Assembly (NCBI GenBank): GCA_950295325.1
Contig: OX485808.1
Coordinates: 21,472,527 to 21,536,526 of the forward strand
Direction of reading: 5' to 3'
DNA from: Polytrichum commune
Lineage: Eukaryota > Streptophyta > Polytrichopsida > Polytrichales > Polytrichaceae
DNA length: 64,000 nt
The notes beneath the pieces are model-generated. The model saw only the letters and a program-made list of their open reading frames with translations. It was not told where the DNA came from and did not search any database. Of the stretch, positions 1 to 64,000 are shown piece by piece (within the stretch, counting starts at the first letter, position 1; every line of letters starts with the position of its first letter). A program made the position numbers and the translations under genes.

Positions 1-464
1 AACGAAAGTCCTCCGTGCATAGTGATTTCAGTGGTCATTCCAAAGAAGCGAGGTCTGGAGAGTAGGGGATGCATGTGAGACCTAGCGCTTTGCGCAGATG
101 GTCTTCAATGGCCAAGGAATTCTACACCAATCAGAGTCCACACATGTGTTTTTGTTGAACACCCAGCGGGTAGTGTGGGAACCTTCATTTAGGTGTCTTG
201 GGAGATGTCATGTTCGACGTGTTCTCAGCAACCCCGTCGGCATTGTGGACACTAGCGGTGACATGCACACATTTGATTTGCACGGTATGGATGCATCTTC
301 AAGGAGGCACACACTTAGGCAGGTTCAATGGTGGACTCTGCGAACATTGACAGCAAGGGTGGCGATGTGTGTGGGCTAAAGCTAGGTTGCTGTGAGTCGT
401 GGTTGCTACACGACCCTCAAAGTATCTTCAGCGGGCGTTTTAGGGATTGCAACGGGGGAGCCAT

Positions 465-3400
465 ATGGGCTCGGCGCAGCGTCGAGGTGCAACCATTCGT
501 GTCACTGAAGATGGTCGCACGCTACGCCATGTGCCTATTGGGGACATCATACTTCACACGGAGTTGCGCGTGGCGACGGAGCATAATGTACGATCATTTA
601 GGTGTCCTTGCAGAGAATGCAAGGGTGGTCGCAGGAAAAGCATCCAAGTCATAAGACAACACCACACGGCGGTTGTTCGCGATCCATTTCTGCGTAAGTC
701 TTTACTAGGCGGAGACCCCCCAGAGGGCTATCCACCGGGTGGAATGTGGATCGAGGACATCTGTTGTGACAACGATGTCATAGAAGACATCCCAACGGAC
801 ACAACACGTGTTCATTTGGACGTTGACAATGGAGGAGTTGACGAAGAACAACCACCCCCCCTCCTGGACGAATTCCACGAGGTCGAGCGGCAAGTGCTAG
901 AGGCCAAGGACGAAGGACCCTTACATGTGGAGGACGAGGAAGACATCGACATTGAAGACGAATTGGACGGTTTGTACACGGAAGCCACCACGGCATTGTA
1001 CCCGGGCTCAAAAATGAGTGTAGTGTCAGCTACAATCATCATCATGAACATGTGCTCGGTGTTCCGCGTGAGCAACACATTCACTGACGAGTTGTTTCGT
1101 TTTTTGTCGGGTGATTTGTTGCCAGTGCCCAACAAATTGCCAAAAACTCATTATGCGGCTCGGAAGAGCATCCGCCGGCTGGGTTTGAACTACAATAACA
1201 TCCATACGTGCCCCAATGGCTGTATTCTATTTGACGAAGAATATGCAACACTGGATGTATGTCCGAAGTGCACGCAAAGACGATGGATAGATGGCAGCAA
1301 CAACATTGCCGTGAGAGTAATCCGACACTTCCCCCTAATTCCAAGGTTCAAACGGATGTGGCCCTCGTCTGAGATAGCGCGTCTATTGACAGGCCACACC
1401 AAACACGTCAGTACTGACGGCATCATGCGTTCAGTGGTCGACAGTCCGGCATGGAAGCACGTCAACTCGGACATCGCGTTCGGCAATTTTGGACGTGACG
1501 ACCGGAACATGCGACTGGCTCTAGCACTGGATGGGGTGAATCCTTTCAAGCTAAGCAACACCAACTGGTCAACGTGGCCGGTGTTGATTCTGATTTACAA
1601 CTTCAACCCATGGTTGGTGACCAAAAAAAATTTCATATCATTGTGCATATTGATTTCAGGAAAGAAGTCGCCGTCCTCTGCAAATATTGATGTGTTCATA
1701 CGTCCACTATTGAAGGAGCTCCAAGAACTTTGGCATGGGGTGGAAGCACTAGACTTCTCACAACCGCGGGGGAATCGCACTTTCACCTTGCGTGCCTTAC
1801 TTATGTGGACCATTTCCGATTTCCCCGCATATGGTCTCATTTCTGGTCTTACTTGTAAGGGCTACAAGGGGTGCCCTTGTTGTGGACCAGACACGGATGC
1901 GAGGATGGCAAAAACAGGGGACATGTTACCAAACAGGAGCATTAGGGGCTCCAAGATTGTATACGGAGGCATTCGTCGATACTTACCACGACACCACCCG
2001 TATCGCCGCAATAGAAGATTTAATGACATGCAAGAACACCGTCCGAAGCCAAAGGTGATGACGGGAGGGGATGTCATTCGGTATGCAGCGTGGCGCGAAT
2101 CATACCTACAGATGGGTGGGAGAGAGAACGGACCCAACGATCCTGTGCACGCCACAGGTGTGAAACGATTGAGCGCTTTGTACGAGCTGGATTACTGGAA
2201 GGTGAGGCCTATATGTCACTCCATGTTTGGCGTTCGCGTTCAATGACAATGTTTAAGTAGACACATCGCCTGCAAAGCCAGACGCGTATGACGGAAGGAC
2301 ATCCACAACGACGTCTGACGAGGTTTATGATGTTCTTGTTGGACATGGTACCCGGAGGTCTTATAGGAGTTAGCGTGCACTGCGTTGGCTTTACATTGAT
2401 GGTACATGTCATGTGTCTTGTGCAGCATTTGCTAGAACGGCACATCCTCGATGTCATGCATTGTGAGAAGAATTTGTGCAAGAACATATTGAAGACTCTC
2501 TTGGGCATGAATGATAGTCCCGGAAGCAGGGTAGATGCTGAGGACATGGGCATCCGCCAAGAGATATGGTTGCAACCCCCCCGGCGAGAACGTGATGGGT
2601 ACTATATGCCGCATCCTCCCTATGTATTCAGGGCAAATGAACGCACACAATTTGTGGGAATCGTCTCCAACATTCGGACACCCACAAACTACGTTGGTAG
2701 CATTCACAAGCGACTTGCGGATGGCAAATTGCAGTACATGAAAACACACGATTACCACGTTCTGATGCAGCAGGCAAGCTTTCTCAAATTCTAGTACGCC
2801 ATCCTGTATCAATGCGGCTTAGTTGTGAAGGCGGACAGCACTTGACGTCATACAAACGTGGTTGAGGTGAGGTCGTCCATGTAGACGTTCATCGGACAGT
2901 GCTCCAACAGCGATGCATGCTTATCGTTGTGTTTTGGGTGATGTCTGTCAGGAGGAGACACAATGTCAATCTGAACTACAATGTGACGCATGATGTAGAT
3001 TTTACCTTTGGCTATACGGAACATACTAGACAAAAGCGTGCACGTTGCTATAATTAAAATGAGCAGAGTTTTCCAAAGACTTTGCGCCAAAGAGGTGAGG
3101 GAAGGAGACGCACAGATTATGATGTTGGACGTGGTGATGGCGACGTGTGTCTTGGAGAAAGAGTTTCCTCCGACATTTATGAACGTTATGACGCATCTTC
3201 CCGTGCATTTGGTGGAGCAATTGTTTACGTGCGGTCCAGTGCACTGTCGGTGGATGTATCCAATAGAATGATACATGAAAACATTGAAGGACTATGTGAG
3301 AACACTTGCACATCCGGAGGGCAGCATAGCGGAAGGTTATCAAATGGATGACACGCTAGGTTTTTGCACCGAGTACATGCATCAGTACAGAGGAACAACA

Positions 3401-4623
3401 CATCGGGTATGGGATGTTGAAGAAGACGCAATCATGAATGATGAGATTCTCCGTTGCAACGCACAATAAAAGCGGAAGATGTCCGATGAGTTCCGCGAGT
3501 ATGCACATGCATTTGTTTTGGACAACGCCTCTTCCTTGGAGACTCACCGAGAGTGAGTGGAACCCCTGAACATGTGTCCATGCCTCCATGTTTTATATTC
3601 CCTGGCATGCTTTGGTCACCCTGAGGATGTGTTGGAGACGGTGTCCCTTGTGACACCGGTATTGACAGAGACCGTTGCATCTGATATACGTGTTGATGTG
3701 CAATCTTGTTACGCGTTCATTTTTATTGCTTATGAGGTGGACACACAATCGCAATAACTTGACACTTGGTTATTTGTAGGGAATACATGGCGGCTAGAGT
3801 AGAGCGCTGGAAAGAGAGGGAGGAATTTCAGCGCATGTTTCGCCGCCGCCATCCTTCCGTGGCAGTGCGCTACCCCTCGGAACTGCAGGATCTACCACGT
3901 TTTGCATCATGGTTGACGTCGCGGCTGACTTTTCAACGCCAGGCAGGCGAACATGTCGACGATGATGTCCTCCAGTACGCGCAACCTCCCGAACGATATG
4001 CTATCTCACACCGGAAAATGTATGCATTTGGCATGCACTTCCGGGTCCGTAGCACTGAGGGCAGCCTCGTCACGCGTGATTCATGTGTTGTGGCCTCTTT
4101 CAGACGGCAAGTACCGTGGGGCTTACGAAATGGGGAACCCATAGAGACAACCGAGGAGTATGTGGGTTACATTGAGGAGATTTTAGAGTTGGACTATAGA
4201 AACCATTGCACGACTGTGCTAGTATGCGATTGGGTCCGCACAAGCCAGGATTCTCGACATCCAAACATCGAACGGGATCGGTATGGCTTCACTGTTGCCA
4301 ACTTCAACCGCATGGATGGCAAAGTGCACTCAAATTCTTTTGCATTTCCATTGCATTGTCAACAAGTCTTCTTTTCCAACGACCCGACGAGGCCAGGATG
4401 GAAGGTTGTATGTCGAATGGACGTGAGGGGTAGACGCGGAAAACTACAAATCGACCACCCTATGCCAAACATAATAGATGTGGGAAACGACGCTGACTTC
4501 TTGGGTTTACAGCCACGGCTGGAAGACGTGGAGCCCACTAGGGAGCCTGCAACAGACGGCGGGGTGTACATCCCAGCAGCAGCAGACGATCGTGGGCCAG
4601 AAGACCATGAAGAAACACAGTGA
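465..4623 (+). pseudogene. TNP2-like CACTA transposase gene, four exons, two in-frame stops
   Basis: The exons read 465-2201, 2426-2773, 2999-3552 and 3780-4623, about 1160 codons in one continuous frame once introns are removed. Introns 1 and 3 are GT-AG; intron 2 begins GC (CAGCAG|gcaagc). Order of domains: a Transposase-associated region with FRCPCRECKGG near residue 45; the TNP2 core (LALALDGVNPF, WTISDFPAYG, CKGYKGCPCC; after intron 1 HILDVMHCEKN and HDYHVLMQQ); a DUF4218-like part (EFPPTFMNVMTHLPVHLVEQ, GPVHCRWMYP); and a DUF4216-like C-terminus (YIEEILELDY, DRYGFTVANFNR). Two nonsense codons, TGA at 3269-3271 (within the conserved WMYP-E-[R]-YM motif) and TAA at 3467-3469, break exon 3. 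No frameshift is needed, so inactivation looks recent. The start is uncertain: 465 is the first ATG after an upstream stop at 441, and a further 5' exon may exist. Confidence 0.9.
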
Positions 4624-5643
4624 AATGGCGACGACCCAAAGCACCTGAAGCAACGTCATAGCGCACGTGGCATCCAATGTACCGAAGAGTGTCACAACGC
4701 ATGTCATGCAGGACAGGAACCCAATGTCAAAGCTGACGTCTACTCATGCGTCCATAGAAATGTCCACTACAGTTGACTGATCAACGATGTACCAACGGAT
4801 GACAATATGTTTCGCGCATTATTTTCAGCATGAGCGGGTGTTCATTTCACTATGTAATGTGGCCATGAGCCTCTGGATAAGAGCAAGAAAAGTTCCACGC
4901 ATGTATTTTCGGGTTTTATGATGAATAAAGTGCCACATTTTTCAATGATTGGAAGATTCTTCGTGTATTTGAATTTAAATTATAGGCCGCAAGCTCAAAT
5001 GAACACATGAAAAACTTATAAAATTAAAAACAATGTACGCCTACAATGTCGGTACTGCCACAAACACAAAAGGGAGTCGTGCCCTTCATGTCTTACATTG
5101 TTTACCGAAGATGTGGACATTATGGCAAAGACATAAAGACACTATAAACCTCAAAAGTCTTTGTTCTCTTGTTCACAATCAGAAAATATTTCAATGGGTA
5201 CGGGGACAACATGAAGCTAGCAAATCACCATATTCAGCGATTATGCGGACTTTATGTGGCATTCCCTAAATTGTTTAGGAAGAAGCTCCATTCCCATAGC
5301 TAACCGCACATAGCTGCCCATTCCCCTACATTTTTTTTCCCGGGCAGCTCTGTAAGTCTGCCCATCGCGACCAGTGTGACTATACATGCACAGAGGCTGA
5401 CCTGTGGGGATGACGTGGCGTGCTTATGTTTCTTGCACACGTTGCCGGAGAACGTCTACATGATTGAAATGACATCCAACAAAACATGCCCGTCCTTCAC
5501 AACATCTACATGTCGTGCATAATTCTGTTACATGTTTCCTGCAACATCCATTTAAATTTACAATACTGAGCGCATTTTTTGCCGGACACAGTGACATCTG
5601 TGAAAACAAAACCCGTTTACCTAAAACGACCCCAAAAACGCAG

Positions 5644-5656
5644 GTTTCTTATAGTG
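5644..5656 (+). repeat. 3' terminal inverted-repeat end of the CACTA element
   Basis: The last 13 bases read, on the minus strand, CACTATAAGAAAC, matching the usual CACTA(C/T)AAGAAAA termini of plant En/Spm elements. The partner end lies left of base 1. Confidence 0.7.
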
Positions 5657-8600
5657 CCTTAAGCTTGCGCTTACTTTCAACATCAAAGAATTGAAAAGGC
5701 CAATCTACCATATGGTTACCTTGAAGTAGTGGTCTAAGTTTGGCATGTGTCGCTCTCAGGACACTCAAAAGGTCCAATAAAGTTTGGAATTGGCAAGTGA
5801 GAACATTTTCAACTTTAAAGACATTGCAGACTTGGTTTGAGATCAGCAACCTCACAATAACCTTAAGTCTTGAGTTGCTCACACGAATGTCTCTTGTGAA
5901 TTGTCACCCCTTCCTTTGCATTAAAAACTAAATCCAAAAAATGTGAGAAATCACAACGAAATCAAAACTATAAATTCTACCCATCTATCAAGCAAGCAAA
6001 GAATGGAAATTAGGAAAGATGAATCTTGAGGTGGGCACACCTTAGGGTGTGACTATTCGCATGCACCTACTCCTAAACATTGATCAACCAACCATCAACA
6101 TCCACCAAGTTGGGAAGAAGGTAAGAGTTTGGACATATGTGAAAACTTCGGAGAGCTCTTGCAAACCCTAACTAAGAACTCATAAAGCCAAACATAATGC
6201 CCAAACCCTTTGGAACCCCTTCCCGCATGTAACCCATTTGATTACATCCAACTACAAAGCTACATTCATGAGATGTCATTCATTGGTGCTCATCCATAGT
6301 GTGGAGCCCCTAATGTATGTTATTTTAATTCCCCACCTTGCTAAACCATGTGGTATGTTAGTAATAAAATTTCTCTAACATGATCAATTTGTAAACACCT
6401 TAATTTATTTATACCATGGAGTACAACATATAACTTTGTCTTTGTGACAAGCACATGTTTTATAATTTGTAGGATGCAACTTTAAAGTGAACCCTATAAT
6501 TTTTCTCAAGTAGTTTTCTAAAATACATGAGTGACCCCTCAGGACAAGACTACTACCCACCACATGCCCATCCCACTTGGTATGACATGATGCCAACAAC
6601 CCTACCCAAAAAACTCTCACACATTTAAGAATCCGGACTTTATAACTTCACCCACAAGCTAACAAAATTTCCAGCCATCACCACAACCCATAACACTCCC
6701 TTCACCTCTACCCCACAACATTAATAAAATGCCCAGATGATGTGTTAGGGGAAGGGGTCCACCTCATATCAAGCTCAGAATTTGGGAACTAAGTTTTCTT
6801 GTATCAACTAGCATCATGGGCACACAAAAAAAGACTTGACCTTGGCCTTTTACATAGGACATAATTGCAACCACCCCTTTGAACCACGCAATCTCAACAT
6901 GTCCACCCCAAGCCACCCCCACCCTCACAAATATATATATATATACAAATTTCCCAACACCCCCATCCCTCCCACATGTACAGTCCTTCACCCCCAGGAG
7001 CCTGAAAACCACTAATAATCACAATCCCAAATCAACACCCCACCAAACAAATCTTATTAAGAGTGTTCTATATTGGTTACAAAGCCCTCCTATCTACATG
7101 TAGGCAATACTTTTAGGAGTAGAATCGCATGTTGTAAGCCCTTTCGACAAATTCTAGAAAGTAAGGGGCCTTAATCACATTGGTAGTAAAACTATTGAGG
7201 TCCTTTTTTAAATTATTTATCCTATCATTCAACACCAAAATCAAAACATAGCTCCTCATCACTACCATACAATTTTTCTGTGATATACATACTTGGAGAA
7301 TAACTTCAACACACACTCACTCCAAGAGGTAACCTAGTATAAATTCTTCATACAAAACTCATTACACAGAACATTGTTCCTCTTCTCCTTAAATCTCCCA
7401 CAAGTCCTAGCCTAATCCTACTTCCTATCCTACCCAATCCATAAAACTATGGTCCCCTTTTAATGGAACCTTCTATCCTATCCTTATATAACCCTCCTTC
7501 TAATCCTTATCTATTGATCCATACCATTTCTCTTACCGTCGTAAGAATAAGGCAACTTTCATCGTTCACAGTGCATTTGAAAAATTCTATACGTCTCATA
7601 TCTAATTTGATATGCCAAAAACAAAATAAAATCACATATGAATTCCAAATCTTATAGCACCTAACACACCAAATTATCAAAAATTCCCGTTGCACTTAAT
7701 TAACATAACCCACAAAGAACACATCTATTTTGACATATTTGGGCTTCTTGGGCGTTTAGGAGATCAGGGGTTGATCAGTAAAACTCATGTCTAAATATAT
7801 TCTATACTTCAATGAAATACAAAACTTTAATAATCACTATACAATTTTGAACAAATGTTACCAAACACACACTATATGGTTCATATTTAGATATGACACC
7901 TTATACATCTTAGGTGCACTTCTACTTAAATAGCATGAACCACACTATTTTTTAGCATTCACATTTTTATATGAGTGCAAACCATCTCAATTCTTAAATC
8001 TAAGATAATTTCTACTTACAAAATAGTGGATGTGTACATGTGTTTACCACATGAGGCATTTTGGTGCTCAAAGTAGGGCGTATTGTGCAGTTAATGAATG
8101 TCAACAAATTTTTTTGTGTCATGTAAACCATTTTTTTTATCAATGTGCATCACACTTAACCACTTGTCACGAGATATTTTAGCATTTAGAAGAAGATGTG
8201 TTATGAAGTCAATCTATGGAGTCATACTTTTTTCCACTTGTCACCACCTTTGTCAGTGGTGTGCATCACATCATGTAACTTGCCATTATCATACTTTCAT
8301 TAACACATTCATCATGCCAAACCATGTAATACAACATGTCATTTGTAGGTTTGTTCATGTGACATTGTCCACTCTAATTTCTATCTATTTTAAAGCCAAT
8401 GTCCTACACTCTATTTGTGATCCACACTACAATATACATACAATTTTGGTGAACCTTGGTCATGGGTGTGTCATTTAATTGGATGTTATGTGTGTGTCAT
8501 GATATGCATGACTTGTCTTTTAGTAGGAGGTCTCCCATGTCATCTTTTGTGTTTGCCATTTGGTGATGGCATGATCATTTACATGGATCGATAATGACTA

Positions 8601-8900
8601 CTGAGGGCCACATTAATTAGAGGCATAGTGTACTCCAAAATCCACATTGTTCACAAAACGAAAGGTGTGGATAAGTTTGTAAAACATTTCTTGAAAAATC
8701 AATAAATGATATATTAGATTTTCACAAAAAAAACACTACCTTTGATTTTATTTGATTTTATCGGGGGGGTGCTCTAAGGTACCTAAAAAACCAAAACCTA
8801 GCAAGTTACCAATCTAGTAGCTGTTGAGGTAGATATTTGAAGCCACAAGGTGTATGACCGTGATACACAATGTTGGCTTAGGTTCAATGTTGGTTTGGCA
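5657..8900. other. AT-rich intergenic DNA, no gene recognised
   Basis: Every open frame in this 3.2 kb is short, AT-driven and without recognisable protein similarity. There is a short AT dinucleotide tract near 6930-6944. I see no RNA gene, no transposon ends and no splice-compatible exons. Confidence 0.6.
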
Positions 8901-9421
8901 CATGCAACCCCAACCTCACTGTGAGCCCAAAATGGCGCCCACATGTGTGGTTAACTTCAAAAGTTATTTGGAGTTGGTCCTTTTTTATTGTGATTGCTAT
9001 TTCAAAATTGAAAAGAGTGTAACCCTTGGGTTTAGTGTGTTTTTGGGTTAACAAGTGATTTACGTCATTTGTATGTTGAGAGAGGGTTAGTGTTAATTAG
9101 ATTTAGTTAAAGTAGTGGTTGTTAGTACTTTTGTTTTTAGAAAAGGGGATGTGAGCTAGGGAGCTTAAGGCTGGGATAGGTGTCCGAATTAGGCGTGGAG
9201 GCTGCCCACATTGGGATCGGGGGTTGGTTGGATTAGGTTGTAGCCTTGTCCGAATTAGGTAAGTGGCAAGCTTGCAGGGCGTGAGAACTCGGAATCCTCG
9301 GAATGGATCAGCATCGAGATAGGCAGTGGCGGCAGCCGCTAAAAATTCTTTGGCTTCTCTTTTCGTTTCTCTCCTTTCGAAGTCCCTGGAGCGCTGAGGC
9401 TGGCTCCGAAAGAAGGCGAGC

Positions 9422-9751
9422 TAGGATTGCACCCTGGTTTCGAGAGAGCTGAGCTGGGATTGAACCCTGGTTCGGAAGAAGGCGAGCTGGGATTGCACCC
9501 TGGTTCGGAAGAAGGCGAGCTGGGATCGCACCCTGGTTTCGAGAGAGCTGAGTTGGGATTGCACCATGGTTCGGAAGAAGGCGAGCTGGGATTGCACCCT
9601 GGTTCGGAAGAAGGCGAGTTGGGATCGCACCCTGGTTTCGAAAGAGCTGAGATGGGATTGCACCCTGGTTCGGAAGAAGGCGAGCTGGGATCGCACCCTG
9701 GTTTCGAGAGAGCTGAGATGGGATTGCACCCTGGTTCGGAAGAAGGCGAGC
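9422..9751 (+). repeat. 33-bp minisatellite, 10 units of two alternating types
   Basis: Ten consecutive 33-bp units. Type A contains CCTGGTTCGGAAGAAGGCGA and type B contains CCTGGTTTCGAGAGAGCTGA; the order is B A A B A A B A B A. Because 33 is a multiple of 3, several frames on both strands stay open as 11-residue peptide repeats (on the minus strand LLPNQGAIPAR-like). I treat these open frames as a consequence of the repeat and not as a gene, as there is no supporting start context, splice structure or recognisable domain. Confidence 0.9.
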
Positions 9752-10293
9752 TGGTGTGAGGCCAAACCCACCACCCTTAGGTGTCCTAGTCCGGGTGATG
9801 GCTTTGAGAATCACACTCAATTCCTAATACCATAACGTGAATTGCTATATGGCTCTCATGTCCAAGGCACTAACTTCATCTTAACTCACTTGCTTTATTA
9901 TTGTGAGCATCGTTGCTCGTAGTGGAATTCGATTTCTCAAGGGTCCAACCCGCGGCCTTGGCCACACATGCCCTTAAAGAGATCCCTCTAGACTTCTTGA
10001 TTTTTACTTCCTTTATCTTGTCCTTGCTAGGATCCTCCACAGTCTCCATTAATTGTGCATGTAATATATTCCAACCAAAAAGTACGAGTGTTTAAAAACA
10101 CTTGCCTCAATGGGTAACCATCAACACATTTTAAAAGTCCCACACACTTCTACTTTCCTAATAAATCCAACTCTACCTAAAAACCAAGATGGCATGCAAG
10201 AATCTAGTATGGTCTAGCAATCCCAAAAGGGATTATCCTAACTACAACCCCCCTAGTAGCCTAACTTATTAGATCTAACGAACTAACTTAAGC

Positions 10294-10592
10294 CTAGCCG
10301 AATTACATTCCAGCAGCTGAGCTGCTTAGCTTCAAGCCCAGTCGAAGTACCTTCCAGCAGTCCGCTCTTTAACCTTAAGCCCCAGCCGAAGTACCTTCCA
10401 GCAGTCAGCTGCTTAGCTTTAAGCCCAGCCGAATTACATTCCAACAGTCAGCTGCTTAGCTTTAGGCCCCAACCGAAGTACCTTCCAGCAGTCAGCTGCT
10501 TAGCTTTAAGCCCAGCCGAATTACATTCCAGCAGTCAGCTGCTTAGCTTTAGGCCCCAACCGAAGTACCTTCCAGCAGTCAGCTCCTTAACC
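10294..10592 (+). repeat. Tandem array, unit about 43 bp, 6-7 copies
   Basis: Units of about 43 bp share CCAGCAGTCAGCTGCTTAGC preceded by GCCGAATTACATT or GCCGAAGTACCTT. The two unit variants largely alternate, as in the 33-bp array 600 bp upstream. The unit length is not a multiple of 3, so no long frame arises. Confidence 0.85.
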
Positions 10593-11306
10593 TTATAGTC
10601 TTGGCTGCCCTTAATACAACCCCTCTCATCCACTAAACAAGGTCTTCTAAATTCTTCTTCTCTTTTCTTTCTTTTGCTTCTAAGTCATGAGCTAATCTAA
10701 CACACTACTTTAACTAACTACCACCTAATCACTACATGCAAACTTAAGCTCTAGAGCTCCCTCACTTGGGAGGCCTTGAGAGAGAGAGCTCAACTAATTA
10801 ACTTCACTAAAAACTAATGTCACACACACGTGGCTCAAGCTCTTTAGAGCTTGCTCCCTTGAGAGCGCTTGATGGAGAGAGAGAAAAATGAGAGAGAAAA
10901 CACCTTAAGTAGTAAAGAGGGAGAGAGGGAGAGAGGGAGAGAGAGGTGAGGATAGGGTGAGAGGATTAGCACCTCCAATCACAATCCTTTAACCCTCTCC
11001 TCCAAAGTAGGGACTAATCCCCATCCACCAAGCTTCCTCCTTCCTAAACTAACAAAGTGGATCCAAAAGTGGGCATTTAACCCGCGGAGCTCACCTTGCC
11101 TCACCTTACCCTTTACTCACATAATCAAGGCATCCTCTTATTGAAATCAAACCTTGAAATAACTACACAACACATTCTAATGCCTAAACTTAAATCCACA
11201 CCACACTTCACTCTTTTTATGTTTTGTGAATAGTGATAACACCTCAAAGTCAAACTAAAATTGGTTTCGAAGAGTTAATCACCACATGTGGGCACCATTT
11301 TGGGCT

Positions 11307-11450
11307 CACAGCTGGGATCGCACCCTGGTTTCGAGAGAGCTGAGATGGGATTGCACCCTGGTTTGGAAGAAGGCGAGCTAGGATTGAGCCTGGGCTCCGA
11401 GGTAGGCGAGCTAGACTGAGCCTGGTCTCAGAAGGCGAGCTAAGCTGGGT
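11307..11450 (+). repeat. Second, degenerate block of the 33-bp minisatellite
   Basis: One type B unit, one type A unit and then two diverged units (GAGCCTGGGCTCCGAGG, GAGCCTGGTCTCAGAAGG) in the same orientation as the array at 9422-9751. It directly abuts the inverted copy of segment A. Confidence 0.8.
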
Positions 11451-11935
11451 CACCTGCCCAGTTGATGGGCGATGACGGGCGGTGTCCCGGAGCCAAACAG
11501 TGCACAATTGTGATTTTACTACCGGGACTGAAGTTCACTAAGTGTAGGGAGGGGGTAGGATTAGTGTTGGGTTATAGTGTAGGCTAGCTAATTGGGCTAA
11601 AGGTGAAGGGTTAGATTAGGAACTTATATTAGAGGGAAGTTAGGAAGCCACTAAGTGTACTTTGGTGATATTAGGAAGTGCACCTTAAGTGGAAATTTGT
11701 GTGTGGTATTGTGAATTAGTGTGGGGAGTGCAATAAGATAGAAAATCATTTTTCAGTGCTTGTACTTCCAGTGTGGAATAAACCAATGTGTCAATATTGA
11801 TGTGGAATGCAGTGGAAGTTGCTATGGTTGAGGGAGTGGAATTTTGTGAGCAATGAATGTGAGCTCTAGGCCCCCACCCGGACTACGACGCTTAAGGGTG
11901 GGTGGTTTGGCCTCACACTCACCCAACCTCAATAC

Positions 11936-13300
11936 CTAAATATCATATGATAATATGAATAAAAGAATAACCACATTATCACCTAAACCTCAACCTCAAC
12001 CTCAACCTTAACTTCAATAACCTAATATCTCAAAATTGGGTAGGTTTTGGATAACATCCAATATTGAGATTTGTCACCTAGCATGGTGTCGAGGACCAAG
12101 CCACATCTTGGTTAATTAGTCCTATACACTAGTTAGACTTCTTACTTAGTTATAGGTCAAGTGTTATGTTAGTTTAACCTTTGGGGTAGTTACCCAAGGT
12201 AAGAGGGTTGTTTGGGAGTAATTATGCCTTGTGGGGCCTTACCACCTCATGGAAGGTTCTTATCCCCTTGTTATGGGACCCACCTAGGGTTTGGACTTGG
12301 GCTTGGGCGTGGAGGGCTCAAGGCACGGCGACTCCCTCGGCTTGGCATTCTTGCCAAATCGAGTCTTGTAGTTGAAAGAGAGAAAGAGATAGAGAGAACT
12401 CACAGTGTAGGGTTTGCTTCAAGCACGGCCGATTGTCATATGAGTAAAGCTTATGGATTATCTTTCTTCTCTTTCTACACTTGTAGATTCTCCTTGTTTG
12501 GAGTGAGAGATAACTCATCTGATTGAGAGTGTGTAAGTGATACACTTGTATTTGTTTTATCACATGTTTTTATGACTATATTTTTCACACAATATGTTAT
12601 GTATAGCGATGTGTATTTATAAGACAAATCAACTTGAATAGCCCCCTCGTGCTAGTGATTTTTAATCCAGCTATGTATTGGTGATTTGTGATTCCAAAAA
12701 TCTAAAATGGAATCCTTTGTGAATATTCCATGTGTTGAGAACTCTTCTTTCTAACCCTGGTAAAACTAAGTATCCTTACCAAGTTATAACCTCCTTGTCA
12801 TTCCCCTTGCTGATTAGACTATTGGTTCTTGTATGACTCTTGGGCTTACCCGTCCTATCAAACACGCTACTGGTGGGTACAAAACTACTACAGCTACCGG
12901 GTATCCATCACTTAGGAAATTACCATCCTTGTTCCCTATGCAAGCTCATGACCGGCATATTCTGATTACTAATACTACCAAGTACTTCCAGCAACATTGA
13001 GACCACTAACCAGTCACTCCCCTTCCCAATAGTTGACATCAACTCTTAGTCCTAGTAGTTGCTCCCCATTTATTAAGTGTTCTATGGGAATAGTTATCCA
13101 TTATTCCTAGTAATATCCTAAATAGCTACCCCATTATTGATTGCCATAGTTCTCCCAATTACCGGGTTTGACTCTACCTTCCCAACACCCATCGTTTCTT
13201 AATCACAATGTCCCTATCTTCCTTGCTACCGGCATGCCAGTTCCTTACACTATCTACCTATCACCTAGGGGTTTGAATCTTCTTATTACCTCAACCGATT
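11936..13300. other. Intergenic DNA with a short CAACCT run, no gene recognised
   Basis: A short imperfect hexamer run (CCTCAA) lies at about 11985-12012. The longest open frame (about 12212-12526) has no recognisable domain and low-complexity composition. Many CTACCGG-like words occur in 12840-13260 without regular spacing. Confidence 0.5.
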
Positions 13301-13302
13301 TG

Positions 13303-13540
13303 TTGCACTAAATATGATATTTAGTGTCACTTACTATTTGGAATTACGCAATGCTATATATATTTATTGTATATCTCATATTCACCAAATAAAAATGTTA
13401 AATTGGTTGTTTGGACATTATAGGACATCAACAACTTTGCTTGGTAAAAAATTACATCAATGATCAAAATATAAAGCATTGTGTAAATCCAAATAGTAAG
13501 TGACACTGAATGTCAAATTTAATGTAGTATTTGGTTTGAT
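13303..13540. mobile_element. Small non-autonomous element with palindromic CACTA-like ends
   Basis: The left end, CACTAAATATGATATTTAGT followed by GTCACTTACTATTTGGA, is mirrored at the right end by TCCAAATAGTAAGTGACACT and a diverged copy of the terminal palindrome. The first 21 bases form a near-perfect palindrome with one central base. Related ends occur at 15803, 16332, 20783, 21146, 21466, 27409 and 61913. The CACTA-like start suggests, but does not prove, a CACTA MITE; no clear 3-bp duplication was seen. Confidence 0.65.
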
Positions 13541-15479
13541 CATATATAACTAGCTTATAAGGAATATCACCTCCTACCTCTAGTCTTTTCTCAACTTTTC
13601 AGACCCATTTATAAGGCAATGTTAGCAATACTAATTTGGGATCCCAACACTAAAGATTCTTGACATGGCTAACTACATGTACTTCATCATAACAAGGCCA
13701 ACCACTTGACAACCTTGAACTTAACATGCACCACTCATAATACAAAAGTCACATAACATCCTCACTTGTTTATTCAAAATAATAACCACTTCCAAAAACC
13801 TTCAAAGCACTTGGTCACCTTAGACATTGTTCACTCCAAACTTAAGTACTTCTTCCTACTCTTATCTTGACTTCCTACTTCTAGTTCTAACCCACCTTCA
13901 ATAACAATTCTTCTTCACTAACATCTTCTCCCTTGTCCTTATCTAATTCCTTTTTTTGCTACTAGCCCTTATCCTTGCCTACTGACTTCTATTTCCCTGA
14001 TTAATTCTTAAAAATAACTTCTATCTACTGCTAACTTCATTATTTCTACAGATGAAATAGCCATAATTATCCTAAAAAATCCTAAAAAATGAAGAAAAAT
14101 GCCAACTTTTGGATGAAAAATTGTACAACCATCCATGTGTGGCTTTGGTCACTTCAATAGTTGTAGCCCATGCTCCTCTCTTGAAAAATTGAAATCAAAA
14201 TCACTACCTCCGGCTCGAAGCTAAGGATTCATATTGACGAATTTATTAAATGCCTTTGCGGACACAAGAAGCGATTTGGCCCATTACTCTGCCCAACAAC
14301 CTCCCACCTACCGGTCAACTTCATTCATGGCTTATATATGAAGCTCATCATCAATCGTGGGCCAATAATTCATCACCAAAAACATCACATACAAGGCTCG
14401 TGTGTGTCAAACTTTGCCCAAAACTTCACCTCCGGGATCGCTTTTGAGCCAACCCCAATCACTTACGTTTCCTTTACCTAGGTGATGGGACCATGCCATG
14501 TATCATACTTGAAAAGAAATCTAAGTCATTTATCATCAACAATGTTGCATCTTCATGTGGAGGTATCTAAACATTGTCACATCCCTTATCCAACAAAAAT
14601 TATATCATCTATGAATACATAGCTTTGTGTCTTGCTTGCGCACAATTATCTCCACCATGCCATTATAGTATAGAACTCCAATGTGCATCTAATTTAGTGT
14701 GGTCCACACCATTCACCATCAATTCAAGTATATGACCTTGCAACCATATGGTAAGGGTGGCAACCAGAGAAGGTGCCATTGGACAATGGTTGTTCCATGA
14801 CGTATCATGAAAGCCATAAAAAATCAACAAAGCATTGACATAAAGGTTCACTAAATCGTATACAAGTGTAGCTTGACCCATGCATGGACTAGGAAACTGT
14901 GATGTCAACGTAAACTCAACCATTGTGAATGTGAAAAAGAAATAGGTTACTATAAAGTATGAAATTTTTTTTTGGATGAGTCGACTATAGAAATAACATC
15001 AAAGACCCTCAATCAATCTAGTGGAGTCGTGTTGAAATGAAGTGGCCCTCAACCTAACACGTGTAGGCCGAGGACCTGTTTATACCAAGAACCCCTTCAT
15101 CTACAATAGATGAATCTCTCTCTCTCTCTCTCTAGGTTGTAGGTTGGCCCCCTAGTGGAGTCCACGGTACTAAGTTTTCAATAGGTGTCATTTAATAAAC
15201 ACATTATTTTACAAGTGCCCTTTTAGAAGTAGTGTTAGCATTCAATCAAATGAAGCACATACATGACTCACCGACATTCTTGAAATCTGAGATGTCTTTA
15301 TAAGAAAAAATGTATCCATTTCATTTCACATGGTAATGTAAGCTCTCATTTAATGAACTAAAAGGCAATGACATGAGTGACACAATTGTGTTATAGCCCT
15401 GAACATGATGAGCATGATGAAGCTCCAAAATTTAGTGTTAAGTTACTTGGCCCTATTGTGGCCATTGAACCATATTGCA
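13541..15479. other. Intergenic DNA, no gene recognised
   Basis: Only short open frames without similarity to known families. A CT dinucleotide run lies at about 15114-15134. A short fragment around 14640-14930 has an 86-codon minus-strand frame, with no domain recognised. Confidence 0.5.
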
Positions 15480-15599
15480 ATTTTTTGAAACATGTTAGGA
15501 TTTGCAAATCATAAAGATTGTCATTTCAAGTTGTTGAATCGTGGTGGAAATGCAAATGCGAGAAGAGGTCAAAGTGAAGATTCTTCTTTTATTCAAGCA

Positions 15600-16745
15600 A
15601 TCACATAGGTTCTTCCAACTAAAATAAGCATTGAACTTGTGATGATGTCTATCTTTTGAGCACATAGTCCAATCTCATCATGACATACATCTTTTTGGTG
15701 TCCGTTTTTAACTACCACATAACACCTATTGCATACCTTAGATGGGAAATTCAACAACGTGACTGGATTGGATGGTTTGAGTGCTTTCGTAATATCTTAC
15801 TACACTGTGTATGGTATTCAATGTCACATGCATAATAGTGTCACTTACCCTATTTTTAGGCGTACGCTAGGTTACTAATGGTAAAAAACTTCATCATTAG
15901 TGTGACCTCATGACACATGACATTCAAGTGTGCTTACCAATATCTTGGCATGACTATGTTCATTAGTGTTTATGAGTTGTATGCTTATGTTACACAATGG
16001 TTTACAGGTTGACTAAAAGTGTACAGATATGATACTTGGCATTAGTAAGCTCAAGAATATATCCTTGCATACTAAAATGTAAACACATGAGACTTGTCAT
16101 GAGTATGCTCAACAATATCTTCCTGTTGCATACTGAAATGCCAAACTATCATCTCAAGTATCCCAATGTGCTACACTAAATGTCATAATATAACTAATTT
16201 TCACTTAAAAAATACTTAAGTTGATGAATAGTATCATAGCAGCAATTAGCGGACATGACACTCTAGGCATCTAGTTTAAGCCCTTTACAAATAGTGTACA
16301 TGACACTAAATACCATAAACAATGTAGTATGACATGTGTCGTCTCAACACTTTTGTACATGTGGATCGGTTGAATGGTGGGGCAATAGCAGCCAACACCA
16401 CCCAATTGTGTGTTGTATATTAGATAGCTTAACCCATTGCCGTACCCAACTGTTGAACCCATTGCCCCCCCCCCTTTTGTGGTCCATGGCTCATTGCACC
16501 CATGCATATTGTGTGAATTGGTAAGATTTAAAAACTAATAAGGTAGACATGCCTAATTCCAACAAAAAAAATAATCATGATACCTGTATTTTAAATGGTA
16601 TGTGGTTAAGTGTAGATCTAAGGACAAACACCAAAAAGACATGTGTTCCCAAGAGATTTGACTGCATGCTCAAAATATGCTAACCATTCTATACTCAATA
16701 GTTCACATGATTGTGGGAACCAATATGACCACTAATGAGCACAAG
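15600..16745. mobile_element. Element bounded by long diverged inverted repeats (copy 1)
   Basis: The segment at about 15600-15740 (with TTTTGAGCACATAGTCCAAT and TTTTTGGTGTCCGTTTT) reappears reverse-complemented at about 16600-16745. The same two arms occur, again inverted, at about 22285-22410 and 24945-25060. No transposase lies between the arms; copy 1 carries a small CACTA-like element inside (15803-16332). Superfamily is unknown; long inverted arms are compatible with a foldback or Mutator-like origin. Confidence 0.5.
15803..16332. mobile_element. Nested small element with CACTA-like ends, about 530 bp
   Basis: The left end reads ACTACACTGTGTATGGTATT then CAATGTCAC. The right end reads GTGT/GACACTAAATACC then ATAAACAATGTAGT. 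These are inverted versions of one terminal sequence shared with 13303-13540 and 21466. No open frame of interest inside. Confidence 0.55.
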
Positions 16746-16930
16746 AATATTCACTTTGGTTATGAATAGGACATTCGTATGAGCTCCAAACACTATGAGG
16801 CCAATGGCTATGAGCACAATTTGGACTTGCTAGTCAGCTCGCACTAGTTGCGTGTTTCATATCCTACATGAAGTGGGCAAAGAGAGAAATTTCTCGCAAT
16901 AACATATCTACCTTATGATGTGTACATCGA
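16600..16930 (+). repeat. Dispersed repeat, second copy at 24945-25275
   Basis: About 330 bp are shared, in direct orientation, with 24945-25275; by eye roughly three quarters of positions match. Shared landmarks include AAAAAGACATGTGTT, ATGCTCAAA, ACTATGAGGC and GTGTTTCATATCCTA. It includes and extends beyond the right inverted arm of the element at 15600-16745, so it may be part of that element's end. Confidence 0.7.
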
Positions 16931-17843
16931 TGTGTGTGATTAGGTTGACCCATGATATTCCACGCTATGTTGAATATGTATTACCATAACAACAACATAC
17001 ATGAATTTTCTTCTATTGTGGTGGTTGTATAGATGAATATACAAAACTATAAGTTCGATATGCTTATGACCTAAGGTAATTTGCAAGGGTAAAGAGTCTA
17101 CCAAATTGCATGATGTAGTAGATTTTAGCAAGTTTGTAATGTGGCCCTTGTTTTCCCTCTATAAGACCTCTTAATGACTTCTTATCTTAGATGTCGCACG
17201 TTACACCCGCTCGCATGTAATATAGAGGTTGTTGGATATGTACGTGGCACTTTTGTGGGAATCTCCAACTTTGTTGACATTTTGGGCCATTGGATTGAGT
17301 TAGGATTTGTTTCATCCATTCACTATATAAAATGTCAAGTTACATAAGTGGTGTAGAGATGCAAAAGTTTTGAGAGGTTGAAGGGGATATTCTTTTGGGA
17401 TATGTAACGTAAGTGGGGCACCAATCACTTGTAGAGTGAAAAAACAAATAAAGAAATCACGGAATGACCTCTTGTAACTTTCACACCTCATCTCCGACTT
17501 TAAAACTGGGGAATCATGATCTTCATGCTTCACAATTTCCAGGAGGACGAGACAATTCCCGATTTGATCCAACGGCCACGATCGTCTTTAGAGTTGGGAG
17601 TGCCCACAATATTGTAAAGAACTGACATTGTTCAACGCGGTGATCGGAGAGATTTTTGGGCATAACCGGTTGAGATTCTAGTGTTTGCAAGTCCAACCGG
17701 TTACATGTTGACATCCTTCCGTTTTCCTTTATTAAATTGGGATATATCCTTCAATAAATCCCTCTAAAATGATGGGTAATTTCCCTACAGTCTTGAACTT
17801 CAACCGGTAATTCCTCAAACTCAACCAGTGCATCTGTAACTAA

Positions 17844-18975
17844 GGGGCGGTTTACACTATGGACCATGAAGTCGTCCCACGTAAGAGGCCTATTTTGCGT
17901 GGGACGACTTCATGGGACGACTTCCATGGTCCGAGTTACTAAAATATTAGTGTTCATGGTTCATGGGCCCTTCACTAGGTGTAAACCAAATGTGGACCAT
18001 GAAGAATGACCATGCACCAAAAAGTGGAGGTGCTGTTCTTTTTAATACATGCCCAAAAAGGGCAATTTTGAAAAAAAATTAAGTTTGATCATTCCTTGTC
18101 TTCTCTTGGGCTTCACTTGTCTTCACTTCTTGTTAAATGTGTCGAAGATGTGGCTTGCAAATCTTCTCACAACAATTTTTTTTAAATAAAATTAAATGAG
18201 CAATTTAATTTGTACATGCTCAATGTAATTTACATGTGACATGTACCTTGTGTTGTCACTACACTAAATAGGATATTTAGTGTTTGATTATATTTAATGT
18301 TGTTACCACCCTACCTTGCTCAAGACTAATTTTCAATTCTTTGATAATTAATGTTAGAAGATTTCCCATGGCACTTCTTTTGACTACCCTGATCTACATC
18401 ACTAAACCACTACAGATTTTTGTTTTTTGTTTTGCAACTGCATTTTGTAAGAATATTGGGGTGTGTAATATACCGTTGGAAAGGTATTTTCAAGACCTTT
18501 CCAACGGTATATTACAAGCCCCAAATTCCAAACATTTCATTTGGTAGACCAAAAAAACAAATCTGCACTTGAATTCTTGAGTTCTAGATGTCCCGCGTTG
18601 TTTGGTGAAACACGTGTGAGCCGGTTTAAGGGGTAGGGCAAGGTAGTGCTAGTATGTCTCATGGGCTGTGGTATAATTAAGGCGCTTAAAAGGTAGATTC
18701 ATTAAAAGTTTATTGAAATGGTATTTCTCTGACATGGGCCCTTGCCTTTTCCTACCAGACCACCTCTCTTGCATCTCTCAACGCAAAACCCGTTGGACCA
18801 TGTCAGTGCATTTATTAGGCCTTAAAATTTATATTTTGGGGACCTCGACCTCCATGGTCCCTCTACCATTTTTTCCTTAGTGTAAACCGAAGTTGTCCCG
18901 GGAGAACTTCAACAGCCAATCAGCTGCCTTGCAGAGCCCTGGTCCAACTTCATGGTCCATAGTGTAAACCGCCCC
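17844..18975. mobile_element. PIF/Harbinger (Tourist-like) non-autonomous element, 1132 bp, TAA target duplication
   Basis: The ends are inverted repeats starting GGGGCGGTTTACACTATGGA and continuing through CCATGAAGT. Both flanks carry TAA (17841-17843 and 18976-18978), the three-base TWA duplication typical of PIF/Harbinger. The uninterrupted repeat copy at 62917-63120 has TAG in place of TAA-element-TAA, which confirms both edges. No transposase inside; a perfect 20-bp hairpin lies at 18465-18515 and another palindromic CACTA-like end at about 18262-18284. Confidence 0.88.
18465..18515. repeat. Perfect 20-bp stem hairpin with 11-nt loop
   Basis: Bases 18465-18484 (TAATATACCGTTGGAAAGG within them) are the exact reverse complement of 18496-18515. 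The stem extends imperfectly into GGGG/CCCC on the outside. It lies inside the PIF-type element. A fold of this kind can be a source of small RNA, but nothing in the sequence shows it is transcribed. Confidence 0.85.
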
Positions 18976-19350
18976 TAAGTGCCGGTTCTCCCCTATCATA
19001 GGGTAAGCCCTCATTTAAGTATACCTCCCTTAGATTGCACACAGAAGACCCTTGAGAATAGGGCTCTGACTTGGGAGTTGAAAAGATGGCACTCCTTGCA
19101 TATATATACACAAGCTCATTTAAGAGTTGAATGTGCACTTCGAACGTGTACTTCTTATCTGTACCAACTATGTAAAATGACGGTCAACAAACTGCATTGA
19201 ATTAACGCAAATCGAGACTCAACATCCTGTGCAAGTGATGAGATCGCTTTTCAACGTCTCATGGCTATGTATATATAGAACGATGCCAATGGTTTGGTTT
19301 GCATCATATATTTATATATATATATACTCACTAATGTTTGGGTACATTTA

Positions 19351-20110
19351 GGGTATGTTTACACCATGGACCATGAAGTCGTCCCAAGGCCCTGTAAAAT
19401 TTGTGATTGGTTGTTGAACTCCTCTTGGGATCACTTTGGTTTACACCGAGGACAAAATGTCAAAGTGACCATAGAGTTCGAGGTCTCCAAAAGAACAAAC
19501 AAGAACCCATACCCCCTCACATAACAAAAGGATACTAGGTAACACGACCTCTACATACAAGGGTTCACCTACCGTAAGGTAGGCAGTTTACCCTATCATG
19601 CATCAAGGGGACTCTTGAGCATGATATGACCAATGGGCTCAAATTCACGTCTGATTGACTGACGTTGAATTTTCTTTTCTTTCTCCAAAAGACATATTTT
19701 AAGGCGTACAGAATCCCACTGACATGGTCCAACGACTTTTGCGGTGGGAGAGACAAAAGAGGTGTTTTAGTAGAAAAGGCAGGGGCCCATGACATAGTGA
19801 TGATGTTATAATATTTTTAAAATATATTTTGGAGAAGAAAAGATGAAGCCAAGAGAATGGTCAGATTGTTTTTTTTTTTTTTTCAAAATTGCCCTTTTTG
19901 GGAAGATATTAAAAATATGAACACATTCACTTTTGGTGGATGATCATTCCTCTTTGTCCACATTCGGTTCACAACTTAGTGAGGGGCCCAAAGGCTTTGC
20001 GGATTGAGTTTCTAAGAAATCGGACCATGGATGTTGGACCATCAAGTCGGACCATGTAAAAAGGCCATCTTCCATGGTCCGATTTCATTGTCCATGGTGT
20101 AAACTGGCCC
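19351..20110. mobile_element. PIF/Harbinger-type MITE, about 760 bp, TTA target duplication
   Basis: The left end GGGTATGTTTACACCATGGA pairs with the right end, which on the minus strand reads GGGCCAGTTTACACCATGGA. TTA flanks both ends (19348-19350 and 20111-20113). Terminal sequence is clearly related to the 1132-bp element at 17844 (TTTACAC-ATGGACCATGAAGT), so the two are members of one family with different interiors. Confidence 0.82.
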
Positions 20111-20113
20111 TTA

Positions 20114-20399
20114 GGGCGGGTATACGTTTGGGTCCAAGACTAAATGAAATTCAAAATCGAGCAATCCTATTCTTTGGGAGTAAATTTTTTGGACCCAAGG
20201 ACTTTACATTAGGATCCAAGTTTATGAAATGACACTAATGTGGTATCACTTCCAGCCAAATCTCATCGGTCCACCTAAAACAAATACTCCACCCAATCTG
20301 AAAAACCAAACTTTAAGCATGGGTTTAATCTTGAGTACTAATTAAGGGGTGTTTTTGGACCCCAAGTTTCTTGGACTTGGATCTAATGTAAACCCACCC
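20114..20399. mobile_element. PIF/Harbinger-type MITE, 286 bp, abutting the previous one
   Basis: The left end GGGCGGGTATACGTTTGGGT pairs with a right end whose complement reads GGGTGGGTTTACATTAGATC. TTA flanks it at 20111-20113 and 20400-20402. The left TTA is the same three bases that form the right duplication of the 19351-20110 element, so the two sit back to back on one TTA. Confidence 0.78.
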
Positions 20400-20782
20400 T
20401 TACACTAGGGTGCCTTGATATTAGAGATACATGTTCTTGCATGAACATTTTACCATCTTTCCATATCTTTCCATATCCTCCCATATTACTACTTGGAAGA
20501 TAGCGTTCCAAAAGTTCCACCTTTCCACTGTTATCGACTCCTCACCAAAGGTAAAGCCAAGGGGATTGGAAAGGAAAGAGTCCTAAATTTGTCACTTTGC
20601 TCCAACAACAAATCAATCAATTCGAACATATGGTGTGGTCCCTCAACATTGTCCACTTTCACTTTATGCTTAAAAAATTTGCAATTGAGAGACCACAACA
20701 TATGTTCACATTCGGGTCCCCACCATGGCACCAAGAATATTACTAGGAACCAATGGCAATTTCATACATTTTGTCACAGTCA

Positions 20783-21146
20783 CTACAATAAAAGATGATA
20801 TTTAGGGTCACCAATTCTAATTGTCTTGCTTGATACTAATTGTAAACTGCGGTATAGTGTCACCAACACTAGCTGTTAACCCAACATTGTTTGTCATTCC
20901 TTGTAATTTTTGGGGGGATTATAGAATTATAGTGTTGCAATTACTATCACTTACCAAGTGATTTTCATCCAAATTTCAGTCATCCATGACAATATTTCAT
21001 CACAAGTTGTTGACAAAAGGAGCCAATGCATGAACTCATCCATCATCCATGACAATTTTCTCACTTATCATACGAAGTGTCATCCGAAAAATTACCATAG
21101 TGACATAAAAACATCATATGACACTAAATATCATATTTAGTGCAGT
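20783..21146. mobile_element. Small element with CACTA-like palindromic ends
   Basis: The left end is CACTACAATAAAAGATGATA and continues TTTAGGGTCAC. The right end is the reverse complement of CACTAAATATGATATTTAGT followed by GTCA. The terminal sequence CACTACAA is the usual start of plant CACTA elements. A further end of the same family lies at about 21430-21466, which suggests overlapping or nested copies. Confidence 0.6.
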
Positions 21147-21868
21147 TTTGTGTTAGACCCGCCTCGTCTTTTTTTTTGAGCCTAACATAATATTCAATAA
21201 TCATGAAACATTATCCATTGGCTATCTTGTAGATTTTCAATCCAATCAAACTTTTTTGCTCCTCCATGCCTTCAAAGTCTAGTGTAAAGTGGACTTGGAC
21301 CATTTGCATAATTTGCAAATCACAAGTCAAGGGCCCTCAACATTATACAACATAAATGACTTTACTTGGTTAAAACTTACATTCTAAGCAACAAAAAAAG
21401 TTATAGCATTGCGTAACTCAAAGTAGTAAGTGACACTAAATACCATAAACAACGTAGTGTTGATATGGTAACTTTGTGATGTTAACTCAACATTATGTTA
21501 CACTAACCATAACACAAGTGTGAACCGGGGTAAAAACACCAAAGACACACACATGTGTGACCCATACATTATGACCTCAAAAAACAAGGCCACCTCCGTA
21601 TTTAATTGGTAGCATGTAGAATATATGTGGGCTCACATTGACGAGATTGACTTTTGTCCGAATTCGGTGGAAGCTTCATTATTTTTCTACACCTTTCAAG
21701 CTCCTTTTTTGAACCGTGTCTTTGCTGTACTCTTATCCACAAGGTCGCCTCAAATCTAAGCATTTTTCTTTTTGTCTTTTGTTCTTTCTTTCTAGCTACC
21801 AAGTACGTACCTAGTGAAAGGTAGAGATGGGTCTTCTTTGGTTAATTTTTGTTGTTTGCTATCTTATA

Positions 21869-22152
21869 CTCCCTCCGTTCCAAAATGATTGTCCTACCTT
21901 CAGGATTTTTTTGTCCCAAAATAATTGTTAGGTTATCCGCCAAGTTAGTAATTTGAGGCTCAAAGTCAAATATCTATGCGCCAAACTTTCCTCATCGAGA
22001 AGTCTTTCGATACCGCAACTTCCAAGGGCGGTTCGGAGTAGTTGTTGTTTTCTATTTTAAGAGTCGTACTTACAACTATTCGGTCAGTGGTCAACGGGCC
22101 TTAACCCTCACCAAAGTTAGGAACACAATCAATCATTTTGAGATTGAGGGAG
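21869..22152. mobile_element. Stowaway-like MITE, 284 bp, TA target duplication
   Basis: It starts CTCCCTCCGTTCCAAAATGA and ends with the inverse AATCATTTTGAGATTGAGGGAG. TA flanks both sides (21867-21868, 22153-22154). CTCCCTCC termini with TA duplication are the hallmark of Stowaway (Tc1/mariner-type) MITEs of flowering plants. A related copy lies at 58828-59060. Confidence 0.9.
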
Positions 22153-22284
22153 TAATACTCAGATTTTTTTGTGTGTCTGCACATATGTCTCAAAAAAGCC
22201 AAGATCAATCCCATGAAACATTGAAACTAATCTTGAATTGTTGTAAACGATCAAATCTTACTAACAATGAACCATAAGAAGGTC

Positions 22285-25060
22285 ACATAAGTTCCCACCC
22301 TAGTTATATTGACAATCAAACCTAGAATAATGTATCAAGTTTTGAGCACGTAGTCTAATCTCTCTTGAACATGTTTTCTATTGTCCGTTCTAAGATCCGC
22401 ACCCACCACTTAAATATAGGTGTTCGATTAAGATAAGTAACCAAATTAGGCCCACTAACCTTAGTACAGAACAAGAACAATTCAACTAAACTCTTTAATG
22501 ATCCACAAGCTTATATCCATCTACCAAGGAGAGTACCTTTAGATTGCTCCCTGCTTCAGGGCTAGGGTGAACCAACCCGTACATTGGTTCCTTGGAGGCA
22601 AGGGTTTAGGCATCCAACAAAAAACGAGTGTATGGGTTGGTTCGCCCAAATCCCTGCAGTCATATATTGCCAAGAACCGAGTCAAATTCTACTACATGGA
22701 ATTATAGTCCAACATCCAAATACATGAACATGAAGCAGCTTACGGTAGTATAGAAACGCATAAAGTTTCCTCACCACCGCTTCAAGAGCCAACCCTGTTT
22801 GTGCGAGTACCGAGTTAACATTTTTTTACCGCCTCTCGAAATAGATCAAATAAAATACACCAGTCTTTCTTTCACCGACATGAATGGGAGACTGTTTTCC
22901 TTACATCGATCGTGTTTTGCCAAGATTTAGGGTAAGCAATGTCTTTCTTTCGGCCTCCTTTCTCTCCAACTCAGTGCTCATTTGAAAAATGGTTGGAGAG
23001 AAACATTGCTCTTCCCTACATCACAAATTTGCATTTTTTTATATGGGTATGCGTAACTTGTGAGTTGTTGTTTATCTGCTTCCTTCTCCTCTATGTCCCA
23101 CAATTATAACTGCTGAAGATCCTCTCATGATCTCGGATCCATTTCCAAATGTTTCTATGTAATTGAAAGGGGTCCAATCTCTTTCTTGTACACGACAGTC
23201 TTGCGAAGGACATATACAAGTCCAAGGATGAAAGTTGGATTATTTAGAATTTTACTACGAATGAATTTGATCACGTCTATGTCTAGCCAACTTATGACTA
23301 GTTGTAATGCTCCGTAGAACAAATAGATCACTATCAATAATAATCAATGTAGTAAGCAATAGATAAGTACCTAAACCTAACCGAGGATTTGTGACTAAGA
23401 CTAGTCATACATGTAGGACAATCATGGTTAAATGTAGTCATTTTCTTTATAAACCGATGACTACATGTAGTCATCAAGAATAAACAACTTAAAACCTACA
23501 TACAACGTGGATGACATGCACGAGAAACCCTAAACCTTAATACATCTGCCATCTATTATAAACACCTAAATTGTAAATCCAAACCCACTATTTAAGTTGT
23601 CATTGCCAATCATTACCATGTCGGCGCGTCCACGAGTTCCTGCCCTAATTGCTTATAGTTGGAGGGTTTGTGTCTAACCTAATCTTGTGAAGATTGGGCA
23701 CAAATGACATAATCAAAATGACGAGTTGGCAAAGAAAATTTTACGTTGGATGCTAATTACTAGTCCTATATTCTTCTATAATGTCCTTATAAATTATCCC
23801 TTTAATTGTTGACAACAATATATTCATAATCCCCCTTGCACATTGAAGATCTTTTTCATTAAAGCCACTGCATACCCTATCCCCGTAGGTTACCTACCCT
23901 ATTACCATGCGATTTCCTTGTAATTCCGTGGCCGAATACCTATTTCCGTGTCCACTTCCCTCTTTGCTCCAGTGTGTTGTTCTTTGACCTTCATTTGTTC
24001 TTCGGTGTTCTTTTTTTGGGTCTAGCGTGCTTGGTCCTCTCCTTCATCTCCTTAGTTGAAGTTTTGTTGCTACATTGAGGTGTGAAGTTTGCTTCTAGGT
24101 GTCTCTAACCTTTGAATCAATTATTGTCCTCAATCGTTTGATCATTTACTAGAAATCCTCAATCGTTTGATCATTTACTTTCCAATGGTTAAATGTATAT
24201 GACAAGCAATTGGAGGTATTTTTGGTGTAAGTAGCTAGAAAACTTACTGCTACATCTTCCAAAATATAAATGTCACAATCTAATAATAATTAAATGTAAA
24301 AAACGGATAAGAAAGGTGATTTTTGTATAGATTGCATATTGTTTCAAGGCTTTCATGTTGGATGAATGAGAGGTACACTATTATGCAACAATTTGGCCTT
24401 GCCTTTTATTTTGAGCAATATGTAATATATATTTTTTGAATGATGTAGTCACTGAGTTAGTTTTCGGTGCGGGCCATCCCTAGTAATGAAATTACATGAG
24501 AGAATTAGCACATTGAAGTGAGGAACATGCGAGTTGAACTTATATATTTTGGAGTCAAGATATGTATATATCTTTTGAATATTTGAAATCCTACTCCTAG
24601 AAGCTTTGACTCATAGAAACCCTTTGGTCCAAGGTAATTTGCATGGGTAAAAAGGAAACCTATTTGCAAAGACAACCTAATTGCATATATTAGTGTAGGT
24701 AAACTCAATTCCCCAAAGAGCGTGGGATATTCTTTACAGCCATGTAAGTTGAAGGTGAACTCTTAGATCAAGCTCATTCTTTCTTTTGCTTTTCTTTTTG
24801 AATACATTCTTACAGTTCTCATCCTAGAGTCAATTGTATTCTCACCCAAGAGTTCTCATCAACTTGGGATCATGTACGCAACCCGTGATTAAGGTAGACA
24901 TGTGTTAATTGAACATAGCATTGATCTGGACATCCAAATGAGTGGTGTATGGTAAGGTGTGGGTCTAAAAACGGACACTAAAAAGACATGTGTTTAAAAA
25001 AGATTGGACTACATGCTCAAACTTTGCTAACCACTCTAAGCTCAATAATTAACATGATCG
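22285..25060. mobile_element. Element bounded by long diverged inverted repeats (copy 2)
   Basis: The arms at about 22285-22410 (AAGTTTTGAGCACGTAGTCT, TTGTCCGTTCTAAGAT) and about 24945-25060 (reverse complement) match those of the 15600-16745 element. The 2.5-kb interior has no transposase-like frame; it holds a short tandem duplication of CCTCAATCGTTTGATCATTT at 24130-24180 and a small TIR element at 22565-22646. Confidence 0.45.
22565..22646. mobile_element. Very short TIR element, about 82 bp (copy 1)
   Basis: The ends GGGTGAACCAACCCGTACA and TGTATGGGTTGGTTCGCCC are inverted repeats of 19 bp with two mismatches. The 40-bp interior (CCTTGGAGGCAAGGG, TTTAGGCATCCAAC) is nearly identical in the second copy at 29784-29866. 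No autonomous relative is visible. Confidence 0.7.
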
Positions 25061-25275
25061 GGGGGACCTATTATATGATCACTTAACGTACATGAGAATC
25101 TTCACTTTAGTAACGAATAAGACATTCATATGAGCCCCAAAAACTATGAGGCAAATGACTATATGCACGATTTGGAGTTGCTAATCGTCTCACACTAATT
25201 GTGTGTTTCATATCCTATGAGAAGTGGGTGCAAAGAAAAAAGTGTCCAAATAACGCATGTCTACCTTAAAGTGTT
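24945..25275 (+). repeat. Dispersed repeat, second copy of 16600-16930
   Basis: Same repeat and same orientation as 16600-16930; see that entry for shared landmarks. The first about 110 bases also serve as the right inverted arm of the element at 22285-25060. Confidence 0.7.
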
Positions 25276-25832
25276 CATCCCATGTTGATACGGTGCAAAC
25301 ACAAACACTCCCAAATGAACTACTAGAATGTTTAGCAGTGCAAGTGTATTATCTTGAACTCCATTTTACTACATTCTAATTAGTGTATAACAATACATTA
25401 TTGATATTGAAATAATGGTATTTATCAACAGAAAGCATAATGGAATTTTTTTTTGTCAATTCAAGGTCGTTTCCAGCTATTTCAATGTAGTTTAATAGTT
25501 GTAAATTTGTACTCAAACATGTGTTTGGGGATGCTCCAAATACATTGAATACAACGATACCGCCTACATGTATCCCATATTTAGTGACCTAGAGACTTGA
25601 TATTTGTGGCATCTACGTAAACTCATCCATTGTGGATGAAGGGGCTCCAATAGAAAAAGTCTCCTACAAGGTTGCGGGCCAATTCATTCCAATTTAATTT
25701 TATTAGACTAATTTGAGGTCTAAGATTTTATTTTGGAGTCCGTCGTCTTGATTAGTCACTTACAAGTTATAATATAAATCATTGTGTTTTGACCTTTGCA
25801 ATGGATGTCTTTACGTAGACACCATGAATCCC
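25276..25832. other. Intergenic DNA, nothing recognised
   Basis: AT-rich sequence without open frames of note, transposon ends or RNA-gene signals. Confidence 0.5.
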
Positions 25833-25847
25833 CGACCTGACCTAGAT

Positions 25848-26208
25848 AGAAACTCTGGTCCCTTTTTAGCAAGGGGCCGGCGTGAATAAAGTGTCCGTTC
25901 GTAATGCCAATGACCCGATGCCCACTGGACAAGGGGACATTGGGACAATACTACTCTCCCCTTTTGAGGATGGACACTATGGTGACACACTATACTAGTT
26001 CCTAGCTAGCCACTAGTGCCTTGAAGATACCAGACATGGTATCCCCCCAAAGGGCTTTGAGGTACCCATACAAACAAGGTCCAAGGACCCCCCACCATAG
26101 TTGGGTGGACTAAGGTGGTGAGCACCACGCCGGCATGGGGAATAGAACCCACGACCTCCTCATTGGGGGCCATGAGCCCTAACCACCAAGCCAAGGCCCG
26201 TGGTGCCT
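25848..26208 (-). mobile_element. tRNA-derived SINE with 15-bp target-site duplication
   Basis: Read on the minus strand, the 5' part carries a polymerase III A box (TGGCTTGGTGGTT, 26181-26193) and B box (GGTTCTATTCC, 26139-26149), the internal promoter arrangement of tRNA-derived SINEs. The 15-base sequence CGACCTGACCTAGAT flanks the element exactly at 25833-25847 and 26209-26223. The length is 361 bp. The 3' end has no poly(A) tail; it ends near AGGGACCAGAGTTTCT. It carries no protein and would depend on a LINE partner, as is known for the class. Confidence 0.85.
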
Positions 26209-26223
26209 CGACCTGACCTAGAT

Positions 26224-27404
26224 TACAGGCCTACCTCTTTAGTATGACACATTTTGGGGAACGAGGAAACCGTCGTGTCATTGAGATGTCACATATTGAA
26301 TAATATGACAAATTGAACCTCATTGTCATAATAATTCATGAAAACACACATTAGATATGTTGCCACATACACAAAATTAATATTTTTTCAAATGACTTTA
26401 CAAATATGCAATTCTCTCATGAAATCTATGTGGACTTGAAGAAGAAATCAACAGTCCACTAATGTTGCCACTTCAAATTAGCAACATCTATCTTATTCAA
26501 TTTCTCCAATATAGCCTACAATTTCATTGCATCTGCAAGAGTAAAGTTTAGTGGGTTGTCTATCAAAGATGTAGCTAACAATTAAGCACGAGGTTGAGCA
26601 CCTGCCGATTTCTCAATAGGTGGAGATCTCTCATCAAAATCCAAAGTGTCCCATGGCTTTGCGTTAAGGTCAAAACTAGGTGGCTCTATTCTTTTGTCCC
26701 AAGGCCATATCAACCAACTCTAACATTTCAAGAGCTTTTCAAGAATACGCAGATCAAAACAATATGATGAATATTGAGTTCAAAATTCTCAAAAACAAAT
26801 TGTGCACCTTGGTTTAGGGTTTAGGGGAAAATTTGTTGTGAAAGAGAGGGAAGCTAATGAGTCTCTTGATTAGGTTTTGAGATAAAGAACCTAGTTCCCT
26901 TAGTTCCCATGTTTTAATATCATTTTACATTAAAAATGTGTACGACCTGCCAAATATGCATGTATTACCTCTATAATATGACATTTTGGGGGTCCAAGAG
27001 CATTGTAATAACAATATCACAATCATATAGAGGTAGATTTTAACTAGAAAGTTTGGTTCACAAAATGTTTGTGTCATTATATCGAGGTTATCAGATTATC
27101 AAGTGTCGCATTAAAGAGGTAGGATTGTACGTGTACGTAAGTTATCCATCTTGCAATCATCATGTCCATTTGACCAAGTTCATCTCACCGCTTCAACAGA
27201 ATTTCCTTTTCTTTTCTTTTCTTGTATGAGACAATAGGGACTTATTGCATACGAACGTAACTCTCATCCATCCAACTCAAAAACTTGACCCCCTATAGGT
27301 TGGCACCCGATCATCTCAAATGACTTGGACTAGAACAATTTCGGAGTCTTTAAAGCTAATTCCATACATGATAAAAACAAATGTCATGTACATCAAGTTA
27401 GTCA
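26224..27404. other. Intergenic DNA, nothing recognised
   Basis: No open frame with similarity to a family, no RNA gene and no clear element ends. Confidence 0.5.
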
Positions 27405-27407
27405 ATT

Positions 27408-27614
27408 ACTACATTGATTATTCCAATTAATGTATGTTACTCTTCAGAGTTACACAACGCTACAACTATTTAATGAGAATGTAATATTTGACCAAGCAAA
27501 GTCGTATATGTTCTATAATCAACCTTTCGTTAGTAAAAATTGGAACTCCTGAGTGAGACATTATTGCACTTTGTAACTCTAAATAGTAACATGCACTAAT
27601 TGGGATAATTAGTA
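27408..27614. mobile_element. Small element with CACTA-like inverted ends, about 205 bp
   Basis: The left end ACTACATTGATTATTCCAAT followed by TAATGTATGTTACT mirrors the right end (AGTAACATGCACTAATTGGG, then ATAATTAGT). The pattern (ACTACATT, palindrome, then GTTACT) parallels the family at 13303-13540. Confidence 0.55.
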
Positions 27615-28151
27615 TACTCTTCTTCTTGTTGCTCTCTCAAGCCCGGTGTGAAGCCAATGAGTTGTCTTGTGAGGTGTATTTCTATCATTATCAATGAAAG
27701 TTGCCATTTGACGCCATTTTTTTTTTAATTTTTAAAAAAGTGTTAATATGGGTGTCAAATATACTATAAAAGTAACCTCCGGGATGCATACTAATTCAGA
27801 GCTCTTATATTGGATGAATGACAAATATGCTCTCGAATGCGATATTTCCTTCCCACCTTCCTTCGTAAGCGTACAAAGCCATGGTCGACAGGGACTCCAA
27901 CTCCCATTCAACATAATGATGTCGAGAGGACTGATTCGGTGAGCAACATTCATGATTGAAAGTGGGCCTACTCCCATACTCTACATTGTGTTTTTGGAAG
28001 GACTAAAATAAAAATAAAATTACAATGAAATATTTTTCCAAATAAACTTAGAATGATAGATTTGTCTAAAGGTTATGTGATTTCATGCACAGTGATTCAT
28101 TCTTTTACAGTGGACAGTTATTAAAAGTATCAACAATCGAATCAATGAGAA

Positions 28152-28309
28152 CATAACATTATTCAGATGCATAACAATGTTATGTGGGAATGAAAGTATT
28201 CCACGGAATATTCTCAGATGTTTTTCACTAAATGTGGGAATATCTAGAAATATTCCATGGAATACTGTCATTCCCACATAACACTATTATGGATCTGAAT
28301 AATGTTATG
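28152..28309. repeat. MITE-like long hairpin, two arms of about 60 bp
   Basis: Bases from CATAACATTATTCAGAT at 28152 through TATTCCACGGAATATT match the reverse complement of about 28246-28309 with only a few mismatches. The loop is about 33 nt. No open frame. The folded structure is long enough to behave as a MITE or a small-RNA precursor; the flanks show no convincing target duplication. Confidence 0.75.
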
Positions 28310-29067
28310 AATTTATCTTGTTAACAGTAATCATTTGTGAATAGAGTTTCAAGTAACGAGTCATCACTACCCTTGAATTCGTTTGATAGTGCGGGGCACA
28401 ATTTGAAGCTACCCATGGTACAAATCTCACATAATAATAATTGACGACACTGCAAAATCATTGCGGCTTACCGCACCTCAAATCATAGACTCACCATCAA
28501 GACTGGTGGGTGGTCAACTATCGTAATTTATATAGATAAAAGATTATGCCACTTCTACTTTGACAATGTCGTTGACAACAATTCACATTGTGTTGGAGTG
28601 TCTCCTCTACAACTTCATTAGAGGTAAGATTCTTTCCCTGTTTCGGAATGTAGAACTAGATAATCTCAAGTCTATCTCCAAATTGAACCATCATGACGAC
28701 ATCTTTCTGAGGCCACTGCATTTGGGTTACTCTAGGAAATTAACCTTTTCAACACCATCTCGATGTACTTCTAGTCCCATAAGTCTTCATATTTCTATTA
28801 TAATAGTATGTAACATGGGCCACTATTGGTACATGTTGGCTAGAACTAACATAACGGTAGTCTAGAATGAGTTTAAAGTAAAAGCATAGAGTTCATTATA
28901 GTTGAACTTGCTTTTTACTTTAGTTAAACTTAAGACAACCGGGCATGGTGGGGAGGTATATAAAGGGCTCTTGCGCAAGGGTGAGGGGCTTTATCTTATC
29001 TCGTGGTTGGGTGGTTCATGCCAAAGTAATTTCCAACGAGAAATTAGAGCTTTTCGTTACATAGTAG

Positions 29068-29422
29068 CTCGGGGGGGGGGGGGGGTGGCAGTGTGTTAAA
29101 AAGTTAAGGATATAGGTGCGAACAACCACTATTTTATAGGGGGGGTATTACTTTCAATTTTTTTTTTTTTTCACATGCTATCATTATGTAAATTTCTACT
29201 TTGGGTTAATAGAAAAATGGCTTGCATTACTTATAATTCCAAATTACCTATTATTCCATACCCTATAGTGCTTTAAAGATGTCCAGTGCCATTTTTGATA
29301 CCCTATATTACTCTTAAGTCCATTTATAATTTTTAGCCCCCATGTTTTTAAAATACCCTATCATTTGTTCGCACGTATATTGCTACTCCAACCAATGACT
29401 ACCCCCCCCCCCCCCCCCCGAG
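29068..29422. mobile_element. hAT-like MITE with G/C-homopolymer ends, 355 bp, 8-bp target duplication
   Basis: The element starts CTC followed by about 15 G and ends with about 18 C followed by GAG. Inside the homopolymers the inverted similarity continues (GTGCGAACAA on the left, TTGTTCGCAC on the right). The octamer CATAGTAG flanks both sides exactly (29060-29067 and 29423-29430); an 8-bp duplication is the hAT signature. The interior is AT-rich with no open frame. Confidence 0.8.
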
Positions 29423-29783
29423 CATAGTAGTTGGTTGCACGAGAACACAAACAAAATTGTCCACAAAAAGACACATCAGTTCCAAATACAAAAAGAAAAC
29501 TTTATTGCACATAAGTCTATACAAGAAAAGTCTAAAAAAAATTCTCAATGCCATCCTCACAAAGCCCCTCACTCGTATAACTACAGTGATTGTTGGCACA
29601 CATTTAGAGTCTAGTACGGACGCTAAGAGAGAGCCCACCGGGATCTTCCAAGACGCAAAGGGATCTAACCCAAACCCCAAGGAGTTTATATAGCTACCTT
29701 TGCCGATGCCTCTTGCTAAGCCCATCAACCAATGCCATAGCCCAATGATTTGCAGACGGTGTCACCTCCTATATGACTAAGGT

Positions 29784-29866
29784 GAAACAATCCGTACACT
29801 GGTTCCTTGGAGGCAAGGGTTTAGGCATCCAACAAGGAATGAGTGTATGGGTTGGTTCGCCCAAAT
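29784..29866. mobile_element. Very short TIR element (copy 2)
   Basis: This copy matches 22565-22646: AGGTGAAACAATCCGTACA at the left, TGTATGGGTTGGTTCGCCC at the right, and a near-identical core between. It sits about 350 bp right of the hAT-like MITE. Confidence 0.65.
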
Positions 29867-29869
29867 CCT

Positions 29870-31660
29870 TCTATACCACCTCCCCCCCCCCCGGGCACAA
29901 CCAATCCAAATATTGGACAAGTAACATTGTCCATGTTGTCGGCCCCCACTAATGAGGCTGAACACTTCTTAGATATTAGCATAGATTTCATTTCAATAAT
30001 GTCAATGTTAGCTTATTCAAAGTTTCAATAATTTAGCAGCGACTATGCACCAACCCCCAGACAAAAAATCCCACAAAAATGACAAATGAGCAAAAACCAA
30101 GCTCGAGTGGCACGTTCATGTTGACGTTGCATTTTTCCACGCTATGGTCGAATGCAACCTATTGCGCATTAAAGTATCACTTGTTTGACAATCTTGTGAT
30201 GGTGTTCAAAAAAACATTCGACATCCTCCAGCTTGATGTCATGCAAACACATCATAAATCTTCCAAATTGAAGACACCCTCCTCACATCCATGCCTGCAG
30301 ATCGCAATGGAATCACCCAAGTAGGTTTAGGATAGAGTTGTCCGCTCTAAGCTTAATATGTGAAAAAAAAAAACGTCCTTGGAAGACTTACGCCCACATG
30401 CTTCTTCATGCAAAACTGTGCCCACTGATGAGCATGTTGCAAACTGTTGTTGTGAGACAAGCTCACTCGATTCTTAAGTCCCATCTTGCCAAACTTTGCA
30501 TACTCCATCTTTCCCTCATTCATATCATCAGCGGAGACATTCTGATGCACAAATTCAAACTGATTATGCCCATTGTCCTTTGTGCAATACCCAACTATCC
30601 CAAAAAAGCGTGCATGTCCTCATCTCTCAACTCCTTACAAGATACAACATGACCCATGCCATCCTAAAGAGACTTGATCTTCTTGTTTAACACTAGCAAA
30701 CTGCTAAAATTGCCCTTTGAAAATGCTCAAGTCAGCATACCTCCCCTCCAAATGGCGCACACCCTAGCAGTGCAATGGTCCTCAATGAACCTCTTCAAAT
30801 TAACCAACAACCTTGATATCAAGGTCATTTCTGGACTTTAAAGTCAATTTCTTTTCATAAGAAACTACACATAAACTGTGCTACGGTGTGCCCACCTTCC
30901 GTAGTTTACTAGCAATAAGTGATAAGAATAGCAACTGGATAGTTCACATTAACTTACTGACACTTGGCGATGTGTACGAACTGGCCCTTCCAAAAGAAAG
31001 AAAAACACAAATAGTATCCTGCAATGTGTGACTAGGTGGGAAGAGCATGAATTTCAATGGAAATTTCTGGAACACCAAACTGAATGTTTCTAAGGTAAGA
31101 TGTGTGCCAGACTAATTCTCTGCATTCAAAATGCATGGATGATTTAGACATTTAAAACAGAACTATAGGATCAAAATATGACTTGTGATGTTCTTGGGAA
31201 AACACTTGGGAAGTGAGATCTTGGAACACCTGTCAAGCATTTCCTCTCCCCACAGTATTTTCCCATACCCGCCAGTTACGCAATTTAGTGTAGACGAATG
31301 CGTTGTCACTTTTACAGCACATATTACACCAGAATTTGGAAAGCTCGTCCGGTTGAAAAGTCTTCAAATGTCAGCTGGCTAAGCCATTAAATCCACGTAT
31401 ACATGTCTAGTATCTCACTGCAATCACTGAAAGAGAAGCCAATGAGAATATTGAGCTGCTCTATGTCCCTCAATTAAGATACAACTTTCTAAATCTAAAA
31501 TGAACTGTAAATCAATGTGGCAGAATCAGTGTCAATGCTGTATGCTCTGCATCATCATCATGATTTAGTTGCTTATATAGCCTATCACACCCTCACATGG
31601 TTCATGAGAAAGCCTTGAACCTTCTTCAAATCCCAATATGGAAAGTTGCATATATCTATC
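29870..31660. other. Intergenic DNA downstream of the EHD gene
   Basis: Open frames near 30079-30690 have no recognisable domain on either strand. The EHD 3' UTR and its polyadenylation site must lie in roughly 31200-31661, but I could not fix the site. Confidence 0.4.
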
Positions 31661-31661
31661 T

Positions 31662-34600
31662 CTAGTTATCATATGGATTCCTGAACTTCTTGAGTAGCTC
31701 CGGAATGTCATAACCCAGCATGTCATCCACTGCCTGCACCATCTTGGGTTTCAATTTCTCAAATTTGTCAATGTTGTAGCCAGAAAGCGTCTCTTTGTAA
31801 TGGTCCACATTTGGGAAATCTCCAGCTGGTAGATGATACTCTCTTTGGACCTATTCACAAAACACGCAACAACGAGGACTAGCACCCATTCAGCCCAGAT
31901 ACAAATTTGAAAATGCTTCACTTTTTTCAGACAACCAATAACGTGGCTGGCAACCTCGTAGACAAGGACTGCTCCACTCTGCAAACAAAATCGTCATAGC
32001 AGCAACATCCAAGAGCTAAAGAGCTTATCAAATTGAAGCAGTACCTTTGCAAATTCATCTTCCAGGTTATCAATCAGGCGTTGTTGAGCTTTTTGCTTGC
32101 CCATCATGGCTGGCATCTCTTTCTTCAGATGGCCCATAATGTAGGAGTGAATCTTGGCTGCCCTTGCCCTCTTAACAAACTCGTTGATCTGAGAGCACAT
32201 CAAGACTGTCATATACATACTTCTTGAATGTACAACAGCTAATAGGCAGGACTGATGTAGAAAGGATTTTAAGAGTGGAGATGTTTTCTGGGCTATGGAG
32301 TTAGTCCTCCCAGTCATTACAAATGTGCCTCTCAACTTTAATAGCAGAAAATTATGCCAGAACGTACCCTTCGATCACAGGCCTTTCTTGGGATATCCTT
32401 CAGGTCAGCAAGCAAATCATTTTGCTCCCTCTCGAATAGCTCCTTCCCAATCGGCCCAACTTTTTGCTCATCAATGGGTCTATCATTGAATGACCTGGTA
32501 TTCAGAAAAGGAAATCGAAAAATCAGCCACATTCCCCATCAATTGAAGGCAAGACCAACCTCTTTGAAAACAACCTGAGATCCTCCTGTTCCCTCCAAGA
32601 CTCCATTTTTTTCACCTCTAAACAAGATATGAAACTAAGATTGTGTATGGTCTGTCAGTGCTGCTTCTAGATGGCCCCAAAGAGGATTTCCAATTCTTGA
32701 CCCTTCTTTTGTGAAAAGGGCATTGCTGTTTGTGCAGAGAGGTGAACAGACTGATAGAAGACTCACCCAATGTAAACACGCATGACTTCTGGAGTGTTGA
32801 GCACTTTGCCCAAAGACCACATAAGCGCACCATACACCCTCATCAGCTGCAAAACCACACCAAAATTACAAAAATTAACAACAGGCGTCCAATGCAACCT
32901 TGAAATAAAGAGAAAAGGAGCCTGAAAGATAGCATGAGTTGTGGTAAAAGCAGACACACTCTATAAGATAATGAACTAGTAAGCAAAAAATCATTCAAGT
33001 GGACCATTTCAGAAGTACAATTATACTTGGTGTTAATCTGGTTTACTTGATCTAATGACAACAATTTGTAGAATGCATGCCAATGATCTAACCTGCTGCG
33101 TATCAACTTGGTCGGCTTTGTTCAGTACAACTCGAATTTTGTCATCATGTCCCCGCAAAGAGGTGATAACTCTCTTGAACTCATCACTGATATCCAGTTT
33201 GTGGGGATCAAACAACAGGAGAATGAGATCACACTTCGCTGCAAACCATTCGGTGACACCTGTAAAGTCATAACTTCGTTGTGTCCGCTGCTTCTCTCCG
33301 GAAAGCACACCAGGTGTGTCTACAAATGTAATGTGCTCCAACAACTGCACCACCGAATACCATTGTCAGATTTTTTATCATAACCAAAAGTAACCCAAAA
33401 CAGCAACAGAGATTAGAACTGCATGTCCACAAGGGTACTGGACGGACGTACTGGCCTAGAGCTGCCTACAACAAGAAATTCTTTCATTCTAACTACAAAT
33501 CTGAAACTTTGAGCACAGTCCTGTTACTATTTAACATGTCCACTCCACTTTTCTTTTCGCAATTCTAGCAACTTTCATCTCACAATATGTCCTCACATCA
33601 TTTGGTAAGCCAATTCAAATAAAAGGAAGCTTCCAGCAAAACAAACACTTGCATCTTTCTCCCATAACTAAATCTACTTTGTACTTGCAAAGTATAAGTG
33701 AGGAACTCAATTTGAGGAAAAATCAGGTTTTCACATACAGGATGTGGCATTTGTGAACATTCGAACTTGGACAAAAATGCCTGGCCAAATTTGGTAAGAC
33801 CACTGAAGGGCATGTCTGCCTGTACTGCAATAGTATTTCCAGGCACATTTCGCTCATCTGCTCCTCCCTGAGAGATCATGCCATCGCATTTGCAACCATC
33901 ATGCATGTGTACAAAATTGACCACTTAAAAAGTAAAAGATTGTGCTTCACCAACACTGCACTTGATCCCATTGTGCTAGATAGAGCATGTCATATCTGAG
34001 TATTGACATATGGTTTGTAATGTATATGATGCACAATTACAAGATACAAGCACACAGTAATTCACACAGCAATGTTCCCTTGAATGTGTATACAAATATA
34101 CAGGGAAACCTGTAACATCTTGGGAGAGAATGGAACCCACCATCACTACAACAAATCGATCGGTCGTAGGCTCAGGCCCAATATGAGCCCCAGGATAACT
34201 AGTCCGAAGCAGATGCTTGATGAAAGTGGTTTTTCCTGTTGAATACTGGCCCAAAAGCATCACCTGGGGCTTGGCATCAAAGTCACTCTCTGTCTACACC
34301 GAAGAAGCACTGCCCATGTAAGCCAGCAACCCATTACCAACACTACACAAAAACATAAAGCATAACCTCAAGACTACTTATTTTGAGAAATATTTTACTC
34401 AACCTTACAGACAGGCTTGTATATGGAGATGATTTTTAGGTTTCTTTTCTGTTGAAAAGTAAGCCATCTTCTCATAGAGGGAAACATACCAGTATAGGAG
34501 AGACAAAGTCATTGAAGCGGTAGGCAACCTCCAAAGGCCTCAACTTCTCAATGTACAGTTTCTTTAACCCGTCAACAATGGATGTAACTGATGCCGATGA

Positions 34601-36842
34601 TATGGACTGTGACACGACACAAACAATCCTACTCTTAGTACTCTATCCCAACCATACTTCATCCACCAAGCTTTAAATTTTTTGTTGTCTCATAGTATAA
34701 TGGGGCCTTGTCCACAAATAAGTATCTGGTCATGCATTGCTGCTTCTAGGTTTACTCCCAATCCAAAAAAGTCTACATACAGGAGCAATAAAATTGGGCA
34801 ACGAGGACAGTGTAGAGAGTGCACTTAAAAGACTTCAGGGTAACAAGGGTTATATCTGTGCTTTTGTAGTATGTCAAATATTTAACTACTCACCCTCCGC
34901 GGGGTCTTCTGAGAAAACCACTGCGATGTCTGTGTTGGTTTCTGTGGTGACCCTGTACATGCACCACAACAGTATTAGGACTCTTTTGACTTCTCATATG
35001 CTCCTATGATTCAGACATAATGTTGACAAAGAGATGAGGGAGGATGTCCCACAAACCAAGCCAAGGAAGTCTCAATGTACATAAGAGGAGAAAGTCGTAA
35101 AAAACCGTACCATTGGTCTGGAGTGAGCCATTTTGAGGTGGTGATGAGTGTGATTTCCTCCTTTGCTATCAATAATAAAGAGACAAGGATCAGAACGTTT
35201 CATGACGTAATTAAATTGGCACATCTTTCTGTATGACATAGAACACACTCAATGAGTTTCAAAATGGGTTACATTTCTCATTATGTAGGTAAATAAGAAT
35301 GTGATGACGCCTGAGCTCAGAACCGGATATGCAAAGAGGAAAAGCAAAGGAACAAACCGTAGTAATAAGCTCCTCTAAGCCTTCCATAGTAGGTGCGCTG
35401 AGAGTCTCCAAATCTGAACCCAATATTTCCAAATCAACATTAAAACCTCCCTTAGAAGCCCCGCTGCCTTCTGGGCTTTCCACTGCAAGGCATCCTCAAA
35501 ACTGACCACAGTATCACCTTCTGTGAGACAAATTAAAATCAAGATTTTTCGATGGGGTATAGTTACCAGCATTCTTGAGCATGTCAGCACCAATTTCCTT
35601 GCCTGATTGTGCCAATGAGATTACCTGCAACAACCACAACAGTAATGATACTGTCAAATATATTCTCTCTGCCCCTATGATTCGATTGGCATTCTTAAGA
35701 AAGAAACCCATTTAACAAGGAAAAATTTCAACTGTACTTTAAAGTTTGGATGGAGGTTTGGTGTAACTAATGAGCTGAAAGGAGCAGTAATATGGCATTG
35801 AAGGGAAGGCAATCCTCTTCCTTTGAAAGAATATAGATTTCAGGTTTATCCCTAGTGTGACACGAAGTGCCAAGAGACACATTTGCAAGAGAATGGCTAG
35901 GCGAAGAAGTTTATCGAGCTCAGGCTAATCAAGACAAATCTTTGCAAGTGCGCCTCAACACAGTCAATATCAAGCTGATGCAAAACTTGCCTGCATTGCA
36001 GTAACAAACTCTTTGAAGCCAAGGAACCCCTGCCGCTTCACATCAGCAACTGCCCACACCTGCAATTCAAGGAGTTTTTTAGAACCAAAAAGAGACAATC
36101 CGGAATACAAGAAATAGAACGATCCAGGCACTCTTCTGAGTGAGTCGCATAAGGTTCATAACTACAATATACCTGTTTCAACTCTCCCCTGGGCAATTGC
36201 GAAAGGGAAAAGAACTTGACTGCATCAGCACCGGTGAGGCGTCCATCAGCATCTGTGACATAATCCCGACCATTAGTACTTGCATAGATCATATCCCCTC
36301 ATTCAAGACAACTTTTATATACAAAGTCATTCATAGTCTTGCAACCTAGTCACAGGACTCGCAAGAAAGCAATCTTGGAGGTTGGTGTTCGGTTCTTCAA
36401 ACGGAATATAAAGAAATGAGACCCTTAGCGAGTTGGCTGCTACAAGAACTCATGAGCCAGCATTCAATTTCATATGGAAGTTCACAGCCTTTGGTACTAA
36501 ATAACTACTGCGAATACACGGATGTCAAGTAACTTTCTTGGATTGGAGATTTGAAGAGAAACAAAGAAATACATCATCCACAAAGGCATACATTGCGATC
36601 ACACATTACAACTCGCAAATCCAAGACAGCTCACTACAATCTCAGTACTATGAAAAGAATGATCTCCAATCCAGTTCAATAAGAACGAATATACATTAAT
36701 TAAATACAACAATTATGATAAAATAATCCAAGAAATATCATAAACTGATAATAATTAGCATACCTGAATCCGCATAATCAAACCACTGCCTGTATGTCTG
36801 CTCATCCTGCTTCGCATTGGATCTGGCAGATAATATGTCCAT
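31662..36842 (-). CDS. EHD: EH-domain-containing protein (EHD family, dynamin-like ATPase), complete, 14 coding exons
   Basis: Coding exons on the minus strand are 36842-36764, 36252-36173, 36059-35991, 35624-35567, 35482-35358, 34941-34894, 34606-34490, 34287-34141, 33867-33739, 33344-33093, 32846-32767, 32494-32368, 32188-32045 and 31850-31662: 1644 nt, 547 residues, against about 545 in Arabidopsis EHD1. All phases join without frameshift. Unlike animal EHDs, plant EHDs carry the EH domain at the N-terminus, as here (residues about 12-85, EF-hand DADGRLTGADAVKFF). Then come the dynamin-type P-loop GQYSTGKTTF, switch region PEPTTDRF, the DTPG motif (FVDTPGVLSGEK), NKADQVD and a helical C-terminus ending FRNPYDN. 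Family members bind membranes, oligomerise, hydrolyse ATP and act in endocytic recycling. Intron 3 is GC-AG (CAG|gcaagt); the rest are GT-AG. ATG at 36842 starts the EH domain reading. All catalytic motifs look intact, so it is probably functional. Confidence 0.97.
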
Positions 36843-37590
36843 GGCTCCCCTCCCGCTTCCCACAATTCAAGCTACTATCGTAGGCTCACACTGTCGCTGA
36901 TGTAGAATGCATTGGCCCGGCAAGACTACCGATCAAAAGGATGACATGGCGCCAAACCCTAAGACACCACCAACCAAGACAAGAAAATCCAAGTAAGCAA
37001 CGATGATGACCTAGGTGGAGTATGTAGTAACAGCTGACTCGATCCAACACTCTTTCGCACCAAAGCGGACAGCAGAAATCAAGGATCTCCAAGAACCATC
37101 AACAACGACGGAACATAAAATGGAAACGAAATGCGACGCGTTCATAATCTTGCTGCAAATAACAACTTAAACCCTTCAGAATCTTGATCATACAAGCACG
37201 ACAATCGCTTCTTCACCACTGCAGTTGAATTCCAGCCGTAAATCAAAAACAGGAACTCACCTCTCTCTACACTCCCCACGCTTTGGTTCTTATTCTCAAG
37301 AATCCAAAAGATGTATACAGAAGCGCACTGAAAAACGTTCAGGTCGAGGCAAGCGTTGGCTGTTAAAGAAAGAGCAGAGTGTACCAAAGCCGGTCAAAAT
37401 CAATGGCGCGGCGAGGAACTGTACAAACTGACACAAGAACTACAGTTCAGTTGAGGAAATGTAAAGAATGAGAAGGGGAGAGCTGGAGTTGGCGAAGGGA
37501 AGCAGCAATGAATCGTGCAGGCGGTGAGAGACAGAGAGAAAGAGAAGTGGAGCACTCTTTCTGAAGGAACAACACTAGGACTCCACTCGG
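36843..37590 (-). promoter_or_regulatory. Probable 5' UTR, 5' UTR intron and promoter-proximal region of the EHD gene
   Basis: Read on the minus strand, a CT-rich stretch (CTTCTCTTTCTCTCTGTCTC at about 37528-37550) precedes the gene, typical of plant 5' leaders. A good donor, GAGAG|gtgagt, occurs near 37262, consistent with a 5' UTR intron ending shortly before the ATG at 36842. The transcription start and acceptor were not fixed. A MITE-like end begins at about 37680, further upstream. Confidence 0.45.
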
Positions 37591-37599
37591 AGTGGGTAG

Positions 37600-37928
37600 G
37601 TGTACTTGGTAGGTAGATACGTAAGGCGGCAGGTGGAAGGGAGGTGGTAGGTATGTAGGTAGGTTGGTAAATTAAATTCTTATATTTAGTGTCATAATAA
37701 TGGTAATTTATGTCCCTGTGGTGACTTTTCTAATGACACTTCTTATGAATAAGTTTACAAGTGTTGTCATCCCAATTTAGTTTTATTGGAACAAAGTTTG
37801 GTGTATTCTACATCCTAGCATTTTTGTGATGAAATTTCTTCATGTATGATTAAAATTTGGATGAAAATACACTTAGTTAAGTGACAGTAATTGCAACCTT
37901 GTGAATCTATAATGCACCAAAAATTTAA

Positions 37929-37965
<37 letters not shown>

Positions 37966-40827
37966 TAATAGAATTTAAATAAATAAAATCTGAAATTATT
38001 TCATTTAAAAAATTTACAAGGAATGACAAATAATGTTAGGTTTACATTTAGTGTTGGTGATAGTGCATGGGCAGTTTACAATTACTATGACCAAGACAAA
38101 CAGAATTGGTGGCACTAGATACAAAATTTATTGTAGTTATGACATTTGGATGATGTCTATCCAATGCTATAAAAGTAGACAAAGTCATTTATTCAATCCC
38201 TATATGATGTTAGCATGTTCATAGTGGTTGTGTATTCTCTCCTTATATTGGATGATATGAACTCTTCATCAAACTTGTTTTGAGTTCTTTTATGTTAGTG
38301 ATAAGAAAATTAACCTTGCAATAGAATTAGTTGTCACCATCTACTAGCATGTCATTTCACAATCTATATTCACGTTGTATAGCTTTGAAACATTACATGT
38401 ATGAGAGGCCTAAATTGGGTTCCATGCCCCTTTAAGATTTGTAGTAAGTTGCCCTTAAATAGTCACTTCCAACTTTGCATTCAAATTTTGTATAAATTGA
38501 AACACGTGATTAGTGTGAGATGATTACCGAATCCAAATCATGCATGTCACCATTTGCCTCATGATTTTCAAAGATCATATGAATATGTTCTTCATTGTCA
38601 AAGTGAATACTTCATTTCCTATTATATAATCCACTCTTGTGAGGAACACTACTGTAGCACTCATCCACTTGGAGTGGAAGGGTAGATATGTAAGTTGACA
38701 TGTGGGAGGGAGGTGACAGGTATATGAATAGGCTAGTAGTTATGCAACTAGATGATATCTATCCATTATGGATGTTTACAGCTATAGAACTACATTGTTT
38801 ATGGTGTTTGGCATCACTAGCCTAACAATGTCATGAGTTACCCTATTGTGAGGTCTATGTCTAGGTTATTATTTACTTCAAATAGTTGAATTCCTATTGA
38901 CAAACAATGTCATGTTGACAATTACCAAACTCAACATATCTAGACCTCCATCCAAATTAGCATTGCCCTTCGCAAACAATGTGTGGGGAACCAAACGTTC
39001 ATAAATAACTCACACAAAGTTATTCTTTCAAGACAAACAGACATTGAACATACACTTTGAACATTTTGCCAACTTCTTGTAAGACATGGGTACAAGTGAC
39101 TAGTGCAGGATGATCAACAAACCTATATCATGCCCATACCCATTTTCCTCTTAATATGTGGACCTTGTATGAATATCTTTCTCATTGGCAAAATGAAAAT
39201 TTTAGTCTTACAAATTGATCATACACATGCTCCCATTTTAAGTCAACTAGATATTAAGCCTAACAACAATTAACAAATTAAAACACGCAAAGTTAATCTC
39301 TTAAAAACTATCAATGTTTTGGGTCAATTCTTAGATCCACACATAACCACACACCACTCAAACAAGATAGGTGTTTGTTTCAGATGTCAAGCAACTAAAT
39401 TAGGTATGCTTACCTTATACACCCTAAACTCTGTAACATCAACCTCCATAATGTCACACACTCTCTCTCTAATATCCCGAACCCCTAGGGAATGGATGTG
39501 CGTAGTTCAAATCTCACTCCTCATTGTCACATTTCTCTCCCTTATATCACGAAATTTGTCATTAATGCAAACCACCAAAGAATTTAACCCACGCCCTCAC
39601 ATCGCGCCATGTGTCAACATGGGAAGTATCACCTTCTTATTCTCCTTATTCTTCCTCTTATGCCACTTGTTGAATGTTGGTGCATGCATCTACCACATCG
39701 CCCGGAAAGGCCAAGTGGAGTGGACCACACTAGCGTAGGTGACAGGAGAACGAACTCAACTTATCCTCACATCTCCTTTGTGTTATTCCATAATGTCACA
39801 TGCTACACTAATTCACTAGTATCACGCATCCATGTTAACACTACAAAACTCCGTAATATCACGTGCACTTTGGTTGCCACAGGTGTGATACTGCAGAGTT
39901 TAGAGTGTCGATAACTTGGGTGGTCATATTCACATTGGATGAAACCTCTGTAGCGATGAATGTAGTGAGGTGATTCTGGGGTAGGTGGTGGGTGGTAGGT
40001 ACTGGGGAGTGTGGAGGGTCGACACGTGGACTGGTAGGTAGAAGCAGCTCAGAGGAGGAGAACAGGGGGGGATTCTCTTGGCCACGTGGCGAGAGGGGTT
40101 TGTCATGGGCCCAACGGCAGGGGTATACTGTATTTTGAATTTTGGAGTAAATGCATTCAATGGGCCCTGCCAAGCCTTGGAATGCAACTTTAGTGGGGCC
40201 CCATTCCCTTTGATAAATGCCCAAGTTGGTAAGTATGTGGGTCCCAAAGTATATTCAACATGGACCAAGGCTAGACACGGAGAGAAGGGAATGTATACCG
40301 AGCGTACCTCTCATCCATGCAACATTCAAAATAAATAAATAATTGAACTCCCCATAGGTTTGTTGTTGATCCATCTTGACTACCATGTGATAGATCACAT
40401 CTGTCCAAGGCCAAGCCCCGCCCAAGGCACGCCTTCTTCATTACCCAGATGAAGTCCATGTTCTCTGTCCACTCCGCCCAACTTTTGAAAAATAAAATTG
40501 CCCTTGCATTCTTGAAGGTCGCTTGTCCATAGAACCCATATCGAGTGCACTTCATCTTCAAGGTCCAACATCCAATATATATGTCCACTTTCATTGAGTA
40601 AATAAGCAATTGATTGGGATTTCGTTTTCGGAGTGAAACCTTGCCATGGCCATCAACATAGGATTTTTTATCTAACTAAGTGGACCCACATACTGTAAGG
40701 TCATTCACACCTTACTTGTGCAAGGTGAGTCATGTTTGAAGGCCAAGGCTCAAGGCACCCACCTCTTTGATACGGGTCTCCACCACTATTACTCACAATG
40801 AAAATGCAATCAATTATATCATGGCTT

Positions 40828-40828
<1 letters not shown>
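37600..40828. other. Intergenic DNA with a TA microsatellite, no gene recognised
   Basis: A (TA)n tract spans about 37931-37963. Ends resembling the small CACTA-like family occur at about 37683-37700 (TATATTTAGTGTCAT) and 38791-38815 (ACTACATTGTTTATGG). Open frames of 100-140 codons at 39319-39738 and 39859-40268 overlap each other on both strands and match nothing I know. Confidence 0.45.

Positions 40829-40884
<56 letters not shown>
40829..40884. repeat. Compound (CA)n-(TA)n microsatellite
   Basis: About 19 CA units run directly into about 8 TA units, a common compound dinucleotide repeat in plant DNA. Confidence 0.95.
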
Positions 40885-41366
40885 GATGACTCAATTTCGC
40901 AATTAGCGTCAAAGGTTCCAAATTGGTTTAGGAAACCTTCACTTGAGATAAATTAAGCACAAACCTATGAGGGTCAAGTTTTTACTATACCTCTTTTCCC
41001 TCAATAATAATGATGGGGACCCAACTCAAAGAGGTGGACATCTAGCTCAAGTCATGTGTTAAATGCCAATGGAATAGGTGTGAATTGGGCTAGTTCAAAA
41101 GAGAAGTTAGGTGTTGTGTGACATATTAATTCCCTATCAAAACACATGGACTATATTGAAAGTGCTTCAAAGTTTGGCTTTAATAATTAAGAAAATAGGT
41201 TGTTAGAATTTGATTAACATGCCATGGGCATAACATTCTTTAGGGTGAAGACCATGTTTGCTTGTTGTTTACATATACTACCTTCCTGACATTGTTGATG
41301 AACAATGTGCAACCAATCTCATTAGTTGTATTTTTAAATACTACCTCCATGCATTGAGAATGAATA

Positions 41367-41726
41367 CCGTAACACCATAGCAGGTTCGCCACCTGCCACA
41401 CGAATATTTAATTTTTTTGAAAAAATAAGGTTCGTGTTCCAAAAATAGTTTTTTAAAAATTTGTCTTCTCATTTATTGGATTAAAAATCATTCGTGTTTA
41501 GGGTGGGAAAGATGTGCAAAAATTTCATCCTAATTGCGTTTTTCATCCATTTATGGCGGCCCAACTTGTTTAAACCTAAGTCATTACCCTAATCCTGATT
41601 TTCTGTCTTTTTGTTTTTATCACAGTATAATTTGAGAGTTATTCGTTTCTCTCTGCCTGTAATTTCTGTTTTTTTCTGTTTTTTTGGGGGGAATTATTTA
41701 TGAACGAACCTGCTATGGTGTTACGG
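41367..41726. mobile_element. TIR element, 360 bp, perfect 22-bp inverted ends, TA flanks
   Basis: The left end CCGTAACACCATAGCAGGTT plus CG is exactly mirrored at the right end. TA lies on both sides (41365-41366, 41727-41728), extending the perfect inverted match to 24 bp. The interior is AT-rich and non-coding. Perfect ends suggest a young insertion. TA flanks favour a Tc1/mariner-type origin, although the termini are not of the CTCCCTCC Stowaway kind. Confidence 0.8.
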
Positions 41727-42284
41727 TATGTGTACGAGTAGTCATATTCACAACATTACACAACATTACAACATAACATGTCTCAAAATTGAGAAACACT
41801 ACAATAATTGTTATTAATAAAGAAATAACTTCGGTCAAATACCAATACCCACCATACATGTTGAGCTAGCTAAAGAATGTTATAGGGTACATTTTTCAAT
41901 TAGCTTGAAATGTCATACCACCCTTGATGTTGATGGCAATTCAACCCATTTTCACCATCAAGTTTGTGATCAACCATTTGTATGTGAAAACCAACTCTAT
42001 AATGAAGGTATGGGAAGAAAAATCACTACACTTCAATCAAATTTGAGAACATCGAACTGTTACAAAGTTGAAGTTCTTCTTAAGTTGGGACAGCTAGTGA
42101 TAATCGTTCATTTCAAAATTTGGATGATGGCATGGACGAGGGACCTCATTAAAGATATAAGTAAAAATAGATGGAAATTCATTGACCGGCTATTAAATGT
42201 CTATCCAATAAGCTTAAGATTAGTATCCAACATATGTGTGTTGGATTATGCAAAAGTGAAGAAATGGGTACATAGCCTTAAGAT

Positions 42285-42390
42285 GTAGAGGATTCAAACG
42301 CATGATCTTCATGACCAAAAACCTCACCAAATGTAAAGGACATACCACTAACACACCACTGAAGGCCACTTCACGTACAAGCCAAGGGCC
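42285..42390 (-). mobile_element. Possible SINE fragment
   Basis: On the minus strand, TTAGTGGTATG resembles a polymerase III A box and GTTTGAATCC, about 45 nt later, resembles a B box. No target duplication or 3' end was found, so this may be a tRNA-like remnant or chance. Confidence 0.3.
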
Positions 42391-42929
42391 ATGACCATGA
42401 AATGGTGACTATCATCCAAAGGCCATATTATGGGGTGTTGGGAAAGCCATTTTGTGTAGTAACATACCCTCAAATATGGTGTGAAGTGAGAATGGACCAT
42501 GTTGAGGGACCATTGCATATTTTATTAGTGGGAAACGAGGGGCAACCCTACCTCACTAGTTACATAACTCCATTTTATTTTATTTTTTCACTCTCTTTTT
42601 GAGTTTTACATTGGTGAGAAAGAAATTGAGAGCATGATTTATCATCTTCAGAGAAGAGAGAAGATTTTTATTGCATTGGCTTTATATTAATGTTTGCACA
42701 TGTTTGTGTAACATGTGCTTGATATACAAACACTGGCACTCAATGAAGAATGAGAAAATGCCCTAATTTTGAGCATTTTCTTTGAGAGTACAAAGATGAG
42801 CGATCATAATGTGTGGACATTTGAAAGAAATATAGGGTTCATCGATAGGTTATTATTGGGTTTTTCACATAAAAAAATGTTCAAGCAAAGAACTCATATA
42901 TGACATAACACATTCAAGTTTTTTTGTGA

Positions 42930-43640
42930 GAGGTTTAGGTCCGTATTTGTAGAGGAGGAATACACATATGAGAGAAACAATTTCAATTGAGAATAGAGTT
43001 GCAATGTCATTACAAAGGCTTAAGATTATGAGTACATTGTGTACCGTAGAAGAGGTATATGAGGTGATTGAAGGTACAATTTTAGAGTTAGTGAGAACTT
43101 TTTGTAGATTGGTAAGAGTTTCTTTGTAAAGAACTTTTACGTAATTTCTAAGTCCAATTTAGTTTAGGGTTCTAGCACAAGAATTTGAGGCACTTAATGG
43201 GATTCTTCATATTATAGGAGTAATTGATGGAACTCATTTTTTAAATTTTGCACTTGTAATTGGAGGAGAAAACTATTCATGTAGAAAATCATTTTATTTG
43301 GCTTTATTATAAGATATAGTTGATACAAAATATATATTTTGGGATTACGAATTTGGATGGGCATGAAGTATGTATGATTATACATTGTTCGAACTAACAA
43401 AAATTGAAAGAAATTGCATTAAAAGTAAATTATTATTTCATAAGCTGATCATAGATTGTACGTATCCAACATGGTTTTATAACCCATTCAAAGGTTGTGC
43501 AGAGGGTTTGGAAAGTTATATGGTAAATTGAAATTTTATTCAAAGTTCTACTCGCATGTGTGTAGAACATACTTTCAGAACTCTAAAGGGAAGATGTAGA
43601 AGTATAATGAAAATGATTGATATAGTTGCTACATGTATTG
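42930..43640 (+). pseudogene. PIF/Harbinger transposase (DDE_4-type) remnant
   Basis: Pieces of the transposase appear in order along the plus strand, in more than one frame and with stops. SIENRVAMSLQRLK around 42987 resembles the N-terminal helical region. GVIDGTHF near 43220 holds the first catalytic Asp of the GxIDGTH motif. FGWA-stop-SMYDYTLFE near 43360 corresponds to the second motif (G-x-x-x-x-D-S), with the Asp retained but a stop in the middle. YPTWFYNPFKGC and RMCVEHTFRTLKGRC near 43460-43590 match the C-terminal part with the third acidic residue (E). Multiple stops and frameshifts make it dead. It is the only PIF transposase in the window. The PIF-type MITEs at 17.8-20.4 kb belong to the same superfamily, but no end sequences link them to this copy. 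Confidence 0.8.
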
Positions 43641-43644
43641 TGTT

Positions 43645-46600
43645 ATAATATATATATATATATTATCATATGAGCATCCATATTTTTTAGTAAATATATT
43701 ATAGCTTATAAATATGCAATCAAATTGGAAAAATTGCTAACTATTTGTTCTAAAAATTCTTCCATTTCGTCTTGAATTTTTGTCTTTTGTAGTGCTTGGA
43801 GATTGAATGTGTTTTGTGACTTGAATACTATGGTATTCATCATCTTTTCGAATACTTGCTGACATTTGATTGATAACACTTGTACTCTGTTCATTTTCCA
43901 TATCCATCTACTCATAGTATTGATATTCACATCTATCATGATTTGAAATTTTACTTGAAAGTTTATTATTTTTATATTCAATAAGAAAAATATTGTGATT
44001 TTTCTTGTAGACCAACCAATTCTTCAAAAATTACACAAACTGGAAACTATGTGAGCATAAAGTTTGATTTAAATATTCATTCTTGTCCTTATACAAACAT
44101 ATGAATTTTGAATAGAGAACCATTGGATTAAATAAAATATGTCATAAAGTCTATGTACTTGATGGAAACAATTTTGTGGTCTTAAACACCTACAAGATGC
44201 TGGCCAATAATCAAAAGGTATGGGGTTCAATTCTCGATATATAACTAGACCCACAAGTCTTCAATGGGAGGGAGAGAGGGAGAGAGAGAGAGAGAAGCCA
44301 AGGCCTATAAAAAAACCCAATTGATTCAATCTAAATATGATTTTTTTCATTTTTAATATCAATTATTCAATCAAAGTATTTCATATCTTGTTTTTTTTTA
44401 TTGATTTTGTAAATTTATCTTCCATCTCACCGCAAATGACTACGAGGGTTTCAATCTTATAATCTCGCTATTTAATAAGGGCTCCTCTTCATCTTTTGAA
44501 TCTCCCAACTTCATTTGATCAAATTATGTCTTCTTCTTCGATGCTTCTTTCGTTTTTGAAATTGATGCCCTACCTCTTTTCTTCTTGATGATATCGTTTC
44601 TTTTCTTGGTAGTCTCTGCTGCCTCTCCTCTCATGGTCATATTTCTACTACCTTCCACATTTTATGGCATTTGTGATCCAATCATTATACATCTGCATCA
44701 TTGCCATGGTTTTTCGAAATTTGCATCAAACCTTCACATCCTAGTGTGAAGTGAACTTGGACAGTCTTCACCTTTTCGACCGATGAGAGCTCTTACATTG
44801 CAATGGTCATGGGCCTTCAATCTTGAGTGTGAAGTGGCCCTAAACCAATTTTGTTTAAGAATTGTTTTTAGCAATCAAGCTGCTAAAAACTTGCATGCAG
44901 AAGAAGCGGAGCCTAGGCAATGTGGTGAACATATGAGCTTCAACAACAATATTTCGGAGAGACTCTTCATTAATTTGGCATATACTGCAATAGTTGTAAC
45001 TTACATCCACTACATAATGCACTTAGTGGGCAACATGAGGAGCAATCCTATAATTCAAATACATCGGTACCCGGCAACAAGCAACCGATCGAACAACAGG
45101 TTTTGAAACCATTTTCAATTCAGGGCTTGAAGCGAGAAAGACCAACAACTCTCACAGTTTAGTGGAGCGGATGAAGTTTTGCGAACACAGTGCGAAGAAT
45201 AATTATACTCCAAAAGCCGAACTTCTAGCCCAACATATCAAAACTATACCCATGGTTCTTTGAATGTGAACAAATTAAGGATATCAACTGATGTCCGAGA
45301 GAAGGCGAGTGAAAACAGATGTGCGGGTGTTGCCGCCACTGCCTTTGCTTCTCAGTATTCGCTGTGTACAAGAAGAGAATTTAATTTTAGTAGGGAACAT
45401 GAGCACTGCAACAAATATGACAACAGAATGTGAGGCAAGGTGAGGTCTAAACCCACCTCCCCCCTCCATTGATGGGTCAGCAGGAACTGCATCTCTTGAC
45501 CAAAGTGGCGGTGAGAAAGTCATCAGATTTTGTATTAACGGAATGAAGAGAACACACCTCACATTAATGAAGAAAAACTGAAAGATGATAACTGTAACCG
45601 GTTGAACTTGGAAACACTAGGATCTCAATTGATTATGCCACAAATCTCCCATACACTGGTTGCAGTTGCCTAACGACATTCTTAATCCGAAATCCCAAAA
45701 GTGAAATCAACAATGTCAATGCAGCTAATTAGGGTGTTGGGGGGAGAGGTAAACGGTAGGTTGAGGCTTCAGCATCGATGTGGCTTGCTGGCTGATAGCT
45801 GAATGGCAGCAAATGAGGTGCACCGAAAATTCACAATGCAGCAAGGCAGGGTACTAGACCCTCGGCTCCCGCAGTGTTTCAGGGTGGGCATTGTCCTCTG
45901 TCTGCGACTTCGTTTTCTATCAAGAAAACAGGAGGTCGTGATGATACTTTGAATCTGAGGGGCTGATCACACCGGCCACTTCTGGCACCATCCGTCGGCA
46001 TCTCCAGCTGTAATAGTGTGAAAAGTGGTGGGTTAGAATCTATTTCTCAACATAATCTTCAGCAATTTCACGGTTGGAACCGGATGGAAACATCGGTGCA
46101 TGTGATTAGGGCATGAGTGGGCAAATGCAAAGTTGGATGGTTTCTATAGAGAATGAGTTGAAGGTTGCTCTCTTCCAGGGTGATTGCGAGGTGTTTTTTG
46201 AGGAACACCTGAAGAACTGGGCAGCAAAACTTGTAGGACTTTGAACTGTGGGATAGGCATCCTCTCTCCTGCCAAGAGTTTGAGCTTCGGAGGAGGGAGA
46301 GTTGGTAATGGACGTCAAGGTAATTTAGAGTAGAGACCCATAACCAATCACTTAAGAGATTCTCCACAAGATATGAAGAAGTATAAGGCGGTGTGTATTT
46401 TTCTGTTTAGGAAAATAAAAATCAATAGGATTGCAATTTTTTTGGGTAATTTTATTACTTGAATTAAAATCACCGTGAATTTTTGAAGTCAAAAGTTGGT
46501 CCGAATAGATTATCAATGTCCAGAGGCTCTCATAACTGCTCATTCCTCCTCACTTTGTCATTTAAAACCAAGACATATGTCATGACAATACTAATTTTGA

Positions 46601-47086
46601 CCTGATCGAAATTCAATCCCAACCTGATTAAAATTCAATCCCAACTTGATGGAAATTCCGGTACCCTATAGATTGTCGATGGGTCCTGATCGGGAATAGA
46701 TGCCTCTACTATACTAAAACCAAGTATGAATGCCTGCAATTCGTAACCTCGGCTTGGCTACAAGTGTCTTGGTATAACTTAAAACAAGAACTGAGTGTGA
46801 GTATATTTTAATTACATATCCAGAAGATAGCCCGAACCTCTGGAATGGTAGGTTGTGATGTGAATAGACCACGTAGCAAGTGGTTCTGATGTTTTAGGTA
46901 ATTCCCTGAGTATTAGAGAGAATCAGGTGGGGCGAGACCATAGGTCTAATTTATTCAAGATTGTATCATGTTAAACTTTAAATAATTTGAAAGATTAAGA
47001 AGGTTTATAATAGTGTTGGATTAGTGTTGGAAGTTCTGAAAAAATTGATGCGGCATGAAATCTTTTCAATTTTGGCAAGCTTTGAG
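43645..47086. other. Intergenic DNA left of the MULE, no gene recognised
   Basis: Contains a GA-rich run at about 44266-44295 and a possible B-box-like word (GGGGTTCAATTCTCG, 44222-44236) with no convincing A box. A block at about 44780-46100 has higher complexity and several 90-100-codon frames on both strands but no recognised domain. Around 46600-46650 a 20-mer-like phrase (AAATTCAATCCCAAC) occurs twice in tandem. Confidence 0.4.
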
Positions 47087-47096
47087 GTGGTTTGAG

Positions 47097-47338
47097 GGAT
47101 CTCTGTATTTTAGTGCTATGAGGGTTTGTAGGACGTCTCCCGCGGGCAGCCCGTTCCTGTCCTCCCGTCCCGACCCGTCTTGGCCTTCCTGCCCGAGTCC
47201 TCCATCTTGCCTGACCCGGCCTTCCGTCCGTCCATCCGTCATATCCGTCTCCACCACCCCCCCACACCAAACCCGAGCTCTCTCATTCTTCCTTGCTTAC
47301 GCCACTGGACAACTCCGGAGTGAATGAGGAAGTTGGAG
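47097..47338 (+). repeat. Left TIR of the MULE
   Basis: GC-rich over most of its length (CCCGCGGGCAGCCCGTTCC, then CCTTCCGTCCGTCCATCCGT, then GGACAACTCCGGAG). It aligns end to end with the reverse complement of 55282-55523 with small indels. Confidence 0.93.
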
Positions 47339-47949
47339 AAAGGTTGTTGCATTGCTAGTTTAGGGTTTGGAAGAGTTGTAATTTTGATCGATGTTGTCTT
47401 AGTCGCTCGCCATAGAGGTGGACATTTTGGATCTGGGAGCGAAATATGTCTTTTTCGAAGAAGGGTTTGATTTTGTAATAGAGTAGGCCACGAAAGATCT
47501 ACAGGATGGACATGCACTAGTTTCAAATCTGGAAATTCCTGCAAGTACAATCACCCACAAGGACACCAATACATGTTTGAAAGCTAGTGCACAAGAAAGG
47601 TTTAGGGTGCGGGATGTAACTCTCAAAAATCTGCGGGCGAGGTTGTAGATCCCACCCCTGGGCCCTTTGACAGGACAAACATTTTTTGGGAGGAGAAAAT
47701 CAACCAAGGACGGGGTAGGAGCAAGAATATATGCACAACCATAATTCCTTGGAACAAGCTCCATGATTTTTTTGTTAGTGAACAAAGTATGCGAGATTTT
47801 CCATGTGCATTTAATGAGGTTCACAAGTTAGGGCACAAGGAAGGTATTGCGGAGAATGCAAAAAAAAAGCTTCTTGCAAAAGATTAGGTAAGTTGCACCT
47901 TGTCTTCTCAATTAAGTAACTTGAAGTTTGCATTTTCATGACAAGGGTT

Positions 47950-48600
47950 TAGGATTCTATTGCTATATTTGCAGAAAAGTTTGGCTTGGAGTTCCCATCA
48001 TGCTTTGTCTTTGGCATGTTAGGAAGGCTTGGAAAGAGAATGCGGTTCAAAAGATTAAGAATCCAATCCTACGTGTCTAGATTTTGAAAGTTGTGGAGGA
48101 CATCATGTATTTCATTGACCTTATTCAAGGAGAGGTTGTAGTGACATGAGCCAAACTAAAAATTGCTAGCATGCGGGATGATTTCCCACAAGCTAGCGAT
48201 TTTATCCATTACTTCGAGGAGACATGGAGTGGAAAGACTGCAATGTGGGTAACCGGCAATCGAAATTTTCCTCATTGTGGACAGGACACCAACGCTGCCA
48301 TAAAATCGTATCATGCAAATTTGAAATCGACCTTGAGGGAAAGTAGACAAAAACTGAATGGAAGACGCATCGATTGGCTTGTGTTTCACTTGATTGGGGA
48401 TGTCCTGACCCATTATTGGTATGGTGTGCAATGCAAGTTGTATGGTTTTGTGAAAATTTGAAAGCTTGAGGGGATTGTTGCTGGAGCTATCCTGAGAGCT
48501 CGTAAGATTCCTGATAATTATGTTTTCATGTATCCTAGTGAGAAGGATGTGACACTCAAAAATTCCCAATTGCCGAAGTTTCACTTATATTCAAAATTTA
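47950..48600 (+). pseudogene. MULE transposase remnant
   Basis: One plus-strand frame carries family motifs in the right order. VPIMLCLWHVRKAW near 47993 matches the conserved (L)C-x-W-H-V-x-R-A-W block that follows the second catalytic Asp. FIHYFEETW and GQDTNAAIKSYHANLK near 48200-48330 match the block with the final catalytic Glu region, and GRRIDWLVFHLIGDVLTHYW follows. ILRARKIPDNYVF near 48500 corresponds to the segment before the SWIM zinc finger, which is missing. In-frame stops occur at about 48078, 48146 and 48460. The 5' half (47400-47900) is recognisable only as scattered open stretches. An intron may precede 47973 (TTTGCAG acceptor). It cannot encode an active enzyme. Confidence 0.82.
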
Positions 48601-49019
48601 ACAAACAATGACACTTTATTGAAAATGGGTAGGGGCCAATGCATCAATAGTCATGTGTCCTAAGTGGACATGTCATGGTGCTCACCTATCATAATTGTGT
48701 CATATTATGATTCAACCTTACATTGCTTCTATATTGTCTTATTGTGACATCCCACACCATTATTCTAAGAAATAACACTAATCTCCACAACGTTATCAAC
48801 GATTGCATTGCACTCGTCTTCCACCACCAAAATATGTGTCTTCTCCACGCCATGGTTAACTTCCGTTGTCTCTTCTCCCTGAACAACTTCTTTCATTGGA
48901 GTGTCTTCCATTATGTTCTCAGTTCCCTCCACAACACATTTTTCGGTGTTATCGAAAGACACGCCATCTCTAAGGTCTGGTTTGGTCAGTATCTGTCCTG
49001 CACCAAAATTATCTAACTT

Positions 49020-52000
49020 TTATCCTTCCAAGATGGCCAAATGAGATGCGCCACTGTCTCTTCTACTCCATGCGCTCAGCTTGTCACTGTAAAATTTCAT
49101 GGAGGACCCATTCATGTCCTTCATCGCTTGAACCATATCTACTGGCACAGTTGTCCAATCGCCTGCCCAATCCAACCACCCTAGCGCATACTGAGTGTCA
49201 AAAGACTCTCTAAGTAGCATCATACGGCAGAACGACTCAAGTGCTTCATTTCGCTTGTCCTTTGACGCGTCTGACCACATGATACGAAGATCATCATCTT
49301 TGTCCATAGCCAACATATCCAAGCAGACGTTCCAGAAACAAGTCCTCATCCAGGACGAGGCCTCAGCCTGCATAGCCTCAAACCCATTGCATGTCCTCAT
49401 AACTTCCAAGTATACCGCAAAATCCTGTGAACTAGTATCCATAGAAGGAAAGAGAAGCTGACCGAACGTCAATAAATCCTTCATAGCCAACTTCACATGT
49501 GCCATCCTTTCATGTTCGAGACTAGAAGACACTCCCATTCTAGGACAGATCAATGGTGCTTTCACACCATTGAAATGACGACAAAACAATTTCAGAGCTC
49601 TCACGAAAGGAGGAGGATGAACCTTCCTCTCTGGACGTCTACTTTCTGCTCTCATCCACGTTAGAATATCTTGGAACTCTTCCTCATTGTGTTGGCATGG
49701 CAGCTGTAAAAAATCAAAAACTGATTTATCTAGGAGCCTTAGATGCAACGGTGACCAAGACTACACTCGAGCCTCCGCCTCTAGAATTAACTCTCGGTCA
49801 TACCTCTCAAGCCCTTCGGTGTCGCGCACCTCTCCATGAGGAGTGCCCAAAACACCATGGGCACAAGGGGGACCCCGGAGTGACACCCGGGACTTGTGGC
49901 GCCGTTGGTGAGAGGGCCCAAGTGATCCTAGTGTGGGTGAGGGCCCTGGGCGTTGGGAACGCCTCCCACCCACGGAGACTAGGAGGCATGAGGGTAAGGC
50001 CATGAGCTATGCGTAGCTCATGGCGCGGTGATTCTAGAATGCTCAAGAACACCTCAATCGGAGGTGTGAGCTAGGAGTTATGGCCAGTTGAGTGGGGCGC
50101 TGTCCCGGGACAGAGCCCTGGTACAGCAGTGCCTGGGAGTGATTCCCGGGACTGCCAAGGTTCAAACAGGCACAACTTCCTCAAGACTTGCCCGAATGGG
50201 GCAAGTGAGGAGTCCATCGGCATCTACGTGAAGCGTAGATGAAGATGCAGTGGTTGGTTGGTATGTTCAGACATCATACAAGGAAGTTATGATGGTCTGA
50301 AGCTGCTGGGGGGTTCTAGGCCCAGCAGCTAAAGGAAAATGTCCACTTGGCCCCAACTCTTGGTAGAGAGACAAGAGGTTGGTTGACGGTGGGGTAGGGG
50401 CCCCGCGTAAAGTCCTAGAGGCTTATATGGGTGAGGTGGTGTGGCCTCACCCACCCGAGGCCGAACGGCACGGCCTCCATGGGCATTGGCCCAATGTGAG
50501 GCCATAGTTGCCTAGTATGGTTCGGGTTGTTGTAGTGTTGCTCCGGCAACGCGATGATCAACATAGGATTGGACTTCCATGGATGGAAGTCCACATCTAA
50601 GGAATGGGTTACCGATTAAGGGGTGACTCCCGAAAGCAAAGTAGGAGGGTTGGTTCCCTCCTATGAGCTATATGGTCCGGGGTAGGAGGAGCTAACCATT
50701 AGCATGGCGGAATGCGAATGATTAGCGCTCGTAACCTTTACTAGAATTGAAAATTGGCAAGATTGTCAAGGGGGGCTTGCAAGGGTTGCGACATTCGGCA
50801 ACATGTGTTGTCCTATTCTTCTTCAAGTTAGCCAAAGACGCTTGCCAAGCATCTAGTAGCCGGTTGTAAACATGCATATCAGTCTGATATTGAATAAATG
50901 CGGCGATCTCACCTTTTATGAGATCCTCGTCTTTCAAACGGAATGCTTCCACACACCGTTTCACTGCCTTCTATATTGGCATTGGAAGGTTGTCCTTTAA
51001 GTCACAACATCCACAAGTAAGTCTAGATAAGAGAAAAAAATCATGGACAATCACAAGTAAATCATTCTAAGGCATTTTTGTGCACCACGTGCGGCTGGGG
51101 TTTTTTTGTTTTGGGGCTATTTACCTTCAAGGGCTGAATTAAAATCTCCCTATAATTACTTAAATTTTAAAAATGGCCCATTTATTTGCACCCTTCTATT
51201 ACTTATATTATCCAAATCACTGCAATTTTTTGTATTCTATATTCTTTTTAAGTAATTTTGGACAGACGAAATCCCAATATCATCCATCCCCGTGAGTCCT
51301 AAAGCCATTTACATACCATACTAAACATACCTTCTAGGATCCTTGTCTTCAGCCCCTATATTAATTTTACAAAAAAATAAGTGCCCACGTTTAATGTTCA
51401 TCTAACTTACTTATACTGGGATTGTCTACATTTAATAGTCCCTTCATTATTTGGAATTTCTTTATAATTTTTATTTCAAATGATTTTAATCCTCTCTATA
51501 TTATGCCGCACGTTGTTCTTAAAATGTACTAAGTGATCTACCCGTGTGGACAACACATGTCCTAGTCCAATAATGTAAGAAGACATTATTGAATTTTACC
51601 TTGATTTCAAGGTCCATGGAGATTGCCCCCAAGTATTGAAGACCTTCCTGTCCAATAATCCATTTGCATGCAAAGTTAAAATTGTGTCATTGGACTTATC
51701 TTTGCAATGCAGAAGCTCCAAATGGATAATATCACATGTCTGCTCAACTAGGCTATGTAGACCAAAGATTTTAGATGGTTTCTTTGGCGATTTTCCAAGG
51801 TCGGTGTCTGGAAACATTTCTATCGCCTCTGTCCACAATTTCCTTGACAATTCGCGCCTAGGGTCCAGTAGAAGAGAAGGCCTTGCATCCGCAGGTTTAG
51901 ACAAACTGGTGGTCGTCATGTTCAACCGTGGAAGCATACTGGTTTTATTTGGAGACATGGAGGGATTCCGATTGACCGAATCTTGAAGTATAGAACTTGG

Positions 52001-52970
52001 AGTTCGAGCATTGGATGGCTTTGGAGCTCCAGAACCCTGTGGTGTACTAGTTCTCAATCCCTCATAAGATCCTCGTTCATGCTACACACGACCATTATCT
52101 TGTCCTTGCACTTTCTTTTGGATACCATCGTGTTTTGGGTTTGCTTGTCCAAACGTGTCCTCCTATCCATTAGCTCCTTGCGAATCGACTTTTCAAGTTT
52201 TTTTTTTGACAACCAGTTCCAACAAAGAGACACCACTAGATGCATCGCTGCTCAAGGTTACCACATCCTCATTATCGACACTCTCCACCAAAGGTTCTCC
52301 CATAGGCCTCTTCCCACAATTACCACCATTTTGCCAAACCGACTTTATGTTATATTTTTTGAAAATAGCTGCGATTTCCGAGTTGCCTTTGGTTCCATTA
52401 ACTAGGAACATTTTCAATGGCCTATCATTCTCAGCGTCATACATAGGACAGAGGTCTTGCTACCTGTGTCATGCAAACCCGGATTTGTCAACCATGTCCT
52501 TATTACAAATGCGGCAAAAAAATGAATCCTCTTAGATTTCATGTTCAGCGTCTTGTGTTTTCTCCTCCAAAGAGCATTAACCTCCACTACCATCCATTCA
52601 AACTCAGATATGGTGTATGCTTCTCTTGTCCTCGGTTTGTCTGTCCAAACTATCGTGCATAAAATAACCTTCTTTTCCACACCATTCCGGTTAGGTATGA
52701 GTAGCTGAATCCCCCCCAAAAGACAGAAAAGAAAATTGTTTAGCATATGGTACATACTAAATGATACCCCTACATGACCAAAAACACACAAACAAGTAAT
52801 AAAAGGCCAAAAAATGAAAGATGTTACAAACCCCAGGGACGATGCCAGCTGTAGCCGCATCAAGCAAGTCATTGCCAAATCTGTCAAGAGAGGTGTAGTC
52901 GAGGATAGTAGCCCGCTCTCGCAAAAACTTAACTGCTTTCCGGTAGGAAAGGGTGGATAGATTGGAACCC
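49020..52970 (-). pseudogene. Spliced gene of unknown family inside the MULE, with frameshifts
   Basis: Blocks on the minus strand that join by plausible splice sites are: 52968-52832 (RKAVKFLRERATILDY, DAATAGIVPG; donor gtttgt), 52704-about 52460 (LLIPNRNGVEKKV, ISEFEWMVVEVNALW), about 52455-52193 (PMYDAENDRPLKMFLVNGTKG), 52190-52084 (a basic, lysine-rich stretch), 52057-51600 (Ser/Pro/Thr-rich, then LSRKLWTEAIEMFPD), about 50962-50735 (LKDEDLIKGEIAAFIQYQT) and 49703-49020 (Trp-rich, WMRAESRRPE, ALGWLDWAGDWTTV; acceptor tttttacag). A frame change near 52455 and a 10-T run at 52198-52207 each break the reading, so the copy is probably dead or the assembly has errors. Acidic and Trp-rich segments, no transmembrane segment and no domain I recognise. 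It could be an accessory MULE gene or captured host DNA. It runs opposite to the transposase. Confidence 0.6.
49760..50715. other. GC-richer insertion-like block within an intron of the unknown gene
   Basis: This 950-bp block lies between two exon-like segments and differs in composition from its surroundings (many GGGCCC, CCCGGG and CCTCACCC words). It contains several local hairpins, for example GGACTTCCATGGATGGAAGTCC at about 50571-50592. No open frame matches a known family and I found no terminal repeats, so its nature (nested element or intron) is open. Confidence 0.45.
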
Positions 52971-53317
52971 TTACAACGAACGTATTAGACATTGCAAAAT
53001 GATGAGGATGATTTGTTTTACCAAAATAACCTTAAACACATATTAAAAAACCTTAGTAAACGCATTGATAACATAAAAGTAGATATGCATTACCCTAAGA
53101 CAACATGTATGATCATACTTTTGCAGTCATGTTGGTGTCGTTGTAAATGAGAGTCCTCCTCCAATTGCCCTAAATAACTCCGCCCACAACACACGAATTA
53201 CAAGGTTGTAGAAAAAGAAGGTGCTGCAAAATACGAATGTCTTTTAGGACAGATATGCAACATAACAAAAATTGTTGCGTCAAAGATAAGTACAAAACAT
53301 AACATGTCATTCCCAAT

Positions 53318-53410
53318 AGACAGCTTAACTGGTTGAGTTTGAGGCATAACTAGTTGAAAATGAATACTCCAGGAGAATTACAGGTTGTTCTAGAGGAATT
53401 TAGGGCCACT
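53318..53410 (-). repeat. Minus-strand partial copy of the dispersed repeat at 17637 and 62917
   Basis: Its reverse complement contains the words TTCCTCTAGAACAACCTG, TAATTCTCCTG, CTCAAACTCAACCAG in the same order as 17.8 kb and 63.0 kb. It lies inside the MULE. Confidence 0.6.
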
Positions 53411-53562
53411 AGACACTGCATTGAAGATTGCATTCAATCTTTGATGTAAAATTGGCGTGTAAAAGGTCAAATGCACTGTGCTGCACAATATCGCATACTG
53501 TTTAAGCGATCATTTGTAATAGGCTTCCTTGATATCCGATGCTGTTGCAGAAGTTGGAACCC

Positions 53563-53593
53563 TACCACCACCACCACCACAACAACAACAACC
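53563..53593. repeat. (CCA)n-(CAA)n trinucleotide repeat
   Basis: About six CCA units followed by about four CAA units; no gene is assigned here. Confidence 0.9.
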
Positions 53594-54268
53594 AGTACAT
53601 TTTGTGACTTCCGTATCACCCAAGCGTCTCCTGTAATTCCACAATAATGCAACCCTTCGTGCCTTCAACACAACTTTCTACTTTCAAAGCAATTGAAAAG
53701 CCACATGAACCTGCTAAAATTGACTAATTGGTAATCACTTTGCAACCAAAGTAGAGGGAAAACCCACGATTCTCAGCTCCCGGTCTCTGTAAGAAGGATC
53801 TAAAAGGCCGAATCCACTACCAAATTTTGGATTGAGGGTTTCAAGTGCAGAAAGGTTTAGGGTTTAAGAGGAAACTAAGCTGGAGGACCATCACAGACCT
53901 GTTATTGCCTCAAACTTCCATCGGCTAGACGCCGATAGTCCCTCTAGGAAGTTCGCCGCGAAGAATCTGATTCTTCGCGTAACTAGTTAGCAGGCTGAGG
54001 TCTCGTTCGTTAACGGAACTAACCAGACAAATCACTCCACCAACTACGAACGGCCATGCACCACCACTCATAGAATCAAGAAAGAGCTCTCAATCTGTCA
54101 ATCCTTACCTCGCCTCCCTATCCTGGCCTTCCTCCGCTGACTCGCCTCCCTCCCTCCGAATGTCTCCCTCCCTCCGACCTCGCCTCCCTCTGCCCGCTGT
54201 TAATGGCAGGATTTGCAGGAAGTGAATAAAAAGGCGGAGAAGAACATGAAAGCCCGTCAAGTGGCGAT

Positions 54269-55131
54269 GAAGTTTCGAGCCAGAGAGACGTGCACAGAAA
54301 CACAAAAAGAAGAATCTTTGCAAGCAAGTTTTGACAAGGCAGGTGTTCAACAATGAAGGATTTGACAACCTGGAGATTGCTGATCCCCTGCCGAACAAGG
54401 GACTGAACTACAATACTTGCACATTGACTTATGAACCTCCTCCTTCGAGTGTTGACTCTCAAACTCGTGGTCTTAGTGCTGCTGCTGCAGGGTGCAGTGA
54501 CAGGTATGGAGTCACTGGCTATCAAACTTCCCAAGTGGATCCTCGAGTCTATGTTGCCACTGAAACTCCAAGATCACCAATGATGGCACCAAGGTACAGA
54601 GATGGTTCAGTAAGAGGTTCACAGCCTGCTTACAGTGCAGAAAATGTGGCTTTGGCAGATAGCTTGGCATCCTCTCACCCTATCCATCATCAGATGGACC
54701 TCAGTTTCAATCCCATGAGTCTTGTAGCCAAGAATGCTAGAGGATCTCACATGCAGTTCAAATCGATGCCACCAGAGTATGAGAGCCAAAGGCTAATGGG
54801 AGAACAACGGGGTAAGGGTGTGCACATCCCACTCAAAGAAGATTACTGCTTAGGGTTTAACAAGAAACCGAGTTCTTCGCCTTCGAAAGCACCTGTGAAA
54901 GTGGACATGGACATAGCAGAGGGACTTGGTGTGCAAGCCAAGCGGTTTGAGGATTCAGCTATGGCGAGATCCTATGAGCTTAGACAGCCATGGGCACAGT
55001 TCCATATGCCCGGGAGGCTTTCAAATGTGGATGCGTCCATGGTCAGGTGTGAGAGGATGCCTCCGATGCTGGAGAGCAAGGGTTCTTTGCAAAAGATGCC
55101 GACACGTGACAAAGGGGGTAATTGCTCTTGA
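54269..55131 (+). other. Long open frame in the MULE, likely captured host exon(s)
   Basis: After a stop at 54268 one frame stays open for about 287 codons to the TGA at 55129. The first ATG in frame is well inside, so this reads as an exon or exon fragment rather than a complete gene. The protein is hydrophilic with an early basic run (QKHKKKNLCKQ), then Ser/Pro-rich parts (YEPPPSSVDSQ, KKPSSSPSKAP). It has balanced codon use, unlike chance AT-rich frames, and no domain I recognise. It ends 150 bp inside the right TIR. A Pyr-rich block at about 54105-54195 resembles the inner margin of the right TIR (both contain CTCCGACCTCGCCTCCCTC), so the open frame sits between two TIR-like margins, the layout expected of a Pack-MULE capture. 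The donor gene is unknown. Confidence 0.55.
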
Positions 55132-55281
55132 AATGAAGAAGACATGTCTGCACATCCCGAATGTGAGTGGAGGGAAGGGAGGAAAACCTAATAAACCGTT
55201 GGGAAGTGGTGGGGAACATTCGGTTCCTGCCTCCGACCTCGCCTCCCTCCGCTCGCCTTCCTCCTGCCGCGCTCCAGCAGC

Positions 55282-55523
55282 CTCCCAACTTGCTCACTCG
55301 CTCCGGAGTTGTCCAGGGGCGTGAACGAGGAAGAATGACGGAACTCGGGTTTGGGGTGGGGGGGGGGTGTTTGGTGGAGACGGATGGACGGACGGAAGGC
55401 CGTCCCGGGCAAGGAGGAGGACACGGGCAGGTAAGACGGGTCGGGGCGGGAGGACGGGAACGGGCTAACGCTGCCCGCGGGAGGCGTCCTACAAACGTTT
55501 GTAGCACTAAAATACGGAGATCC
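55282..55523 (-). repeat. Right TIR of the MULE
   Basis: Inverted counterpart of 47097-47338; immediately followed by the GTGGTTTGAG target duplication. It contains a G-run of about 9 at 55360 that corresponds to the C-run of the left TIR. Confidence 0.93.
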
Positions 55524-56058
55524 GTGGTTTGAGTACCCATTGTCAATATTGGTTGTTTCGAATTTATTGCATCACAAATTGGGAACTTGAGTATGAGGAA
55601 TATGTCTTTGGAAACTCAAAGTTATTAAAATAATTGGATTTTGAGTTGTTGGTTTGAGTCAAGGATGCACACATAGGGCATCAAATTTGTTCTAGCATGA
55701 GAAATAACTGCACGTGAGTGTCATATTGTCACTGATATTTGTTCTTGAACATTTGCAAGAAAGAGAGGGAGGTTGAGTTGAGTTTGAAAACCACACATTG
55801 GCATCGAAATAAGAAGTTTAGGGGTTCTGGGTTGCACACACGATTACAATGTCGATGATATGATATTGGCATCAGGAAATTTGGTAAGAAGGTTGCCTCA
55901 ACAATATCCATTTTCTTTTCTTATGAGAAACTTTACTAACACTTTTGGCAACACGTAGTTTTCAAGGTGATGTAAGATGGTTGAATCGGGTAGTGGCAAG
56001 TTACAAAATTGTTGGTTGATTTAGAATTGGTTGCAAAGATTTTTTGGAGTTCTACATT

Positions 56059-57978
56059 ATGGCGTCCGATTTAGAATCAGTTGCAAGGAAAATCGAGGGG
56101 ATATGTCGAGGTGGGGGTTTAGGGCCTGGAAGGATGGGGAGGTTGTCAAAGGGAGCGGGAAAAGGGGGTGCAATTGGTGGTGTTGGAATTAGGAGTATGG
56201 AGACACTGAGGAGAAGTTTGTTGGGGAAAGGCTTGGATTCGGTTCTCGGTGGTGAAATTGGTAGTGGTGAGATGTTGAGAAGAAGTTTAGTAGGCACAGA
56301 TGATTTGGGCCTTGGTGATGATATTAGTTCTGGGAAAACAATGAAGAAAAGCTTTGTTGCAAAATTGGATGCAGCTCTTGGTGAGGTTGGGAGTGCGGAG
56401 GCAATGAGAAAAAGTTTAGGGTTAGGGCTAGCCGTGAAAGGGAATTTGTCTCTCAGTGGTAAGATTGGGAATGTGGAGAAAATGGGTAAGAGCTTTATGA
56501 GGAAAGGAGACTTGTCTCTTGGTGGTGAGATTGGGAGAGGTGAGAAATTGAGCAAGAGCTTAGGAGGAAAAGGAACTGCCAGTATTGGGTTTGAGAGTGA
56601 GGAGAAAGTGGAGTACGACTTGGAAATTCCTATGAAGTTGATGCAAGAAGCGGAGGGTCATACCATCATGATTGAGTTCAAGAGCGGTGACAAATACCAT
56701 GGCACGCTTGTCGAGTGCGACGATAGTTGGAATTGCCAGCTTGAGAATGCCGCCTACACAGAGAAGGTGTAAATACACGTTTTTTGAATCAACACAATTT
56801 AGAATATTGATCATGTCAATGTAGCCAATCGCAATTTTATTGCTGTGTGTGTTATATTTGTCTAATTTGGATTGAAGATTCATTTTGTGTCTGCAACATA
56901 TTGTGAAGGAAGAATGTTGTAGAATTATGAGAGTTATCATGCCTTTCTGTTCCACCCACGAGCGTCAATCGTTTTGTGCAAAATTGCTTTTGCGATTGTG
57001 GAAGTCATGAAGATTTGATTTTATGCAAATTGCATTGCACTAATTTCGTTCGAATTTGTAAACTTGAGTCTCTGAAAACTAACAATTGAGTGCAAACAAC
57101 TTGAAAACATTAGTCACTGCAATGCTAGGCCTAGAGTCACTCAAAGACATTGAAGATCAAAGTTCTTTTTTTACAAATATACCTTGTCATCCATGTATGT
57201 CGTTTAACAATAAAGTCTCCTGGCAATTTAACATCAATACTCACTATAGATGGGTTGAGGCAATGAAGTGCATTCACTTTAAAATTTTCAATACTTCATT
57301 ACCAATGAGGAACATTGAGGGTTGGGCAATACACCACTTGACTCGTAAGGTTAGTTGACATGAAAGCACTGTCATCTCATTATGGATACATAGGGTGCAG
57401 GATGGGAAGTCTTTTACCCTGGAAAATGTGTTCATTTGTGGCAGAAAAATAAGGTATGTGGCTATTCACCTTTACTCTTCTTCATACTTCTATCGAATTC
57501 CGAACTTTAATGTACATTAGATCGACTAGGTGTAAAAAAGAGGTTTGAGAGACTGTTGAACTAACTGGGTTAAGTCAGACCTAAATTCTGATGCTATGTC
57601 ATACATGAGAAAGAAGTCCTGGAATGGATGTCAAGCAAAAGATCAAGGAAGATGTTCACATAGCCTATTGTGTTGTGATGAATGGGAATATCTTTATCTA
57701 TCTGCAAATGCCTTTTTTGTCGGCCAACTAAAGTCTACCATCAGAATTCGTAATCCTTTATTTGATGTCCATTGAGGAGTGAATGCTGAAAAACTAATCA
57801 CTGGTGGGCTAGGTTCATAGTTGTTCCTGAAATGCTTCGATATGCTCCCATGTTCAAGGAATCTTATGTCCAAAAGGTACACTTTCAGTCTTTTACGTCC
57901 CCCCATGTTCCCAAGACAAACATATATATCATTATTGATAACAAAAATTACATGAACAATACTAGATTCTTTATGTAA
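56059..57978 (+). CDS. SmD3-like protein with a 189-residue repetitive N-terminal extension, three or more exons
   Basis: Exon 1 is 56059-56766 (donor AAG|gtgtaaat), exon 2 is 57401-57453 (TGCAG acceptor, AG|gtatgt donor), and exon 3 starts at 57813 (GCTAG acceptor). Phases match (0, then 2). Residues from about 190 read as SmD3: IPMKLMQEAEGHTI, KSGDKYHGTLVECDDSWNC, QLEN (Sm1), then after the introns LENVFICGRKIRFIVVPEML and YAPMFK (Sm2). Sm D3 is a core subunit of the heptameric ring on spliceosomal snRNAs. The first 189 residues hold about six 22-residue repeats, consensus LGGEIGxGEKLxKSLxGKG, Gly-rich and basic, with no domain I recognise. Oddities: Cys replaces the conserved Arg of the Sm2 F-I-R-G motif, and no RG-rich tail is seen. 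The 3' end is uncertain: readthrough gives TAA at 57976, but a donor at 57877 with an acceptor at 58026 would give another tail. ATG at 56059 has good context. Confidence 0.82.
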
Positions 57979-58383
57979 GTGAGAATTCTGATTACTTTCT
58001 GAACTCAATGTAAACCATGATTTCAGGAGGAAGTGGAGGATGATTTGTTGTTCTCATTAAGACTTCTCCACTTGACAAATTATTCTCAAAGAATGGCAGC
58101 AGATCTAGACCGATATAATCAGTAATTTACAATGGCTCACATTGCCAGGTGGGGCAAATGAATCATTAACCTGCATTTTGACCTAGATCAATTTTAACTA
58201 CTTGGAAGTATAGGGAAAGTTTTGATCAAGTAACAAGCACACTATGAATCGCAAGCCCTGAGAATTAATTGAGAATGCACGAGCATAAAAAAATGATCTT
58301 GATTGCAACTGAGAACGAGCCACGACAAAAATTTATTATGAGAAGCTAAATTTCTGGACTTCTAATTTAGTTGTTGGAAACCC

Positions 58384-58416
<33 letters not shown>

Positions 58417-58827
58417 TGGGCCGAATACCCCATGTTTTGGGCAATTTTAGAAGTGTAATTCATTCTTATGAGGGTTGTATATAATCTTAAATGTTTTGCT
58501 TCGTCACAAGAAAATAATGGTGTTTCTCTTGTTCCTCCACCTGAGTCTGTTGACGCCTAGAGAAGATCTAGAGTAATGGTTGCATGTTGAATAGTATTTT
58601 GTATTTGATCCAATCATCTTGAAAACATCGAAACTGGAAAACGTTTATTTGCATGGCAAGTAGAGGAATGATGGGGATAAGAAGGTGTTAGCTTTGGAGC
58701 ATCATTGTAGGAATACAAGTAGAACTTGGACCTAGGGCATTTAGATGTTGAACTTTGTACACATGTGCTACTCCAACTAAGGGTGAGATCACAAAACTTT
58801 GTTCAAGATGGTAGTCCTCACTATGTA
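57979..58827. other. Downstream of the SmD3-like gene; no further gene recognised
   Basis: May contain the last exon and 3' UTR of the SmD3-like gene (acceptor-like TTTCAG at 58021-58026, then about 100 open bases to a TAA). A (GTT)n repeat follows at 58384-58416. Confidence 0.4.
58384..58416. repeat. (GTT)n microsatellite
   Basis: About ten to eleven GTT units. Confidence 0.95.
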
Positions 58828-59060
58828 CTCTCTCCCCGCCCCAAAATGATTGTCCTACCCCCGGAGTTTTATGTCCCAAAAAGATTGTTTGAGATCAAAT
58901 GTTTATTGATTTTGTTGATGTAAAAATTGTTTGGCACACCGAATTATTTTGCAATATTTTCTACATCAAAAAAAATAAAAAATAAAAAATAAAAAATATT
59001 TGATCTTTTTGGGACATAGAAACTCCGGGGGGTAGTACAATCATTTTGGGATGGAGGGAG
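58828..59060. mobile_element. Stowaway-like MITE, 233 bp, TA target duplication
   Basis: It begins CTCTCTCCCCGCCCCAAAAT and ends CAATCATTTTGGGATGGAGGGAG, with TA on each side (58826-58827, 59061-59062). The subterminal GATTGTCCTACC and its inverse are shared with the copy at 21869-22152. An AAAAAT repeat sits near its middle. Confidence 0.88.
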
Positions 59061-59220
59061 TAGTTGATTTTCATTGTTTGTGACACATTTGCTTTTTCAC
59101 CATCCCATGAATTTGAAGTGCCCGTTCTCCTTGACTAACACCAATTCAGTAAGAAGTCTTTCATATTCGTATGTACAGGTGCCTGAGCTCCCAACGTGCA
59201 CTCTTCTATGTTGTGGCATG

Positions 59221-59271
59221 AATGCAATTTAAAAGAATGCAATTTAAAAGAATGCAATTTAAAAGAATGCA
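59221..59271. repeat. 15-bp tandem repeat, three units
   Basis: Three identical copies of AATGCAATTTAAAAG plus a partial fourth. Confidence 0.95.
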
Positions 59272-60742
59272 TGAATGGTTGCAGGAACATGAAGATCACA
59301 ATTGATGATTCCAGATTTTGAGCAACAAAAAGAACACCTGAAATAATCTTGAATTAATCAACAACTTGATACATCTGATTTTGTAGTAGAGTATAAGCAA
59401 GGGTAAGTAAGAATCCACTAGTTTTGATAATGATACTAACTTTTAAGCTATCAATATTGATCCGAAGGTGCTTCAAGTTTCTTCAAGAAGAGCTTTTCAA
59501 GTTGAAGTATTGGCTATACTTTTGCATTTGGCATCCGAAGATCTAGTGTTATTTGTGTTATGTACTTGAAGATTTGAGGATCTTCTGTTGGGGGTGGTGT
59601 ATTTCTAGATGAGCTTGTCACCATCTACATCTGTGGAACACAACATCATGGGAGAATTTCTCATTGGGAAACTCAGGATGAGCCTTCAAAGGTAACGGTT
59701 ATTTGATAATGTAGGAATTTGGAGATCCTTGCAAAACCAATATGGACAAAAAATATGATCAAACCTTTTCCCACTAGTATATAGATACAACTTGGAGAAG
59801 TATGAGAGAGGACCTCACATATCACTGAAACCAAACCTCTGCATGCCACAAGGGCCGGCCACTTATCATGACATCGTCAAGCAATTGCATGGGGAGGATA
59901 AAGTCACCTGCTCTCTTAAAAGATGGAGGAAACAACTACAAATTTGGACAAACTTTTCCAACAGTATAGTAATGTGACGAATCTGTGACCATGACAAACA
60001 TGACAGTGAATTATACAACTACTATGTGCGCAAGTTGATTTGTATCAAGAATGAAGTTATGATATAACCAGTTTGCAGAAATTCCAATGTCCTATAAGAA
60101 CTTTGGCAATATATCCTGCTCTATGAGAACAAGTTTAACAGTATGCAAATATTGGAAGACTTTTTGGAGCATATAAACCCAGAGATAAATTGTGAAAGTC
60201 TCTAGTATGTACTAGTATGAGCAATTGATTTCTCAAAATGTGGAAGTTGTAGTACTGTCATGAATCATTTTTTGTAGTACAAAAATGATTCATGACTGGT
60301 TCGAAATTAAATACCATAGAACATCCTACTTATGGCAGATCATGCGTCTCACATGCCGAACATACTCGGATGAAGTTGAGCTAGATCCTCAACCAACTAC
60401 AATCCCTTGGCTGGTGGAGAACTTGAAGGGCTCTCTTTAGTCTCACGCTCGTGTACACCAAGATACGCTTTTAATGTAAGATGCAATGGACCCAATGAAG
60501 TAGAAACGGAACGCCTTGAAGGAGGTAATAGCCACAATTGGAAAATCATTGGATCTGGCCTTGAAGGGTTAATTCCTTGGAAGACATGAGCTTCTCAACA
60601 AACATACGAAGATCGAACGATTGATATGAGCATGCACGCGATTCAACCAAAACAGGGTGCAACTCAAAAACGCATTCCAGAAATGATTAGAGGACATGTG
60701 AGACACTTTGAAGAATTACCTTACATTGTGCTTGGAACCGCT
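59272..60742. other. Intergenic DNA, no gene recognised
   Basis: Several plus-strand frames of about 60 codons (for example 59792-59977, 60407-60589) have protein-like composition but no motif I can name. They could be remnants linked to the neighbouring kinase pseudogene. Confidence 0.4.
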
Positions 60743-61455
60743 TTACTGTATCTTGTCGGGGTTGTTATATGTGAACACAAAGTCCAACTGATCCTTGAAA
60801 AAATTTAACTGTAATAACAGACCTTGTGCGTGAAGGACCATCAAGCAAATTTGTTGAAATGTAGGTCGTGCTCTAGGATCTTCGTTCCAACAGCTGTGGA
60901 TGCAAAACACCAAATACGGTGGACACGTGTTGGTATCATCAAGATGGAGATTGCAACCACTCTCATTTAGGTGCTCAATATCACTACCTGGTGGATCTTG
61001 AAAAGGTGAATGTCCTCTGAGCACTTCAGAGCCCACTAACTCAAAGCTGCATATGTCAGATGCTTGCATTGCATCTAGTGAGGAAGCAACAATTGGATGC
61101 TTTTGCTTCTTCAGGGAGCCTGAAAGTGGAGAATAAACTCTACAATTGTTCGTGGGCAATTTCAAACCAAATTGTCCTAGTTTTACAAGTACATGATGGT
61201 GGGCGTTGTTCTGACTCTGCTTCCATAGGACGTTCCAACAATTGAGATCACCATGTGCGAGTCCTTTAATATGCAAAAATTGCATAGCCTTCGCAACTTG
61301 TGGCAAAATACGTACAAACTCCAGCCATGAGAATGGGTTGCTTGATATACCTTGGGAGCGAAGGCTTTCATCAATTAACATTCTCAAGTTTCCTTTCATA
61401 ACCTCCATTGAAAAGAAGGGTTTGTTTTCTTCCTTCCACGCCTTTTCAACCGCAT
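60743..61455 (-). pseudogene. Degenerate protein-kinase fragment (C-lobe, pseudokinase-like)
   Basis: The minus-strand frame carries kinase subdomains in order: ENKPFFSMEVMKGNLRML (hinge region), VAKAMQFLHIKGLAHGDLN with CWNVLW (catalytic loop HGDLxxxxN instead of HRDLKxxN), VKLGQFGL (where DFG is expected; the metal-binding Asp is replaced by Gln), SDICSFELVGSEVLRGHSPF (subdomain IX) and CWNEDPRARPTFQQI (subdomain XI). The first ATG is at 61408, but the frame extends upstream to about 61455, where an acceptor-like ATAG lies. Short upstream pieces (LYPKWSFTSSG) hint at more of the N-lobe, yet no Gly-rich loop or VAIK lysine is found. The closest group is plant TKL-type kinases. With the DFG Asp lost and the N-lobe broken it would not be a normal kinase. 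Confidence 0.75.
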
Positions 61456-61908
61456 TATATGAGGGTGCCTATCTCCCAGAAGAAGTGAAGCTCCATTTCG
61501 GGTAAAGTTCGAATTTGTGGTCACCTTCAAAACCTATGATCTTCGTATTTCATATTCGGTCCAGAAGAGCTGATGTCAACGACATCAATATTCATATCAG
61601 TTTCTTTGTTTATTGCAAAAGCTAGAGGTTTCAAAAGAGCTAGAGTGTGGAGTTTTGTCACCGTTTCCTTTTAGACATCTGCAATCAAAAATTCTCTTTC
61701 CTTTGAAGACAACTCACGCATATCTGACGATCGGATCTTCCATTTTGGGAAATATGGACGTTTATTATAGATGTCCTGCAAGATGCCCAATTTGATTCGC
61801 ATGGAGAGATTCTATACTGAGAATTTTCATAGAGATATGAGATGGAGTGATTGCATCTCCTGCCTTCCATTTTGCATCGAATCTCACCATTCCTGTCTTC
61901 TACACCGT

Positions 61909-62020
61909 TTATAGTATTTAGTGTCAAATATGTAATAGTGCCACTTACCCTATTATGAGGTCTCCCCTAGGTTACATCAATAGTGACCTTGGTTGACAAT
62001 GAGTGGCACCGCATGACGCT
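61909..62020 (+). repeat. End fragment of the small CACTA-like element family
   Basis: CACCGTTTATAGTATTTAGT followed by GTCAAATATGTAATAGTG and CACTTACCCTAT parallels 15803-15880, including the following GCTAGGTTAC/CCTAGGTTAC words. No right end was found, so it is a fragment or an undefined full copy. Confidence 0.5.
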
Positions 62021-62224
62021 TGTCATTAGCATGCTCAATAATATCTTCCTCTTTGCCTTGTCCGTTGTCTCCTCTTCGCCTCTTTGTTTTGTAGGGTTGA
62101 AGCATCTCCACCTGAAGCTTTTTGGAATTCCAGGCGATTTCTTGCCCTCATACTTCCTTTCAAGTACTCAAACTAGCATGGTGAGTTCAAATTACTCCAT
62201 TACTGTTAGAAAAATCGAAACCTG

Positions 62225-62916
62225 AAATGTGTGTTTTTGTAAAGTGATGTTTGCTTCTAGAGTGATGTACATGGCACTTCTAACTCCACAGACAATTTGT
62301 AATTCTAGTGGATGATACAGGGGTCTCAACAGCTACCACAAGTTTCAACAACTCCATCTTTATCAAATCCCAACGACTCCGTAAGAATGTTGCTCCTCCT
62401 GCTTGCACTTATTTGTGCAATTAGTTTTGATGCTTGCATTGTTTGAGCAGATAGGCTTTCTCCTTTTTCTTTTCTTTTACCTTTCCTTGTATGATATGTA
62501 TTTAGAAACACCCGTGGACTAAGCCGTGCAGTAGTCAAAATACACAACACATATCGTATTGTTGTTCAGGTTTTAAGTTTTGTGATGATTGCTGTCTGGT
62601 GAGTTTGAAGTGTGCCCTACCGATTTATGCTTAACCTATTCTTTTTTCTCGAATGCATTTCGTCTGCATGAACTTTAAACTTGGATTCAGGGTTTTGAGT
62701 TATGGTTTTGAGTTTTTTTTTGTGGGAATGTTGTCTGATAAATAAACCAGTAGGATGTGGTGAGTGGGAATTTTGCTCTTCTAGTGCTTAACCTGCCTCC
62801 TCCCGCATACATGTTGCTTGCATCATTCACTTTGGGTCACGGGTTTTGAATTTTTGTGATGATTCTTGTTGGCAAGGAGCACCATTAGCATATGTGATGT
62901 TTCAATTCCAGTGTCC
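62225..62916. other. Intergenic DNA, no gene recognised
   Basis: T-rich on the plus strand; words such as GGTTTTGAGTT/GGGTTTTGAATTTTTGTGATGATT recur loosely. No open frame with similarity to a family. Confidence 0.4.
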
Positions 62917-63120
62917 GGGAAGATTTTTGGGCATAGCTGGTCGAGATCCTAGTGTTACCAAGTCCAACTGGTTGCATGTTGACATCTTTCAGATTTTCTT
63001 TATTAGTTTGATGTATATTCTATAATTCCTCTAAAACGATCTGTAATTTTCCTGAGGTCCATAACCAGTTATTTCTGAAACTCAATCGGTTCATCTGCAA
63101 CTAGCAGCTGGTTCTCCTCG
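62917..63120 (+). repeat. Dispersed repeat (copy 2), uninterrupted
   Basis: This copy aligns with 17637-17843 and then continues straight into the sequence that follows the PIF-type element at 18979 (GCTGGTTCTCC against GCCGGTTCTCC). It therefore serves as the empty site for that insertion. Confidence 0.8.
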
Positions 63121-64000
63121 TTCATTAATCAACTCCCAACCCCATCACCATTTTGGGTTGTTTCAGATTGCAGTGATTCCCGCAGGTTTTGATTTGTGAT
63201 TGGGTGTTCTGTTTTAGGCTGAGAATTTGTGGTCATGTTGGTGTTCTTTTTGGCATGCCTGTGAGGTGTCGCTGTTCTGGCTGTTAGTTTTTTTGTGGAG
63301 GTGGTTTCAAATTTGACTTATGATTTCGAATGTGAATCCTGGGTCAAGTTGTGGATTTCTTGGATTTTGTCAATGAGGAAAATCACCAATACCTTCCATG
63401 CAACTTGCTTCTGGATGAAGTTCATGTTCAAATACATTTGTGCTTTAATGTAAAGCATTTTAAGCATAATTCAATCAGTTATGTTTCACTGTTTTTGTGT
63501 TCATTTGCACTACATAGTTCAAAGCCTAAACGAGAACATACAAGAATAGTAGTTGAAGCCCTTGACGTGCTTGCCTTCCAGTCCATGACTTACATGAGCT
63601 AATATAGGTTGGAACACTTTAACGCCCATGATACCTTCGCATGTACTTTCCAATGTCCTGTAGGTGTGATCCTTTCTGTGAAGTATTCTGAAGCTAATTA
63701 GGCCATGAGTAGTCAAAGTGGTCCTTCATCTTATGATTGACAACACCTCTTACGTTGTATCTGCCTTAAATGTCTCGTTCAGTTCCCTTGAGTGAGTTAC
63801 AATGTGTCATCATTAATCTGCCAAAGAAATATTGCAAGTGGAAACTGCTCACCTGCTGATTGAACAATTTCCAGGACTACACAGTCTTGAAGGTGGTAGC
63901 TGATGGTAGTGACTTGTTCCCTATTTAGAAACACTTGAAATTAAATTTTGAACATCTTTGTTACTGTCAAGCGCGGGCTAATTCGAGACTTTGCAGTGCC
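63121..64000. other. Right edge of window, no gene recognised
   Basis: No splice-compatible coding blocks with recognisable similarity, no RNA gene and no transposon ends seen. Confidence 0.45.

What the first reader, a model, noticed from the sequence alone, without database searches (positions are those of the whole stretch)
56059..57978. SmD3-like protein with a six-fold repeated N-terminal extension
Canonical SmD3 proteins begin almost directly with the Sm fold and end in an RG-rich tail. Here an Sm1/Sm2 domain split by two introns follows 189 residues of about six 22-residue Gly/Lys-rich repeats (L-G-G-E-I-G-x-G-E-K-L-x-K-S-L), all in exon 1 with the start of the Sm domain. I know of no described SmD3 of this architecture. 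The intact frame over 236 codons and correct intron phases argue against random decay.
Basis: partly seen in the sequence, partly recalled or inferred. Interest (0 to 1): 0.85.

Follow-up and report, generated by a model that had tools for sequence, protein, structure and literature searches.

The report
Divergent SmD3 copy with repeated front
A moss-like plant carries, besides its normal copy of the spliceosome ring protein SmD3, an old and much-changed second copy whose front end has six repeated segments and whose usual tail is missing; it may be a specialised ring part, but nothing yet shows that it is made.

Summary
The observation largely holds. Exon 1 (56059-56766) encodes 236 residues: a Gly-rich head (1-38), six degenerate units of 22-25 residues (39-175), a linker, then half an Sm domain; exons 2 (57401-57453) and 3 (57813-57876) complete it. 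The domain matches SmD3 best. The genome also holds a normal SmD3 on C4 whose first three introns fall at matching places and phases, so this is a DNA-level duplicate.

The Sm domain is old and was constrained: 46 of 80 residues identical, dS 2.2 (near saturation), dN 0.28. The codon aligned with the normal start is GTG, and no in-frame ATG lies between residues 147 and 192, so a whole domain needs part of the extension. The extension has no stop, but its codon usage is not gene-like, a reverse frame is open too, and no relative was found in this genome. Best reading: a lineage-specific SmD3 paralogue with a disordered basic N-terminal tether. Expression, conservation and function are undemonstrated; no plant sequence database was available.

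The parts
56059..56766 (+). Exon 1 (236 codons): N-terminal extension plus first half of the Sm domain; ATG context cattATGG; donor AAG|GTGTAA
   Evidence: Open frame; LSM domain at residues 194-236; splice site by alignment with the normal SmD3
56059..56172 (+). Head, residues 1-38, Gly-rich, not repeated
56173..56583 (+). Six degenerate units, residues 39-175, each with one x-[KR]-S-[LF] (RRSL, RRSL, KKSF, RKSL, GKSF, SKSL)
56608..56610 (+). GTG codon (Val184) aligned with the normal start codon
   Evidence: alignment by eye with L002 exon 1, anchored on LxIPxKL
56626..56766 (+). Sm domain, first half (IPMKLM...AAYTEK)
57401..57453 (+). Exon 2: DGKSFTLENVFICGRKI(R); intron 2 in phase 2; the Sm2 R-G reads C-G
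57813..57876 (+). Exon 3: (R)FIVVPEMLRYAPMFKESYVQK; donor AAG|GTACAC
58027..58125 (+). Probable exon 4 with stop (EEVEDDLLFSLRLLHLTNYSQRMAADLDRYNQ); no RG repeats and no recognisable match to the normal exon 4
   Evidence: in-frame acceptor ATTTCAG and phase-0 intron as in the normal gene; not confirmed by cDNA

Best explanation
This is an old paralogue of SmD3 that has become a variant Sm-ring subunit. Shown: it is a DNA-level duplicate (introns kept); its Sm fold stayed under purifying selection, on average, while synonymous sites nearly saturated; it lacks the RG tail and the Sm2 arginine; the codon at the normal start is GTG and the frame runs on upstream through a repeated, C-poor stretch. 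Inferred: the start moved upstream, so that former leader or flanking sequence became a coding extension which grew by 66-nt tandem duplication. Inferred mechanism: the protein pairs with SmB through the kept strands and takes the SmD3 place, the last to be filled, in a subset of Sm rings, or holds SmB in an RNA-poor complex; the extension is a disordered basic tether (calculated pI 9.6, against 4.9 for the rest) whose six x-[KR]-S-[LF] sites could be phosphorylated. It would work like LSm11 of the U7 snRNP, an Sm-fold paralogue whose N-terminal extension recruits partners to a special ring. My odds: real old SmD3 paralogue 0.85; extension translated 0.6; ring subunit with tether, as stated, 0.4.
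For: SmD3 chains are the top PDB matches; spliced Sm part scores 59.2 bits with Pfam LSM, cut-off 23.4, the normal copy 67.6. Introns match the normal SmD3 in place and phase, the third within one codon. 46 of 80 identical, pS 0.712, pN 0.231, dS 2.2, dN 0.277, Fisher p = 7.6e-10 on rounded counts; 18 of 34 replacements have BLOSUM62 > 0 against a neutral mean share of 29%, 3 of 2000 runs as high. Extension: 0 stops in frame against 15 and 15, 0 of 2000 shuffles open; unit lengths differ by whole codons; no Met codon between 147 and 192. Exon-1 model: the extension is below pLDDT 50 throughout (single sequence, so weak). SmD3/B joins last, and the tails were left off as nonessential in that work (PMC6954390, passages); the LSm11 extension recruits and stabilises its machine (PMC12774660, abstract and passages).
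Against: No expression or cross-species evidence. Synonymous codon preference of the extension is -0.096, like window DNA taken as non-coding (mean -0.067, sd 0.052, 177 overlapping pieces) and below the lowest of 57 coding pieces (-0.029); frame 0 scores lowest of its three forward frames. Third-position excess p = 0.052; pooled pN/pS among unit cores is only 0.306/0.431 over 15 non-independent pairs. A reverse frame is open too. Neutral runs to 34 replacements stay stop-free in 12%. Loss of the Sm2 Arg and RG tail also fits decay. Ten ATGs lie in the 535 bp upstream, none in an open frame with 56059. Nothing tests SmB or RNA binding.
Confidence: 0.4

Rival explanations
1. The Sm part is a real old paralogue, but most of the repeat stretch is an untranslated, strand-skewed minisatellite in the leader; translation starts at Met142/147, or at Met192/195, giving a short extension or an Sm protein without its N-terminal helix.
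For: Non-gene-like codon usage, C avoidance even in first codon positions (Arg 11 of 12 AGR, Leu 16 of 23 TTR, Ser 14 of 21 AGY; kinase exons 0.49, 0.40, 0.32), an open reverse frame, a 66-bp unit that keeps any open frame open.
Against: No stop and no frame-shifting length change across six diverged units; Met192 would drop the helix that precedes the Sm fold.
Confidence: 0.3
2. It is a duplicate that was once functional and has recently been silenced; the frame has not yet broken.
For: Sm2 Arg lost, RG tail lost, normal start codon lost; a repeat-rich neighbourhood with a 98% copy of C7 sequence 0.8 kb upstream.
Against: Low dN against near-saturated dS and mostly conservative replacements; intact frame and plausible GT-AG sites at all three introns.
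Confidence: 0.2
3. The extension is partly intronic: an unseen upstream exon or an intron inside exon 1 removes much of the repeats.
For: The transcript start is unknown; the frame runs on upstream of the ATG to 56020.
Against: The frame is continuous with the Sm domain; by eye no pyrimidine-rich acceptor is seen before the Sm domain in this C-poor stretch (no splice-site program was run).
Confidence: 0.07

Closest known systems
SmD3 (normal copy of the same genome on C4; SmD3 chains in the PDB)
   Same: Sm1/Sm2 fold, SmD3-type sequence, intron places and phases (the C4 copy)
   Different: 189-residue extension, C-G for R-G in Sm2, D-S-W-N for D-N-W-N in Sm1, acidic short tail in place of the RG tail
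LSm11 (U7 snRNP; PMC12774660, abstract and passages)
   Same: Sm-fold ring paralogue with a long N-terminal extension
   Different: The window sequence is of the SmD3 class; the likeness is of architecture only, and no sequence comparison with LSm11 itself was made
Arabidopsis SmD3-a / SmD3-b (PMC8678131, one passage)
   Same: Two SmD3 genes in one plant, with unequal mutant effects
   Different: [quoted passage not shown] no extension is mentioned there

Membership tests
SmD3 | Sm fold (Sm1 and Sm2 motifs) | tested here: met
   Pfam LSM 59.2 bits for the spliced Sm part
SmD3 | Closest to SmD3 among Sm and LSm proteins | tested here: met
   The 12 best of 33 PDB sequences are named SmD3, then LSm4 and others
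SmD3 | Intron places and phases of the normal gene in the same genome | tested here: met
   First three introns match, the third within one codon; phases 0, 2, 0
SmD3 | Sm2 Arg-Gly facing the RNA (its RNA role is recall) | tested here: not met
   ICG in the window; IRG in the normal copy and in all six PDB sequences shown as alignments
SmD3 | C-terminal RG tail | tested here: not met
   None in the predicted exon 4; in three frames from 57877 to 59000 a single RG and no GRG, RGRG or RGG
SmD3 | Sm fold starts within about ten residues of the N-terminus | tested here: not met
   Sm domain starts near residue 190 if Met1 is used
SmD3 | Pairs with SmB and enters snRNPs | not testable with these tools
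   needs pull-down or structure
LSm11 / U7-type ring subunit | LSm11-class Sm domain (takes the SmD2 place) | tested here: not met
   SmD3 chains are best; no LSm11 or SmD2 chain appears among its 33 matches
LSm11 / U7-type ring subunit | N-terminal extension that recruits partners to a ring | not testable with these tools
   An extension is present in the predicted frame; recruitment is untested

The most novel reading that the evidence does not exclude
A moss lineage has evolved an alternative Sm ring: a diverged SmD3, without the Sm2 arginine and RG tail, carries a phosphorylatable repeated basic tether that was born from non-coding flank after loss of the old start codon, and builds a special class of snRNP or a decoy SmB complex that regulates splicing.
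Probability: 0.15. Interest if true: 0.8.

Novelty: new variant of a known kind. Interest (0 to 1): 0.45.

Why it matters
Sm-ring subunits are among the most conserved proteins of eukaryotes and, apart from the U7 ring, I recall few cases of a ring subunit gaining a long extension. If translated and conserved, this would show how a core spliceosome part can be specialised, and how a coding extension can arise from former leader or flank after start-codon loss. If not translated, it is still a clear case of start-codon loss in an old, constrained paralogue.

Tried and rejected
Relatives of the extension. Protein search of the own genome found only itself and an E = 0.82 match on C6, rejected as compositional after reading its frame; DNA search found only itself. 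With exon 1, none of 71 candidate stretches in genome contigs was confirmed; of 13 in viral contigs one was (33%, E 3e-5 among candidates), but its reading frame is an unrelated short protein that shares the stretch KTMKKSFV, rejected. A PDB match of the extension (3ugm, E 2e-4) sums many stretches of which none is significant alone, rejected. These collections hold hardly any plant sequence, so absence says little about mosses.

Are the units decayed copies of the Sm1 hairpin? Best local score against the normal Sm domain is 38, reached by 15 of 1000 full shuffles and 13 of 1000 column permutations; with the window's own Sm domain 113 and 93, with the human one 60 and 47. Not convincing; left open.

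Shared neighbourhood with the normal SmD3 (four stretches, 39.6 kb, plus L002 and L003): besides the Sm match and its reverse-frame echo there are 11 short matches elsewhere in the window, taken as repeats; no shared gene order was seen.

Exons 2-4 as query found no place in the genome other than the window itself at E <= 10. A MAFFT alignment of two-unit pieces put the units out of register and was not used. The exon-1 model had mean pLDDT 39 and was not used for fold searches. NCBIfam gave only a weak Sm match (E 0.064).

Literature: the one paper holding SmD3, 'N-terminal extension' and 'plant' was seen in the listing only, as were the eight with SmD3 and 'Physcomitr'; in the listings no title or abstract start described this architecture. 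Searches for the species did not identify it.

Full report
Setting. The window is C6:21472527-21536526 of a 408-Mb, 64-contig genome; the family matches listed all lie on contigs C1-C7. A light-harvesting protein of this genome scores best, among PDB sequences with a significant single stretch, with 8htu (482 bits) and 7xqp (480), ahead of 8c29 (447); a longer entry, 9vfj, has a higher total but no stretch that passes alone. That 8htu and 7xqp come from a moss is recall. The genome is therefore called moss-like; the species was not established.

Anatomy. From the ATG at 56059 one frame runs 236 codons to a donor at 56767. It codes a Gly-rich head (1-38), six units (cores at residues 40, 64, 86, 108, 133 and 155), a linker and the first half of an Sm domain. 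TRF sees only the last two units (period 66, 1.9 copies); the others show in protein only. The autocorrelation peak at lag 22 is reached by 0 of 1000 shuffles. Each unit has one x-[KR]-S-[LF].

Origin. The same genome has a normal SmD3 from C4:3589006, 134 residues as I assembled it, with an RG tail. Its first three introns lie after YTAK (phase 0), in KVR (phase 2) and after DAKIK (phase 0); those of the window gene lie after YTEK (0), in KIR (2) and after VQK (0, one codon shorter). It is thus a DNA-level duplicate, not a retrocopy. In the three forward frames from 57877 to 59000 there is one RG and no GRG, RGRG or RGG. The part after residue 187 has a calculated pI of 4.9 against 10.2 for the normal SmD3; the extension has 9.6. 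Both copies of this genome have Trp in Sm1 (DNWN, DSWN) and YTxK, where the six PDB sequences shown as alignments have DNMN and no YTxK; this agrees with a duplication inside the plant lineage, but no tree was made.

Constraint. Over 80 aligned codons 46 residues are identical; an NG86 script gives pS 0.712, pN 0.231, dS 2.2 (near saturation), dN 0.277. Fisher p = 7.6e-10 on rounded counts; 18 of 34 replacements have positive BLOSUM62 scores against a neutral mean share of 29%, with 3 of 2000 neutral runs as high. Neutral runs reached 34 replacements without a stop in 12%, so lack of stops in the Sm part is weak by itself. The constraint is an average over both copies and over time; it does not exclude recent silencing.

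The extension. For coding: no stop in frame against 15 and 15 in the other forward frames, 0 of 2000 shuffles open (the shuffles break the tandem structure, which overstates the result); unit-length differences are whole codons; pooled pN 0.306 is below pS 0.431 among unit cores (15 non-independent pairs). Against: third-position excess only p = 0.052; a stop-free reverse frame; codon preference (-0.096) like DNA taken as non-coding (mean -0.067, 177 pieces), below all 57 coding pieces, and lowest of its three forward frames, though 116 of 1000 composition-matched recodings reach it from a null mean of -0.142 (trained on 28 of 30 kinase loci, the two without a qualifying frame dropped). The Sm part scores 0.042 by the same measure, gene-like. 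C is avoided even in first codon positions (Arg 11 of 12 AGR, Leu 16 of 23 TTR, Ser 14 of 21 AGY). This points to a compositionally biased and perhaps young origin rather than an old domain. The codon aligned with the normal start is GTG (56608-56610), and the in-frame Met codons are 147 and then 192; so a protein with a complete Sm domain must include at least residues 147-189, unless a non-AUG start is used. That is the strongest argument that some of the extension is translated. Ten ATGs lie in the 535 bp upstream, none in an open frame with 56059.

Relatives. No other copy of the extension was found in this genome, and exons 2-4 match only themselves at E <= 10. No plant collection was at hand, so conservation could not be tested.

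Mechanism (inferred). In the studied system SmD3/B joins the five-protein ring last, and the truncated proteins without tails, described as nonessential, still completed the core (PMC6954390, passages seen). The window protein keeps the fold but has lost the Sm2 arginine and the tail arginines that are methylated by PRMT5/WD45 in SmD3 (same paper). I therefore expect SmB pairing with altered RNA contact, and a basic, disordered, possibly phosphorylated tether. LSm11 shows that an N-terminal extension on a ring subunit can recruit a machine (PMC12774660, abstract and passages). None of this was tested here.

Verdict. A real and unusual gene model: an SmD3-class paralogue that does not meet three usual SmD3 features (short N-terminus, Sm2 R-G, RG tail). 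It is best filed as a divergent SmD3-like variant. Interest is moderate because expression and conservation are unknown.

Noticed in passing
window 47097-47336 and 55285-55523: Inverted arms, 81% alike over 247 columns, about 8.4 kb apart; the right arm ends about 535 bp before the ATG of the SmD3-like gene. Perhaps a mobile element with captured gene pieces.
   Followed up: partly
window 54199-55230: 98% copy of sequence at C7:13.46 Mb, where the open frame is longer (582 against 286 codons): a recent gene-fragment duplication.
   Followed up: partly
window 49820-50796: 96% copy of a stretch at C1:27.89 Mb (L004 6435-7412), on the same 10-kb piece as the SmD3 fragment below.
   Followed up: no
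L004 (C1:27886300-27896200): By eye a near-identical fragment of the normal SmD3 (part of intron 1, exon 2, part of intron 2) without a match to exon 1: a recent partial copy.
   Followed up: partly
window 56059-56586: Extreme G-over-C skew (0.61-0.63); 5 of 1272 stretches of 414 bases in the window reach 0.6, all covering this spot.
   Followed up: partly
window 444-4620: CACTA-type transposon genes: Transposase_21 (E 7.6e-63), and DUF4216 just under its cut-off (29.4 of 30.6 bits).
   Followed up: no
window 58840-59050: Palindromic element, arms 73% alike, with short relatives near 21870-21930: MITE-like.
   Followed up: no
window 9308-9823: Tandem repeat with an open reverse frame of repeated 11-residue units (LLPNQGAIPAR type).
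   Followed up: no
G000 C5:1751760-1846160: Cluster of 14 light-harvesting genes with the same family score in 95 kb.
   Followed up: no
G000 C1:62449950 and C1:62455114: Two LSM-domain frames of 329 codons with equal scores, 5 kb apart in opposite directions.
   Followed up: no
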